Shown: positions 1 through 64,000 of the stretch, in pieces
Layout: each line of letters opens with the position of its first letter
Numbering within the stretch: position 1 is the first letter of the stretch
Assembly: GCA_946628965.1 (NCBI GenBank)
Contig: CAMOXI010000001.1
Location: 1-64,000, forward strand
Origin: an uncultured Clostridia bacterium
Lineage (GTDB): Bacteria > Bacillota > Clostridia > Oscillospirales > Oscillospiraceae
DNA: 64,000 nt
Direction: 5' to 3'
Position numbers and translations under genes: made by a program
Notes under the pieces: generated by a model
The model's input: the letters and a program-made list of their open reading frames with translations, nothing else
Told to the model about the DNA's origin: nothing
Databases searched by the model: none

Positions 1-53
1 GCGCCACCTTGCCAAGGTGGAGGTAGCGAGTTCGAGCCTCGTTGCCCGCTCCA
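1..53 (+). tRNA. tRNA-Gly (anticodon GCC), 5' end truncated by window edge
   Basis: Anticodon arm CCACC-TTGCCAA-GGTGG, T-arm GAGTTCGAGCCTC, acceptor end plus encoded CCA at 51-53. Confidence 0.9.
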
Positions 54-56
54 TAT

Positions 57-92
57 AAAGCCTATCGCTTCGGCGATAGGCTTTTTCTTTAT
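57..92 (+). terminator. Rho-independent-type hairpin after tRNA-Gly
   Basis: AAGCCTATCGC-TTC-GGCGATAGGCTTTTTCTTT. Confidence 0.7.
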
Positions 93-97
93 CCTCT

Positions 98-180
98 GCG
101 GGTATGGTGGAATTGGCAGACACGCTGGATTTAGGTTCCAGTGGGCAACCGTGCAGGTTCAAGTCCTGTTACCCGCACCA
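98..180 (+). tRNA. tRNA-Leu (anticodon TAG)
   Basis: GCGGGTATGGTGGAATTGGCAGACACGCTGGATTTAGGTTCCAG...GGTTCAAGTCCTGTTACCCGCACCA; long variable arm, loop TTTAGGT, encoded CCA. Confidence 0.95.
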
Positions 181-224
181 GAAAAGGCACCCGAAAGGGT
201 GCCTTTTCTGGTGCGGGTAACAGG
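165..224. repeat. Perfect 28-bp-stem palindrome spanning tRNA-Leu 3' end and terminator
   Basis: Left arm 165-192 (CCTGTTACCCGCACCAGAAAAGGCACCC), loop GAAA 193-196, right arm 197-224 is its exact reverse complement. Confidence 0.95.
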
Positions 225-440
225 CAATGAAGAATCTGCTCACGCGAAGCATGATTGCAGCGACAGGCTTTGTGGGACTTTGTCCGACCGATCCATTTCC
301 GCGTCTTCACAATTCTTAAGAATTTTTATGCGCCAAAACCGCCGGTTTGGCGTATAAACTATAGAAACAAAAGCTTTCCTCTTTCGTCTGAAAGGACGGA
401 GCTTTGATAGTCTCTGAGATTATGAAATGGAGAGAACGGA

Positions 441-1604
441 ATGAAGAACACTGTGAAATCGGTTTTTTCCCTGGCTCTTGCGCTTTGCCTGCTCCTCAGC
501 CTCGGCGGAACTTACGCCTTCGCCGCGGAGGACAGCAGCCGCCCGGTGGAGATCAAGGCCTCCAGCGAGAATGTGAATCGCAGTTATGGCAGCGTCAGCG
601 CCGAGATCAGCGACGCGCTGTCTTCCAATAATGTGCTGGGCGTCAACGCGGAACACGGCCATACGGCCGAAGTGAGCGCCGAGAGCATCACCGCCAGCGG
701 CGGCTTCCCCACCGCGCTTTTCCTCTGCGGCAGCGACAGCGGCAGCCGGGCAAGCGTCACGGTGGCAAACGGCATCTCTTCCAGCGGCCTGGATACGGCC
801 TTCGGTGCCTCTGTCAGCAGCTTTGACGGCGGCGCGTCCGTCCTGCGCGTGAACGCGGGCGGCATCGAGGCCCGGTCGGACGAATACGCCTTCGGCCTGC
901 ACGCCAGATCCTTCGGCCCGGGTAACATCGACCTGAACGTCAACGGAGATGTGACGGCCAGCGGCGGGACCCAGGCCCGCGCGGTCTTCCTCGCCGCCCC
1001 CGAGAGCGGCAGCCTCCGCGCAGAGGTGACCGGTAAGGTCTCGGCCTCCGGCGGCAGCGACAGCGCCGGCGCGGAGATCGAGCTGGGCGAGGACAGCAGC
1101 GGCAGCCTGCTCTTTCGCGTGAACGGCGATCTGAGCTGCAGCAAGACCGCCCTGACCATCCGCAATGCCTCCACCCGGGCGCAGGCCACCATCGTGGTGG
1201 ACGGCACCATCAAGGGCGGCGTGAGCGCCGTAAAGATCTCGGACCGGGAGAACATCGACAATCTCCGCCTCTTCGCCTGGAAGATCAGCCGCGACGACCA
1301 GGGCAACACGGTGTCCTGCGGCAGCGGCGCTGCCGGCGAAATGCAGAAGGCGGTCGGCTACATCATCCACGCCTCGGCCCCGGCGGGCGTGACGCTGCGC
1401 GTCGCGGGCGTCAGCTACGAGCAGGAACTGGGGATCTACACCGCCACGGAAGGCAGCCAGATCACGCTCTACCCCGAGGCCTCCGGCGGTAAAATCGCCG
1501 CGGTGTACAACGGCGACTACGCCCTCAAGCAGGGGGACGACGGCGGCTATAGCCTGACCGTTCCCAGAGGCGGCGGCGTTGAACTGCGGGTCGAGCTTGC
1601 GTAA
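441..1604 (+). CDS. Secreted repeat-rich protein of unknown function (beta-solenoid-like)
   Basis: Signal peptide MKNTVKSVFSLALALCLLLSLGGTYAFAA; repeated units such as VNGDVTASGG, VTGKVSASGG, VNGDLSCSK; RBS upstream. Confidence 0.8.
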   Translation: MKNTVKSVFSLALALCLLLSLGGTYAFAAEDSSRPVEIKASSENVNRSYGSVSAEISDALSSNNVLGVNAEHGHTAEVSAESITASGGFPTALFLCGSDSGSRASVTVANGISSSGLDTAFGASVSSFDGGASVLRVNAGGIEARSDEYAFGLHARSFGPGNIDLNVNGDVTASGGTQARAVFLAAPESGSLRAEVTGKVSASGGSDSAGAEIELGEDSSGSLLFRVNGDLSCSKTALTIRNASTRAQATIVVDGTIKGGVSAVKISDRENIDNLRLFAWKISRDDQGNTVSCGSGAAGEMQKAVGYIIHASAPAGVTLRVAGVSYEQELGIYTATEGSQITLYPEASGGKIAAVYNGDYALKQGDDGGYSLTVPRGGGVELRVELA

Positions 1605-1617
1605 AGCAGAACATAAC

Positions 1618-1654
1618 AGAATTGCGTGAAGGTTCGGCCTTCACGCAATTCTTT
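1618..1654 (+). terminator. Intrinsic terminator
   Basis: AGAATTGCGTGAAGG-TTCGG-CCTTCACGCAATTCTTTTG. Confidence 0.75.
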
Positions 1655-1768
1655 TGCATTTTACCAAAGATTCCTGCGCGCAGCCTTATTGCAGGGAACA
1701 CGCGCATATGTTATAATAACTCTTCAGTGGCGCGCTGCGCCGAACCCGATTGTAACAGGAGTCTTTCT

Positions 1769-3139
1769 ATGACGATCCGTGCTTTTTTTGCCATCCTGCT
1801 CTGTAAGCTGCTGCGCTTTGCCTCCCGCGTGCTGCACCGGGGCGGCACAGCCATGCCCGGCCGCTTTGCGCTGAAGCTTTGCCCCGATCTGCTGGATCTG
1901 CTGGCCTGCCAGGTGAAAACCGTGACCATCACCGGTACCAACGGCAAGACCACCAGCGCCCGCATGATCGAGGAGGCCTTTGCCGAGCAGGGGCTTTCCT
2001 ATCTGGCCAACCGCTCCGGCGCAAACCTGATCGACGGCATCACCACCGAGTTCGTGATGAACAGCACGCTCTTCGGAAAAGTGAAGAAGGACTACGCCGT
2101 CATCGAGTGCGACGAGGCCGCGGCCCGCAAGGTGTTTCCGCGCCTGAAGCCCCGGGTGGTCGTGGTGACGAATCTGTTTCGCGATCAGCTGGACCGCTAC
2201 GGCGAGGTGACCCACACGCTGGAAAATATCCGTGAGGCGCTCAAGGGCGCGCCGGAGGCGCTGCTGTGCCTGAACGCCGACTGTTCGCTTACGGCCTCTC
2301 TGGCCGACGATCTGCCCAACAAGGTGCGCTGGTTCGGCATTGAGAAGGGGGCGGCCCCCTCCCGCGAAAAGCCTGAGATCTCCGACGCCACGCACTGCAT
2401 CCGCTGCAAGACCGAGTATGAGTACGACTACATCAGCTACGGCCACCTGGGCGGCTTCCGCTGCCCCAAGTGCGGCTATCGCCGCCATAAGGCCGATTAC
2501 GCGGTAGTCGATATCGTAGAGCAGCGGCCCGACGGCAGCGACATCGTTATGGAGGTCGGGGGCGAAAAGCAGCTGGTCACGGTGAACCTGCCAGCCATGT
2601 ACAATATCTATAACGCTGCCGGGGCCGTCGCCGCGGTGAGCGAAATGGGCCTGGGCGTCAAAGCGGCCGTGGACGCGCTGGCGAAGTTCCACTGCGGCTT
2701 CGGGCGCATGGAGACCTTCGACCTGGCCGGCGGCACCCGCATGATGCTGGTCAAGAACCCCGCGGGCTGCAACCAGGTGATCGAGTACCTGCAGACCATG
2801 AAGGAGAAATTTGTGCTGGTCATCTGCCTCAACGACAGGGCTGCCGACGGGCGGGATATCTCCTGGATCTGGGACGCGGACTTTGAGGGCCTGCGCGCCC
2901 TGGCCGGGCGGCTGGATCAGGTGATCGTCTCCGGCGACAGGGCCGAGGATATGCGCGTGCGCATCAAATACGCAGGCGTGGACGACAGCTTCATCCGCGT
3001 GGAGCGGGATTACGAGACCCTGGTGCGCTCCCTCGAGCAGGAGACGCGGCCTGTCTGCATGATGCCAACCTACACCGCAATGCTGGAGCTGCGGCAGACC
3101 GTGATCCGCCACTGCGGCGGAGAAGAATTCTGGAATTGA
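1769..3139 (+). CDS. murT: Lipid II isoglutaminyl synthase (glutamine-hydrolysing), subunit MurT
   Basis: Mur ligase motif TVTITGTNGKTTSARMI, Cys4 zinc-ribbon insert (CIRCKTEY...CPKCGYR), C-terminal DUF1727-like region; followed by gatD. ATG at 1769 preferred over the longer ORF start at 1622. Confidence 0.93.
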   Translation: MTIRAFFAILLCKLLRFASRVLHRGGTAMPGRFALKLCPDLLDLLACQVKTVTITGTNGKTTSARMIEEAFAEQGLSYLANRSGANLIDGITTEFVMNSTLFGKVKKDYAVIECDEAAARKVFPRLKPRVVVVTNLFRDQLDRYGEVTHTLENIREALKGAPEALLCLNADCSLTASLADDLPNKVRWFGIEKGAAPSREKPEISDATHCIRCKTEYEYDYISYGHLGGFRCPKCGYRRHKADYAVVDIVEQRPDGSDIVMEVGGEKQLVTVNLPAMYNIYNAAGAVAAVSEMGLGVKAAVDALAKFHCGFGRMETFDLAGGTRMMLVKNPAGCNQVIEYLQTMKEKFVLVICLNDRAADGRDISWIWDADFEGLRALAGRLDQVIVSGDRAEDMRVRIKYAGVDDSFIRVERDYETLVRSLEQETRPVCMMPTYTAMLELRQTVIRHCGGEEFWN

Positions 3140-3151
3140 TTCGGTGATACT

Positions 3152-3877
3152 ATGGAACTGAGAATATGTCATATGTACCCCGACGTGCTGAACCTCTACG
3201 GCGACCGGGGCAACGTCATGTGTATGCAGAAGCGCCTCGAATGGCGCGGCATTGAGAATACCGTCACCCGCCTGCCCATCGGCTCCAAGGCGAATCTGGC
3301 CGACTTTGACCTGGTCTTCATCGGCGGCGGGCAGGACTTTGAACAGCAGGTGCTGCTGGAGGATCTGCACCGCGGCAAGGATCGGGAGATCCTCTCCGCT
3401 GTGGAGGACGGCCTGCCCTTCCTGACCATCTGCGGCGGCTACCAGATGATGGGCAACTACTACGAGACCTATGACGGCGTGCGCTGCGACTTTATCGGCG
3501 CGGTGGATCTCTACACCATCGGCTCAAAGCAGCGTATGATCGGCAACTATAAATACCAGTGCGGCCCGGAGTCCGGCGGCAGCATCGTGGTGGGCTTTGA
3601 AAACCACAGCGGCCAGACCTTCCTGGGCGAGGGCGTGCAGCCTCTGGGCAAGGTGCTCGCGGGCTTCGGCAACAACGGTCAGGACGGCACCGAGGGCGTG
3701 CGCTATCACAACCTCTTCGGCACCTACAGCCACGGGCCGCTGCTGCCCAAAAACCCGGCCCTCTGCGACCATATCCTGCTTACGGCCCTGCGGCGCAAGT
3801 ATGGCACGGCCGAGCTTGCCCCCCTGGACGACGCGGCGGAGCTGGCCGCCCACGACGAGATGGCGGCGAAGCTGTGA
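3152..3877 (+). CDS. gatD: Lipid II isoglutaminyl synthase, glutamine amidotransferase subunit GatD
   Basis: LRICHMYPDVLNLYGDRGN..., catalytic Cys in FLTICGGYQMMG, GTYSHGPLLPKNP; adjacent to murT. Confidence 0.93.
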   Translation: MELRICHMYPDVLNLYGDRGNVMCMQKRLEWRGIENTVTRLPIGSKANLADFDLVFIGGGQDFEQQVLLEDLHRGKDREILSAVEDGLPFLTICGGYQMMGNYYETYDGVRCDFIGAVDLYTIGSKQRMIGNYKYQCGPESGGSIVVGFENHSGQTFLGEGVQPLGKVLAGFGNNGQDGTEGVRYHNLFGTYSHGPLLPKNPALCDHILLTALRRKYGTAELAPLDDAAELAAHDEMAAKL

Positions 3878-4845
3878 GCGAGAGCACGATGCATTTTTCC
3901 TTTGCGCCCATGGAGGGCGTCACCTCCTATCTGTACCGAAACGTCCACGCCGCCTGTTTTCCCGGCGTGGACCGCTATTATGCGCCCTTTATCGCGCCGG
4001 ACGGCAGCGGCCGCTTCAAGGGCAGCGCCCTGCGGGACATCCTGCCCGAAAATAACCGGGACATCGACCTGGTGCCCCAGGTGCTGTGCAACACGGCCGA
4101 GGCCTTTCTGGCGGTGAGCCGGGAGCTGGACGCCATGGGATACCGGGAAGTGAACCTGAACGCGGGCTGCCCTTCGGCCACGGTGGTGCCCAAGCACAAG
4201 GGCGCGGGCATGCTGGCCGATCTCCGGAGTCTGGACGACTTTCTCGCGGAGGTCTTCTCCCGCTGTGCGCTTTCGGTCTCGGTCAAGACCCGGATGGGCC
4301 TGCAGAGTACGTCGGAATTCCCGGCCATCCTGGAGATCTGCAACAAGTATCCCATTTCCGAGCTGATCATCCACGCCCGGGACCGGGCGGGCATGTACAA
4401 GAGCACACCGGATCTTGCGGCCTTCGCCGCAGCGTTCCCCGACAGCCGCGCGCCGGTCTGCTACAACGGCAATGTGGTGGATACGGAGAGCTTTTGGAAA
4501 GTTATGTCAACCAATCCGACGCTGTCACATGTGATGCTGGGCAGGGGAGCGGTGACGGATCCGGCGCTGTTTCGCGTTCTGCGCGGCGGGGCGGCGATGG
4601 AGAGTGCAGAGCTGAGGGGCTTTCTCGACCGGCTGGAGAGCGCCTTCCTGCAGGCGGGGCTGGGGGAGCACATCACCCTTGCCCGGCTCAAGGAAGTCTG
4701 GTACTATGTCATCTACAAGTTCCCGGGGGTGCAGAAGCAGCAGAAGGCGATCAACAAGAGCCGCGATCTCGCGGCCTATCGCGACGCGGTCTCGGCGCTC
4801 TTTGCCGCGGGGCTCTACGACCCCGCTGCGCCCTTTCGCGGATAG
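3874..4845 (+). CDS. tRNA-dihydrouridine synthase family protein
   Basis: APMEGVTSYLYR, NLNAGCPSATVVPKHKGAGML, VKTRMG; GTG start overlapping gatD stop. Confidence 0.88.
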   Translation: MSESTMHFSFAPMEGVTSYLYRNVHAACFPGVDRYYAPFIAPDGSGRFKGSALRDILPENNRDIDLVPQVLCNTAEAFLAVSRELDAMGYREVNLNAGCPSATVVPKHKGAGMLADLRSLDDFLAEVFSRCALSVSVKTRMGLQSTSEFPAILEICNKYPISELIIHARDRAGMYKSTPDLAAFAAAFPDSRAPVCYNGNVVDTESFWKVMSTNPTLSHVMLGRGAVTDPALFRVLRGGAAMESAELRGFLDRLESAFLQAGLGEHITLARLKEVWYYVIYKFPGVQKQQKAINKSRDLAAYRDAVSALFAAGLYDPAAPFRG

Positions 4846-4894
4846 AACGGCTGTGATCCGGGAAAACTTCTTCTGCAATTGCGCCGAAATTCTC

Positions 4895-4922
4895 TTGACA
4901 TCTGAAAATGATTGTGTATAAT
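4895..4922 (+). promoter_or_regulatory. Sigma-A-type promoter for glutathione peroxidase
   Basis: TTGACA (4895-4900), 16 bp spacer, TATAAT (4917-4922). Confidence 0.75.
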
Positions 4923-4963
4923 TAGATTGAAAGCAATTAAAATAGAAATACGGAGGTTTGTTT

Positions 4964-5503
4964 ATGAACGTTTATGATTTTACCGTCAAGACCCGCAAGG
5001 GTGAAGAAGTCCCCCTCTCGAACTACAAGGGCCAGGTCCTGCTGATCGTCAACACCGCCACCGGCTGCGGCTTCACCCCCCAGTACAAGGAGCTGCAGGA
5101 GATCTACGACGCCGACCATGACAAGGGGCTCGAGATCCTGGATTTCCCCTGCAACCAGTTTGCCGACCAGGCGCCCGGCACCGACGAGGAGATCCACACC
5201 TTCTGCACCGGCCGCTTCGGCATCACCTTCCCCCAGTTTGCGAAGATCGACGTCAACGGCGAGAACGCCATCCCTCTTTACCAGTACCTGACTGCCAACA
5301 CCAGTTTTGACGGCTTCGGCGGCCCCATGGGCCTGCTGCTCTCCGGCGTGGTGAAGAAGATGGACAAGGATTACAAGAACAACGGCAACATCAAGTGGAA
5401 CTTCACCAAGTTCCTCATCGACCGCGAGGGCAACATCGTCTGCCGCATGGAGCCCACCATGTCCATGGACAAGGTCAGGGAAGCCGTCGAGAAGGTGCTG
5501 TAA
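4964..5503 (+). CDS. Glutathione peroxidase family protein
   Basis: NVYDFTVKTRKGEEVPLSNYKGQVLLIVNTATGCGFTPQYKELQ...LDFPCNQF...IKWNFTKFLIDREG; RBS GGAGG at 4952. Confidence 0.93.
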   Translation: MNVYDFTVKTRKGEEVPLSNYKGQVLLIVNTATGCGFTPQYKELQEIYDADHDKGLEILDFPCNQFADQAPGTDEEIHTFCTGRFGITFPQFAKIDVNGENAIPLYQYLTANTSFDGFGGPMGLLLSGVVKKMDKDYKNNGNIKWNFTKFLIDREGNIVCRMEPTMSMDKVREAVEKVL

Positions 5504-5533
5504 GACCGTCTTCGGCAAAACAGCCTTGCAGCG

Positions 5534-5732
5534 TTTTTCTCCGCAGAGAAAAAGAATTACAATCGTTTTTTCCGGGGACATGTGCCTCGGAAAAAACTCT
5601 TCTCAGCCTGCCAGTGTGCGAGCGTCTCGCGCAAGCGAGTGCATGCAGCAGGCTGCAATCAAATCAAAAGGAAGCCAGGTGTCTGGCTTCCATTTGAAGG
5701 TAAGAAAAAGGAGCGGGAAACCCGCTCCTTTT
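5534..5732. repeat. Intergenic hairpin cluster (about five consecutive inverted repeats)
   Basis: Stems at 5534-5553, 5566-5596, 5604-5655, 5670-5691 and 5706-5732 read directly from sequence. Confidence 0.85.
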
Positions 5733-5859
5733 CCTGTATGGGATGAGGACAAAATGAAAAAGATGAAAAACTGTCACTTGCAAGTATTATGATAAACGAC
5801 AGTTGTTACGGAAACAACCGAACTTTTGTTACGTGAATGTAAAATGATAAGTTAATGAT

Positions 5860-6672
5860 TCAATCGAAGGCCAGATCCCACACGCAGTCCTCCGGCAGGG
5901 CGCCGGGTTCGGCGGCGAGATAGGGGAGATCGCCTTTTTCGCCGGGCGTATAGAGCTTCACCCTGCGGCAGCCCATGGCGGCGCCCACGGCGGCGGCACA
6001 GAGGCGGCGGTCCCGCTCGTCCGGGCAGAGTACTTCCCGCAAAGCGGCCACATCCTCCTCCCGATAGGCGGCGGCAATGCCGTCCCCCACGGCGTAGAAG
6101 TCCCCGCCGAAACAGCGGCAGTTGACGGCCTCATAGCGCGCGGCGGCGGGGGAGAGCGTCAAGTGCGCCTTCCCTGCGAGGAATTCTTCCCGCCGGGCAT
6201 TGTATTCCTCTGCGGAAAGGCTGCTCACCATGGGGCCGGGGCGGACAGGGAGCGTCTCCTCCCGTCGGTACAGCGAGCAGCGGGTGCCGATCAGCTCCTC
6301 ATACCAGCCGTAGAGCGAGCGGCTCGCCGGCAAGGTGCAGACAAAGTCCGCGCCGAGAGCCCGGCCCAGCGCCGCGGCCTCCTTCGTAACGGCCATGCCG
6401 AGACCGCGACCGCGGTATTCCGGGTGCACGGCCACGGCGTAGAGATAGGCGGCGCGTTTTTCCCCCACGGTAAGGCCTGTGACGATATAGGCCGCGCCTG
6501 CGAGTTTTCCGTCCACAAAGGCGGCGACGCCGCTGCCCATCTCCGGCAGCAGGCGCAGAAAAGCGGCGGCCAGCTCCTCCGGATCCTCAAACACCCGGTG
6601 CCAGAGGGCGATCAGCGCCGCGTGATCCTCCGTGCGGATCTCACGGATCTCCGTTTTCCTTGACTCTTGCAA
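5860..6672 (-). CDS. GNAT family N-acetyltransferase
   Basis: AYLYAVAVHPEYRGRGLGMAVTKEAAALGRALG acetyl-CoA-binding motif. Confidence 0.85.
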   Translation of the reverse strand: MQESRKTEIREIRTEDHAALIALWHRVFEDPEELAAAFLRLLPEMGSGVAAFVDGKLAGAAYIVTGLTVGEKRAAYLYAVAVHPEYRGRGLGMAVTKEAAALGRALGADFVCTLPASRSLYGWYEELIGTRCSLYRREETLPVRPGPMVSSLSAEEYNARREEFLAGKAHLTLSPAAARYEAVNCRCFGGDFYAVGDGIAAAYREEDVAALREVLCPDERDRRLCAAAVGAAMGCRRVKLYTPGEKGDLPYLAAEPGALPEDCVWDLAFD

Positions 6673-7552
6673 TGTATTTCTCCAGCAGATATTCGGGCCT
6701 GTAGCTGAGCTTGGACTGGCGCAGCGCCTCCAGGCCCATGTCGTCCTCCCGGTTGATGTACTCCAGCTTCGGGTATTTTGCCATGAGCATCCTCGTCAGC
6801 TCCCGGCATACCATGGGATAGGCGCCGTTCATCGTGATCTCGGCCTTCTCAAAGTGCACGTCGAAGCAGTCTTCGCTTGCCATCTCGCCCATGGAGAAGC
6901 CCACGATTTTCCCGTTGGCGTAGAGAACGCCGCCCTCCAGCCCCAGCTTTTCAAAAGCGGCAAAGGCGCGGATCAGCGCGTCATGCTCGAAGCTGATGCT
7001 GGGGTCCAGCCGGTCGTGATTCTCTTCGTTCCACTCCGCCAGCATGTCGAGACAGCCGGGGATGAGCTCGCGCGTCAGGGGCACGAACTGCCAGTCGTTT
7101 TCGGCCTCGAAGCGGTTGCAGTGGTTTTTCTTGCCGTGCATGGCCTTGCCGGAATAGGTGGCCAGCTTTTCGGCGCGGTAGATATAGTCGAAGTATTTCT
7201 CCTCCGGTTCAAAGGAAAAGCGGCCGGGGAACTCCGCCTCCAGCGCTTCCCTGTGCTCTTTTGTGATGCCTCGGATCACCAGCGGGTAGCCGCGGAAGTC
7301 GGCAAACTCCTGCAGCGCCTCGATGGCCGGGCGCAGAGGGCCGCTGCCGATGGGGAAGACGAAGGCGGGCTTGCCCTCGTAGCGGAGCTTGGTGAGCATC
7401 CGGTCGCCGCAGCGGCAGATCAGCTGCCGATAGTATTTGTCCCAGATATAGATGTTGCCGAAATTATAGTCGGCGGAGCGGCTGTTTTCTGCGCGGACGA
7501 TCTCGTCCACCCAGGGCTTGTCACACAGCGTGACGGTTTTGAAGGAAATCAT
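6641..7552 (-). CDS. DUF2156 / phosphatidylglycerol lysyltransferase C-terminal-like domain protein
   Basis: YNFGNIYIWDKYYRQLICRCGDRML...KKNHCNRFEAENDWQFVPLT...YPMVCRELTRMLMAKYPKLEYINREDDMGLEALRQSKLSYRPEYLLEKY pattern typical of the family. Confidence 0.75.
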   Translation of the reverse strand: MISFKTVTLCDKPWVDEIVRAENSRSADYNFGNIYIWDKYYRQLICRCGDRMLTKLRYEGKPAFVFPIGSGPLRPAIEALQEFADFRGYPLVIRGITKEHREALEAEFPGRFSFEPEEKYFDYIYRAEKLATYSGKAMHGKKNHCNRFEAENDWQFVPLTRELIPGCLDMLAEWNEENHDRLDPSISFEHDALIRAFAAFEKLGLEGGVLYANGKIVGFSMGEMASEDCFDVHFEKAEITMNGAYPMVCRELTRMLMAKYPKLEYINREDDMGLEALRQSKLSYRPEYLLEKYIARVKENGDP

Positions 7553-7559
7553 AAAATGC

Positions 7560-8135
7560 TCAGTATGTCCGGGTACAGATCTCCCGGATCTCCTTTCTCA
7601 GTGCTCTCAGATCCATAAAGGCCTCCGGCCGCTTCGTGGGGTCGCGCAGCAGGGCGGAGGGGTGGAAGGTGGCCATATACATGCGCCCGTTCAGCGTGAA
7701 CCACTCGCCGTGCTCGCGCGTGATGCGGAAATCGTCCTTGATGATGCCCATGGCGGCGATGCGCCCCAGGCAGACGATGATCTTCGGGTCTACCAGCTGG
7801 ATCTGCCGGTCCAGCCAGTGGCGGCAGGCGGCCTGCTCCGTGGGCTGGGGGTCCCGGTTCCGGGGCGGGCGGCACTTGACCATATTGGCGATATAGACCT
7901 TGCTGCGGTCGAGGTCGATCATCTGCAGCATGTTGTCCAGGAGCTTGCCGGCGGGGCCCACAAAGGGGACACCCTGCAGGTCTTCCTGCTCACCGGGGCC
8001 TTCCCCGATGAACATGACCTCCGCCTCCGGATTGCCGACGCCGAAGACCAGCTTCGTCCGGGTCTCCCCCAGCGGGCAGCCCCGGCAGCCCAGACATTCA
8101 TGCTCCAGGCTTTCCCATTCTTCTCTGGTGCTCAT
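7560..8135 (-). CDS. Family 4 (Fe-S) uracil-DNA glycosylase
   Basis: [54 protein letters not shown] and [12 protein letters not shown]. Confidence 0.92.
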
Positions 8136-8138
8136 GGT

Positions 8139-9413
8139 CTATTCCTCCGATCCGGCCGCCAGGGAGAGCAGCAGCTCCCGCCGGTTGTTGTCCGGAAACT
8201 CCATCACATATTCCAGCAGGAAATCCAGCATCTCGCCCAGGGCGCGGCCGCGCAGCCCCAGCGCCAGCAGATCGTCCCCGCTGACGGCCAGATGCTTCAG
8301 CGAAAAGCACTCCCCGCTCTTGAGGATGCGGCGCAGCTCCGCGCTTTCGTGGGAGCCGGTAAAAGCGTCCCGGCAGGCGAGGGCGCAGCGCACGGTCTCC
8401 ACCCCGTAGGTGCGCAGCCAGCGCTTGCGGCTCAGATCAGTCTGCGGCAGCGCGGACTCCTGCATGAGGCCGCTGTCGACCGCCATGCGGATCGTGCGGT
8501 GATCCAGGTGCAGGGCGCCGAGAAAGCGCTCTTCCAGGTCGATGCAGCCGGAGAGCTTCAGCACGCGGCAGAGCCCCGCCCAGCGGTACTGGGCCTTCCG
8601 GGGGAGGCGGGACAGGCGGCGCAGCAGCGTGGGATCGGGCAGGCCGGGGGCCAGATAGCGGGACAGCAGCCCCAGCTCCACCAGGCTGAACACCGTCTCC
8701 GGCGCGCGGGAGAGCAGCAGCTTTTCCACCTCATCCCGCACATATTCGGCCGGGAGCATGGTGGCGAGCCCGGAGCGGGTCCGGATGCCGCCCATGGTGA
8801 AGAGGTCGACCGTAAAGCCCAGCCGGGCGGAATACAGCAGCGCCCGGAACATGTTCTGCGGCTGCTCGGCGAAGCGCTCCTCCGGGGAGCCGATGCAGCG
8901 GATCAGCTGTCGGCGGATATCCTCCACGCCGCCGAAGGGGTCGGCGATCAGCCCGTCGTAGGAGATGGCGATGGCGTTGATCGTAAAGTCCTGCTTTCCC
9001 AGCTCGGCGGTCAGTGCGCCGACAAAGCGCGCCATATCGGTCCGGCTGTCCTCGGGCAGTGCCTGCGCCAGGGAAAAGACAGGCAGCTGGTGGGAATCCA
9101 CCGTGACGGTGACCGTCTGCCGCCGGACAACAGCCCCCGGAAACAGCTCCAGGATCTGCTCGGGCGAAGCGGCGGTGCAGAGCTCCCACAGCTGGGGGCG
9201 CGTATCCGTCAAAAGCTCGCGCACACAGTTTCCCACCAGGAAAACGGGGTAGCCGCGGCCCTGCAGCACAACCATCGCCTGGCGCACATATTTGGGCGGC
9301 TTTACACCCACTGTAAACACCTCAATACCAGTAAAATCAGAAATCACACGTCCCTCCCGCGACTTCTGCTTGCAAAGTGGCGGGCGGGAGGATATAATAG
9401 CCCTTGTGTGCAA
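8139..9413 (-). CDS. cca: CCA tRNA nucleotidyltransferase
   Basis: [59 protein letters not shown]; exact start uncertain. Confidence 0.88.
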
Positions 9414-9479
9414 TCAGTTTACCATCTAACAGGCACAACATCAAGTGTTGAAAAATGAATTCTTTGTGGAGTTAACCAT

Positions 9480-10847
9480 ATGATCGATTTTGTCAATTTC
9501 CTCTCTCCCGGCCGCAAGGGCCATCTGGTCGGCATCGGCGGCGTCTCCATGTCCTCCCTGGCGGAAGTGCTGCAGGGCATGGGCATCAGCATCACCGGTT
9601 CCGATATGAATGAGAGCCCGAACGTGCAGGCCCTGCGCGCCCACGGCATCCCGGTGGCCATCGGCCACAGGGAGGAGAACGTGGCCCCGGATGTGGAGTT
9701 TCTGGTGCGCACCGCCGCGGTACACAACGATAACCCCGAGGTGATCTACGCCCGCGCTCACGATATCCCCGTCTTTGAGCGGAGCGAGGCCTGGGGCGCC
9801 GTCTCCCGGGACTACAGCAACGCCGTCTGCATCGCCGGCACCCACGGAAAGACCACGACGACCTCCATGTGCACCCACATCCTGATGGCCGCGGATAAGG
9901 ATCCCACCGTCATGATCGGCGGCACGTTGCCCCTGCTGAACGCGGGGCACCGCGTGGGCCACGGAAACACCATCGTCATGGAGTCCTGCGAGTACTACAA
10001 CTCCTTCCTGTCCTTCTATCCCACGGTGGCCGTGATCCTGAACATCGAGGCCGACCATCTGGATTTCTTCCGGGATCTGGCCGATGTGGAGGATTCCTTC
10101 CGCGCCTTTGCCGAGCGCGTGCCCGGCTATGGCACGGTGGTGGCCAACTATGACGACTTCAACACCATGGAGACCCTCAAGGGCCTGGATCGCAAGATGC
10201 TCACCTTCGGCCTGAGCAAGGAGGCCGACGTACACGCCGAGAACGTGCGCTACCACGGCTCCAACTCCGAGTTTGACGTGTACTACAAGGGCCGCTTCTT
10301 TACCGACGTGACGCTGCATGTCCCCGGCGTCCACAACGTGAAGGATGCGCTGGCCGCCACCGCTGCCGCGATCTGCCTGGGCGTGCGCCCGAACGCGGTC
10401 AAGTACGGTCTCGCAGGCTTCAACGGCGCGGGCCGCCGCTTCGAGTTCAAGGGCAAGTTCAACGGCGCGGACGTGTATGACGATTACGCCCACCACCCCG
10501 GCGAGCTGAAGGCGCTGCTGGATACGGTGGAGACGCTCAACTACAAGCGGATCGTGCTGGTTTTCCAGCCCCACACCTATTCCCGCACCCACGCCCTGTT
10601 TGAGGATTTCGTGGAGCAGCTCAAGCGGCCTGACGTGCTGCTGCTTGCGGAGATCTACGCCGCCCGCGAGCAGAACACCATCGGCATCTCCTCCAGGGAT
10701 CTGGCGGATCGTGTCGAGGGCGCGAGCTTCTATCCCAGCTTTGAGGCGCTGGAGGACGCCCTGCGCGAGACCGCCCGCCCCGGCGACATCATCCTGACTG
10801 TCGGCGCCGGCAACGTGTTCCGCGTCGGCGAGGATCTGGTCAAGTAA
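9480..10847 (+). CDS. murC: UDP-N-acetylmuramate--L-alanine ligase
   Basis: GHLVGIGGVSMSSLAEVLQGMGISITGSD, CIAGTHGKTTTTSM, YDDYAHHPGELKALL. Confidence 0.95.
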   Translation: MIDFVNFLSPGRKGHLVGIGGVSMSSLAEVLQGMGISITGSDMNESPNVQALRAHGIPVAIGHREENVAPDVEFLVRTAAVHNDNPEVIYARAHDIPVFERSEAWGAVSRDYSNAVCIAGTHGKTTTTSMCTHILMAADKDPTVMIGGTLPLLNAGHRVGHGNTIVMESCEYYNSFLSFYPTVAVILNIEADHLDFFRDLADVEDSFRAFAERVPGYGTVVANYDDFNTMETLKGLDRKMLTFGLSKEADVHAENVRYHGSNSEFDVYYKGRFFTDVTLHVPGVHNVKDALAATAAAICLGVRPNAVKYGLAGFNGAGRRFEFKGKFNGADVYDDYAHHPGELKALLDTVETLNYKRIVLVFQPHTYSRTHALFEDFVEQLKRPDVLLLAEIYAAREQNTIGISSRDLADRVEGASFYPSFEALEDALRETARPGDIILTVGAGNVFRVGEDLVK

Positions 10848-10862
10848 AGAACAATACATGAT

Positions 10863-11038
10863 AAAAGGCACAGCCGACCGGCTGTGCCTTTTCACGCTGT
10901 CGACCAGGTATCGACAGCATGAAAAGACGAAAATGGGAACTTCAAAAAGTTCCCATTTTCGCATAAATCAAACGCGAGAGGGAATAACCAATCCCCTCTC
11001 GCGCTCTCCCCATGCGGGTTCAACTTCTGCAGCATGGG
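10863..11038. repeat. Intergenic hairpin cluster (five consecutive inverted repeats)
   Basis: 10863-10892 (13 bp perfect), 10896-10918 (8 bp), 10928-10961 (15 bp perfect), 10974-11002, 11009-11038; lies between convergent genes. Confidence 0.88.
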
Positions 11039-11085
11039 TCTTACTTCAGAATGATGCTTGACTGTAAGCCGTGCCATTTTTGAGA

Positions 11086-12678
11086 TTATTTCTTCGCCTT
11101 CCGGTTGCGGATCGCCGTGACACCGGCGAAGAGGCCGATCAGCACCCAGGCGACAGCCAGCGCGCCCAGCAGGAGCACCGCGGTCTGCGGCAGGGGACCC
11201 AGATCCCGCGGCCCGTCGGAGGAGACGCTGATCTGATCCAGGCGGTAGAGGGAGTTTACGTCGGAGAAGAGCTTATCCATGTAGGTCTCATCCACGGTCT
11301 GCTTGCGGCGCACGGACTTGGTCACTTCTTCGATCATCTGGCCGGCCGCGTCGCGCAGGGAGGTGGAGCCGTTGAAGACGGGTGTCGTGAAGGTGTTTCC
11401 TGTGTTCTCCATCAGGAGCTTTGTGGCCGCGATCTTCACGGCGTAGTGCTCGTCATTGTCCTCGCCCGCGCGGGAGAGGTAGTCCTGATAATCGTCGCTC
11501 TGCTGGGCCTTGGCGGTGACGGGGGCGTAGCCCTCGGTCTCGGCATAGGCGATCTGCACGTCGTTGGTCAGCAGGTACTGGGCGAAGAGCCAGGAGGCGA
11601 GAACCACCTGCGGGTCTTCCTTATTGAAGATGCAGAGGGAGGGCCCCTGGGAGATCATGACCGGGTTCTCCGGATCGAACTGGGGGATGGGCAGCACCGC
11701 GGTCTCAAACTGCACCAGCTTGTCGGCGCTGATGTCCAGCAGCGGGGCCTCTGAGCCGATCCAGGTGGCGCCGGCGGTGGAGTCCACCGCGAAGAGGCAC
11801 TGGCCGGCGTTCAGGAAGTTTGCCGGGTAGGAGGAGATCTTGAAGGTGGAGAAGGCACCGTTCTTTACGTGATCGGCGATGGTGTAGAGCAGTTCCTTCG
11901 TGGTGTCGTTGAAGATCTCGATCTCGCCCGCGGCTGTGGAATAACCCGCGTCCTTCTGCCGCAGCATCTGGATCATCATGTTGTCGGTGGACTTGTAGAT
12001 GAAGGGGATCATGACCTTCTGGCCGTTGAGCTTGAAGTTGCCGTTGGCGTCCTTGGCCATGGCGGCCTCGGAGACCTCCCACACGAAGTCCCAGGTCAGC
12101 ATCTCGGGCAGGGTGTAGCCCAGCTTTTCCACAAAGGTCTTGTTGACGTAGCAGGCCTCGGTGGAGCGCATGTAGGGGATGGCGTAGCTCACATCGCCGA
12201 TCTTGCACTCGGCGAGGAATTCCGGGATGACCTCGTCCTGGGTCGGCCCGTCATAGCGGAGCTCCGATCCGCCGAAGCCGAAGTTTGCGTCCGCGAACAG
12301 ATCGTCCAGCGGCACCACCACGTCCGCGCCGGTCATGTAAGTGGCGATGTGGTCGGGGTAGGTGATGCAGACGTTTGGCGTGGTGTCGGTGGCGATGTTG
12401 GTGATGACGTCGTTGTAGATCTTGCCGTAGTCGGTGTAGAGGCGCATGTTCACCGTGACGTTGGGGTAGAGCGCCTCAAAGTCCGCGATGGCCTTCTGGT
12501 AGATGGCGGTCTGCACCTTGTTGGTGTCGTTCTTGGCCCAGAAGGTGATCTCAAAATCCCGGGAGGTATCGAAGCTCTCCGGCACGGCGAAGGCGATGCG
12601 CTTGGCGGCGCCGTGGCAGGCGCAGAGCGGGAGCAGCATCACGAGGCAGAGCAGGATGCAGGCAATGCGTTTTTTCAT
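11086..12678 (-). CDS. Extracellular solute-binding lipoprotein (sugar ABC type) with C-terminal transmembrane segment
   Basis: Lipobox LLPLCAC; SBP family 1-like sequence; C-terminus TAVLLLGALAVAWVLIGLFAGVTAIRNRKAKK. Confidence 0.88.
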   Translation of the reverse strand: MKKRIACILLCLVMLLPLCACHGAAKRIAFAVPESFDTSRDFEITFWAKNDTNKVQTAIYQKAIADFEALYPNVTVNMRLYTDYGKIYNDVITNIATDTTPNVCITYPDHIATYMTGADVVVPLDDLFADANFGFGGSELRYDGPTQDEVIPEFLAECKIGDVSYAIPYMRSTEACYVNKTFVEKLGYTLPEMLTWDFVWEVSEAAMAKDANGNFKLNGQKVMIPFIYKSTDNMMIQMLRQKDAGYSTAAGEIEIFNDTTKELLYTIADHVKNGAFSTFKISSYPANFLNAGQCLFAVDSTAGATWIGSEAPLLDISADKLVQFETAVLPIPQFDPENPVMISQGPSLCIFNKEDPQVVLASWLFAQYLLTNDVQIAYAETEGYAPVTAKAQQSDDYQDYLSRAGEDNDEHYAVKIAATKLLMENTGNTFTTPVFNGSTSLRDAAGQMIEEVTKSVRRKQTVDETYMDKLFSDVNSLYRLDQISVSSDGPRDLGPLPQTAVLLLGALAVAWVLIGLFAGVTAIRNRKAKK

Positions 12679-13538
12679 CCCTTGGTCCCTCCTCTCGACA
12701 CACCGGCCATGATCTTCTTGTGGAAGATCAGAAACAGGATGATGAGCGGCACGGAGATGACCACGACCGCGGCCATCATGGCCGGGATGTTCTCACGGCC
12801 GAAGCCGTTTTCACGGATCTCCTGGATGCCGTTGGAGACCAGGAAATAGGCCTCGTCGTCGGTGATCAGCCGGGGCCAGACGTAACTGTTCCAGCACTCG
12901 ATGACCTTCAGGATCACGATGGTGACCACCGTGGGCTGGGAGATGGGGAGCATGACCTTGAAGAGGTACTTGAGGTCGGAGGTGCCGTCCACCTTGGCGG
13001 CCTTGTAGAGCTCATCGGGGATCTGCTCAAAGTTCTCCTTGAGCAGATAGATGTAGAAGACCGAGGTGACGGAGGGCAGGATTAGGCCCCAGAAGGTGTT
13101 GCGCATGCCCCAGTTGGTGATGGTGACGAAGTTTGTGATGATCACGAGCTCCGTCGGGATCATCATCAGCGACAGGAACAGGCCGAACACCAGGTTCTTT
13201 CCCGGGAAATCCAGCCGCGCGAAAGCGTAGGCCGCGAAGATGATGACCACCATCATCAGCGCCGTGGTGGCCACGGTGAAGAGAATGGTGTTGCCGAAGT
13301 AGCGGGCCAGGTTCACGGTGGTGAAGGCGTCCACATAGTTCTGCAGCGTGGGGGAGAGGGTGAAGAAGCTGGGGATGTATTCGCCGTTGTAGGCGCTGTA
13401 GCTCTTGACCGAGGTCAGCAGCATCCAGTAGAAGGGGAAGAGCACGATCAGTGCCCAGAGCGTCAGGAACACGTAGGTGATGATCTTGCGGATCTTGTCC
13501 CGCCGGGCGGCGGCCTGTTCGATCTTATCGTAATTCAT
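12675..13538 (-). CDS. Carbohydrate ABC transporter permease (UgpE/MalG type)
   Basis: LFPFYWMLLTSVKS, permease EAA-like region ELYKAAKVDGTSDLKYLFKVMLPISQP. Confidence 0.93.
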   Translation of the reverse strand: MNYDKIEQAAARRDKIRKIITYVFLTLWALIVLFPFYWMLLTSVKSYSAYNGEYIPSFFTLSPTLQNYVDAFTTVNLARYFGNTILFTVATTALMMVVIIFAAYAFARLDFPGKNLVFGLFLSLMMIPTELVIITNFVTITNWGMRNTFWGLILPSVTSVFYIYLLKENFEQIPDELYKAAKVDGTSDLKYLFKVMLPISQPTVVTIVILKVIECWNSYVWPRLITDDEAYFLVSNGIQEIRENGFGRENIPAMMAAVVVISVPLIILFLIFHKKIMAGVSRGGTKG

Positions 13539-13550
13539 GCCGTCACCCCC

Positions 13551-14441
13551 TTAATACTGGACGTTCTTTTTGCTGATCATGAGGTTGATTACCGTGATGG
13601 TCAGCACGATGGCGAAGAGGATCAGCGCCGCGGCGGAGGCGAAGGAGGGGTAGCCGCCGCTGTCGCCGTAGAGCATGTCGTAGACGTAGCCCACGATGGT
13701 GTTCATCCCGGCGGCGTTCAGATCCGTGCCGAAGATGGCGACCTCGTCGCTGTAGGCCTTGAAGGCGCCGATGAAGCCCGTGATGATGAGATAGAAGATC
13801 ATCGGGGAGATCATGGGCAGGGTGATGCGGGTGAAGGTGCGCCACTTGGAAGTGCCGTCGATCTTGGCGGCGTTGTAGTAGTCCTGCCGCACGGAGGCCA
13901 GGGCCGAGGTGAGGATCAGGATCTTGAAAGGCATGACCACCCACACCGTGTAGATGCACATGACCAGCATCTTGGCCCAGTAGGGGCCGTCGATGAAGTC
14001 GATGGACTGGCCGCCGAAGAAGTGGATCAGGAGATTGATGAGACCGTCCGAATAGGCAGTTTTCTTAAAGAGGATCATGAACACCAGGCCGACGGCCAGG
14101 GTGTTCGTCACATAGGGGAGGAAGAACACGGTCTGGTACAGCTCCCGCAGGGGCTTGATGGAGTTGAGCCCCACGGAAATGAGCAGCGCAAGCCCGGTGG
14201 AGACCGGCACCGTGATGATGACCAGGATGAAGGTGTTCTTCACGGCCTGCAGGAAATAGGGATCGTGCAGGACGTAGGAGTAGTTGTAAAGGCCCGTCCC
14301 CCAGAAGGTCTGGGATGTGGAGTTGTAGCCCTCCTCAAAGGAGTAGACAAACACATCCACCAGGGGATAGACCATGAACACACCCAGAAACGCGATGGCC
14401 GGCAGCAGATAGAGCCAGGCCTTCCAATTCTTGTTCTGCAT
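13551..14441 (-). CDS. Carbohydrate ABC transporter permease (UgpA/MalF type)
   Basis: WLYLLPAIAFLGVFMVYPL; DYYNAAKIDGTSKWRTFTRITLPMISP. Confidence 0.93.
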   Translation of the reverse strand: MQNKNWKAWLYLLPAIAFLGVFMVYPLVDVFVYSFEEGYNSTSQTFWGTGLYNYSYVLHDPYFLQAVKNTFILVIITVPVSTGLALLISVGLNSIKPLRELYQTVFFLPYVTNTLAVGLVFMILFKKTAYSDGLINLLIHFFGGQSIDFIDGPYWAKMLVMCIYTVWVVMPFKILILTSALASVRQDYYNAAKIDGTSKWRTFTRITLPMISPMIFYLIITGFIGAFKAYSDEVAIFGTDLNAAGMNTIVGYVYDMLYGDSGGYPSFASAAALILFAIVLTITVINLMISKKNVQY

Positions 14442-14454
14442 GCAGCGCCTCCCT

Positions 14455-15552
<1,098 letters not shown>

Positions 15553-15853
15553 GGCATTCCATCCCTTTGCGTTTTTTCGGCTGCGAAGCTTCCGCCTCAC
15601 AATCGCGTCTCTCACGCGTATCGCGTGAGCTTTTTTCGATTTATACAAGGATATACTCATTAAATCACAAAAGCGCCAGGATTTCAATGCTTGTCTCCGA
15701 TCCGACAGGTTTTTACCGTTTCGGGCATGATGATCAGGTAGGTAGATGCTGCCGTCACATTTACGTGATAAAATAAAAAAACCTGTTTCTGTGTCAATTC
15801 ACTCAAAAAATGGATTTATATAAGTGAGGGCCCTTAAACAAAGGAGACGAGGT

Positions 15854-16426
15854 ATGAACGACAGAGAAATCGTAAACTTATACTGGCAGCGCTCGGAGAA
15901 GGCCATCACGGAAACCGAGCAGAAATACGGGCGCTACTGCCATATCATTGCTTACAACATTTTGAAAAACAGCGAGGATTCCGAGGAATGCGTCAATGAC
16001 ACCTGGATGAGCGCCTGGAACGCCATGCCGGACAAACGCCCGGATCGACTGGCACCCTTTCTCGCCCGGATCACGCGCAACTTCGCCTTGACCAAGATCG
16101 TCCGCCGCACGGCGAAGAAGCGCGGCGGCGATGAAGCAGCGCTTGCGCTGGAGGAGCTGGACGAGTGCCTGCCCTCCGACTACGATCTGGAAAAAGAGAT
16201 CGAGGATCGGGAGCTTAGCCGCATCATTGACGCCTTTGTCGGAAATCTCCCGGAAGAAGAGCAGCTTGTCTTTGTCAGTCGGTACTGGTTCGTGGCGACG
16301 GAACGTGAAATCGCGGAAAAGCTGGGAATGAGCCGCAGCGGCGTTTCCGCCATGCTGAAGCGGACAAGAAGCAAGCTGAAAACCTATCTGATGATGGAGG
16401 GCTTATGTACAAGTCGGAACGAATGA
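15854..16426 (+). CDS. ECF-type RNA polymerase sigma factor
   Basis: Region 2 IIAYNILKNSEDSEECVNDTWMSAWNAMPDKRPD; region 4 ATEREIAEKLGMSRSGVSAMLKRTRSKLK. Confidence 0.9.
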   Translation: MNDREIVNLYWQRSEKAITETEQKYGRYCHIIAYNILKNSEDSEECVNDTWMSAWNAMPDKRPDRLAPFLARITRNFALTKIVRRTAKKRGGDEAALALEELDECLPSDYDLEKEIEDRELSRIIDAFVGNLPEEEQLVFVSRYWFVATEREIAEKLGMSRSGVSAMLKRTRSKLKTYLMMEGLCTSRNE

Positions 16427-17454
16427 TGAAAGCCATCGGAGATATTTCCGATGATAAGATTGAAAAAGCCAGCCGTGCGTTGGGCTATCATAAAGATCGG
16501 CGTCATACTGCCCGCATTTCCATTCGGATGGGGCGGCTGATGAGCATTGCTGCGGTTGCTGTTTTACTCCTTGCGCTGGGCGCCGTGGCATATGCCGCCA
16601 ACTTCTTTGGACTGCGTGAGCTTTATGCTAACCCCAACCGTGGCGACATGCCCGAGGAGGCTGCTGATCTGATCGTCAGCGAGGGTGCGGAAGTCAAAGG
16701 CGACGGCTGGAGTGCCAACGTGCAGGAAACCTATTGCGATGAGGGAACGGTGCTCGTCACTGTTCATGTGAGCGCTGATGCAAGCTATATCGTTGTACCG
16801 ACGGATGCGGAGCTCGACAGCCAGCTGTCTGCGCTTGGTTTGCCGGAAGAGGGAACGCTCCGCGAGTATGCCCGAGATGAAGAGAAAACGCTTCTGTTCG
16901 TGGGGGCAAATCTCGACCGGGAAGCGCTGGGACTTACTTCCACCGGAGAGCGCTTTGAGAACGCCTCTCCGCAGGAGATGACAATCTACGTAGAAGGCGC
17001 ACGCGGCAGCAGCACGGACGCACCCATTGATACAATCTGCACAGTCGTTGCTGTGGCATGGTCCTCCGAAACGCAAGACCCTGACACGCTGGCACCGGAA
17101 CGCAGAGAGCTTCCCATCACGCTGGTCGAGGGCAAAAGCACGCCGTTGGGGCTTTACACGCCTGCCGATCCTTGTTCCTTGCCTGGCTTCGAGTTGGGTG
17201 AACTGAGCTTGACACAAACGCCTCTGGGCATAGAGCTGCGTTTGAAAATGAAGACGCTTGATGAAGAGACAGCAAGGAATCTGCTTACCCTGCGTCTGGA
17301 TGGCGTTGAGTTCCACGGAGCCGGCACCATTGATCCGAACGGATATGCTGTATTCACTCAGGGTCAGGGCGATTTCGGCGACAGCCCGATTATCCAGTTC
17401 TTGGATTGGAATAAAAATACCATTGCTAAAGTTTCGTTCGAAAAGACCGAATAG
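16405..17454 (+). CDS. Membrane-anchored putative anti-sigma factor (DUF4179-like)
   Basis: Overlaps ECF sigma stop by 22 nt; cytoplasmic N-terminus, single TM LMSIAAVAVLLLALGAVAYAANFFGL, large extracytoplasmic domain. Confidence 0.7.
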   Translation: MYKSERMMKAIGDISDDKIEKASRALGYHKDRRHTARISIRMGRLMSIAAVAVLLLALGAVAYAANFFGLRELYANPNRGDMPEEAADLIVSEGAEVKGDGWSANVQETYCDEGTVLVTVHVSADASYIVVPTDAELDSQLSALGLPEEGTLREYARDEEKTLLFVGANLDREALGLTSTGERFENASPQEMTIYVEGARGSSTDAPIDTICTVVAVAWSSETQDPDTLAPERRELPITLVEGKSTPLGLYTPADPCSLPGFELGELSLTQTPLGIELRLKMKTLDEETARNLLTLRLDGVEFHGAGTIDPNGYAVFTQGQGDFGDSPIIQFLDWNKNTIAKVSFEKTE

Positions 17455-17524
17455 CGGCCTGCCCACTAGCAATGGAAAGCCAATTATTTGTCCGCGGTTG
17501 GCCGCAGCAATCCTCCGGTATAAA

Positions 17525-17563
17525 CAAAAGCCCGTCTCTCCTTGTCGGAGGGACGGGCTTTTG
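17525..17563 (+). terminator. Intrinsic terminator
   Basis: CAAAAGCCCGTC...GACGGGCTTTTG. Confidence 0.75.
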
Positions 17564-17621
17564 CTCCTTTTCGCGCATGGTACAAGATGTTGTCGGAATA
17601 TGCTGTCAGAGAGGTGAGACT

Positions 17622-18308
17622 ATGCTGGAAAACGCATTTCAACTGCTGGCGGGGAGCCTGTTTCTCATGCTGCGCATCGCGCCGTCCGGGTCCTATCCCC
17701 GGCCGCTGAGCCGGGAGGAGGAGCGGGCGTGCCTGGAGCAGGCGGCAGCGGGGGACATGGATGCCCGCAACCGGCTTGTGGAACACAACATGCGCCTGGT
17801 GGCCCACATCGTGAAAAAGTACTATTCCCAGAGCGGGGAACTGGACGATCTGCTGTCCATCGGCACCATCGGGCTCATCAAGGGCATCAACAGCTACCGG
17901 GCCGACAGGGGCGTGCGCCTGGCCACCTATGCCAGCCGATGCATTGAAAACGAGATCCTGATGCACTTTCGCGCCCAGCGGAAGACGGCAGGGGAGGTGA
18001 GCCTCTCGGAGGCGCTGGACAGCGAGGACGAGGACGGCAACCTCTCCTTCCTGGACGTGGTCGCCCAGGAGGACGATCTGGCGGAGCGGGTGGATCTGCG
18101 CGAAGAATGCGGCCGCCTGCGCGGCTGCGTGGAGACAGAGCTGGACGCCAGGGAGGAGAAGATCATCCGCCTGCGCTACGGCCTCGGCGGCGCAGAGCCG
18201 CTGACCCAGAACGAGACGGCGCAGCGCTGCGGCATCAGCCGCAGCTATGTCTCCCGCATCGAGAAGAAGGCACTGGAAAAGCTGCGCCGGGCGATGGAGA
18301 GGACGTAA
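17622..18308 (+). CDS. sigK: Sporulation sigma factor SigK (pro-sigma-K)
   Basis: Hydrophobic pro-sequence MLENAFQLLAGSLFLMLRIAPSGSYPRPLSREEE; NRLVEHNMRLVAHIVKKYY, DDLLSIGTIGLIKGINSY, C-terminal HTH region 4. Confidence 0.88.
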   Translation: MLENAFQLLAGSLFLMLRIAPSGSYPRPLSREEERACLEQAAAGDMDARNRLVEHNMRLVAHIVKKYYSQSGELDDLLSIGTIGLIKGINSYRADRGVRLATYASRCIENEILMHFRAQRKTAGEVSLSEALDSEDEDGNLSFLDVVAQEDDLAERVDLREECGRLRGCVETELDAREEKIIRLRYGLGGAEPLTQNETAQRCGISRSYVSRIEKKALEKLRRAMERT

Positions 18309-18378
18309 ACGGCTTCGGTTGCGTTTCGGGAGAAAGAATGATAAAATAGCAGCATCAGTAAACGAAGGAGAAGCGCGT

Positions 18379-19380
18379 ATGAAAAAGGTGCTCATGATCG
18401 GCACCGGCGGCACCATCGCCTCGGAAATGACGCCGGAGGGGCTGACGCCCGGGCTGAGCCCGGAGCGGCTTCTGCAGTTTGTGCCGGCCATCTCGGAGCT
18501 CTGCGACGTGGACTGCGTCTCCGTTTTCAGTGAGGACAGCACCAACATCACCCCCGCGCATTGGATGAGGCTTGCTAAGGTGCTACGGGAGGGCTATGAG
18601 CGCTATGACGGCTTTGTCGTCAGCCACGGGACGGACACCATGGCCTACACGGCGGCGGCCCTGTCCTATCTGGTGCAAGACAGCCGTAAGCCCATCGTCT
18701 TCACCGGCGCGCAGAAGCCCATCTATTTTGACTCCACAGACTCCAAGACCAACCTGACGGACGCCTTCGTCTGCGCCTGCTCGGAAAAGCTGGCCGGGGT
18801 CTCCATCGTCTTCAACGGCCGCGTGATCCTGGGCACCAGGGCGCGCAAGACCTGCTCGAAGAGCTTCGCGGCCTTCTCCAGCATCAATTATCCGGATCTG
18901 GCCACGCTGCAGGACCACCGGCTCCTCTGCTACATCCCGGGGGACCGGAGCGGGGAGCCCCGCTTCTTCGACCGGCTCAGCACCGACGTGGCGCTTTTGA
19001 AGCTGGCGCCGGGCATGGACGCGGAGCTGCTGCGCTTTCTGTTGGAGCGCAAGAGCGCCGTGGTGATCGAGTGCTTCGGCGTGGGCGGCCTGCCCAGCTA
19101 CGGGGACAACGCCTTTTTTGACCTGGTGGAGGAGTACACGGCGAAGGGCCGCTTCGTCGTCATGACTACCCAGGTGCAGAACGAGGGCTCCGACCTCTCG
19201 GTCTACAGCGTGGGGCACCGGCTCAAGGCCAACCGCCGTGTGCTGGAGGCCTACGACATGACCACCGAGGCCGCCTATACCAAGATGATGTGGATCCTGG
19301 GGCAGACCCGGGTACCGGAGGCGGTGCAGGAGCTCTTTTACACCCCGGTGGCGCATGACATCCTGCATCCCGAAGTTTGA
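18379..19380 (+). CDS. L-asparaginase (type I-like)
   Basis: MIGTGGTIASEMTPEGLTPG; VVSHGTDTMAYTAAALSYLVQ; RBS GAAGGAG before ATG 18379. Confidence 0.92.
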   Translation: MKKVLMIGTGGTIASEMTPEGLTPGLSPERLLQFVPAISELCDVDCVSVFSEDSTNITPAHWMRLAKVLREGYERYDGFVVSHGTDTMAYTAAALSYLVQDSRKPIVFTGAQKPIYFDSTDSKTNLTDAFVCACSEKLAGVSIVFNGRVILGTRARKTCSKSFAAFSSINYPDLATLQDHRLLCYIPGDRSGEPRFFDRLSTDVALLKLAPGMDAELLRFLLERKSAVVIECFGVGGLPSYGDNAFFDLVEEYTAKGRFVVMTTQVQNEGSDLSVYSVGHRLKANRRVLEAYDMTTEAAYTKMMWILGQTRVPEAVQELFYTPVAHDILHPEV

Positions 19381-19420
19381 GGATTACGGACTTGCGCGGA
19401 GAGGGAAAATCCTGTAAACT

Positions 19421-20518
19421 GTGAGCAATCTGATACAGAGGTTTTCTGCCATGAGAAAAACCGACAAAAGAAGCATATTGTCTCTACTGCTGGGGCTGGC
19501 GCTGCTGCTGACGGCCTGCGGCGCGGCGAGCCCTGCCGCCGAAACTCCGGACCCGGAGGCGGCGCAGCGCTCCTACCGCTATGTGGACAGCATGGACACG
19601 ATCATTGAGCTGACCGCCTACGGCAGCGCACGGGAAGAGGCCCTGGACGCCGCAGAGGCGGAAGTCCTGCGCTTGAACGACCTGCTCTCCATCGGCCTGG
19701 AGGACAGCGAGGTCTCCCGCCTGAACCGGGAGGGGAGCGGGACGCTGGGCCCGGACGCCGCCTATCTGGTAAAGCGCGCGCTGGAGATCTACGATTCCAC
19801 CGGCGGCGCCTTTGAGCCCACGATCTATCCACTGATGGTGCTCTGGGGCTTTACCGGTGGGGAGCATCACGTCCCCACGGAGGAGGAGCTGAGCGAGACC
19901 CTGGCCCTGGTCGGTGCTGACCGGGTCATCTTTGATGCCGAAACCGGCGAGATCACACTGGACACAGGCCAGGCCATCGACCTCGGCGGCATCGCCAAGG
20001 GCTACACCTCCGCGCGGATCATGGACATCTACCGGGAGCACGGGCTCACGTCGGGCCTTGTGAGCCTGGGCGGCAATGTCCAGTGCCTTGGCGCAAAGCC
20101 GGACGGCTCACGCTGGCGCATCGGCGTGCGCAACCCGGACACCGAGACCGGCGGCATCGTGGCCGTGGTGGCGGTGACCGATAAGGCGGTTATCTCCTCC
20201 GGCGGCTATGAGCGCTTCTTCGTGGACGAGGAGAGCGGCATCACTTACGAGCACATCATGGACCCGGCCACCGGCACCCCGGTGCGCAATGAACTGGCCC
20301 AGGTCACCATCGTGACGCCGGACGGCACGCTGGGCGACGGGCTCTCCACCGCGCTCTACATCATGGGGCTGGACGCCGCCGCCGACTACTGGCGGGCCCA
20401 CAGCGCGGAGTTTGACGCGGTCTTTGTGACACGCAGCGGGGAGATCTACGTCACCGCCGGTCTTGCCGACAGCGCCTCCGCCATCGAGGGCGGCGCGCCG
20501 CTGCAGTTTATTCAGTGA
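19421..20518 (+). CDS. apbE: FAD:protein FMN transferase (ApbE), lipoprotein
   Basis: MDTIIELTAYG, DLGGIAKGYTSARI, SLGGNVQCLGAKPDG, ISSGGYERFF, HIMDPATGTPV; lipobox LLTACG. Start may be 19451. Confidence 0.92.
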   Translation: MSNLIQRFSAMRKTDKRSILSLLLGLALLLTACGAASPAAETPDPEAAQRSYRYVDSMDTIIELTAYGSAREEALDAAEAEVLRLNDLLSIGLEDSEVSRLNREGSGTLGPDAAYLVKRALEIYDSTGGAFEPTIYPLMVLWGFTGGEHHVPTEEELSETLALVGADRVIFDAETGEITLDTGQAIDLGGIAKGYTSARIMDIYREHGLTSGLVSLGGNVQCLGAKPDGSRWRIGVRNPDTETGGIVAVVAVTDKAVISSGGYERFFVDEESGITYEHIMDPATGTPVRNELAQVTIVTPDGTLGDGLSTALYIMGLDAAADYWRAHSAEFDAVFVTRSGEIYVTAGLADSASAIEGGAPLQFIQ

Positions 20519-20550
20519 AGTACAGAGCGTGTTAAAATTTCCCGTCTGTC

Positions 20551-20579
20551 TTGACTTGCACGAGCGGGGACGGTATAGT
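20551..20579 (+). promoter_or_regulatory. Promoter for the tat operon
   Basis: TTGACT (20551-20556), 17 bp spacer, TATAGT (20574-20579). Confidence 0.6.
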
Positions 20580-20628
20580 TTTATCGCGATAAAAGGCGAA
20601 AACCATTTCGGCGAATGGAGGCGAAGGC

Positions 20629-21078
20629 ATGAAGATCGGCATCATGGAGCTGGTCGTGATCTTTATTGTGGCCCTTCTGGTGATCGGCCCGGATAAGCTG
20701 CCGCTCTATGCCAAGAAGCTGGGCGGCGCGCTGCGCGAGTTCCGCAAGGCGTCGGCGGACATGACCAAGGAGATCCGCGAGAATGTGGTGGAGCCGCTGG
20801 AGGAAGCCCAGAAGCCTCTGCGCGAGGCGATGGAGCCGCTGGAGGATCTGAACCGGGATCTCAACAAGAACCTGAAATCCGTGGAGAAGGATCTGAAGGG
20901 CATCGGCAAGACCAAGAAGGAAGAAAAAAGCGCGGAAGAGCCGGCCCCGGCGGCGGAGGCGGAAAGCCCCGCAGCCCCGGCTGAGGCGCCGGCACAGGAA
21001 CCCGCTCCGGCGGAGGAAGCGCCCACGGATGCGCCCGCTGCGGAAGAAAGCAAGGAAAACGGAGGAGAAAACGCATGA
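20629..21078 (+). CDS. Sec-independent protein translocase TatA/TatB family, long acidic tail
   Basis: GIMELVVIFIVALLVIGPDKLPLYAKKLGGALREFRKAS. Confidence 0.9.
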   Translation: MKIGIMELVVIFIVALLVIGPDKLPLYAKKLGGALREFRKASADMTKEIRENVVEPLEEAQKPLREAMEPLEDLNRDLNKNLKSVEKDLKGIGKTKKEEKSAEEPAPAAEAESPAAPAEAPAQEPAPAEEAPTDAPAAEESKENGGENA

Positions 21079-21296
21079 AACTCGGTGTACAGGAACTGAT
21101 CATCATTCTGGTTGTCGTTATCATCATCTTTGGGCCGACCCAGATCCCCAAGCTGACCAAGATGTTCGGCAAGAGCGTCAAGGGCTTCAAGGACGGCATG
21201 GCTGAGGAAGAGGAAGAGCTGGCCGCCGAGAAGAAGGCGAAGAAGAGCGAGGACAGAAAGTCTGAGGAGGCCGCCTCCGAGGATGAAAAAGAATAA
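21075..21296 (+). CDS. tatA: Twin-arginine translocase TatA family subunit
   Basis: LGVQELIIILVVVIIIFGPTQIPKLTKMFGKSVKGFKDG. Confidence 0.92.
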   Translation: MKLGVQELIIILVVVIIIFGPTQIPKLTKMFGKSVKGFKDGMAEEEEELAAEKKAKKSEDRKSEEAASEDEKE

Positions 21297-22068
21297 AGCC
21301 GCCGCCGTCGAAGACGACGGCAGCATGAGCCTCTCCGGCCACCTGCGGGAGCTGCGCAACCGGGTCGCGGTCTGCGTCGTGGTGCTGGTGCTGGGCTTCT
21401 TCGGCTGCCTGAGCATTGCCGGGAAGCTGGTGACCATGCTGACCGATCTGGGCACGGCCTATCAGTACAACTATGTCTACATCGCGCCGCAGGAGCTGCT
21501 GCTGGTCTACTTCAACCTGGCGCTGATCGGCGCGGTGGTGATCACCTTCCCCGTGCTGGCCTATGAGGCCTATGCCTTCTGCAGCCCGGGGCTGAGCCGA
21601 AAGGAGAGAACCAGCATCGCCCTGGCCCTGCTCGCCGGGACGCTGTTCTTTGTCATCGGCGTGGCCTTCGCGCGCTTTATCAGCGTGCCGTTCATGCTGC
21701 GCTTCCTGATCGGTTTTACCACCGAGGTGGAGGTCTCCGCCTCCATCAGCATCCAGGAATACGTGGGCTTTCTGATGACGGTGTTTCTGATTTTCGGCGC
21801 CGTGTTCGAGCTGCCGGTGATCTCCGTTCTGCTCACGAGCCTGGGCGTCCTGCGGGCCGAGTGGCTGATGAAGGGCCGCCGGGTCATGATCGTGCTGATC
21901 TTCGTGCTGGCTGCGATCATCACCCCGCCGGACATCGTGTCTCAGATCATGGTGGCCGTCCCCATGATCGGCCTGTATGAGCTGAGCATTCTGCTGAGCC
22001 GCCTCGTGATGAAGGCGAAAAAGAAAAAGGCCGATCCGGACGAGGATGAGGACGAGGAAGACGAATAA
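21283..22068 (+). CDS. tatC: Twin-arginine translocase subunit TatC
   Basis: MSLSGHLRELRNRVAVCVVVLV; multi-TM; TPPDIVSQIMVAVPMIGLYELSI. Confidence 0.94.
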   Translation: MKKNKAAAVEDDGSMSLSGHLRELRNRVAVCVVVLVLGFFGCLSIAGKLVTMLTDLGTAYQYNYVYIAPQELLLVYFNLALIGAVVITFPVLAYEAYAFCSPGLSRKERTSIALALLAGTLFFVIGVAFARFISVPFMLRFLIGFTTEVEVSASISIQEYVGFLMTVFLIFGAVFELPVISVLLTSLGVLRAEWLMKGRRVMIVLIFVLAAIITPPDIVSQIMVAVPMIGLYELSILLSRLVMKAKKKKADPDEDEDEEDE

Positions 22069-22074
22069 CAAACG

Positions 22075-22103
22075 AAAATGGGCTGCTTGTGCAGCCCTTT
22101 TTC
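22075..22103 (+). terminator. Intrinsic terminator after tatC
   Basis: AATGGGCTGC-TTGT-GCAGCCCTTTTT. Confidence 0.7.
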
Positions 22104-22139
22104 TGTCCACAAATAAAGCTGTGATTCCACTTTTTCAGA

Positions 22140-22168
22140 TTGACAGAACAGGGAAAGTCGGGTACAAT
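22140..22168 (+). promoter_or_regulatory. Promoter for nrfA operon
   Basis: TTGACA (22140-22145), 17 bp spacer, TACAAT (22163-22168). Confidence 0.7.
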
Positions 22169-22214
22169 GATTTGTGTAGAAAAGTGCCCGAAAGGGTGAT
22201 ATAAAGTACAAAAA

Positions 22215-23513
22215 ATGATGGAGGTCGTCATGAAAAAGGAGAGTAAGAGACTCCTGCTGGACCTGGCGGTCATGGTCGTCTGCGCCGTGCTGTGTCTGGT
22301 CCTGCTCACTGGCGTGTTCCCCAGGGGGCCGATGGCCCTCGCAGCCGCTCCCACCAATGAAGTTTCCGCCGACGGGATCCGTATCGCCAAGGTGGAGAAG
22401 ACCGGTTCCGGCATCACGATGCTGACCGCCAAGGACTGGGAGAGCGCTTATCCCGAGATCTATGCGGCATATTCCATGAACAGCGAGAACAAGGACGCCG
22501 AGGACTATGTGGCGGATTACCCCATGATCTCCACCCTGTTTGAGGGTTACGGCTTCGCCAAGTTCTACGGCGGCGCCCGCGGCCACACCTATGTGATCGA
22601 GGACGTGACCAGCACTGGCCGTCCCCACGCGATGGCAAACTGCTTTACCTGCAAAACGCCGGACTTCACCGTCATGGCCAACGAGATGGGCGACGCGGCC
22701 TACTCCCTGGCTTTTGAGGACGTGCTGCAGCAGGTGAACGAGCCCCTGAGCTGCTACAACTGCCACGGCAACACCGGCAGCACCCTGATGGTGACCCACC
22801 AGTATCTGGCCAAGGCCCTCGGCAGCGACCTGAACAAGGTCGACGCCGCAACGCTGACCTGCGGCCAGTGTCACGTGGATTACTACTTCGATCCCGCGAC
22901 CAAGGCCACCACGCTTCCCTACACCAGCCTCGCCACCATGAATCCCGACGACATGCTGGAGTATTACAACAGCCTGATGGTGGACGGCCAGGTCTTTGCC
23001 GACTATGTCCACGCAAGCTCCGGCGTGCGCCAGATCATGATCAACCACCCCGAGTTTGAGACCTTCGCCGGCAAGGGCAGCGTGCACTACGGCACCTTCA
23101 CTTGCGCGGACTGCCATATGGGCACCGTCACGAAGGACGACGGCACGACCTATCCCGACCACTATCTCCGCAGCCCGCTGGACAATCAGGAGCTGATCGA
23201 CAGCACCTGTTCCAAGTGCCATGAGGATCTGCCCGGCTTCGTGCACGGCATCCAGGAGAAGGCCGAGGCCCGCACCTATGACATCGGCTACAAGCTGGAG
23301 GATCTGATCAACCAGATCACCGCAGCGGCGAGCAGCGGCGAGTATACCGACGAGGAGCTGGACGCCATCCGCATGAGCTACCGCAACGCCCAGTTCTACT
23401 GGAACTTCGTGTTCGTCGAGAACAGCGAGGGCGCGCACAACTCCAAGCTCACGAATGAGTGCCTGGACAAGTCCGAGGCCCTGATCGCCGAGACCCTGGC
23501 CCTGTTCCACTGA
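22215..23513 (+). CDS. nrfA: Ammonia-forming cytochrome c nitrite reductase (NrfA), pentaheme
   Basis: Five heme motifs: CFTCK, CYNCH, CGQCH, CADCH, CSKCH; N-terminal export signal; followed by resB/ccsA. Confidence 0.93.
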   Translation: MMEVVMKKESKRLLLDLAVMVVCAVLCLVLLTGVFPRGPMALAAAPTNEVSADGIRIAKVEKTGSGITMLTAKDWESAYPEIYAAYSMNSENKDAEDYVADYPMISTLFEGYGFAKFYGGARGHTYVIEDVTSTGRPHAMANCFTCKTPDFTVMANEMGDAAYSLAFEDVLQQVNEPLSCYNCHGNTGSTLMVTHQYLAKALGSDLNKVDAATLTCGQCHVDYYFDPATKATTLPYTSLATMNPDDMLEYYNSLMVDGQVFADYVHASSGVRQIMINHPEFETFAGKGSVHYGTFTCADCHMGTVTKDDGTTYPDHYLRSPLDNQELIDSTCSKCHEDLPGFVHGIQEKAEARTYDIGYKLEDLINQITAAASSGEYTDEELDAIRMSYRNAQFYWNFVFVENSEGAHNSKLTNECLDKSEALIAETLALFH

Positions 23514-23535
23514 GCCGCTTCTGAAAACCGAGACT

Positions 23536-23562
23536 GCCGTCCCGCCCATCGGGCGGGGCGGC
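23536..23562 (+). terminator. GC-rich hairpin between nrfA and resB
   Basis: GCCGTCCCGCCC-ATC-GGGCGGGGCGGC. Confidence 0.55.
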
Positions 23563-23584
23563 TTTCCTTTTCTTTGAGGACATT

Positions 23585-24841
23585 ATGAAAAAAGTATTCA
23601 ACTTCCTGCGCTCCATGCGCTTCGGCATCATTCTTCTGCTGCTGATTGCCGCCTGCTCCGTGGTAGGCTCCGTGATCCCGCAGGATCGGGGCGCCGCCTG
23701 GTACGCGCAGAACTATACCTCCATCCACGCCTACCTGCTGATGCTGGGGCTGGATCATGTGTTCCGGGGCTGGTTTTTCATCACGCTGCTGGTGCTGCTG
23801 TGCCTGAATCTGAGCCTCTGCTCCATCCTCCGCATCCGCACTGTGGTGAAGAGCGGGGAGAAAGCGGAGGAGAAGATCGCCCGGCTTCCCGATGCGGTGA
23901 AGCTGGATGCGGAGGGCGTCTCGCTCCTGAAAGAGCATCTGCAGTCTCTGCACTGCCGGGAGACGGCTTTCGGCGATGCGACTGTTTACAGCAAAAACGG
24001 CATCGGCCGCTACGGCACCTTTATCACCCATCTCGCAATCCTGCTGACGGTGATCTTCGGCGCGGCGGCGCTCTACAGCCCGACGGTGATCGATCAGAGC
24101 TGTCTGCCGGGGGAAGCACTTACGATGGAGGACGGCACCCAAATCGAGGTGCAGAGCTTCCACATCGAAAACGAACTGGGGGATCTGGACTTTGAGAGTG
24201 TCCTGCGTGTGGCCCTGCCGGACGGGCGCGTCAGCGACTGGCGGCCGGTCAGCGTGAACCATCCGCTCTCCTTCGGACACTATAAGATCTACCAGCAGAC
24301 CTACGGCACGGCGGGCTCTGTCACCGTGCGCAATCTCTCTACCGGCGGCGCGGATGATTTTACCCTGACGGAATCCTGCTTCCTGACCTCGGACGGCGTC
24401 AACGGCGTCTGGTATGAGGCCCTCTATCCCGGCTATCTCCGGGATGAGGACGGCGGCTTTACGCTCATCACCTCTACCTCCGGCAGCTATACCGATCCCG
24501 TGTACCAGATCCTGCTGGCGACGGACGGGGAGTATACCCCGGTGCTGGCCTTCCCGGGCGAGGACCTGACGGTGGGGGAGATGGAGTACGCTTTCAACGA
24601 CCCGGTGGAGTACCCCGGCCTTCGCATCAAGCGGACGCCGCCCCTGGTGAATGCCCTGCTCTGCGCAAGCTTCGTGCTGATGATCCTGGGCCTGTACATC
24701 ACCTTTTTCCTGCAGCCTGTCCTGGTCAAAACAGACCCGGAGGGATATATCGTGGGCGGACCGAAACCGGAGACCATGCGCATGGAACTGGGACTGCTGC
24801 TCCGGGAGCATGAGCGGGACAAGGAGGCATCATCATGTTAA
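23585..24841 (+). CDS. resB: Cytochrome c biogenesis protein ResB
   Basis: FNFLRSMRFGIILLLLIAACSVVGSVIPQ; multi-TM plus extracytoplasmic domain; adjacent to ccsA. Confidence 0.9.
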   Translation: MKKVFNFLRSMRFGIILLLLIAACSVVGSVIPQDRGAAWYAQNYTSIHAYLLMLGLDHVFRGWFFITLLVLLCLNLSLCSILRIRTVVKSGEKAEEKIARLPDAVKLDAEGVSLLKEHLQSLHCRETAFGDATVYSKNGIGRYGTFITHLAILLTVIFGAAALYSPTVIDQSCLPGEALTMEDGTQIEVQSFHIENELGDLDFESVLRVALPDGRVSDWRPVSVNHPLSFGHYKIYQQTYGTAGSVTVRNLSTGGADDFTLTESCFLTSDGVNGVWYEALYPGYLRDEDGGFTLITSTSGSYTDPVYQILLATDGEYTPVLAFPGEDLTVGEMEYAFNDPVEYPGLRIKRTPPLVNALLCASFVLMILGLYITFFLQPVLVKTDPEGYIVGGPKPETMRMELGLLLREHERDKEASSC

Positions 24842-25629
24842 ACATCATCTTTTTCGCGGCGCTGGTGCTGTATTTCGCGGCGTCTGTGCTGGAGTTTGCA
24901 GGCGTCAGCTTCAAAAAGGAGAAGCTGCTGAAGGCGGCCTGGTGGATCTTCGTGGCGGGCTTTGCGCTGCACACGGCCTATTTCATCGCCCGCGGCGTCA
25001 AGGCGGGGCGCGTGCCGCTGGCAAACCAGTTCGAGTTCTCCATGGCCTTCTCCTGGGGCATCGCGGCGCTGCTGATCATGTTTCAGAAACGGCTGCACGC
25101 GGAGTGGCTCTCGGTGGCGGCCATGCCCATGGCCTTTCTTGTACTCTCCTACGCGGCGCTCAAGCCCATGGAGATCACCGAGCTGATGCCCGCCCTCAAG
25201 AGCACCTGGTTTGTGTTCCACATCGGCTCCGCCATGTTCAGTTACTCGGCCTTCGTGCTGGCCGGCTGCGCGGGGCTCCGCTACCTGCTGATGAGCCGCA
25301 AGGACAAGGAGCCGGATGAACTCAAGCTCCGGCAGATGGACTTCATGGCCTACCGCCTGATCGCCCTGGGCTTCCTGCTGCTGACGGTCACGATCCTGAG
25401 CGGCGCCATCTGGGCCGAGCAGGCCTGGTCCTCCTTCTGGACCTGGGACCCCAAGGAGGTCTGGGCACTGATCACCTGGATCATCTACGCGGTGTATCTG
25501 CACCTGCATCTGCGCAAAAATGCCAACGCGAAGATGCTGGCCTGGTATGTGGTGATCGCGGTGCCGGTGGTGCTCTTCACCTTCGCAGGTGTCAACACTC
25601 TGATGCCCGGCCTGCACAGCTACGGCTGA
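24835..25629 (+). CDS. ccsA: Cytochrome c biogenesis protein CcsA/ResC
   Basis: WW-domain-like EQAWSSFWTWDPKEVWALITWIIYAVYLHLHL heme-handling motif. Confidence 0.93.
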   Translation: MLNIIFFAALVLYFAASVLEFAGVSFKKEKLLKAAWWIFVAGFALHTAYFIARGVKAGRVPLANQFEFSMAFSWGIAALLIMFQKRLHAEWLSVAAMPMAFLVLSYAALKPMEITELMPALKSTWFVFHIGSAMFSYSAFVLAGCAGLRYLLMSRKDKEPDELKLRQMDFMAYRLIALGFLLLTVTILSGAIWAEQAWSSFWTWDPKEVWALITWIIYAVYLHLHLRKNANAKMLAWYVVIAVPVVLFTFAGVNTLMPGLHSYG

Positions 25630-25663
25630 TGAATGGTCAGTGATGAGTGGTTAGTGGCCAGTA
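25629..25663. repeat. 7-bp tandem repeat array (five units)
   Basis: ATGAATG|GTCAGTG|ATGAGTG|GTTAGTG|GCCAGTA. Confidence 0.8.
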
Positions 25664-25670
25664 TTTATAC

Positions 25671-25710
25671 CAAACGGCCTTTGAGAAAATGCTTTCTCAA
25701 AGGCCGTTTG
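25671..25710. terminator. Bidirectional terminator, 18-bp perfect stem
   Basis: CAAACGGCCTTTGAGAAA-ATGC-TTTCTCAAAGGCCGTTTG between convergent ccsA and esterase genes. Confidence 0.85.
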
Positions 25711-25714
25711 CTAT

Positions 25715-26752
25715 TTATTGCACCTGGTCAAGCGCGTCCTGCAGCCAGGCGACTCTTGTGTCCAGCACCTCTCGCACGACTTCGTTCTGAACGTCGCCGT
25801 CAAAGCCGTGGTACGCGCCCGGGATCTCCTGCAGCGTCACGTCCACGCCGGCTTCCTTCATCTTCCCTGCGTAGGCGATGTCCTGATCACATAGAGTGTC
25901 CATCTCCGCGGCTTCCACATGGGTGGGAGGATAGGCCGGGAAGCTCTCGTGCTCCATGGGCACGGCGTAGTCGGCGCTCGTCGGCTCATAGCCGTTCAGG
26001 TACAGCTTCCACATGCGGATGTTGGCCTCCCGCGGCCAGGTGGCGTGTTCATAGGTTTTGAGCGAGGGATAGTGCTGCGCCCGGTCGGTGACGGGATAGA
26101 TCAGCATCTGCGCGCAGGGCGTCAGCAGCCCTTCGTCGCAGCAGCGGTGCGTGACCTCCGCGGCGAGGCAGCCGCCCGCGCTGTCGCCGTAGATCATCAC
26201 CCGATCCAAATCGGTGAGCGGGGAGGCGGCGATCCACTTGAGCGTGTCATAGCAGTCGTCCAGTGGGGTGGGGTAGGGCGCGCCCAGCGAGATGCGGTAC
26301 TGGGGCAGCACGACCCGGCAGTGGAGCTCGTCGGCATAGACAGCGCCCATGTCGAGCTGGCTGTTCATCATGGTCAGGAAGAAGGCGCCGCCGTGGCAGA
26401 AGAGCATGGTGGGCAGTGTTTCGCTCTCGCAGCCCTCCGGCTCCAGAATGTAACCGCCGATCGTATAGCCGTCCCGGGCCGTGACGCGCAGCTCCTTCTT
26501 CACGACGCCCTCCGGGGCTTTCCAGGCGGCGGTCATGCCGTTATCCAGCAGGTTGCACCAGCGGATGTAGAGATCGGCGAACACGTCGTCGTACTTGAAG
26601 TCCACGCCTGGCCCCGGCTGGGGAAGCGCGGGATCGTAGGGGTAATCCTTGACGTGGGTGTTGATCCGGCATACGCAGACGATGGTGAATACCAGGATCG
26701 GCAGCAGGACGACTGCCAACGGAATCCAGAGCCCTCTGTGCTTTCTTTTCAT
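25715..26752 (-). CDS. Alpha/beta hydrolase (acetyl esterase/lipase family)
   Basis: LFCHGGAFF (HGG motif), IYGDSAGGCLAAE, C-terminal IPGAYHGFD. Confidence 0.9.
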   Translation of the reverse strand: MKRKHRGLWIPLAVVLLPILVFTIVCVCRINTHVKDYPYDPALPQPGPGVDFKYDDVFADLYIRWCNLLDNGMTAAWKAPEGVVKKELRVTARDGYTIGGYILEPEGCESETLPTMLFCHGGAFFLTMMNSQLDMGAVYADELHCRVVLPQYRISLGAPYPTPLDDCYDTLKWIAASPLTDLDRVMIYGDSAGGCLAAEVTHRCCDEGLLTPCAQMLIYPVTDRAQHYPSLKTYEHATWPREANIRMWKLYLNGYEPTSADYAVPMEHESFPAYPPTHVEAAEMDTLCDQDIAYAGKMKEAGVDVTLQEIPGAYHGFDGDVQNEVVREVLDTRVAWLQDALDQVQ

Positions 26753-26866
26753 GGCCGTAATCCTTTCTCACTTTGCTTCTATTTTTATCCATTATAAGAG
26801 AAAAGGAAGCGCCGAACCGTCTGTTCTCGCAAACGGTCGTCGCTTTCGCACAAATGGTAGAACAGG

Positions 26867-26900
26867 CAAACGCCGCAGTCAACTGACTGTGGCGTTTGCT
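26867..26900. terminator. Hairpin terminator downstream of HAD phosphatase
   Basis: GCAAACGCCGCAGTCA-AC-TGACTGTGGCGTTTGC. Confidence 0.65.
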
Positions 26901-26902
26901 AT

Positions 26903-27523
26903 TCACAGCTGTTTTACCGGGATGCCGGCCTCGTTCAGTTCACGGCGGAGACGGGCCATGTCGTTTAAAAACACCGTGGCCTGCATGCCGGAGAGCCAGG
27001 CCCCGTCCACATTGATGATGCTGTCGTCGATGAAGAAGCACTCGGCGGGGTCGAGATCGTACTGCCGGTAGAGCTCGGCATAGATCTCCCGCTCGGGCTT
27101 GAGCATCTTCACGTCCGCAGAGACGATGCGCCCGTCGAAGCACTCGGAGCCGGGGATGCGGTGAAAGTACTCGGCGAGGTAGCTCGTGGCATTGGAGAGG
27201 AGATACACCCCGTAGCCCAGACTCTTCACCTCGCGCACCAGATCGGCCATGCCGGGGATGGGCACAAGCTCGCCCTTCCACCAGTCGTAGACGCAGTGCC
27301 GCGCAGCCTCGTGCAGCCGCTCGGGCAGACGGCGGCAGATGCGCGCATAACCCTCGTCGGAGCTCATCCAGCCGTGGTCCATGGCAGCCCACTCGGCGCA
27401 GTGGAAGACCTCCCGCAGGAGCGTCTCGGAATCTTCTTCATTCAGCTTTTCTCTGGCCACAATGGCCGCCGGGTCCCACTCAATGAGGACCCGGCCCATA
27501 TCGAAAATAACGTTTTTGATCAT
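26903..27523 (-). CDS. HAD-family phosphatase
   Basis: IKNVIFDMGRVLIEWDP; LLSNATSYL; ECFFIDDSIINVDGA. Confidence 0.88.
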   Translation of the reverse strand: MIKNVIFDMGRVLIEWDPAAIVAREKLNEEDSETLLREVFHCAEWAAMDHGWMSSDEGYARICRRLPERLHEAARHCVYDWWKGELVPIPGMADLVREVKSLGYGVYLLSNATSYLAEYFHRIPGSECFDGRIVSADVKMLKPEREIYAELYRQYDLDPAECFFIDDSIINVDGAWLSGMQATVFLNDMARLRRELNEAGIPVKQL

Positions 27524-29420
27524 GCTTTACTGCTTTCCTTCTTCCTGAAAAATGCGGAGATCTTCTCCATGCGTTTTCTCCTCCGGTCGCGGGCCTCCAG
27601 CCGCTCGCCCAGGTCGCGGGCACCCACGCCGTAGACCAGGTAGAGGATCAGACCGGAGACGATCATGATAAACACCGTGGAGGCGCAGCGGCGGCCCGAC
27701 GCGTTGACGTTGTAGCCGTACAGGCCCTCCTCGCGGCACATGGCCTGGATGACCATGGCGTAGCTGGTGCCGTAGGTGCTGGCGAAGGTGGCGGACATGT
27801 CGTACTCGGTGAAGAGGGCGTTGAAGTTCAGGGCGAACACGGCCAGCACCGAGGGCAGGATGATCGGCAGCTTCACCAGCAGGAAGGTGTAGATCCCGCT
27901 GGCGCCCAGGTTCTTGGCGGCGTCCTCCAGCTCCTCGTCTATCGAGTAGAAGCTGGCCTTGATCATGCGCAAACTGAATGGCAGCTTCGTCACCGTATAG
28001 GCCATGACGATCAGGAAGCGGACATTCTGCGCGTAATAGAGATTCTGATTGCCCACATACCAGATGGCGTCGGAATTGAAGTAAGTGCGGTAGGAGTAGC
28101 AGATCAGGATCGTGGGCAGCAGCCAGGGGAAGAGTAGGGCGTATTCCAGCACAACGCCGGTGCCCTTGTTCTTTTTCTTGAAGATGTAGTTGCAGGCAAC
28201 CACCACGATCACGCAGGCCAGCGCCGCCGCCAGCGCGGAGAGGATGAAGCTGAGTTTGATGCCGCCCAGCGTCGCCTCATTGGCGAAGACGCCGGAGATG
28301 GAGCCCTCGCGGGTCTTGTACTTGCCGCGGCTGGTGAGATACTGATAATCCTGCTGCCCGAAGTAGTTGATGAGCGTCCACTGGGTCAGATCCAGCTTTT
28401 TCAGGCGGATGGCCGAATAGGTCTGGAAGGAGAAGATGATGATCATCACCACGGGGGTCATGTAGATGATGAAGAGCACATAGGCGTAGATATGCGCCAG
28501 GATGTTAGCCACAGGATTCGTGATCTTCTGCTTCTGGAGCTTTGCCTTGGTCTTGGAGACGGAGAGGTAATGCCCCTTGCGCTCGTAAGCCGAGAGCACC
28601 GTCAGCAGCACGATGGTGAACATCGCCAGAATAATGGAGAGCAGGGCCGCGCGGGCCTGGGGGAAGGCCTCGTCCGCGGTGGAGGAGCCGGCCAGACGCA
28701 CGATCTCGGGGTTGATGGAGTCATAGCCCAGCAGGGTCGGGGCGGACATGGCGCAGAGGCCGGTGATGAAGGTCATGACCGTGAGCGAGAACATGGTGGG
28801 GATCAGCGTGGGGAAGACCACCTTCCACAGCACCTTGAAGGGCTTGGCGCCCATGTTGCGCGCGGCCTCCACGGTGTTGTAGTCGATGCCGCGGATGGCG
28901 TTTCTCAAAAAGAGCATGTGGTTGGAGGTGCAGGCGAAGGTCATGGTGAACAGGACCGCGTTGAAGCCCGAGAACCAGCTGGTGTTGAAGTCGGGGAAGG
29001 CGTTTTTCATGGCGGTGGTCAGGATCCCGTCGCCCGCGTAGAGGAACATGTAACCCGTGACCAGCGCAACGCCGGAGTAGATCATCGTGGTCATGTAGCC
29101 CATGCGCAGGATGCGCGCACCTTTGATGTCAAAGTACTCCGTGAGCAGCACGATGGACACGCCGATCACGTTCACCGTGATCACAAGGCAGATGGCAAGC
29201 TTCAGCGAGTTCCATACGTATTTGCCCATGGAGCCCGCCAGGAAGAAGCGGATGACGGCGAAGGCGTCCCGCTCACCGGCGGCATTCCTGGTGTTGAAGA
29301 TGCTGGTCAGGGTGTTGAGACAGGGCAGGAGCATGAAGCCGAAGAAGAGGTAGGCAAAGAAGCACACGCCCACCAGGCGGACAAAGAGCTCCGGCCGGAT
29401 CTTGCGATCAAGCGTCTGGC

Positions 29421-29424
<4 letters not shown>
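27520..29424 (-). CDS. ABC transporter permease with two fused permease domains (ferric iron/polyamine-type)
   Basis: 634 aa; two permease signatures: NTVEAARNMGAKPFKVLWKVVFPTLIPT and DEELEDAAKNLGASGIYTFLLVKLPIILPS. Confidence 0.9.
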
Positions 29425-30458
<1,034 letters not shown>

Positions 30459-30602
30459 AAGCCATCGCTCCTTTGCATGTTGGTGAGAGAATCCGTTTGC
30501 TCAGAAGGCAGCGCCGTTCGTGCGGCGCGGTCTTCTCAGCAGCCGGATAGAACATGGCGAGCCGGTGGGGACCGGCTCGCCATATGGGATTACGGAGAGA
30601 AA

Positions 30603-31811
30603 TTACTCGGCCTTCTGGGTCAGGACAGACCAGTCGAGGCTGTCCCAGTCGGGCTCGGCGGGGGCGGCGGAAGCGTCGGCCCAGTAGAAGCCCAGGTTGG
30701 TCATGATGTTGGTCCACTCGGCGCTGTGGGCGGCGACATAGGCGGCATAGGTCATGTCGGTGCCGGGAACGGTGGTCAGCGCGAAGTTGGGGATCAGGTA
30801 GATCTCGGGGATATCGCCCTCATAGACGATATCGGCAGCTTCCTTGTTGCAGGGGAAGGAGTCGAACTCTTCGGCCCAGGCAGCCTGCACATCGGCAGAG
30901 CCGAACCACTCGCAGAACTCCTTGACCTTCTCGGTCTGCTCTTCGGTACGGCCGGCCTTGTCCAGAATGCCGATGTACTCGGCGATGTAGTAGGTGCCGT
31001 CGTCAATGTCGACCAGGGCCCAGTTCTCGGGCTCCAGCGCGCCGACCAGAGGATGCTCACTGCCTTGGGCGGCCGCATCGATCTTGCCGTACAGGGCGGA
31101 GGAGTAGAACTCGGAGATGGCAACGTCGCCCTTGTTCAGAGGATCAAAGCCGTACTTGTAGTCGTCGCCGCCGAACTTGCCGTCCGCGCAGAACTTCCAC
31201 AGGGCCTTCCAGCCGTCAATGGAGATGCCGCCGGCGGGGGACTCGGGATCGGTGAAGGCGTAGAGCATGGCGGAGTTGATGTTGGCGTTGGTGGTGCCGC
31301 CGACCTTGTTCTGGCGGTACCAGCTGTAGCCGGAGTCGATGACGTCGGCCCAGTGCTCGAAGTGGAGCTCTTCGCCGTTGGTGCCGAACTCGTCATTGCG
31401 GTACAGCATCAGGACGTTCTGGATGACGATGCCGTAGGCCTTGCCCTCGTACTGATACTCGCCGACCTGGTCAGCCCAGGAGGGAGTCCAGTCGATGATG
31501 GAGAGGTTCTCGTACTGGCCGTCGATCAGCTGGCCCCAGCGGGTCTCGTTCAGACCGAAGATCAGGTCGCCGTCCTTGTTCTCGTTGGCAGCCTGCACAG
31601 CGGCAGTGTCGCCGGAGATGACGGAGTTGTCGTCGATGGAGATGTTGAAGCCGGCCTTCTTGGCTTCGTTGATGAGCCAGGTGGTGCGCTCCGTGGAGTT
31701 GGAGTTGGAGTAGATGCGGATCGTGTAGTCGTCACCGGCGGCGAATGCGGTGGGGCAGGCCACGGCAAAGACCATCACGAGCGCCAGCAGCAGCGCAAGG
31801 TACTTTTTCAT
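30603..31811 (-). CDS. ABC transporter substrate-binding protein (FbpA-like)
   Basis: Signal peptide MKKYLALLLALVMVFAVACPTAFAAG; DYTIRIYSNSNSTERTTWLINEAKK; operon context. Confidence 0.88.
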   Translation of the reverse strand: MKKYLALLLALVMVFAVACPTAFAAGDDYTIRIYSNSNSTERTTWLINEAKKAGFNISIDDNSVISGDTAAVQAANENKDGDLIFGLNETRWGQLIDGQYENLSIIDWTPSWADQVGEYQYEGKAYGIVIQNVLMLYRNDEFGTNGEELHFEHWADVIDSGYSWYRQNKVGGTTNANINSAMLYAFTDPESPAGGISIDGWKALWKFCADGKFGGDDYKYGFDPLNKGDVAISEFYSSALYGKIDAAAQGSEHPLVGALEPENWALVDIDDGTYYIAEYIGILDKAGRTEEQTEKVKEFCEWFGSADVQAAWAEEFDSFPCNKEAADIVYEGDIPEIYLIPNFALTTVPGTDMTYAAYVAAHSAEWTNIMTNLGFYWADASAAPAEPDWDSLDWSVLTQKAE

Positions 31812-31996
31812 AGGGGTTCCTCCTTGTAAAAATTTCAGCGGGCAGTGCCCGTAGAATACCGGTTCAGGGCTTGCAGACAGCCTGGGTTTGTTACGAAACT
31901 TTTAACTAAAATATACTCCTCTTTTCCCCCAGTGTCAATAATAGACAAAAAAACTTCGACGAGCGCTTCCAGACTTTGGCATAAAGTCATAAAAAA

Positions 31997-32020
31997 CCCC
32001 GGCCGCCGCAGCGGCCGGGG
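31997..32020 (-). terminator. Terminator of flavodoxin transcription unit
   Basis: CCCCGGCCGC-CGCA-GCGGCCGGGG with T-run on the minus strand. Confidence 0.7.
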
Positions 32021-32053
32021 AAACAGGAGAGAAAAGAGAGGATAACGATCAAA

Positions 32054-32476
32054 TCAGGCCAGCGCGGCGCCCAGGGCCTTGCAGGCAGCCTCCGCCTCGT
32101 CGTCGGGAGCGTCGTTGCAGATCACACTGCCGGCGGCCAGGGTGATGCCGCTTGCGGCGCAGTCCTCTTCCCAGGCGTTCATCCAGTCGCCGCCGCCCCA
32201 GCCGTAGGAGCCGAAGAGCGCGACCTTCTTGCCGCCGAGAGAGCCCTTGACCGCGTCGAACATGGGGGCAAATTCGCTGTCCTCCAGTTCCTCGCTGCCC
32301 ATGGCGGGGCAGCCGAAGGCGATGGCGTCAAAGCCTGCAGCCTTGGCGGCGTCAAAATCGGCGGCGGTGAAAAGCTCGGCGGAGGCGCCGGCGCTCTTGG
32401 CGCCCTTCAGGACCAGCCTGGCCATGGCCTCGGTATTGCCGGTGCCGCTCCAGTAAACAACTGCTGTTTTGCTCAT
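32054..32476 (-). CDS. Flavodoxin
   Basis: KTAVVYWSGTGNTEAMARLV; AFGCPAMGSEELED; LFGSYGWGGGDWM. Confidence 0.93.
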   Translation of the reverse strand: MSKTAVVYWSGTGNTEAMARLVLKGAKSAGASAELFTAADFDAAKAAGFDAIAFGCPAMGSEELEDSEFAPMFDAVKGSLGGKKVALFGSYGWGGGDWMNAWEEDCAASGITLAAGSVICNDAPDDEAEAACKALGAALA

Positions 32477-32506
32477 GATCATGATTCCTTTCTGAATACA
32501 CTATTT

Positions 32507-33058
32507 TCATACGGATACCGCGAGACGGGCGAGGGGAATGCCCGCGTCCAGCGAACGCTGATAGGATTCCGTACATTTACGATATTTTTCGAAGGTCTCT
32601 CTCGCCGCCTTCTCGTCACCGTAGACCTTCCAGTAACCGGTGAGCTTGCAGCCCTTCGGCCCGTTTTCGATGAAGCCGCGCACGTCCTCGGGCGGATAAC
32701 TGAGAAAGAGCCCGATCTCGTGGGGGAAATCTTCTCCGCTGTTGAGGCGCTCCCGGAGCCGGTTCAGACAGGGGCCGAGTTTATCCTCGGCATAACCGGC
32801 CCTTCGCAGGATATCCCGGGCGGCCTTTTCTTTGAGGTCACGCCGGAGCTCACCGGGGCGAAAGACGTACAGCAGCGCCCGGCCCGCCCGATAGCGCAGG
32901 GGCAACACGCAGATCCCGCGGGAGGCAAGCGTCCGGTTAAGAGACCGCACGTCGGCGATCATGCCGGTCCGGTCCGGATACGGAAAGGAGAACATGCTGC
33001 CGGTTTTCAGGCCGGCCAGCGTGGGCGCGCAGCACTGCACAAAAACCTCGTCCGACAT
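32507..33058 (-). CDS. DUF3793 family protein
   Basis: QCCAPTLAGLKTGSMFSFPYP...ENGPKGCKLTGYWKVYGDEKAARETFEKYRKCTESY family-like pattern; context with flavodoxin and DUF2325. Confidence 0.75.
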   Translation of the reverse strand: MSDEVFVQCCAPTLAGLKTGSMFSFPYPDRTGMIADVRSLNRTLASRGICVLPLRYRAGRALLYVFRPGELRRDLKEKAARDILRRAGYAEDKLGPCLNRLRERLNSGEDFPHEIGLFLSYPPEDVRGFIENGPKGCKLTGYWKVYGDEKAARETFEKYRKCTESYQRSLDAGIPLARLAVSV

Positions 33059-33108
33059 CCTGTATCGCCTCCTTACCGATAGATTCTGCAGATAATGGCT
33101 TCTTATTC

Positions 33109-33390
33109 TCAGCCCGCGTGCTTTTCCAGCACGTTTTTCAGCGCCGAGAGGGAAGCGGAGCGGCAGTACTCCACGCGGGTGTTCTGCCCCTTGATCTCAC
33201 TGAGGGCGCTGTGCAGCATCTTGTGGGACATGGTGTCGGTAAAGAAGATCATCAGATCCGGGGAGCCCAGCTTGGCTTTCAGACTGCCGCGTGGCTTGGT
33301 GAACACGTTTGCCTCGCAGGAATACTTCTGACACAGCTCCTTATAGCGACGCTCCATGCACTCGTTGCCGCCGACGATGACTACGCTCAT
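33109..33390 (-). CDS. DUF2325 domain protein
   Basis: MSVVIVGGNECMERRYKELCQKYSCEANVFTK...DLMIFFTDTMSHKMLHSALSEIKGQNTRVEYCRSASLSALKNVL. Confidence 0.8.
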   Translation of the reverse strand: MSVVIVGGNECMERRYKELCQKYSCEANVFTKPRGSLKAKLGSPDLMIFFTDTMSHKMLHSALSEIKGQNTRVEYCRSASLSALKNVLEKHAG

Positions 33391-33412
33391 GCGAACCCTC
33401 CTTCACAGCAAG

Positions 33413-33453
33413 GTTAAACTTCTCTAACTGCTATGGAGTTTAACATATCTAAC
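33413..33453 (-). promoter_or_regulatory. Tandem candidate operators (metalloregulator-like) upstream of DUF2325/DUF3793/flavodoxin genes
   Basis: GTTAAACTTCTCTAAC (33413-33428) and GTTTAACATATCTAAC (33438-33453), 25 bp apart. Confidence 0.5.
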
Positions 33454-33634
33454 TCCCATTGTCAATATGGGAATTGAAAGAAAATGAGGTCTCTTTTCCT
33501 CCGCCTCCGGCACCTGAGTTTTCAGCCGAAAGACTCATGTTTGCCATCAACTTTATGTTGCATTTCAGAAAAAAACATACTACAATATGTGGTGAAGGGA
33601 TTTACATAAAACTTTTTTGAAGGGGGCGTATCCC

Positions 33635-34591
33635 GTGAAAACCGTCCTGGTCACTTTGCCGGTGGAAGAGCGGCACAAACCGAAGCTGGAGGCCGCCGGG
33701 CCGGATTGTGAGTTTATCTATGTCGGCCTGAACGGCGCAACGACTGAGCTGGTGCAGCAGGCGGACATCATCCTCGGCTGCGTGCCGGCTGGGATGATCC
33801 AGGCCTCACCGAGGCTGGGGCTGCTGCAGCTCTATTCCGCGGGAACGGACCCTTATATCGTCCCCGGCGTTCTGCATGAAAACACTGTGCTCACCAACGC
33901 CACCGGTGCCTATGACAAGGCCGTGGGCGAGCATGCCTTCGCTCTGGTGCTGACGCTGCAGAAAAAGCTGCACCGCTATCGGGACGCGCAGAACGCGCAC
34001 CGCTGGACCGATTTCGGGCAGGTCTGCTCCCTGTCGGACTGCACGGTGGTCGTGGTGGGCCTCGGCAACATCGGGCTCCACTTTGCCCGGCTCTGCAAGG
34101 CGCTGGGCGCAACTGTGATCGGCGTCAAGCGCCGCCCCGGCCCCTGCCCGGAGGGGGTGGACGAGCTCTGCCTGACCGACGAACTGGACAGCGTGCTGCC
34201 GCGGGCGGACGTACTTGCCTCCTTCCTGCCGGGCACCGGCGCTACGAAGGCCATGTACACGTCAGAGCGCTTTGCGGCCATGAAGAATACTGCCGTATTC
34301 ATCAACTGCGGCCGCGGCAACGCGGTGAAGACCGAGGTGCTGATTGATGCCCTGCAGTCGGGGCAGATCGCCGCGGCGGGCATCGACGTCTGTGAGACGG
34401 AGCCGCTGCCTGAAAACAGCCCCCTCTGGGAGCAGGAAAACCTGCTCATCACGCCCCATGTCTCCGGAAACTTCCACCTGCCGGACATTCTGGAGAAGAT
34501 CGTGGATCTCTCCGCGGCGAATCTCCGGGCCTATCTCGCCGGGGAGCCGCTCCGGAACGTGGTGGATTTCGAAACAGGATATAAGAGATAA
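33635..34591 (+). CDS. D-isomer-specific 2-hydroxyacid dehydrogenase family protein
   Basis: VVVGLGNIGLHFARLCKALGATVIGVKR Rossmann motif; NTAVFINCGRGNAVKTEVLIDAL; GIDVCETEPLPENSPLW. GTG start with GAAGGGGG RBS. Confidence 0.88.
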   Translation: MKTVLVTLPVEERHKPKLEAAGPDCEFIYVGLNGATTELVQQADIILGCVPAGMIQASPRLGLLQLYSAGTDPYIVPGVLHENTVLTNATGAYDKAVGEHAFALVLTLQKKLHRYRDAQNAHRWTDFGQVCSLSDCTVVVVGLGNIGLHFARLCKALGATVIGVKRRPGPCPEGVDELCLTDELDSVLPRADVLASFLPGTGATKAMYTSERFAAMKNTAVFINCGRGNAVKTEVLIDALQSGQIAAAGIDVCETEPLPENSPLWEQENLLITPHVSGNFHLPDILEKIVDLSAANLRAYLAGEPLRNVVDFETGYKR

Positions 34592-34621
34592 TAGAGACAT
34601 ACATATAGGGAGAAGAGAGAT

Positions 34622-35080
34622 ATGAAGTGCCCGTTTTGCGGTTATACCGAGAGTAAGGTCATCGATTCCCGCCCCGCCGAGGAGGGGGCGACCATCCGCC
34701 GGAGAAGAGAGTGCCTCGCCTGCGGAAAGCGTTTTACCACGTATGAAATCATTGAGCGCCTGCCCCTGGTCGTGGTCAAGCGGGACGGCAGCCGCCAGAG
34801 CTTTGACAAGGTCAAGCTCATCAACGGCATGGTCCGCGCCTGCGAGAAGCGCCCGGTGTCCCTGCAGACCCTTGAGCAGATCGCCGATGAGATCGAGCAG
34901 GAGCTGCAGAGCAATCTGGAGCGCGAAGTCAGCACCGTGGACGTGGGCGAGATGGTCATGAAGCGCCTCAAGGACATCGACGAGGTGGCCTATGTGCGCT
35001 TTGCCTCCGTCTACCGCAGCTTCAAGGACATCAACACCTTCATGGAGGAGCTCTCCAAGCTGCTGCTGGATAAGAAGTGA
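34622..35080 (+). CDS. nrdR: Transcriptional repressor NrdR
   Basis: [45 protein letters not shown]-cone domain. Confidence 0.97.
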
Positions 35081-35107
35081 TCAGTGGCCAGCGGTCAGTG
35101 ATCAGTG
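35080..35107. repeat. 7-bp tandem repeat array (four units)
   Basis: ATCAGTG|GCCAGCG|GTCAGTG|ATCAGTG beginning in the nrdR stop codon. Confidence 0.85.
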
Positions 35108-35779
35108 ATCGTTTTTTTCGCAGAAGAACACATTCCCGCTCTCGTCCGCGGTCATGAGGAAGACCGCCTTCGGGCCTGTATGGCCCTGCTGTCGCAGCTG
35201 CGCATCCAGCCAGCGGCGGTCGAAGCCCAGGCGCTTGAGGTTTTCGCCGATCACGTGCCCGTCGCTGATGATGACGCTGGGATAGCCCGCCTGTTCCGCC
35301 GCCATGCCCATCTGCCCGGTGGTCACCGGCTGGGCCTCGGCAATGGGGATCACGTTCAGCGTGCCGTTTGTTTCCAGCACGGCGTAGAGGACTTCGTTGA
35401 TATCCAGAATGCCCCGGCTGCGCATGGCCTGCATCAGCTCGTCCGGCGTGAAGCGGTTTTTGCGCATCTCCGCCTGGTCGAGCTTCCCGTGGTCGATGAT
35501 CAGGCTGGGCCGCCCGTAGAGCAGGGAGCGCAGCCGGATGCTGCGCAGGCTGAGAAAGGCCGTCGCCAGCTCCAGAACCGAGAGCACGGCGATTGGCAGC
35601 AGCGCCGGAAGGAGCGGGACCTCGTGCTCCTCCAGCGGGTGCGCGGCCAGATTCGCGATCAGTGCCGCCACCACAAATTCCGACAGCTCCATTTCTCCCA
35701 GCTGGCGTTTGCCCAGCAGGCGGAGAAAGAGGATCAGGACCGCATAGATCAGCGCGGTCCGCATAATAACATATAACAT
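35102..35779 (-). CDS. DUF421 (YetF-like) membrane protein
   Basis: LILFLRLLGKRQLGEMELSEFVVAALIANLAAHP; RSRGILDINEVLYAVLETNGTLNVIP. Confidence 0.9.
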   Translation of the reverse strand: MLYVIMRTALIYAVLILFLRLLGKRQLGEMELSEFVVAALIANLAAHPLEEHEVPLLPALLPIAVLSVLELATAFLSLRSIRLRSLLYGRPSLIIDHGKLDQAEMRKNRFTPDELMQAMRSRGILDINEVLYAVLETNGTLNVIPIAEAQPVTTGQMGMAAEQAGYPSVIISDGHVIGENLKRLGFDRRWLDAQLRQQGHTGPKAVFLMTADESGNVFFCEKNDH

Positions 35780-35814
35780 GGAGATAGTTTTTCCGGGAGA
35801 AAGGAGTCTATTCT

Positions 35815-36513
35815 ATGAAAACTGTGGTATGCAGTTATGAGGAGTGCAACGCCAGAGCCGCCGCGCAGATCAAGCGCGTGCTGGACAATAAGCCCGACGC
35901 CGTGCTGGCCCTCTCCGCCGGCCGTACGCCCCGTGGCCTGTATGAGGAGCTGTCCCGTCTCTGCCGGGCGGGGGAACTGAGCTTCCGGGACGCGAAGCTC
36001 TTTGCCGTCACTGAGTTTGAGGGCGTGGATGAGGAGCAGAGCTGCCGCCGCATGCTGGAGACCTGCTTTGTGGAGAAGACCGACATCAAGCCGGAAAACT
36101 GCCACTATTTAAGCCCAGAGAATATCGAAAACTACGATGCCGAGATCAAGGCGGCCGGCGGTCTGGACATCGCGGTGCTGGGCCTCGGCGCCAATGCCCA
36201 TATCGGCTACAACGAGCCCGCCGTGCCCTATGATTCCCTGAGCCACCGCCAGAAGCTCACCGACGCCACCAAGCGCCAGAACGCGGAGGTCTTCGGCTCG
36301 GAGGAGGACGTGCCGGACTACGGCTACACCATGGGCATCTACACCTTGGTCTGGGCCACGGAGATCATGGTGCTGGCCTTCGGCGAGGCCAAGGCCGACG
36401 CCGTGCACAAGATGCTCTACGGCCGGGACGACAGCTCCGTGCCCGCGGCCTTCCTGCAGATCCCGCGGGACGTGACCGTGTACCTGGACGAGAAGGCGGC
36501 GAGCAAGCTCTGA
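35815..36513 (+). CDS. Glucosamine-6-phosphate deaminase-like (NagB family) protein with substituted catalytic residues
   Basis: ALSAGRTPRGLYEEL; FAVTEFEGVDEEQS aligns to NagB FNMDEYVG; GLGANAHIGYNEPAVPYDS aligns to GVGNDGHIAFNEPAS. Confidence 0.85.
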   Translation: MKTVVCSYEECNARAAAQIKRVLDNKPDAVLALSAGRTPRGLYEELSRLCRAGELSFRDAKLFAVTEFEGVDEEQSCRRMLETCFVEKTDIKPENCHYLSPENIENYDAEIKAAGGLDIAVLGLGANAHIGYNEPAVPYDSLSHRQKLTDATKRQNAEVFGSEEDVPDYGYTMGIYTLVWATEIMVLAFGEAKADAVHKMLYGRDDSSVPAAFLQIPRDVTVYLDEKAASKL

Positions 36514-36548
36514 GCAAGCGCCCAGCCGTTAGCGCCTAGCGCTCAGGA
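36514..36548. repeat. 7-bp tandem repeat array (five units)
   Basis: GCAAGCG|CCCAGCC|GTTAGCG|CCTAGCG|CTCAGGA immediately after the NagB-like stop. Confidence 0.75.
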
Positions 36549-36561
36549 GAACGCGAGTTTC

Positions 36562-36588
36562 GTAGGGGCCGACGCCCTCGGCGGCCCG
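36562..36588 (+). repeat. Interspersed repeat copy GTAGGGGCCGACGCCCTCGGCGGCCCG
   Basis: Inverted, near-identical copy at 37558-37585. Confidence 0.8.
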
Positions 36589-36598
36589 GAATAAAGTT

Positions 36599-36633
36599 GC
36601 CAGCACTCAGTGGCCGACGGTTAGCGTGACCGG
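36599..36633. repeat. 7-bp tandem repeat array (four to five units)
   Basis: GCCAGCA|CTCAGTG|GCCGACG|GTTAGCG|TGACCGG. Confidence 0.7.
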
Positions 36634-36645
36634 CCCGAACTCTCT

Positions 36646-36678
36646 CTGTCATTCTGAGCGAAGCGAAGAATCTCAGAG
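36646..36678 (+). repeat. CTGTCATTCTGAGCGAAGCGAAGAATCT interspersed repeat
   Basis: Near-identical copy at 40231-40258. Confidence 0.85.
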
Positions 36679-36710
36679 ACCGACCAGAGGAAATGAAGAA
36701 AATAAAATAA

Positions 36711-36763
36711 TTAACGAAAAACGTTAAAAAATTATTGACAAACATTGCTCCCTGTGCTATTCT
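36711..36763 (+). promoter_or_regulatory. Promoter with upstream inverted-repeat operator for the DUF2975/HTH pair
   Basis: TTAACG-AAAAA-CGTTAA (36711-36727); TTGACA (36735-36740), 17 bp, TATTCT (36758-36763). Confidence 0.6.
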
Positions 36764-36787
36764 CATGGCACAGGGAGGTGTTTTCCT

Positions 36788-37288
36788 ATGAACACGGAAA
36801 ATTACAAATCACGTATCAAACGGCTTGGAAATATCAGCATGGGGATCGCCCTGCTGCTGTTCCTGTACTACGCGTATTCGATCATAACCACGATCGCCCT
36901 TCTGATGAAGGGCGGCATGGCCGCGGGGAACATGTCCGGCTGGCTCTCGGCGGTGCTGATGACGGCGGCGGGGATCGTGATCCTGGTACTGGCCCTGCGG
37001 ATCGTATGGAGCCTTCGCGGGGCGGAGAGCCCCTTCACGTTGCAGAACGCAAAGCGCCTGCGCGTGATCGGCTGGCTGCTGATCGGCTATGAAGTGGTGA
37101 TGGCGCTGCTGAGCCGCCTGTTCTCACGGCCGATGGTTCTTGCTGAGGCGGAGGGGACGACAGTAGCGGTCTCAACGCACACTTCCATGGGCGGCATCCT
37201 GATCGCTGTCGGCCTGGCAGTACTGGCGATCGGCTATGTCTTTCAGTACGGTGTGGAGCTGCAGCAGCTCTCCGACGAGACCCTGTGA
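36788..37288 (+). CDS. DUF2975-like four-TM membrane protein
   Basis: Four hydrophobic segments, YKSRIKRLGNISMGIALLLFLYY...; followed by small HTH gene as in typical DUF2975 pairs. Confidence 0.75.
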   Translation: MNTENYKSRIKRLGNISMGIALLLFLYYAYSIITTIALLMKGGMAAGNMSGWLSAVLMTAAGIVILVLALRIVWSLRGAESPFTLQNAKRLRVIGWLLIGYEVVMALLSRLFSRPMVLAEAEGTTVAVSTHTSMGGILIAVGLAVLAIGYVFQYGVELQQLSDETL

Positions 37289-37297
37289 GGTGCCGCC

Positions 37298-37507
37298 ATG
37301 CCGATCATTTTACGACTGGACCGGGTGATGGCCGACCGGAAGATGAGCCTCAAGGAGCTCTCCGAGCGGGTGGGTGTCGCCAATGTGAATCTTTCCAAGC
37401 TGAAAACCGGCAAGGTCAGCGCGATCCGCTTCTCCACGCTGGAGGCGATCTGCGACGTGCTGGACTGCCAGCCGGGGGACATTCTGGAGTATAAGCGGGA
37501 AGAATAA
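37298..37507 (+). CDS. XRE/Cro-family HTH regulator (YozG-like)
   Basis: IILRLDRVMADRKMSLKELSERVGVANVNLSKLKTGKVSAIRFSTLEAICDVLDCQPGDILEY. Confidence 0.93.
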   Translation: MPIILRLDRVMADRKMSLKELSERVGVANVNLSKLKTGKVSAIRFSTLEAICDVLDCQPGDILEYKREE

Positions 37508-37557
37508 TACGAAGGCCGTAGGGGCGACAGAAATCGCCCGCACTGACAGATCGCTGC

Positions 37558-37585
37558 CGGGCCGCCCGGGGGCGTCGGCCCCTGC
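37558..37585 (-). repeat. Inverted copy of the 36562 interspersed repeat
   Basis: CGGGCCGCCCGGGGGCGTCGGCCCCTGC, reverse complement GCAGGGGCCGACGCCCCCGGGCGGCCCG. Confidence 0.8.
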
Positions 37586-37590
37586 AGGCG

Positions 37591-37618
37591 CTGAAAACTG
37601 AAAACTAAAAACTGCAAG
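37591..37618. repeat. 7-bp tandem repeat array, A-rich variant
   Basis: CTGAAAA|CTGAAAA|CTAAAAA|CTGCAAG. Confidence 0.75.
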
Positions 37619-37637
37619 GGCGCAATCGCGCCCTTGC
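37614..37637. terminator. Hairpin terminator (GCAAGGGCGC-AATC-GCGCCCTTGC)
   Basis: Perfect 10-bp stem followed by T-run. Confidence 0.7.
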
Positions 37638-37640
37638 TTT

Positions 37641-38432
37641 TTACACCATATTTCTGTACTCGTTGGCGTTCTGCACGCTGTCGGGCGGGAAGAACTCCTC
37701 CACCGGGAAGCGGATGCGCCCGAAGAGCTCGCAGGGATCGTCTTCGCTGCTGCCGGGGCACTCCTTCTCCGGCAGGCTGTAGTCGTAAGCCGGGATCAGC
37801 AGCTGGGTGTCCCGCTCCAGTCGCACCAGACTGAACTGGCCGATGGTGGTGTACCAGCGCCGCCCGGTGGTGGTCAGCACCAGCTCCTCCGGGAAGGCGT
37901 CGGTGATGTAGGCGGGGATGTCGCCGGGCTCCAGATCGGTGGGCGGCAGCGTGCCCGGGTCCACCAGCTTCATGTGCAGGGCGATGGGGTCCACGGCGTT
38001 GACCACTGCGATGGGCAGCTCGTCGCTCTCGCCGGTGGGTTCCGGCGCGTCGGAGGAGAAGGTCCTGGAATTGCCCTCACTGCCGAAGAGCATGACCCGC
38101 TTGTCAAAGATGGCGAGGCCCAGCGCCGTCTCCCCGGCGGGGAAGGTCTCGGCGGTGACCCGGTAGAAATAGGTACAGTCCACCGTGTAGTGGCCCCGGT
38201 TGAAGCTGATTGGCTCCACCTTCACGGCCACGTGCAGCAGCTCCGCCGAGCGGGGCCGGATGCTCAGCGCGCTCTCTATGTAAGTCTGCGATGTGAGCGT
38301 TGGATAGACCCGCAGATCGTCCACGCAGTCCTTGTCGCGGCAACCGTCGAAGATCTTGCGGGTACTGACGGAGACGGCCTCGCGGATCTGGGGCACGTCG
38401 TCCTGCCTGTTTGGCACAACTCTCTCGGGCAT
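37641..38432 (-). CDS. Conserved hypothetical protein
   Basis: Good coding character; no family recognised with confidence (QIREAVSVSTRKIFDGCRDKDCVDDLRVYPTLTSQ...). Confidence 0.75.
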   Translation of the reverse strand: MPERVVPNRQDDVPQIREAVSVSTRKIFDGCRDKDCVDDLRVYPTLTSQTYIESALSIRPRSAELLHVAVKVEPISFNRGHYTVDCTYFYRVTAETFPAGETALGLAIFDKRVMLFGSEGNSRTFSSDAPEPTGESDELPIAVVNAVDPIALHMKLVDPGTLPPTDLEPGDIPAYITDAFPEELVLTTTGRRWYTTIGQFSLVRLERDTQLLIPAYDYSLPEKECPGSSEDDPCELFGRIRFPVEEFFPPDSVQNANEYRNMV

Positions 38433-38555
38433 AACAGCACCTCCATGAAAAATCGTTCAGTACAGTCTATGCGCCCATACGGAAATTGTGCTTGAAAAAT
38501 GGCGGGGATGAAGTATAATAAACTATTATCAGATTGTAGAAAGGGGAGGACGAAT

Positions 38556-39071
38556 ATGGACAACTTCGGTTTTATCCATGATAAGTTGGATATCAAGATC
38601 CTCATCCTCTTCGTCCTGCGCCGCCTGCCCGGCGTCGTGGATCCCGAGACGCTGCTGGAGCTCTGCCAGTGCGACGGCGGCATCGGATATTTTGACTATT
38701 CCGACTGCCTGAGCGAGCTGGTGGACACCGGCCACATTGAGGAGAGCGAGGACGGCTACCGCATCACCGAAAAGGGCGCCCGCAACGCCGACGCGGTGGA
38801 GAGCAGCCTGCCCTATTCGGTGCGCATGAAGGCGCTGCACCTAATCGCTCCGGTGGAGGAGCGCCTGCGCCGTGAGGCCATGATCGTGGCCCGCCATGAG
38901 GCCGACGAGCAGGGCTGCGTGGTGGAGCTGGGCATGTCCGACGGAAAAGGGGAGCTTGCGCACCTGCGGCTGCTCTGCGCCGATGAGGAACAGGCCCGGG
39001 CCATCGAAAAGCGCTTTCGGAAGAATGCCGAGGGCTATTATCAGAAGATCATGGAGCTTCTGAGCGAGTAA
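38556..39071 (+). CDS. DUF4364 family protein
   Basis: NFGFIHDKLDIKILILFVLRRLPGVVDPETLLELCQCDGGIGYFDYSDCLSELVDTGHI. Confidence 0.85.
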   Translation: MDNFGFIHDKLDIKILILFVLRRLPGVVDPETLLELCQCDGGIGYFDYSDCLSELVDTGHIEESEDGYRITEKGARNADAVESSLPYSVRMKALHLIAPVEERLRREAMIVARHEADEQGCVVELGMSDGKGELAHLRLLCADEEQARAIEKRFRKNAEGYYQKIMELLSE

Positions 39072-39160
39072 AGAAAACGCAAGCGAGCGAACAGTGCACG
39101 ATCGGCAGGATCCTTCCGTTTCGCGTGCTATTCCAGGAATGACGGAAAGGAGACTGCCAA

Positions 39161-40174
39161 ATGCAGACACATATTCCCGAGGGCTACAAGAGCCTGCTGT
39201 CCATCTATGACACCCAGAAAGCCATCAGCCTATTAAAGCGTCTGTTTGAGGACCGCCTCGGCGCGCTGCTGGATCTGTACCGCGTGTCCGCGCCGCTGTT
39301 TGTGGATGAGAATTCCGGCCTGAACGACAACCTGAACGGCTACGAGCGCCCCGTGTCCTTTGACATTCTGCGCTCCGATCACCGGGCGCAGGTGGTGCAG
39401 TCCCTGGCCAAATGGAAGCGCCTGGCCCTCAAGCGCTACGGCTTCTTCCCAGGCAAGGGCCTCTATACCGATATGGACGCCATCCGCCGCGACGAGGATG
39501 AGCTGGACAACCTCCACTCCGTGTACGTGGACCAGTGGGACTGGGAGAAGGTCATCCTGTCCGAGAACCGGAATCTCGATTACCTGAAGCTCACGGTGAT
39601 GGACATCGTCACCGCCATCTGCGACACCCAGGAGACCATGCAGGCCATCTATCCCCAGCTGCAGCGGCTGGGCAAGCTGGAGCGCCGCGTCTCCTTCATC
39701 ACCGCCCAGGCGCTGGAGGATCTGTACCCCGACCTCACGCCCAAGCAGCGGGAGAACGCCTATGTGAAGGAGCACAAGACCGTCTTCATCATCGGCATCG
39801 GCGGAAAGCTCAGATCCGGCAAGCCCCACGACGGCCGCGCCCCCGACTATGACGACTGGGATTTGAACGGCGATATCCTGTTCTGGGACGATGTGCTCGG
39901 CTGCGCGATGGAGGTCAGCTCCATGGGCATCCGTGTGAGTCCCGAGTCCCTGGACCGGCAGCTGACGCTGGCGGGCTGCGACGATCGCCGCGCGCTGCCT
40001 TACCATCAGGCGCTCCTGAATGGCGAGCTGCCGCTCACCATCGGCGGCGGCATCGGCCAGTCCCGCGTGTCCATGCTGCTGCTGGGCAAGGCCCACATCG
40101 GCGAGGTGCAGGCCTCCATCTGGGACGAGGCCACGGTCAAAGCCTGCGAGGACGCAGGCGTCATGCTCCTGTAA
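39161..40174 (+). CDS. asnA: Aspartate--ammonia ligase (asparagine synthetase A)
   Basis: DRLGALLDLYRVSAPLFVDENSGLNDNLNGYERPVSF; YTDMDAIRRDE; LPLTIGGGIGQSRVSMLLL. Confidence 0.95.
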   Translation: MQTHIPEGYKSLLSIYDTQKAISLLKRLFEDRLGALLDLYRVSAPLFVDENSGLNDNLNGYERPVSFDILRSDHRAQVVQSLAKWKRLALKRYGFFPGKGLYTDMDAIRRDEDELDNLHSVYVDQWDWEKVILSENRNLDYLKLTVMDIVTAICDTQETMQAIYPQLQRLGKLERRVSFITAQALEDLYPDLTPKQRENAYVKEHKTVFIIGIGGKLRSGKPHDGRAPDYDDWDLNGDILFWDDVLGCAMEVSSMGIRVSPESLDRQLTLAGCDDRRALPYHQALLNGELPLTIGGGIGQSRVSMLLLGKAHIGEVQASIWDEATVKACEDAGVMLL

Positions 40175-40219
40175 GAGTTTTGAGTCGTGTGGTTTGAGGA
40201 GACGATTTCGTCTCTGAGC

Positions 40220-40308
40220 ATAAGAAAGACCTGTCATTCTGAGCGCAGCGAAGAATCTCATTTGAGATCCTTCGGGCTGTGCCCTCAGGATGACAGGTTT
40301 TTTCTTAT
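40220..40308. repeat. Palindromic interspersed repeat containing CTGTCATTCTGAGCG...CTCAGGATGACAG
   Basis: Outer arms ATAAGAAA-GACCTGTCAT / ATGACAGGTTTTTTCTTAT; core related to 36646-36678. Confidence 0.85.
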
Positions 40309-40311
40309 CTC

Positions 40312-40953
40312 TTACAGTCTCGACTCCACGATCAGCAGCGTCCCCGCGTGGGCGGTGACCAGAACCTCGTCCTCACACCACTCGTTGCTGACGCCGAGGG
40401 GGAAGGCGTTCGTGATATCGCTGTTCTCCAGTTCATACTTCGCGCCCCGGATCGTGGCGCGGCTGCGGTCCGTGAGACTGAACACGGAGAGGGAGAAACC
40501 CTCCCGCCGGGGGAGACGCAGCTTGGCATTCCGCAGGGCAAAGAGCCGGGTATCCGGGCTCTCGATGGCGGCGAAGATGCCGCGTTCCGCGCACCAGGCC
40601 AGGGCCTGCACATTCGCAAGCGCGTGGTCCAGCCGCCCGCCCAAAGCGCAGTACAGCTGCACTTCCTCATAGCCCTCGTCGCAAGCGTAGCGCAGGGCGG
40701 CCATGGTGTCCGTGTCGTCCTTCTCCGTCGGCAGCTGCAGCACCGGGATCTCCGGCGCCACCTGCCCGCCGCAGGAGTCGAAGTCCGCGATCACCAGATC
40801 CGGCGTGATCGCATCGCGCAGGCAGTATTCGTAGCCCCGGTCGCAGGCGATGACGAAGTCCCCGGCCCCGGGCCGGGGGATAGGGCTGTACTCGCCGCCG
40901 GTAATGATGATGCATCTGCGGGCTAAATCATTGGCTGTATCGTTTTTTCTCAT
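40312..40953 (-). CDS. Thiamine diphosphokinase
   Basis: FVIACDRGYEYCLRDAITPDLVIADFDSCG; LPTEKDDTDTMAALRYA; LYCALGGRLDHALANVQAL. Start uncertain (ORF extends to 41022). Confidence 0.9.
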   Translation of the reverse strand: MRKNDTANDLARRCIIITGGEYSPIPRPGAGDFVIACDRGYEYCLRDAITPDLVIADFDSCGGQVAPEIPVLQLPTEKDDTDTMAALRYACDEGYEEVQLYCALGGRLDHALANVQALAWCAERGIFAAIESPDTRLFALRNAKLRLPRREGFSLSVFSLTDRSRATIRGAKYELENSDITNAFPLGVSNEWCEDEVLVTAHAGTLLIVESRL

Positions 40954-40993
40954 TTGTGGTTCTTTAAAGAGTATGTATTCATCTGGTAAAGGA

Positions 40994-41911
40994 TTACTCG
41001 ATTTCCTCGTCAGGATTATCAATAATGTCTATGTGTTCAATACCAGGTCCAACATGGTCAACCTCGTTTATGAACTCCTCGACGGCCTGTTCATCGTCAT
41101 AAAATGATGGGTCAGCAATTGGAAGATTATTGAATTGCTTCCGTAATCTATTTGCGGACAGCTTAAAGGAAGCAAATGATACACCTCCCATCAGCACGCC
41201 GCCTAGCACAGGAATAGCACCTCCGACAACTTTTTGGAGAACCTGCCGATTCATCTGTACTCCTAAATATTTGGCCGCAGTTTTTAGCCCAACATAAGCA
41301 GGAATCTTCATTATTGCTGCTCGTTCAAGCTTCCTTACTGCTTGTGCGGCTGCTGTTTTGGCCAGCATTTTAAGCCCAACATTTGCCTCTTGAGCTCCAA
41401 ACATAACCCCTAGGAAGACAAGCATCTCATTTAGGGTTCCGTCATCTATTTCGTTTTCTTTCAAATCAAATTCCTGGAACCCATATAAGTAGGCTAGCTT
41501 TTGCATAACCCGAACAGAAAAATAAAAAAACTGAGTAACATCAGCGGGGATTGTACCTAACATGGCAAGCCCGCCTGGTATTCCAGCAGCAAAAGAAATT
41601 GCAGAAACTTTATTCGTTTCGTAGTTAATGATTTTTTTCGCAATTGAATCAACGGCTGTTTTGGGGATTTTTGCATATGCCGGGGAGCGCTGGATTGCCA
41701 TTTGTACAGTGTCTGATGGATATAATACTTTGAGTTCTTTCTCCAGAAAATCTTTACGATTAATTCTTACTCCAGGAAGCTTGGTGATTTGGACAAGAAG
41801 GGACCCAACTTCTATGTTGTCAAAAGCAGTGTTGATTGAATCTTTGGCTTGTTCATAAATGTCTTTTAGCTTTGGCATAGTTTCTGCCCTCCTAAAAAAA
41901 TACAAAAGCAA
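40994..41911 (-). CDS. EcsC-family protein
   Basis: AISFAAGIPGGLAMLGTIPADVTQFFYFSVRVMQKLAYLYGFQEFDL characteristic of the EcsC family; markedly AT-rich relative to neighbours. Confidence 0.85.
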   Translation of the reverse strand: MLLYFFRRAETMPKLKDIYEQAKDSINTAFDNIEVGSLLVQITKLPGVRINRKDFLEKELKVLYPSDTVQMAIQRSPAYAKIPKTAVDSIAKKIINYETNKVSAISFAAGIPGGLAMLGTIPADVTQFFYFSVRVMQKLAYLYGFQEFDLKENEIDDGTLNEMLVFLGVMFGAQEANVGLKMLAKTAAAQAVRKLERAAIMKIPAYVGLKTAAKYLGVQMNRQVLQKVVGGAIPVLGGVLMGGVSFASFKLSANRLRKQFNNLPIADPSFYDDEQAVEEFINEVDHVGPGIEHIDIIDNPDEEIE

Positions 41912-41928
41912 CCTAATTGATAATGAGA

Positions 41929-41963
41929 AAGAGGCCTGAACGACATAGGTTCGGGCCTCTCTT
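41929..41963 (-). terminator. Hairpin just downstream of tRNA-Gly(CCC)
   Basis: AAAGAGGCCTGAAC...GTTCGGGCCTCTCTTT. Confidence 0.65.
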
Positions 41964-42037
41964 TGGAGCGGATGATGGGAGTCGAACCCACCTTATCGGC
42001 TTGGGAAGCCGGAGTTCTACCGATGAACTACATCCGC
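41964..42037 (-). tRNA. tRNA-Gly (anticodon CCC)
   Basis: Reverse complement GCGGATGTAGTTCATCGGTAGAACTCCGGCTTCCCAAGCCGATAAGGTGGGTTCGACTCCCATCATCCGCTCCA; loop TTCCCAA. Confidence 0.92.
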
Positions 42038-42322
42038 ATGTAAAGGAAGTATACCACAGCGATCCGAAAAATTCAATAGGAATCAGGCGCTTTTTTCTGC
42101 ACCTTTTCCCGCAAAAACGCACGGGCACCGCGGTATGCTGATCTGTGCCGGCGCCGGGCTGAAGGCGGACTGATGCGGGGAAAGCGAAGCGGATGTCTGT
42201 CGGATGCCCGGCAAATTCACAATTTCCTGTTGATTTTCCGGGTAGCATCTACTATATTTAAGATAGCGCAAGTATGAATACAAACAACAAAACTGCGATA
42301 GATTTGAAAGGAGAAAATCACT

Positions 42323-43636
42323 ATGGGTCTTGTTTCTGCCGTTCTCGGCGCCGCCACCGGCGTCCTGTCCGATCAGTGGAAGGAATATTTCTACTGTGAG
42401 GCGCTGCCCAACAACGTGCTGGCCGTCAAGGGCCAGAAGAAGGTGTCCGGCCGCTCCTCCAACCGCGGCGATGACAACATCATCACCAGCGGCTCCGTGA
42501 TCGCCGTGGCCGACGGCCAGTGCATGCTGATCGTCGAACAGGGCAAGATCGTGGACGTCTGCGCCGAGCCGGGCGAGTATATTTATGACGCCTCCACCGA
42601 GCCCTCCGTCTTCTCCGGCAGCCTGGGCGACAGCATCGCCGCCGTGTTCCAGAACATCGGCAAGCGCTTCACCTTCGGCGGCCAGGCCCCGAAGGATCAG
42701 CGCGTCTACTACTTCAACACCCGTGAGCTGCCCGGCAACAAGTACGGCACGCCCAACCCCGTGCCCTTCCGCGTGGTGGATAAGAACATCGGCCTGGATA
42801 TCGACATTGCGATCCGCTGCTTCGGCGAGTACAGCATCCGGATCTCCAACCCCCTCCTGTTCTACACCAACGTCTGCGGCAATGTGAGCTCCAACTACAC
42901 CATTGACAAGCTGGAAGGCCAGATGAAGACCGAGCTGCTCACCGCGCTGCAGCCCGCCTTCGCCCGGATTTCCGATATGGGCATCCGCTATTCCTCCCTG
43001 CCCGCCCACACCGCCGAGCTGGCCGACGCTCTGAATGAGGAGCTGTCCGCCAAGTGGCGCGACCTGCGCGGCATTGAGATCGTCTCCTGCGGCGTCTCCA
43101 GCGTGAAGGCCAGCGAAGAGGACGAGGCCATGATCAAGGAACTGCAGCGCAACGCCGCCTTCCGCGATCCCACCATGGCTGCCGCGCACCTGGTCGGCGC
43201 GCAGGCCGCCGCCATGCAGAGCGCTGCCGCCAATGAGGGCGGCGCCGCCATGGCCTTCATGGGCATGAACATGGCACAGCAGGCGGGCGGCGTCAATGCC
43301 CAGAACCTGTACCAGATGGGCCAGCAGGCCGCTCCTGCCCCCGCTGTTGAAGCGGACGGCTGGATCTGCCCCAGTTGCGGCCACAAGGCCAGCGGCAAGT
43401 TCTGCCCCGAGTGTGGCGCGAAGAAGCCCGAGGCCGCGCCCGCCGGCTGGACCTGCCCCAGCTGCGGTGCCGTCAACAAGGGCAAGTTCTGCTCCGAGTG
43501 CGGCGCGAAGAAGCCCGCCGGCGCGCTCCTCTACAAGTGCGACAAGTGCGGCTGGGAGCCGGCTGATCCCGCGAATCCGCCCCGCTTCTGCCCGGAGTGC
43601 GGCGATCCCTTCAACGCGGACGACGCGGTCGAATAA
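42323..43636 (+). CDS. SPFH-domain / virion-core-like protein with C-terminal zinc ribbons (YdjI-like)
   Basis: MGLVSAVLGAATGVLSDQWKEYFYCEALPNNVLAVKG; SPFH region; three C-terminal CxxC zinc-ribbon modules. Confidence 0.85.
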   Translation: MGLVSAVLGAATGVLSDQWKEYFYCEALPNNVLAVKGQKKVSGRSSNRGDDNIITSGSVIAVADGQCMLIVEQGKIVDVCAEPGEYIYDASTEPSVFSGSLGDSIAAVFQNIGKRFTFGGQAPKDQRVYYFNTRELPGNKYGTPNPVPFRVVDKNIGLDIDIAIRCFGEYSIRISNPLLFYTNVCGNVSSNYTIDKLEGQMKTELLTALQPAFARISDMGIRYSSLPAHTAELADALNEELSAKWRDLRGIEIVSCGVSSVKASEEDEAMIKELQRNAAFRDPTMAAAHLVGAQAAAMQSAAANEGGAAMAFMGMNMAQQAGGVNAQNLYQMGQQAAPAPAVEADGWICPSCGHKASGKFCPECGAKKPEAAPAGWTCPSCGAVNKGKFCSECGAKKPAGALLYKCDKCGWEPADPANPPRFCPECGDPFNADDAVE

Positions 43637-43637
43637 T

Positions 43638-44501
43638 TTGAAACCGAGAATCCATGGGGCGGCGGCCTTGCTGCTTGCCGCCCTGCTTCTGTTCCTGCTC
43701 TCCGCCTGTGGCGAGCAGGACCCCAACGCGGGCGTCTATCTCTGCACGGCGGTGGAAGTGGGCGAGGACGTTGTCCCGCCTTCCGAGCTCTATAACGGGG
43801 AAGTGCGCCTGGAGCTGCGTACCGGCGGCAGCGGGCGGCTGCTCCTCGGCGAGAACGAGGGGGACCTCCGCTGGAGCCTGGAGGGCGAACAACTGAGCGT
43901 TGACGTAAACGGGGTCTCCTGCCCCGGCAAGCTCAGGGACGGCGTCATCCGGCTCGACCTGCTGGGCGAGGGCGTGATCCTCTCCCTGATCCGGGAAGAA
44001 CTGGCGGATACGCTGCCCACGCCCACGCCGCAGCCACAGATCCTCCGCGACTTGCAGAGGGACTACTATGGCTGGTGGGAGATCCAAAACTCCGCGGGCG
44101 AGATGCCGGAGACCTGGTACGACTGCTGCGGCCACGCCGTGCTGAACCGGGACGGGATCGCGCTCACACTGTGGGATGAGCGGCTCTCCCGCCAGGAGCC
44201 CATGGCGGTGCTGAGCCTGAGCGGCGAGGGCGAGGAGCTGCGTGTTACCGGCGGCTGGTTCTGGTATGACACCGCCACGGAAGAGAATACCGAGATCCGC
44301 CTTGCTGACGGCGTGCTGGAGATCTCCGGCACCCATGACGCGGAGGGCGAGCGCTTTTCCTATGCCATCCACCTGCGCCCCTGGGGCGCGGAATGGGAGG
44401 ATCCGGACGCCCGGCCCTATTCCTATCGCTTCTGGTATCTGCCGCTCATCGAAGCGGGTGAGACGATGCCGGACAGCATCAATGAAACGGAAGGAAAGTG
44501 A
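43638..44501 (+). CDS. Putative lipoprotein of unknown function
   Basis: TTG start giving LKPRIHGAAALLLAALLLFLLSACGEQ lipobox; overlaps next gene by 4 nt. Confidence 0.75.
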   Translation: MKPRIHGAAALLLAALLLFLLSACGEQDPNAGVYLCTAVEVGEDVVPPSELYNGEVRLELRTGGSGRLLLGENEGDLRWSLEGEQLSVDVNGVSCPGKLRDGVIRLDLLGEGVILSLIREELADTLPTPTPQPQILRDLQRDYYGWWEIQNSAGEMPETWYDCCGHAVLNRDGIALTLWDERLSRQEPMAVLSLSGEGEELRVTGGWFWYDTATEENTEIRLADGVLEISGTHDAEGERFSYAIHLRPWGAEWEDPDARPYSYRFWYLPLIEAGETMPDSINETEGK

Positions 44502-45643
44502 GGAGAGTGCCTGTGCCTGAACAGATCACCAATTTTCAGTGCCCATCCTGTACCGGGCCGCTGCATTTCGACGGCAGCATCGGCAAGCTCCGCTGCGATT
44601 ACTGCGGCAGCACGTTCACGGTGCAGGAGATCGAGGCGCTCTACGGCGATAAGATCGAGGATGCACAGACCGCCGCGGCCCAGGCTGCCGAGAGCGCCCA
44701 GCAGAGCCCTCCCGAACAGGACTGGAACTGGAACGCCGTCTCCGACGACTGGGGCGAAGCGGGCATCGACATGCGCGCATACACCTGCCCTTCCTGCGGG
44801 GCGGAGCTGATCTGCGACGCGACCACCGTCGCCACCCAGTGCCCCTACTGCGGCAATCCCACCGTGGTGCCCAGCCAGTTTGACGGGCACCTGAAGCCGG
44901 ACTACATCCTGCCCTTCAAGCTGGACAAGGTGGCCGCCGTCAAGGCGCTGAAAGAGTTCTACCGGGATAAGAAGCTGCTGCCGCGGGAGTTTGCCTCCAA
45001 TAACCAGATCGAGAAGATCCAGGGCGTGTATGTGCCCTTCTGGCTCTTCAACGGCACCGCCGAAGTGGACATGAGTTTTCGCGCGAGCCGCAGCATGACC
45101 CACCGGGAAGGGGACAGGATCATCACCGAGACTGACCATTTCCAGCTGCGCCGCGCGGGCAACGTGGACTTTGAGCGCATCCCGGTGGACGGCTCGCGCC
45201 GCATGCCGGACGCACATATGGACGCCATCGAGCCTTTTGACTACAGCGAGCTCAAGCCCTTCTCCCCGGGCTATCTGCCGGGCTTTCTGGCCAACAAATA
45301 CGATGTGGACAAGGAAGAGTGCGCCGCCCGCGCCGATGAGCGCGCGGCCCACACCGCCGAGGAGGTCATCGAGGCCACGGCCATGAGCAGCGGCTACGCC
45401 ACCTGCTCGCCCATGGGCAAGAGCATCCGCCTGCACCGGGGCGAGGTCAACTACGCGCTGATGCCGGTGTGGATGCTGTCCACCCGCTGGAAGGATCAGA
45501 GCTTCCTCTTCGCCATGAACGGCCAGACCGGCAAGCTGATCGGCGACCTGCCCGTGTCGAAGGAGCGCTACTGGAGCTGGTTTGCCCGCATCGCCATTCC
45601 CGTGGCGGGGGCGCTGGCCGCGGTGCTGTACTTCTTTGTGTGA
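44498..45643 (+). CDS. TFIIB-type zinc-ribbon membrane protein (YdjG-like)
   Basis: FQCPSCTGPLHFDGSIGKLRCDYCGSTF, TCPSCGAELICDATTVATQCPYCGNPTVVP, C-terminal TM. Confidence 0.85.
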   Translation: MRRVPVPEQITNFQCPSCTGPLHFDGSIGKLRCDYCGSTFTVQEIEALYGDKIEDAQTAAAQAAESAQQSPPEQDWNWNAVSDDWGEAGIDMRAYTCPSCGAELICDATTVATQCPYCGNPTVVPSQFDGHLKPDYILPFKLDKVAAVKALKEFYRDKKLLPREFASNNQIEKIQGVYVPFWLFNGTAEVDMSFRASRSMTHREGDRIITETDHFQLRRAGNVDFERIPVDGSRRMPDAHMDAIEPFDYSELKPFSPGYLPGFLANKYDVDKEECAARADERAAHTAEEVIEATAMSSGYATCSPMGKSIRLHRGEVNYALMPVWMLSTRWKDQSFLFAMNGQTGKLIGDLPVSKERYWSWFARIAIPVAGALAAVLYFFV

Positions 45644-45659
45644 GGAGGGGGGCGAGTGA

Positions 45660-46501
45660 TGAAACGGAAAATTGCACTTTCCCTTCTGCTGATCCTCCTG
45701 ATGTGCCTGGTTCTGCCGGTCACCGCCTCCGCGGCGTCCGCCAACGGGAATCTGGGCTGTGTGACCGACTCGGCCGGGATCCTGACCGAGGAGCAGCGCC
45801 AGGAGCTGGAGGACATCGCAGCCGGTATATCCGAGAAATACCAGTGCGGGGTCTACATCGTTACCACGCCGGACTATACCGAGTTCGGCCGCGGCACCAT
45901 CTCCCTCTGCGCGGAGGAGATCTATGACCGCTATCTGCACGGCTTCGGCGAGACCGGGGACGGCATCCTCTTTCTTGTGAGCATGGCCGACCGGGACTTT
46001 GACCTGGACGCCCACGGCAGCTTCGGCAACTACGCCTTTGACTATCAGCAGCGGGACAGGCTTGTCAATTCCTTCGGCCCCTTCTTCCGCAATGACGACT
46101 GGTACAACGGCTTCAAGGCCTATCTGGTGGCCGTGGAGCAGCGCCTGGTGCCCGCAGTGGCGGGCTATCCCGCTTATCTGGAGAGCCTGGAGACCCAGCA
46201 GGCCCAGCAGGCGAAGATGATCGCCGGGGCGAAGGGGATCGGCTCCTTCCTGGTCGGCGTGCTGACCGCGACCGGCGTCTGCGGCGGCATGAAGCGGCAG
46301 ATGAAGACCGCACGGGAAAAGGACGACGCCGACGAATATATGACGCCCACGAGCCCCCACATGCAGATCGTGCAGGATCACTTCCTTAACCGCACCCGCA
46401 CGGTGCAGGTGATCCAGCAGGAGCCCCGGGATTCCGGCGGCGGGGGCGGCCATTCGGGCGGCGGCTTCAGCGGCCATTCCCATACAAGCGGCAAATTCTG
46501 A
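45660..46501 (+). CDS. TPM-domain membrane protein with Gly/Ser/His-rich tail (YdjH/YgcG-like)
   Basis: VTDSAGILTEEQRQELEDIAAGISEKYQCGVYIVTTPDYTEFG; C-terminal GGGGGHSGGGFSGHSHTSGKF. Confidence 0.88.
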
Positions 46502-46504
46502 TAC

Positions 46505-46532
46505 AAAAGCGACCCCGTCGGGGTCGCTTTTT
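46505..46532 (+). terminator. Intrinsic terminator after TPM-domain gene
   Basis: AAAAGCGACCCCGTCGGGGTCGCTTTTT. Confidence 0.8.
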
Positions 46533-46534
46533 CC

Positions 46535-46563
46535 TTGACATGGAAGCCTTTGTTCCATACAAT
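46535..46563 (+). promoter_or_regulatory. Promoter with palindromic spacer for carboxylesterase
   Basis: TTGACA (46535-46540), spacer TGGAAGCCTTTGTTCCA (46541-46557), TACAAT (46558-46563). Confidence 0.65.
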
Positions 46564-46593
46564 CAAATCGCATCCAATCAACGAGGTGATCCG

Positions 46594-48375
46594 ATGAAAA
46601 AGAAAAAAGCCGGCTTCGGCTTCTGGCTCTTTTATGTGCTCTTCGCGTTGATCGTTCTGGCGGTGCTGGAGCTCAACAAGAATACGCTCCTGGGCTGGGG
46701 CATGGCGCTTCTTCTGCTGGTGCTCTTTGCGTTCTGGCGGGTGAAGAAGCCCCGCGCCTTCCTGCTTCGCTTCTTCTCCTTCGCCCTGCTCGCGGCGGCG
46801 CTGATTGGCATTATCCTCCACACCCAGGGGCCGGTCAGGCTCCACCCGGCGGTGGAGGGGAAAAACGGCGGCGTGACCGATGTGGTCACAGTTGCCGATG
46901 GGCAGCTCACCGGCGTCTACACCGCCGACCGGGCGGTGGAGGTCTACGCGGGCATCCCCTACGCTGCGCCTCCGGTGGGCGATCTGCGCTGGCGGGAGCC
47001 CCAGGACCCGGCGCCCTGGGAGGGCGTGCTCGCGGCGGATTCCTTCGCGCCCATGTCCATGCAGCCGCAGAACTCGGCGCTCTACAGCTCCCTGGCCCAG
47101 ATCATCGGCTATCACGACTATGAGATCTCCCTCACGGACAATTACCGGGACGCCAATTCCGAGGACGCGCTGTATCTGAACATCTGGAAACCGGCGGGCG
47201 AGCAGGAGAAGCTCCCGGTGCTGGTCTACATCCACGGCGGCTCCCTGCAGACCGGCCAGCCCTGGTACGCCGACTATCGGGGCGAGGGCCTTGCCCGCAA
47301 GGGCGTGGTCGCGGTGAATCTGGGCTATCGCCTGGGTGTGTTCGGTTTCCTGGCGACGGATGAACTGCAGGCGGAATCGCCCGTCGGCACCACCGGCAAT
47401 TACGGGCTGCTGGACCAGATCAAGGCGCTCGAATGGGTGCGGGACAACATCGCGGCCTTCGGCGGCGACCCGGAGAATGTGACGCTTGCGGGGGAGAGCG
47501 CGGGCTCCGCCTGCGTCAGCGCCCTCTGCACCTCGCCCCTGGCAAAGGGCCTCTTCCGCCGTGCCATCGGCGAGAGCTCCACCGTCACGGCGCCGGCGCC
47601 CGCCCACTCCTTCCGTACGCTGGATCGGGCGCTGGAGACCGGGGCGGAGACCCTGGAGCGCTTCGGGGCAGAGAGCATTGCGGAGCTGCGGCAGATGGAT
47701 GCCGAGACCCTTGTCGCCGCGGCGGACACGAACCACCACATGACCGTGGACGGCTATGTGCTGCCCATGACGCCTTATGATGCCTACCGGCAGGGCATCC
47801 ACAACGAGGAGGCCATCCTGCAGGGCTTCAACTCCCTGGAGGGCGTGCCCTTCATCCTCTTTGCCAACGCGGACATGAAAAACTTCGAGGGCAAGGTGCG
47901 TTCCTACTTCGGCGACTATGCCGACGAGGTGCTGGCTCTACATGCGCCCGCCACAGACGAAGAGGCCAAGGCCATGTGGATCGACATCTACTCCGCCATC
48001 TTCTTCACCCACGGCCATTCCTGCTGGACGCGGCAGGCCATCGCCAACGGCATCCCGGCCTATGAGTACTATTTCAGCAAGGAAAACGGACGCCTCGGCC
48101 CCTGGCACAGCGGCGAGGAGGTTTACTGCTACGGCAATGTGCCGGCGAAGTCCCGGCTCTATGACGCCTCAGACCGGGAGCTTGCGGAGATCTTCTCCTC
48201 CTACTTTGCCAATTTCTGCCGTACGGGCGACCCCAACGGGGATGGCCTGCCCCTCTGGGAGCGGAGTACCGACGGCAATCAGCTGATGGAGCTGGGGGAA
48301 ACCGTCGGCATGCGGGAGGACCGCTTCGCCGCCATCGACGCGATCCTGGACAAAATGCAGGGCTTTGAAGAATAA
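46594..48375 (+). CDS. Type-B carboxylesterase/lipase family protein, membrane-anchored
   Basis: N-terminal TM segments; VYIHGGSLQTG; NVTLAGESAGSACVSAL; GHSCWTRQ. Confidence 0.9.
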   Translation: MKKKKAGFGFWLFYVLFALIVLAVLELNKNTLLGWGMALLLLVLFAFWRVKKPRAFLLRFFSFALLAAALIGIILHTQGPVRLHPAVEGKNGGVTDVVTVADGQLTGVYTADRAVEVYAGIPYAAPPVGDLRWREPQDPAPWEGVLAADSFAPMSMQPQNSALYSSLAQIIGYHDYEISLTDNYRDANSEDALYLNIWKPAGEQEKLPVLVYIHGGSLQTGQPWYADYRGEGLARKGVVAVNLGYRLGVFGFLATDELQAESPVGTTGNYGLLDQIKALEWVRDNIAAFGGDPENVTLAGESAGSACVSALCTSPLAKGLFRRAIGESSTVTAPAPAHSFRTLDRALETGAETLERFGAESIAELRQMDAETLVAAADTNHHMTVDGYVLPMTPYDAYRQGIHNEEAILQGFNSLEGVPFILFANADMKNFEGKVRSYFGDYADEVLALHAPATDEEAKAMWIDIYSAIFFTHGHSCWTRQAIANGIPAYEYYFSKENGRLGPWHSGEEVYCYGNVPAKSRLYDASDRELAEIFSSYFANFCRTGDPNGDGLPLWERSTDGNQLMELGETVGMREDRFAAIDAILDKMQGFEE

Positions 48376-48378
48376 GAA

Positions 48379-48405
48379 AACGCGGGCTGCACGGCAGCCC
48401 GCGTT
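48379..48405. terminator. Bidirectional terminator
   Basis: AACGCGGGCTGC-ACG-GCAGCCCGCGTT between convergent genes. Confidence 0.75.
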
Positions 48406-48410
48406 CAGTA

Positions 48411-48902
48411 TTATTTCAGGTGCAGCAGCTTCTGCGGAATGTGGCAGTAGCCGCCGGGGTTCTTGTCCAGGTACTTCTGGTGGTAATCCTCGGCGGGGTA
48501 GAAGTTCTGCAGGGGCTGCAGCTCCACCTCCAGCTTCGCCCTGTACTTCTCCTGTTCGGCGGCATAGCGCGCCTCCAGCTCCGGCAGATCCTCCGCGTCC
48601 ACATAGTAGATGCCCGTGCGGTACTGGATGCCCTTGTCCCCGCCCTGCCGGTGATAGGAGGTGGGGTCGATGGTGAGAAAATACCAGTCCAGCAGCTGGC
48701 TTAAGCTGAGTTTGTCCCCGTCGTAGACGATGCGCACGGTCTCGGCGTGGCCGGAGCTTGCGCAGACCTGCTGATAGCTGGGGTTCTCGGTGGGGCCGTT
48801 GGCGTAGCCCACTTCGGTCTCCAGCACGCCGTCAAACTGGTCGAAGAACTTCTGGGTGCCCCAGAAACAGCCCCCGGCCAGATAAATGCTCTTTTTCTTC
48901 AT
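48411..48902 (-). CDS. msrA: Peptide-methionine (S)-S-oxide reductase MsrA
   Basis: AGGCFWGTQKFFDQFDGVLETEVGYANG. Confidence 0.96.
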   Translation of the reverse strand: MKKKSIYLAGGCFWGTQKFFDQFDGVLETEVGYANGPTENPSYQQVCASSGHAETVRIVYDGDKLSLSQLLDWYFLTIDPTSYHRQGGDKGIQYRTGIYYVDAEDLPELEARYAAEQEKYRAKLEVELQPLQNFYPAEDYHQKYLDKNPGGYCHIPQKLLHLK

Positions 48903-49022
48903 GGCAATGCCTCCCTGCCGTTGTTTTTTCTATCTTAGCACAGTGTGTGCGCGGAAGCAAGCGGCCAGCGGAGAGTGTATGTTGTCATAAAAAAAGAGTT
49001 GTGATAAAATAATCGTAAATTC

Positions 49023-49748
49023 ATGGGGGGGGTGAGAGCATTGATCCGTGTCGCCATCGTGGAGGATGACAGCGCCGAGCGGGAGCGGCTGCGCGCCTGC
49101 CTGCGCTGGCTGGAAGAGAGCGAGGGGCTGCAGTTTCACGTCACTGAGTTTTCCACCGGCACCGCCTTCATCGGCAGCTTTGCCGGCGGCTACGATCTCG
49201 TGTTCATGGACATTGAGATGCCCGGCATGAACGGCATGGAGACCGCCCGCGAATTGCGGAAGGTGGACGCCTCGGTGCTGCTCATTTTCGTCACCAATAT
49301 GGCCCAGTACGCCGTGGACGGCTATGAGGTGGATGCGCTGGACTTTATCCTCAAGCCGGTCAACAAATACTCCTTTGCCATCAAGATGAAGCGGGCGCTG
49401 AGCCGCATCCCCAAGCGGAGCGAGGAATATATCCCCGTCAAGGTCGAGGGGGAGCTGCGGCAGCTTGCGGTCTCCTCCATCCGCTTTCTGGACATTGACG
49501 GGCACTATGTGGTCTATCATACCACGGAAGGGGAGCTTTCCGAGTACGGCACCCTCAAGGAGGCCTACGGCAAGCTCAACCGCCCGAGCTTTGTGTTTGT
49601 CAACCGCAGCTGTCTGGTGAACCTCTACCATGTGAGCGCGGTCAGCAAAAACAGCGTGACCTTGTGGGACCGGCAGCTGGACATCTCCCGCCCGCAGCGC
49701 AAGAGCTTTCTCGCCGCCATGTCGGACTTTATGGGGGGAAGACGATGA
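49023..49748 (+). CDS. LytTR-family response regulator
   Basis: RVAIVEDDSAERERL, DLVFMDIEMPGMNGMETA, C-terminal LytTR domain (ISRPQRKSFLAAM). Start may be TTG at 49041. Confidence 0.92.
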   Translation: MGGVRALIRVAIVEDDSAERERLRACLRWLEESEGLQFHVTEFSTGTAFIGSFAGGYDLVFMDIEMPGMNGMETARELRKVDASVLLIFVTNMAQYAVDGYEVDALDFILKPVNKYSFAIKMKRALSRIPKRSEEYIPVKVEGELRQLAVSSIRFLDIDGHYVVYHTTEGELSEYGTLKEAYGKLNRPSFVFVNRSCLVNLYHVSAVSKNSVTLWDRQLDISRPQRKSFLAAMSDFMGGRR

Positions 49749-50998
49749 AATTTCTGCTGGAAATGCTGCTCGCGGAGCTGATTTTTCTCTACCCTGCGGA
49801 CAAACGCAGTCACTTTCCCCTGCGCCTGGGCCTGATCCTGCTGCTTTGCGCCGCGGGGCAGTTCCTGTTTCCCGCGGGAGCACCGCACACGCAGACCATG
49901 ATGACCCAGCTCGGCACCTTTGCGGGCCTCTTTTTCCTCACCGTCGCGGCCATGGGCTTCTGTTTCCGCCTGCCCTTTCCCTCGCTCTTTTCCCTCTGTG
50001 TCGCCGGCTACGCGGTGGAGCATATCGCCTATCACGTCTCCAAGATCGTGCAGAAAGCCACGGGGCTTTTTGTCGGCGCTTCCCTCGGCCCGCTGCAGGA
50101 CTGGGAGCTGATGGAGCTGGTTACCTTCCCGCTGGTGTATCTCATCGCCCTGGGGACGATCGGCTACTATGCCGAAAAGAACGAGGCCTGGAAGAAGTCA
50201 GACCTGCGTTTTAACGCTCTGGCCATCGCGGTGGTGTTCATCTGCATCGGCCTGACCCGCCTGGTGAACCGCTATGGCGAGGTAAACTCCATCCCCGTGA
50301 GCATCTATGCCATCACCTGCTGTGTCATGGCCCTGGTGGTGCAGTTCGTGCTGTATCACACGGTGGACCTGAAGAGTGAAAATACGGCGCTGAACCTGCT
50401 CTGGCAGGAGGAGCGCAAGCAGTACGAGCTGTCGAAAAAGACAATCGACACCATCAACATCAAGTACCACGATCTCAAGCACAAGCTGCGGGACATGCGC
50501 CTGCCCGCGGAAGAAGTGGAGAGCATCAAAGATGCGGTGCGCATCTACGGCAGCCGCATCCGCACCGGCAACGAGGCCCTGGACGTGCTTTTGACCGAGA
50601 ACAGCCTCCGCTGCTCGGAGGCGGGGATCCGCCTCACCTACATGGGAAACGGCGCGGATCTGGGCTTCATGCAGGTCATGGACGTCTACTCCCTCTTCGG
50701 AAACGCGATTTCCAACGCAGTGGAGGCTGTGGAGCAGCTGGAAGATCCGGAGAAGAAGATCATCGACATCGTCTCGGAATGCCGGGGCGATCTGGTCAGC
50801 ATCCACATCAGTAATTTCTTTGCCGGCGAGCTCCGCATGGAGGACGGCCTGCCGCTGACTAGCAAAAGGGAAGAGGAGGGCTTCCACGGCTACGGCATGA
50901 AGAGCATGAAGCTCATTGCCGAGAAGTACGGCGGCAGCCTCTCTGCCTCCGCCGACGGCGACCTGTTTACCCTGGACGTGTATCTGATGAAAAGCTGA
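49745..50998 (+). CDS. AgrC-like GHKL sensor histidine kinase
   Basis: Multi-TM N-terminus; INIKYHDLKHKLRDMR (H-box), GNAISNAVEAVEQLEDPEKKIIDI (N-box), EEEGFHGYGMKSMKLIAEKYGGSLS. Confidence 0.92.
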   Translation: MKFLLEMLLAELIFLYPADKRSHFPLRLGLILLLCAAGQFLFPAGAPHTQTMMTQLGTFAGLFFLTVAAMGFCFRLPFPSLFSLCVAGYAVEHIAYHVSKIVQKATGLFVGASLGPLQDWELMELVTFPLVYLIALGTIGYYAEKNEAWKKSDLRFNALAIAVVFICIGLTRLVNRYGEVNSIPVSIYAITCCVMALVVQFVLYHTVDLKSENTALNLLWQEERKQYELSKKTIDTINIKYHDLKHKLRDMRLPAEEVESIKDAVRIYGSRIRTGNEALDVLLTENSLRCSEAGIRLTYMGNGADLGFMQVMDVYSLFGNAISNAVEAVEQLEDPEKKIIDIVSECRGDLVSIHISNFFAGELRMEDGLPLTSKREEEGFHGYGMKSMKLIAEKYGGSLSASADGDLFTLDVYLMKS

Positions 50999-51001
50999 AG
51001 A

Positions 51002-51190
51002 ACAAGTGAAAGCGATACAGCCGCTGTTCCGCTCTTCCCGAGCGGCGCAGCGGCTGTCGACTTGTGATAAAGAAGATTTGCGCTCCGTTGGGGCCAGCGT
51101 CCAGCCCGTGGGCGTGCCCAAAGCCTCCCTTGCCGCGTAGCGCCGAGCATTGCTCGGCGTTTCTATTCGCCGACCACTGGTCGGCGCTAC
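51002..51190. repeat. Intergenic hairpin cluster incl. 54-bp double-hairpin element
   Basis: Nested hairpin at 51002-51065; element 51137-51190 with outer arms GTAGCGCCGA/TCGGCGCTAC and two internal hairpins. Confidence 0.85.
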
Positions 51191-51196
51191 TATCAT

Positions 51197-51229
51197 GCAA
51201 TTCGCTCTGAAAAAACGGCAATTCGCTCT
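51197..51229 (+). promoter_or_regulatory. Candidate LytTR-type direct-repeat operator
   Basis: GCAATTCGCTCT at 51197-51208 and again at 51218-51229, 21-bp period. Confidence 0.55.
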
Positions 51230-51307
51230 TTGAACCGCTGTTTCACTTTTTCCTGTGTTATAACAATAACAGCGTAATTCTGCCCCTGCAAAATATTATT
51301 AGGAGGA

Positions 51308-54300
51308 ATGAAAGTGAAAAGAACCGGTCTCTGGCGAGGACTGACAAGCCTGATGTGCTTCCTCCTCGCCCTCTCGATCATCGCGGGCAACGTGCTCGAA
51401 GCCAACGCCCAGACGATCGACACCTACATGGGCACCCAGTCGGAACGCATGGAGTCCGACGGCGCGCTCTATGACAAGTTTACCCCCTCTGCCGACGTCC
51501 TGAACGAGGACGGCACCGGCAACTCCCACGCACTGATCCAGAAGGCCATCGACCTGAACCGTCGTCAGGCCTATGAAGGCAGCGTTCTGCTCAAGAATGA
51601 GAACAACGTCCTGCCTCTGGCCTCCGGCGCAAACGTGACCCTGCTGGGTATCCGCAGCCACAAGCCCGTCCTGGGCAGCGCCTTCGGCGTGAAGGTCTGG
51701 GGCCCGGTCATCAACCTGGAGCAGGCCCTGCGCGACAACCGCACCGACTTTGCCCACACTATGTCCGACTCCGCCTCCACCAACTGGCAGACCGGTGAGA
51801 CCACCATCGCCCCCACCATGGATGCCTGGACCGGCGATGAGTTCGATTTTGACGGCGCCGGCTACGGTGTGAACCCCACCATGATCGACGTCTACGACAA
51901 GCTCCTGGCCACCTACCACCACGAGTACAACGAGGGCGCCGAGGAAGTCTTCGATCCCCGTGAGCCTTCCCTCGAGGATCTGGCCTCCGTCAACGAGAAC
52001 TACAAGGACAGCTTCGCCCAGTACGGCGACGCCGCCATCGTTGTGATCTCCCGTGCCTCCGGCGAGAGCCATGACTACCTGCCCGGCGGCGTGGTCGCTG
52101 GCCTCGGCTTTGACGAGCCTCTGGCCCTGTCCCAGAACGAGCGTGACGCCATCGAGCTGGCCAAGGAGTGCTCCGACAAGGTCATCGTCCTCATCAACAG
52201 CTCCGCCTCCGTCGAGATCGCCGACCTCAAGAACGACCCCGACGTTGACGCCATCCTCTGGATCGGTGCTCCCGGTGCCTACGGCATGCTGGGCGTGGCC
52301 GACATTCTCTGCGGCAAGGTGAGCCCCTCCGGCGGCCTGTTCGACATCTTCGCGGCCCAGAACATGTCCGCGCCCGCCATGCAGAACATGGGCAACTTCC
52401 GCTACGCCAACGCTGACGGCACCGTGGTGCGCGGCGGCGGCATGTTCGGCGGCAACACCGGCATGTACATCATGGAAGCCGAGAACATCTACGTCGGCTA
52501 CCGCTACTATGAGACCCGCTACTATGACTGCGTCGCCGGTCAGGGCAACGCCGCCTCCGAGGCCGGTGTCTACGCCTCCAGCGGCGACTGGAACTACGAC
52601 GACGAGGTCGCCTACGGCTTCGGCTACGGCCTGAGCTACACCACCTTCTCCTTCGACTTCGAGGGTGAGCCCGAGTTCAAGGTCGCCAAGAACGCCAACG
52701 GCTCCGTCGACGCCACCGCCACCTTCAACGTGAAGGTCACCAACACCGGCGACGTTGCCGGCAAGACCTCCGTGCAGATCTACGGTCAGGCTCCCTACAC
52801 CCTGGGCGGCCTGGAGAAGAGCGCCATCCAGCTCATCAACTACGATAAGACCCAGGTCCTGCAGCCCGGCGAGTCCGAGGTCGTGAGCGTTGTCTGCGAC
52901 CTGCAGTACATCGCGAGCTATGACGTGAACCTCAACAACGGCGAGGGCGGCTACGTCCTCGATCCCGGCACCTACTACTTCGCCGTCGGCAACGGCGCCC
53001 ACGCCGCCCTGCAGAACATCATGGCCAAGCAGGGTCTGCCTGTCGAGGCCAATGCCGAAAACGCCTTCGAGCGCGAGATCGACGAGAGCTTCATCGAGCG
53101 CACCGCCTTCTCCGTCTCCAAGACCGGCGAGAAGATCGTCAACCAGATCCCCTATGCCGACTGGAACTACTACCAGCCCGGCGAAGTCACCTATCTGAGC
53201 CGCGCCGACTGGGCCGGCACCTGGCCCCAGACCTACGACAAGCTGACTCTCACCAACGAGCAGCTGATCGACAACCTCAACGGCAAGTACTACACCATCA
53301 AGACCGATGACGACACCTCCTCCATCATCTGGGAGGAAGGCAACGGCACCATGTTCTACGAGATGTGGGGCGTTGACTATGACGATCCCAAGTGGGACGA
53401 GCTCATCAACAACATGACCCTGGAAGAGGCCCAGTATCTGGCCACTTACGGCGGTCCCTCCATCCCCGGCGCTTCCACCATCGGCACCGTGGAGACCTAC
53501 ATGACCGAGAACGCCGGCAACGGCGTGGCCGTGAACCTGAACGCCTCCAAGGATACCGGCGCTCCCTGGAACATCGCCACCACTGATCCCAACGGCAACT
53601 GGCACCCCGAAGTCTTCGGCAACAGCCCGCTGACCGCTTCCTCCTTCAATCCCCAGCTGTGCTACGATCTGGGCGCCTTCGTCGGCGAGGAGTCCCTGTT
53701 CACCGGTATTCCCATCCTCTGGGGCCCCGGCCTGAACACCCACCGTCACGCCTACAACGGCCGCAACGGTGAGTACTACTCCGAAGATCCCATCCTCTCC
53801 GGCGTGACCGCCATGGAGTTTGCCGTCGGCGCTCTGCAGTACGGCCTGATCGCCGCCCCCAAGCACTACGCCTTCAACGACCAGGAGACCAACCGCTCCG
53901 GCGTCGCCCCCTACATGACCGAGCAGCGCGCCCGTGAGGTGGAGCTGCGCGCCTACCAGTACGCCTTCGAGGCCACCAAGTACGACACGCCCGAGTTCGA
54001 CCAGGGCATGCGCGGCCTGATGATCTCCTTCTCCAAGATCGGCTCCGTCGAGTGCACCGCCTCCGTCGGCATGATGACCAACATCCTGGCCAAGGAGTGG
54101 GGCTTCCGCGGCTACGCTGTCACCGATATCTACGATGACTTCGATATCTACGGCGCGGTCCTGACCTCCGGCACCACCTGCTACGACACCCGCGGCATGG
54201 CCGGCTTCTACACCAACACTACCCTGGACGGCGGCCGCTTTGAGGGCCAGGTCGATGGCTCCACCGTCAACTCCGCGGTCTTCGCCGGCGACGCCACCGC

Positions 54301-54514
54301 CCAGAACGCCATCAAGGCTTCCGTGCACAAGATCCTCTTCGCCATGAGCCAGTCCAACCTCATGAACCGCTATGACCCCTCCACCCGCGTGGTCAAGCTG
54401 CCTGTTCCCTGGCGTACCGCCTACCAGACCGCCGAGTATGCCTTCGGCGCGCTGATGGTCTGCTCCGCCGTCCTGTACCTTGTTGCCAAGCTTCGCAAAA
54501 AGGAGGTAAAGTAA
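51308..54514 (+). CDS. Membrane-anchored glycoside hydrolase family 3 protein with reversed domain order
   Basis: N-terminal TM; GH3 C-domain motifs first (GSVLLKNENNVLPL; AYGFGYGLSYTTFSF; FnIII-like), then GH3 catalytic (PILWGPGLNTHRHAYNGRNGEYYSEDP, PKHYAFNDQETNR, GFRGYAVTDIYDDF); C-terminal TM. Confidence 0.9.
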   Translation: MKVKRTGLWRGLTSLMCFLLALSIIAGNVLEANAQTIDTYMGTQSERMESDGALYDKFTPSADVLNEDGTGNSHALIQKAIDLNRRQAYEGSVLLKNENNVLPLASGANVTLLGIRSHKPVLGSAFGVKVWGPVINLEQALRDNRTDFAHTMSDSASTNWQTGETTIAPTMDAWTGDEFDFDGAGYGVNPTMIDVYDKLLATYHHEYNEGAEEVFDPREPSLEDLASVNENYKDSFAQYGDAAIVVISRASGESHDYLPGGVVAGLGFDEPLALSQNERDAIELAKECSDKVIVLINSSASVEIADLKNDPDVDAILWIGAPGAYGMLGVADILCGKVSPSGGLFDIFAAQNMSAPAMQNMGNFRYANADGTVVRGGGMFGGNTGMYIMEAENIYVGYRYYETRYYDCVAGQGNAASEAGVYASSGDWNYDDEVAYGFGYGLSYTTFSFDFEGEPEFKVAKNANGSVDATATFNVKVTNTGDVAGKTSVQIYGQAPYTLGGLEKSAIQLINYDKTQVLQPGESEVVSVVCDLQYIASYDVNLNNGEGGYVLDPGTYYFAVGNGAHAALQNIMAKQGLPVEANAENAFEREIDESFIERTAFSVSKTGEKIVNQIPYADWNYYQPGEVTYLSRADWAGTWPQTYDKLTLTNEQLIDNLNGKYYTIKTDDDTSSIIWEEGNGTMFYEMWGVDYDDPKWDELINNMTLEEAQYLATYGGPSIPGASTIGTVETYMTENAGNGVAVNLNASKDTGAPWNIATTDPNGNWHPEVFGNSPLTASSFNPQLCYDLGAFVGEESLFTGIPILWGPGLNTHRHAYNGRNGEYYSEDPILSGVTAMEFAVGALQYGLIAAPKHYAFNDQETNRSGVAPYMTEQRAREVELRAYQYAFEATKYDTPEFDQGMRGLMISFSKIGSVECTASVGMMTNILAKEWGFRGYAVTDIYDDFDIYGAVLTSGTTCYDTRGMAGFYTNTTLDGGRFEGQVDGSTVNSAVFAGDATAQNAIKASVHKILFAMSQSNLMNRYDPSTRVVKLPVPWRTAYQTAEYAFGALMVCSAVLYLVAKLRKKEVK

Positions 54515-54515
54515 G

Positions 54516-54953
54516 ATGCTCAAGAAATTCACTGTCGGCTCCTGGTTTACCGTGATCGCCGCCATCGCCGGCGTCGTCGGCGTGATCTTCATGCTGAAAT
54601 CCAGCAACATCGACACCGCCTATGCCTACAAGACCGTGAACACCCTGACCCTGATGGGCGTCTGCGGCGTGGTTCTCTGCCTGCTGGCCGTGTGGTCTCC
54701 CACCCGCTTCGGCAATCATGACATCATCAGCACCTTCGGTTCTGTCGGCGCCATCGGCCTGTTCATGGCCGTCGTCGGCACCATGATCTCTGACCGCGTC
54801 CTGATGATCGCGGGCCTCTTCTCCTACAACTCCCAGAACATGGTCGGCTGGCGCGTGTTCTACGCCACCGTCACCGGCATTGTGGCCTTCGTCGTCGGCA
54901 GCCTGCTGCTGATCCTCGCGTCCTTCATGAAGAACGCCAAGGCCGCCAAGTAA
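54516..54953 (+). CDS. Small multi-TM membrane protein of unknown function
   Basis: Four hydrophobic segments; starts immediately after the GH3 gene. Confidence 0.75.
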   Translation: MLKKFTVGSWFTVIAAIAGVVGVIFMLKSSNIDTAYAYKTVNTLTLMGVCGVVLCLLAVWSPTRFGNHDIISTFGSVGAIGLFMAVVGTMISDRVLMIAGLFSYNSQNMVGWRVFYATVTGIVAFVVGSLLLILASFMKNAKAAK

Positions 54954-54970
54954 TCAAGTTGTCACACCAT

Positions 54971-54995
54971 ACTCCCGCAGAATCTCTGCGGGAGT
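54971..54995 (+). terminator. Intrinsic hairpin after the small membrane protein gene
   Basis: ACTCCCGCAG-AATCT-CTGCGGGAGT. Confidence 0.7.
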
Positions 54996-55200
54996 ATAAT
55001 GACTATTGGATGGCGAAAAGCCAAGAAGCTTTTCGCCGCGCCGCTTTGCGGCGCAGCAAAACAGCTGTGCTGCTTTGCCAAATATTCATTGCAATGAGCA
55101 TCGGGCGAATGATTCCATGAATCATTCGCTGCCAAACTTGTCGTTTGGCGGCGAAATCAATCGTACCCTCGATTGATTTCGCCATCCGATGGTCATTATG
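54995..55200. repeat. Multi-hairpin (seven-stem) structured element with 24-bp outer stem
   Basis: Outer arms 54995-55018 and 55177-55200; internal hairpins at 55012-55037, 55038-55054, 55056-55078, 55086-55097, 55105-55129, 55131-55149, 55150-55183. Confidence 0.9.
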
Positions 55201-55216
55201 GTGCATGGAGGAAGAA

Positions 55217-57139
55217 ATGAGAAGCTGCATCAACCTGAATCGCAGCTGGCGCTTCACCGGGCCGGAGGGCACGGTGAGCGAAGTTGACGTCCCCCATACC
55301 TGGAACGCCATCGACGGCCAGGACGGCGGGAACGACTACAAGCGCTGCCGCTGCGAATACGAAAAGAAGTTCCCCAAGCCCGCCTTCTCGGATGAGGAGC
55401 GGGTCTATCTCCAGTTTCACGGCGTCAATTCCGAGTGCGAGGTCACGCTGAACGGTCAGAAGATCATGAGCCACGAGGGCGGCTACTCCACCTTCCGCAC
55501 GGACGTGACCGAGCTGCTGCAGAGTGAGAATACCCTGCAGGTCTCCGTCACCAACGCGCCCAACGACCGGGTCTACCCCCAGAAGGCGGACTTCACCTTC
55601 TACGGCGGCATCTACCGCGACGTGGAGCTGCTGATTGTTCCGGAGAAGCACTTCGACCTGGACTACTTCGGCGGCTATGGCCTGATGGTCACGGCGAAGC
55701 CCCTGGAGGGCTACGCCCGCGGCGAAGTGCAGGTCAAGACCTTCCAGAACGCGGAGGAGACCGTTACGGTCACACTGCTGGACGCGGAGGGCAAAGAGGT
55801 CGCACGGGGCGAAGGCGCCGAGCAGACCCTGTATATTGAGAACGTCCGCCTCTGGAACGGCGTGGAGGATCCCTACCTCTACACCTGCGTGGCGCGTCTC
55901 GCCTCCGGCGATGAGGTCTCCTGCCGCTTCGGCGTGCGGGACTTCCACTACCATCCCAAGACCGGCTTCTACCTCAACGGCAAAAAGTACCCCCTGCGCG
56001 GCGTGAGCCGTCACCAGGACCGCAAGGGCCTGGGCAACGCGATTACCCGGGAAATGCACAAGGAAGATATGGACATCATCTGCGAGATGGGCGCCAATAC
56101 CATCCGCCTGGCCCACTACCAGCATGACCAGTACTTCTATGACCTCTGCGACGAGCGGGGCATGGTGGTCTGGGCTGAGATCCCTTACATCTCCGAGCAT
56201 ATGCCGAAGGGCCGGGAGAACACCATCTCCCAGATGAAGGAGCTCATCACCCAGTGCTACAACCACCCCTCCATCGTCTGCTGGGGCGTCTCCAACGAGA
56301 TCACCATCTCCACCAAGGACAACAAGGACATGTTGGACAACCACCGCGTCCTGAACGACCTCTGCCACAAGATGGATCCCAGCCGCTTCACCACCCTGGC
56401 CTGCTACGCCATGTGCGGCCCCTTCAACCCCGTGGCCCACATCACCGACGTGGTGAGCTGGAACCTGTATCTGGGCTGGTACGTGCCGGGCCTCTGGCTC
56501 AACGACGCCTGGATGCGCTTTTTCCACACGGTCTATCCCGACCGCTGCCTCGGCTACTCCGAGTACGGCTGCGAGGGCATGCCGAACCTGCACTCGAGCC
56601 ACCCGAAGCGGGGCGACCACAGCGAGGAGTATCAGGCCAAGTACCACGAGTACATGCTCGAGTGCTTCGAGCGCAACCCCTACATGTGGGCGACCCACGT
56701 GTGGAACATGTTCGACTTTGCGGCCGACGCCAGGGATCAGGGCGGCGAGCCCGGCATGAACCACAAGGGCCTCGTGACCTTCGACCGCAAGACCCGCAAG
56801 GACAGCTTCTATCTCTACAAAGCCTGGTGGAGCAGGGATCCCTTTGTGCACATCTGCTCCAAGCGCTTTGAAGACCGCACCGAGAGCGAGATCGAGGTCA
56901 AGGTCTACTCGAACCAGAACGAAGTCACGCTCTACGTCAACGGCGACAAGCTGGAGACCAGACACGGCGAGCACATCTTCACCTTCCGCGTGCCCATGGG
57001 CAGCGAGACGAAAGTCCGCGCCGCCTCCGGCGAGTGGAGCGACGAGGCTGTGTTCCGCAAGGTTTCCGTCCCCAATCCCGCCTACGTCCTGAAGGACGCG
57101 GGGGACAAGGGCGCGAACTGGACCAACAAGGAGGATTGA
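55217..57139 (+). CDS. Glycoside hydrolase family 2 enzyme (beta-galactosidase/beta-glucuronidase-like)
   Basis: GH2 acid/base WGVSNE and nucleophile GYSEYGCEG; sugar-binding N-terminal domain; RBS GGAGGA before ATG 55217. Confidence 0.92.
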   Translation: MRSCINLNRSWRFTGPEGTVSEVDVPHTWNAIDGQDGGNDYKRCRCEYEKKFPKPAFSDEERVYLQFHGVNSECEVTLNGQKIMSHEGGYSTFRTDVTELLQSENTLQVSVTNAPNDRVYPQKADFTFYGGIYRDVELLIVPEKHFDLDYFGGYGLMVTAKPLEGYARGEVQVKTFQNAEETVTVTLLDAEGKEVARGEGAEQTLYIENVRLWNGVEDPYLYTCVARLASGDEVSCRFGVRDFHYHPKTGFYLNGKKYPLRGVSRHQDRKGLGNAITREMHKEDMDIICEMGANTIRLAHYQHDQYFYDLCDERGMVVWAEIPYISEHMPKGRENTISQMKELITQCYNHPSIVCWGVSNEITISTKDNKDMLDNHRVLNDLCHKMDPSRFTTLACYAMCGPFNPVAHITDVVSWNLYLGWYVPGLWLNDAWMRFFHTVYPDRCLGYSEYGCEGMPNLHSSHPKRGDHSEEYQAKYHEYMLECFERNPYMWATHVWNMFDFAADARDQGGEPGMNHKGLVTFDRKTRKDSFYLYKAWWSRDPFVHICSKRFEDRTESEIEVKVYSNQNEVTLYVNGDKLETRHGEHIFTFRVPMGSETKVRAASGEWSDEAVFRKVSVPNPAYVLKDAGDKGANWTNKED

Positions 57140-57142
57140 GAC

Positions 57143-58672
57143 ATGGAGAATCAACAGGTCAACCGGGCAAAATTCTATCAGCTGGCGCTCTTCCCGATGA
57201 ATAACGGCGCCACCAACGTCTACTATGTGCTGATCCTGACCTACATTGCCACCTTCGGCAGCGCCGTTCTCGGCATCGCCGCGGTGTTCGCCTCCTTCAT
57301 GGTCACGGGCATGCGTGTTTTCGACGCGATCACCGACCCGATCATCGGCGCCCTGATGGATAAGACCAACGGCCGCTTCGGCAAGTTCCGGCCCTTCATG
57401 GTCATCGGCTCCGTCATCATGGCATTCTCGGTCATTATGCTCTATGTGCTGACGCCTTACGTGCCCGAGAGCATGATGTGGCTCCGCTACATGCTCTTCA
57501 TCCTCCTGTACGCGGTCTGGGTCATCGGCTACACCTTCCAGACCTCCGTGACCCGTGCTGCCCAGGCGGTGCTTACCAACGACCCGAAGCAGCGCCCGCT
57601 CTTCACCATTTTCAACACCATCGGTTCCCTCGCCGGCATGGGCATCATGCAGTTCATCGGACCCATCCTCGCCCGTGACAACATCTTCGGCGACTACAAC
57701 CAGAGCTGGTTTGCGGCCATGACCCCCATCGGCATCGGCATCTCCGTGCTGCTGACGATCCTGGCCATCATCGGTATCTGGGAAAAGGACCAGCCCAAGT
57801 ACTTCGGCCTGGGCGGCAAGCAGGAGACCGTGAAGGTCTCCGAGTACATCCAGATCATCAAGGCCAACAAGCCCCTGCAGCGCCTGATGATCGCGGGCGG
57901 CGGCTGCAAGCTGGCGCTCTCCGTTGCCACCAACATCACCGTGCTCATCATGCTCTACTCCTGCATGATGGGGGACTATGACGGGCTGTATCTGCCCATG
58001 ATGATCGTGGGGTATGTGTTCGCCATCCCCTTCTTCGCTCTCACCGTGCGCACCAGCCAGGAGAAAGGGCAGAAGGCCTCTCTGATGCGCTATGTGGGCG
58101 TTGCCCTGGCCTGCTATGTGGGCGTTCTGGTGCTGCTGCTGCTCTGGAACCCGGATACCGGCATGCACATGTCCCTCATGGCGGACGGCAAGCTCAATTT
58201 CAACCTCTACACGGTCCTCTTCATCTTCTTCTTCGGCATCGGCTACGGCGCCTACTACGCCACGGCGGATATGCCCATCCCCATGGTGGCCGACTGCGCC
58301 GACTATGAGACCTACCGCTCCGGCAAGTTCATCCCCGGCATCATGGGCACACTCTTCTCCCTGGTGGACAAGCTGGTGTCCTCCCTCTCCGCCACCATCG
58401 TGGGCATCGCCGTGACCATCATCGGCCTGGATTCCCTGCCCACCAAGGCCACGCCTTATACCCCGGGCATGAACGTGGTCGTGATCATCCTATTCTGCGT
58501 GCTGCCCATGTGCGCCTGGGCGCTGACGCTCTGGTCCATGAAGGGCTATGAGCTGGACGGCGAGCGCGTCAAGGAGATCCAGGCTGTGAACGCGCAGCGC
58601 AAGGAAGCCATCGCAAACGGTATGAGCGTGGAGGAGGCCATGGCCAAATTCCCTTCCGTTCTGAAAAAGTAA
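57143..58672 (+). CDS. MFS transporter, GPH (glycoside-pentoside-hexuronide) family
   Basis: FDAITDPIIGALMDKTNGRFGKFRPFMVIGSV; DMPIPMVADCADYETYRSGKFIPGIMGTLFSLVDKL. Confidence 0.94.
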   Translation: MENQQVNRAKFYQLALFPMNNGATNVYYVLILTYIATFGSAVLGIAAVFASFMVTGMRVFDAITDPIIGALMDKTNGRFGKFRPFMVIGSVIMAFSVIMLYVLTPYVPESMMWLRYMLFILLYAVWVIGYTFQTSVTRAAQAVLTNDPKQRPLFTIFNTIGSLAGMGIMQFIGPILARDNIFGDYNQSWFAAMTPIGIGISVLLTILAIIGIWEKDQPKYFGLGGKQETVKVSEYIQIIKANKPLQRLMIAGGGCKLALSVATNITVLIMLYSCMMGDYDGLYLPMMIVGYVFAIPFFALTVRTSQEKGQKASLMRYVGVALACYVGVLVLLLLWNPDTGMHMSLMADGKLNFNLYTVLFIFFFGIGYGAYYATADMPIPMVADCADYETYRSGKFIPGIMGTLFSLVDKLVSSLSATIVGIAVTIIGLDSLPTKATPYTPGMNVVVIILFCVLPMCAWALTLWSMKGYELDGERVKEIQAVNAQRKEAIANGMSVEEAMAKFPSVLKK

Positions 58673-58744
58673 TACTGGAACCTGATAAGAAGCTCTAAAA
58701 GAGCTCAGGCAGGGATCAGAAAAACACTGCTGCAGGCAAAACAG

Positions 58745-58778
58745 CACCGCCGGTACCATCGGGTACCGGCGGTGTTTT
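58745..58778 (+). terminator. Intrinsic terminator after GPH transporter
   Basis: CACCGCCGGTACC-ATCG-GGTACCGGCGGTGTTTT. Confidence 0.85.
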
Positions 58779-58847
58779 GTGATGATATGGGTGAAAAACG
58801 GGGAAATGCGGGAACCAAAGAGGGAAAGCGGTCTTCACGTTCCTGGA

Positions 58848-59843
58848 TCAAAAGGCCAGCATCAGGCGGTAGAGGCTACCGCAGATGGCAAGCACGGCGT
58901 CGTCTGCCTTTCGTACGGCGGCAAGATCGCCGTTCAAACTCTGCTCCGCCTGCCGCAGCGTCATGGTATAGCTGCCGTTTTCCAGCGCCAGCAGCGTCTG
59001 CTGCAGCTGCCTGAGCTCCGCGGCAGAGAGGCGCCTGGACTGCGGCGCCTTCTTTACGGCGATCAGCGCTTTTGCCTGCTCCATCATGGCGGAGGCACCG
59101 CTTATGTTTTTCTTCAGCTGCTCTCTCGCGGCCTGCAGGTTCCGCTTCTGATCAGCCTGCTGCTGCAGCTTCGGGCGGATCGCCAGCAGGGATTTGCGCA
59201 GCTCCTCAAATTCCGCGCGGATCAGATAAGGAAGCTGGCGGTTGGCATTTGAACGGATCATGATCTGGCTGAAGCCGACAAGACAGGTCATGGCCTCAGT
59301 CAGCCCTTCATTCAGCTGCGGATCCGGGGAAGTGATGCCATAGGTGATAAGAAAACAGTGCAGGCACTCGTGGCAGAGCGCGGCAGAGAGCACCTCCGGG
59401 CTGCGCTGGCCCGGCTGGAGCAGGATCCGGACCGCCCTTTGGCCGGGGTCGTACTCTCCGAGAACGCCGGGCTGCAGTTTGGACGCATCGGTGGTGACCA
59501 GCAGCTTTACATTGGGCAGCAGGTGCAGATGGGGCAGCATCTCAATGAGCATGGACTGCAGCTGTGCCGCAGCCTGCGCGTCGTTGTCACACTGCGCCTG
59601 GGTGAGCTGAGTCTGAAACGCAAAGTCCCGCAGCATCAGATCGGTCAGACCCACCGATTCAAGGCGCTGCCGGCACATGTCGAAAAGCTTGCGCGTGCGT
59701 TCCAGGTCAGGCTCCCGGCAGTAGGTAAACTGCCCGTTTTTCACGCGCTTTTCGTACCGGCGTGCGCGCAGACGATTGATCACGTAATTGAGCAGCAGGA
59801 TCATCGCAACAGCAAAAAAATAAGACAGCCAGTCTTCGCTCAT
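58848..59843 (-). CDS. Membrane-anchored putative zinc metallopeptidase of unknown family
   Basis: N-terminal TM; ALCHECLHCFLITYG (HExxH) followed by NEGLTEAMTCLVGF. Confidence 0.7.
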   Translation of the reverse strand: MSEDWLSYFFAVAMILLLNYVINRLRARRYEKRVKNGQFTYCREPDLERTRKLFDMCRQRLESVGLTDLMLRDFAFQTQLTQAQCDNDAQAAAQLQSMLIEMLPHLHLLPNVKLLVTTDASKLQPGVLGEYDPGQRAVRILLQPGQRSPEVLSAALCHECLHCFLITYGITSPDPQLNEGLTEAMTCLVGFSQIMIRSNANRQLPYLIRAEFEELRKSLLAIRPKLQQQADQKRNLQAAREQLKKNISGASAMMEQAKALIAVKKAPQSRRLSAAELRQLQQTLLALENGSYTMTLRQAEQSLNGDLAAVRKADDAVLAICGSLYRLMLAF

Positions 59844-59876
59844 AGGTATTCCTCACTTTTTCATGCTTCTGTTTGT

Positions 59877-61019
59877 TCAGCCCAGCAGGGACAGATCGAT
59901 CCCGGCGGCCAGCAGCGTGCCGTCGCTCTGCCAGCCGAGAACACAGGAGGGGAAGTACTCCCCGCCGTCATGGACGCGGATGCGGATGATATCTTCCCAG
60001 CCCGCGAGCGCCTCGGTGATTTCCCTGTCATAAACAGCCTCCTCAAAAGAGGGCGCCGTGAGCACACGGCCGTCTGCCCGGAGGCCGATCAGAACCATGC
60101 GCATCATCTGGATATCCACCATGTCATGCCAGGCGGAAACCGAGGCGAACTGCGGGAGAACATCTCCGTCACACACGGAGACGGTGCCGTCCTTCAGCCG
60201 GCAGAGCAGGGCGTTATTGGATGCCGCGATCTGCTCCACGTCATGCAGCTGATTCGCCTCCAGGGCAAAGCCGTTTACAAATTCGACCTCGGGACCCGCA
60301 ACGAAAACCGTGCCGTCCCGGTTCAGGCAGGCGGTGACATAGCCGGAGCTGGCGATGGCGACGGCGTCTCGCGGCGTGCGGGTGAAAGCATAGTACTCGC
60401 TGCCCCGCTTCACGCTGCCGTCCTCACAGAGGGCGATCAGCCCCCGGCTTTCGGGATAGGCGTAGGGCAGGATCTCCTTGATGCCGCTCCAGCTCTGGTA
60501 CACCTGCCCGCCGCCGAAGGAGGCGTCCGGCGCGTCGTTGGAGACCAGGATGCGGCCGTCCTCGGTCAGACCGTAGTATTCTTCCACACTGAAGGCAATA
60601 TCCCGGACGCCGGTCCAGGCGTTGGGATCAAAGCGTGCATCCAGCGGATACGGGGTTTCGCGAAGCCCGATCGTGGAGACCACGCTGCCGTCGGCCTTCA
60701 GCCCGATGAGATCGGAGCCGGTGGAGACGATCTTCACCAGGTCGCGCCAGGAGAAGACCTGCGCGAGAACAGAGTCCTCAAAATGGCTGCCGAGACCGGC
60801 GCTTTTCAGCGTTCCGTCCGACAGCAGGGCAACGATGGCCTGGGGATCGCGCGAAAAGACGATGACGTCGAGGATCTCCGGCTCACTGCCGGTTTTTTCC
60901 CGGGATCCGGCAGAAGCGCCGCTGGGGCCGCCGAAAAGCACAATACACAGAAGCAGCAGAACAAGCGCGATCCCAAACACGATCGGGAGAACAGGCAGAT
61001 TTGATTTTTTCCTCTCCAT
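59877..61019 (-). CDS. Membrane-anchored RCC1-like beta-propeller repeat protein
   Basis: Eight degenerate blades ending in (A/G)LxxDGxVxxxG (e.g. GLKADGSVVST, GLTEDGRILVS, ALCEDGSVKRG, GLRADGRVLTA, GWQSDGTLLAAG). Confidence 0.75.
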   Translation of the reverse strand: MERKKSNLPVLPIVFGIALVLLLLCIVLFGGPSGASAGSREKTGSEPEILDVIVFSRDPQAIVALLSDGTLKSAGLGSHFEDSVLAQVFSWRDLVKIVSTGSDLIGLKADGSVVSTIGLRETPYPLDARFDPNAWTGVRDIAFSVEEYYGLTEDGRILVSNDAPDASFGGGQVYQSWSGIKEILPYAYPESRGLIALCEDGSVKRGSEYYAFTRTPRDAVAIASSGYVTACLNRDGTVFVAGPEVEFVNGFALEANQLHDVEQIAASNNALLCRLKDGTVSVCDGDVLPQFASVSAWHDMVDIQMMRMVLIGLRADGRVLTAPSFEEAVYDREITEALAGWEDIIRIRVHDGGEYFPSCVLGWQSDGTLLAAGIDLSLLG

Positions 61020-61228
61020 ATGTAAACGCTCCTTTCCCTGAACCGATACTGTGGACCGGAAAGCCCCTCTTATTATGCAGGAAAAAAACGGGGATTGCAA
61101 GTCCCGGCAGGGATCCAGGCCGAGAAATGAAAAGCAGCGATTGACAGTGCGGACAAAAAGCAATACTCTAAAGAAAACGAGGTTTCAAAACGCCAGCTGT
61201 GAAAAACGGAAACGTTGGGGGTTGAGAG

Positions 61229-62101
61229 ATGTATTGTGTAAATTGCGGAAACAAACTGGAAAACGGGACCAGGGTCTGCCCGTTCTGCGGTGCGCCGACG
61301 GGCGCGCCACCCCCACGGTCCGGTGACCGGAGCCGGCTTTGGGTGTTGATCGCGCTGATCACCCTGCTCCTGCTGGCTTTTCTGTTTGTGTTTGTCATTT
61401 ATCGCATTCTGCCCGGCAGCAGCGCTGACGGACAGGGGGAGCCTGCGCAGGTCAGCACGCCCACGCCGACATTTGTTCCGGTATCAACGCCTGTCCCGAC
61501 GACTGCGCCGACCCAGGTCCCAACGCCGAGTCCGGTCCCGCTGGTTCCGGCGACCGCGGGCACAAGTACGACAGGCAGTTATCTGTCCGACATCGTGTAT
61601 GACCAGCAGGGGAGGCTGTGGCTTGCGACGGAGCAGGTTAACGGCGACTGGTACCGCTGGGAGTATGTCTACGACCAGTATGGCAGTTTCCGCTACCGCG
61701 CAAGAAGCATCGGCGCTCCGGCAACAAAATGGTCCGGGAAGTTCATGCCCGGGACCGATATCACCTACTGCGTCCTGACGGAGCCGGTGGACAACTGTAT
61801 CGGCCTGACGATCGAATACCGTGTTACGAAAGTGACGAAGGGCGACGGCCTGGGGCGGAGAGACCTCTATATCCAGACAGGAGCCAGCAGCTGGGAGAAG
61901 ATCGGGGACTTCGACTATCCTTCTTACTCCGCGGTGAGCGCCACAGTGCTGCTGGACTGGCCGACGCTGCTGGAGGCCTTTGCCACGCCGCGCCAGAACC
62001 CGGACGACTCCGCCTTTACCGTGGATCAGCGCCTGACGGAGGTCTGGATCGCGGACAGAAACTATGTGACCCTGCGGGAGCCGCTGGTACCCGCGTGGTA
62101 G
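61229..62101 (+). CDS. Zinc-ribbon domain membrane protein with Thr/Pro-rich linker
   Basis: MYCVNCGNKLENGTRVCPFCGAPTGAPPP; one TM; TPTPTFVPVSTPVPTTAPTQVPTPSPVP linker; extracytoplasmic domain. Confidence 0.85.
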   Translation: MYCVNCGNKLENGTRVCPFCGAPTGAPPPRSGDRSRLWVLIALITLLLLAFLFVFVIYRILPGSSADGQGEPAQVSTPTPTFVPVSTPVPTTAPTQVPTPSPVPLVPATAGTSTTGSYLSDIVYDQQGRLWLATEQVNGDWYRWEYVYDQYGSFRYRARSIGAPATKWSGKFMPGTDITYCVLTEPVDNCIGLTIEYRVTKVTKGDGLGRRDLYIQTGASSWEKIGDFDYPSYSAVSATVLLDWPTLLEAFATPRQNPDDSAFTVDQRLTEVWIADRNYVTLREPLVPAW

Positions 62102-62115
62102 ACGCGCCCTACTGC

Positions 62116-62157
62116 AAAGGACACCTCCTGCCGATACGGCTGGAGGTGTCCTTTTTT
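62116..62157. terminator. Bidirectional terminator
   Basis: AAAGGACACCTCC...GGAGGTGTCCTTTTTT between convergent genes. Confidence 0.8.
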
Positions 62158-62194
62158 GCTGATCTGGATTAAAGAACAGAAGGGAGCTGCGGTC

Positions 62195-62779
62195 TTAATC
62201 GAACTGCAGCGTGATCGTCACATCGCCATTGCCCAGAAGGGCCGCCAGATCCTCCGCGCTCTGATCACTGATATGGCCGAGGCGGGTGTAGGCCCAGGAG
62301 TTGGAGCCGTAGAACACCACGATCTGGCTTCCGGCGTACAGGACGATGTCGCCCGCGGCAGTTGTGGTCTGTACATCGTTTCGGGGCAGATGCGTCCCGA
62401 TGGCGCCGACCTGCTCAAAGCCGCCGTACATGGACATGGAGATCGTCAGCGGCGCCTTTTGGCAGAGCGCGCGGAGCGCCTCCACGGAGGCGTTCTCTTC
62501 CCAGTCCACCGTGACTTCGGTCTCTCCGATCTGCATACTGAGCATCTTTTCTTCCTCCTCTGTACCAGCAGGGATCTCGCCCTGCTCTTCTCTGTCTGCC
62601 TGCGGCTCCTCCCCAGTCTCTACCGGACTTGGAGCGGTGGTCTCTTCCGGTTCCGGGGCGTACGCCTCCGCCACGGGCGCCGGGGTCTCCGGCGCAGCCG
62701 CCTGCGGCGGCTCAGCCCCGCAGGCGCTCAGCGTCAGAAGAAGGAGCCCGGCCAGCACCCCGATGATGATCCTGCGCAT
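62195..62779 (-). CDS. Lipoprotein with cyclophilin-like fold domain
   Basis: Lipobox LLTLSACG; MQIGETEVTVDWEENASVEALRALCQKAPLTISMSMYGGFEQVGAIGTHLPRNDVQTTTAAGDIVLYAGSQIVVFYGSNSWAYTRLGHI. Confidence 0.8.
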   Translation of the reverse strand: MRRIIIGVLAGLLLLTLSACGAEPPQAAAPETPAPVAEAYAPEPEETTAPSPVETGEEPQADREEQGEIPAGTEEEEKMLSMQIGETEVTVDWEENASVEALRALCQKAPLTISMSMYGGFEQVGAIGTHLPRNDVQTTTAAGDIVLYAGSQIVVFYGSNSWAYTRLGHISDQSAEDLAALLGNGDVTITLQFD

Positions 62780-62795
62780 ACTCAGGGCCTCCCGC

Positions 62796-63338
62796 TCAGA
62801 GGCTCCGGCCCAGGTCACAGGCCTCCTGCAGCTTCTCCGGGCGATCCTTCATCTCACCGGTCTCCGTGACGCCGCCGCCGAAGACCATACCGGCCAGCCG
62901 CGCCTTCGGGAAGCACTCGATCCAGCCCTCCAGCCCGCTTTTGGCGCGCTCGGGGACGAAGTCCTCATCCTCCGCGGCGGAGGCGAGAAAGTACACATCA
63001 CGGAAGCGATAGTCCGCGACAAAGAGGGGATTGCCCCGGTCCAGCAGCGTCTTCATCTGCCCGCTCATCTCGTAGTAATAGATGGGCGTGGCAAATACCA
63101 GCACGTCCGCCTGCTCCATCCTGGGCACGATCTCCTGCATGTCGTCCCGCAGGACGCACTTGCCTGTCTTCTGGCAGGCAAAGCAGCCCTGGCAGAAGCG
63201 CAGCTCCTTCCCGCGCAGGGAGATAAGCTCCACGTCATGGCCGCTCTCTGCGGCGCCCCTGGCAAAGGCCTCCGCCAGCGCTTCGGAATTGCTGTTCCGG
63301 CGGGGGCTTGTGGACAGGATCAGAACTTTTTTAGACAT
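62796..63338 (-). CDS. Flavodoxin-like / NADPH-dependent FMN reductase family protein
   Basis: KVLILSTSPRRNSNSEALAEAFARGA; FCQGCFACQKTGKCVLRDDMQEI; ATPIYYYEMSGQMKTLLDR. Confidence 0.92.
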   Translation of the reverse strand: MSKKVLILSTSPRRNSNSEALAEAFARGAAESGHDVELISLRGKELRFCQGCFACQKTGKCVLRDDMQEIVPRMEQADVLVFATPIYYYEMSGQMKTLLDRGNPLFVADYRFRDVYFLASAAEDEDFVPERAKSGLEGWIECFPKARLAGMVFGGGVTETGEMKDRPEKLQEACDLGRSL

Positions 63339-63349
63339 ATTGATTCTCC

Positions 63350-64000
63350 TCAGTTCAGAAATTGGGCGAAGAAGCGCTCCAGCTTGTCGAAGGGGATGGC
63401 GTTCCTGCCGCCGCCGTCGTAGAGATCGGTGTGGGTGGCGCCGGGGATCAGCAGGAGCTCCTTGTTCGCCGCGTACTTGCTGTCCTTTACCATGTCGGCG
63501 TAGGCGTCTTTGCCGAAGTAGCAGGAGTGGGCGGCGTCCCCGTGCATCACGAGAACGGCGGAGCGGATTTCCCTGGAGTACTGCAGGATGGGCTGATTCA
63601 GAAAGCTCTCGCAGCCGATCACGTTCCAGCCGCCGTTGGAGTTGAGGGAGCGGGGGTGGTAGCCGCGCGCCGTCTTGTAGTAGTCGTAATAGTCCTTGAC
63701 AAAGAAGGGCGCGTCTTCCGGCAGGGGATCGACCACGCCGCCGCCCAGCCGGTATTCGCCTGCCCTGAGATCTTCCAGACGCTGGGCGCACATGGCAGCG
63801 CGCTTGGCATAACGAGCGTCTTCACTGTCCTCGGAGTCAAAATAGCCCTTCGCGTTCACGCGGGTCATGTCGTACATGGTGGAGGCCACGGTCGCCTTGA
63901 CGCGGGTGTCCAGGGCTGCGGTGTTGAGGGCCATGCCGCCCCAGCCGCAGATGCCGATGATGCCGATGCGCTCGGAATCGACGCGCTCATGCAGGCTCAG
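63350..64000 (-). CDS. Alpha/beta hydrolase, 5' end truncated by window edge
   Basis: Frame remains open to 64000 (LSLHERVDSERIGIIGICGWGGMALNTAALDTRVKATVASTMYDMTR); C-terminal IPGATHTDLYDGG. Confidence 0.85.
   Translation of the reverse strand: MSLHERVDSERIGIIGICGWGGMALNTAALDTRVKATVASTMYDMTRVNAKGYFDSEDSEDARYAKRAAMCAQRLEDLRAGEYRLGGGVVDPLPEDAPFFVKDYYDYYKTARGYHPRSLNSNGGWNVIGCESFLNQPILQYSREIRSAVLVMHGDAAHSCYFGKDAYADMVKDSKYAANKELLLIPGATHTDLYDGGGRNAIPFDKLERFFAQFLN

Follow-up and report, generated by a model that had tools for sequence, protein, structure and literature searches.

REPINs are inverted doublets of REP sequences, for which RAYT tyrosine transposases are the proposed movers; they show compensatory changes, and a "clover" fold has been proposed for their transposable state (PMC3116915). 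REP and REPIN palindromes have an adjacent GTAG or CGTC tag (PMC3733652). In the Bacillus cereus group, bcr1-type repeats resemble MITEs and can be included in transcripts (PMC3446304), and the ends of IS200/IS605 elements contain subterminal hairpins that are read by a Y1 transposase (PMC6006769). We located an element that recalls all three systems in a 64,000-nucleotide stretch of DNA (the window) from an uncultured Clostridia bacterium. Like REPINs, it is short, gene-free, intergenic and interspersed, occurs as singlets and inverted doublets, shows compensatory stem changes and alternative long-hairpin and clover folds, and relies on a mover in trans. It differs from the short REP palindromes in its size (about 200 bp, six hairpins), in its ends (ATAATGA/TCATTAT, with AT on both sides at empty sites) and in the absence of GTAG, CGTC and their complements from the 204-nt consensus. 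Whereas a cognate RAYT gene is usually flanked by repeats, the RAYT genes at 20 loci are not flanked by our element, except for one at a distance of 2.4 kb. MITE-like features are the gene-free intergenic repeat, the inverted terminal sequence and the target repeat (204 bp, non-coding, ATAATGA/TCATTAT ends, AT repeat at four empty sites). Unlike MITEs, however, the element has no known autonomous partner, and in contrast to MITEs and bcr1 its twin three-hairpin plan has been kept across several families of the order while the stem sequences changed. With IS200/IS605 it shares hairpins near both ends and the retention of a short target motif upon insertion, which would fit a single-strand model, but the element folds far more elaborately, has symmetrical ends and contains neither tnpA nor tnpB.

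The original prediction described seven hairpins at positions 54995-55200. The region was right; an alignment of flanked copies fixes the boundaries at ATAATGA...TCATTAT and thus the element proper at 54996-55199 (204 bp), which has no gene or coding capacity. All inverted repeats listed in that prediction are present at their positions, and six of the hairpins are supported by covariation. The seventh, TCATTGCAATGA, is no hairpin and instead forms the conserved junction (TCATT-GC-AATGA, 55086-55097) of two abutting units; it is nearly invariant in 87 copies, and copies in other families show the same layout with other central dinucleotides. The neighbors of the window copy are a GH3 gene, a 145-amino acid protein without Pfam match, a GH2 gene and an MFS_2 transporter. 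The GH2 gene lies downstream and outside of the element (55217-57139, + strand; Pfam Glyco_hydro_2 domains, start picked by eye behind GGAGG). No Rfam match was found up to E = 1 in positions 54400-55800.

Folding bore out the strong structure that had been predicted. The RNA fold of positions 54980-55215 has an energy of -123.6 kcal/mol, compared with -72.5 ± 4.8 kcal/mol for 200 dinucleotide shuffles (z -10.6, 0/200), and the bottom-strand DNA of the same interval folds equally strongly (z -11.2). We analyzed covariation in an alignment of 87 distinct copies (alignment A1). In the six hairpins, 97.5% of the cells are paired, and double-sided changes are found in 219 cells versus 31.8 after shuffling, which ignores relatedness but agrees with slid controls. 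The hairpins (all on the + strand) are P2 (55012-55037, GGCGAAAAGC/GCTTTTCGCC), P3 (55038-55054, GCGCCGC/GCGGCGC) and P4 (55056-55078, GCAAAACAGC/GCTGCTTTGC) in unit 1, and P5 (55105-55129), P6 (55130-55150) and P7 (55151-55182) in unit 2. Two base stems, also on the + strand, enclose them (54998-55009 with 55079-55090 in unit 1, 55093-55104 with 55186-55197 in unit 2) and have 57 double-sided changes compared with 15.6 in shuffled alignments, including a GC to CG swap at one pair in 14 copies. The stems are thus kept by compensatory change, and as both base stems and hairpins covary, the element consists of two adjacent cloverleaves. The inverted homology of its two halves is modest (score 76, compared with 34 ± 6 for shuffled sequences and 65.5 in direct orientation).

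The 24-bp pairing of the element ends, with three G-U pairs, exists in the window copy as predicted, but it is not a conserved structure: we count 5 double-sided changes over 87 copies, where 5.9 are expected from shuffles. The switch suggested in the original prediction thereby lacks covariation support for one of its arms. Because base stems and outer stem draw on the same end sequences, they are mutually exclusive; by analogy with what has been suggested for REPINs, the element could switch between a state with two cloverleaves and one with a single long hairpin. G-T and A-C mismatches are about equally frequent in the stems (44 and 59, respectively; p 0.17), so neither strand is favored and there is no sign that the RNA of one strand is being kept; this balance could also come from neutral decay of copies after insertion.

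The source genome (G000; 2.18 Mb in 134 contigs, 75% complete) contains eight full copies with 84-100% identity as well as fragments, three of them at contig ends. Within the genus, which comprises rumen Oscillospiraceae MAGs, 33 of 61 genomes match, a few by short matches alone and some with many copies, and a DNA search of other families of the order returned matches in 0 of 38 genomes. Several copies in G046 are identical or nearly so, and their spread must therefore be recent; near-identical copies are also found in G244. Among named records, the motif is found mainly in Oscillospiraceae/Ruminococcaceae MAGs from rumen and gut. One contig titled Synergistes sp. (L175, JAEEYY010000099.1) carries the motif and is possibly misbinned. 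We found no match to phage or plasmid; the sole IMG/VR pattern match (L051) lies in coding DNA and is due to chance. A literature search, to which most subscription journals were out of reach, returned no description of the repeat. Other repeats occur in the same genomes: beside a contig-end copy (L009:56-200) lies another palindromic repeat with GTAGGGGC and a GTAG-tagged REP look, and a different short interspersed repeat around CCCCAGTGTGCGCACTGGGGCACCTTCCCC has many copies in G044 (on many contigs), G019 and others.

Single cloverleaves with the same ends exist for both halves (unit 1 type, L259, L261 and L262; unit 2 type, L250, L251 and L254). Elements also lie side by side, sharing TCATT-AT-AATGA, and the center of the doublet, TCATT-GC-AATGA, has the same spacing as this junction. 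The doublet therefore resembles a pair of units separated by a fixed 2-bp spacer. The element also varies in length. A short form of 151 bp is found at L295:1501-1651 (G046:C35); this copy and the short form L257 have lost hairpins P6 and P7 and kept the closing stem. Long forms of about 352-363 bp (L169:6270-6621, L184:168-519, L140:7345-7695 and L048:1503-1865) have inserts in the P5 loop; these are 150-160 bp long and hairpin-rich, and copies in the UBA3758 MAG share one insert, a different one being present in G021. Pairs of ends about 64 bp apart (G070:C17:22768-22831 and G070:C16:36600-36663) are apparently one-hairpin mini forms.

A covariance model of unit 2, run over 248 genomes of the order, identified three real relatives (L342, L343 and L344), all from other families, and one chance match (L345). 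A search with the pattern of the doublet center showed that G070 and G244 harbor multi-copy families and G241 a few copies, the matches in G310 being due to chance; with the end pattern, around 25 copies were detected in G189. Hairpin sequences in these families are largely different (for example, GTCGAAA/TTTCGAC replaces GGCGAAA/TTTCGCC), but the plan, the ends, the junction and the number and order of hairpins are kept, and twin cloverleaves are again the minimum-energy fold in all three copies that we folded. Single units are present as well (L405 and L406). As plan, ends and junction are common to the families while most hairpin sequences differ, what is conserved appears to be the fold as such, and evolution appears, from these sequence comparisons, to have kept the folded shape more than the sequence.

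Insertion is precise. We collected 127 unique insertion sites and located four clean empty sites, at which the element has entered at one AT and left AT on both sides (empty, X-AT-Y; filled, X-AT-[AATGA...TCATT]-AT-Y). Site 1 compares L128 with L144 (96.5% identity), and sites 2-4 compare L120, L122 and L121 with L425, L435 and L445 of G007 (94, 92 and 90% identity, respectively); in L128 the right-hand AT reads GT. By the rule from these four other loci, the AT at either edge of the window copy (54996-54997 and 55198-55199) would be the 2-bp direct repeat. A T is preferred before the target AT and an A after it: T adjoins the element in 172 of 252 flanks and ATT in 47 of 252, so that the preferred target, ATT-AT-AAT, is palindromic. 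In 15 of 252 flanks, a -35-like hexamer (5/6 bases of TTGACA) precedes the TATAAT-like box of the element end by exactly 17 bp, compared with 1.4 per other offset; some insertions are therefore located in promoter -10 boxes, and the element end restores these boxes. At the window copy, T54995, the left AT and the next bases also read TATAAT, but there is no -35 at the required place and hence no such promoter.

The location directly upstream of the GH2 gene had pointed to a leader. None of 107 sites lies inside an ORF as called by a simple longest-ORF scheme, and these intergenic sites are scattered over unrelated places (31 convergent, 27 divergent and 49 tandem) with neither orientation bias nor linkage to a gene, which rules against a GH2-specific leader and gives no support to a switch. 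At several sites, many neighboring ORFs stop 3-4 bases inside the element, because ATAATGA supplies TAA and TGA stops, and some insertions are at or beside stop codons. Taken together, the element is interspersed, inserts precisely at AT and occurs as singlets and doublets, and the "mobile multi-hairpin cassette" that had been offered as the other possibility is what the copies, empty sites and lack of gene linkage reveal. Related copies and, for the six hairpins, covariation, whose absence was to count against the original prediction, are thus both present.

The element has no gene of its own, and an enzyme supplied from elsewhere must therefore move it. We could not identify this enzyme among the candidate families searched, and paired-end searches of these incomplete genomes returned no autonomous long version. 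IS200- and RAYT-type Y1 transposases are frequent in these genomes, yet their presence does not follow that of the element: at the default threshold there is none in G044 or G023, and G189 has only a disrupted weak match. RAYT-like genes score 76.7 bits with NF047646, below the cut-off of 80. The RAYT-like proteins L321-L340 (about 160-200 amino acids) include regions of low complexity, for example RRGDPCGRP and RATARVAPT, that resemble another repeat in translation. IS630 has no match in the source genome, and a derivative of it is unlikely, since the L122 empty site (gtc-AT-caa) has no TA at the insertion point for the TA target duplication. No IS30 match above cut-off was found in the source genome or G046 (both 73-75% complete), and none for IS607 in 44 genomes. 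Judged from these searches, IS30 and IS630 are unlikely movers.

Our favored reading, to which we give an even chance, is that of a non-autonomous, REPIN/MITE-like mobile element of two abutting cloverleaves whose folded DNA is recognized by an enzyme in trans. The folded DNA, exposed as single strand at replication or extruded as a cruciform, would be the substrate, most likely for a single-strand transposase of the HUH/Y1 type. This enzyme would cut after AT at both ends and paste the strand after an AT in a new target, in a manner similar to that put forward for REPINs. In a -10 box (T-AT-AAT), the element end ATAAT would restore the box, and the insertion may thus be tolerated. We prefer the single-strand model because it fits the conserved folding near both ends and the AT kept on both sides.

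A double-strand transposase, or a recombinase with a 2-bp core, would account for the 2-bp direct repeat just as well. The element may be an ordinary double-strand MITE, in which AATGA/TCATT are the terminal inverted repeats recognized by a DDE transposase yet to be discovered, or recombinase arms around an AT core; its internal hairpins would then be kept on other grounds, for example because they insulate transcription or avoid harm. The symmetrical ends, the palindromic target preference, the AT on both sides and the doublet center, with the same arms around 2 bp, all argue for this interpretation. We nevertheless hold it to be rather unlikely: by itself it leaves unexplained the compensatory change in six internal stems and the plan kept across families with other sequences, and the IS630, IS30 and IS607 searches provided no supporting match. 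Template switching, a known mutation type at imperfect palindromes, copies mutations between hairpin arms, so that compensation would be apparent only and require no selection for the fold. It would likewise leave no strand bias, but it is improbable as the explanation here, as the base stems, with arms 70-80 nt apart and three hairpins between them, covary too, and hairpin number and order are kept between families despite differing stem sequences. That the element is a structured RNA which serves the cell as a riboswitch, leader or sRNA and is multi-copy by coincidence seems very improbable to us: strong covariation and, in some copies, a promoter-like -35 placed to start transcription inside the element would suit it, but convergent sites are as many as divergent ones, G-T mismatches are not favored over A-C, Rfam has no match and some insertions are very recent.

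Small palindromic non-autonomous mobile DNA is a known kind, and the new part is the twin-cloverleaf architecture together with conservation at the level of the fold. More boldly, this minimal mobile DNA may form a class found throughout the order and be recognized through its fold rather than its sequence, with two cloverleaf (four-way-junction-like) structures and a mover in trans that reads structure and inserts it at AT, a generalization that we consider possible but short of probable. For these rumen bacteria, the element coincides with contig ends in metagenome assemblies, lands in promoters and could be mistaken for a riboswitch. With the fold as the apparent conserved trait, how structured DNA is recognized and moved becomes directly testable.
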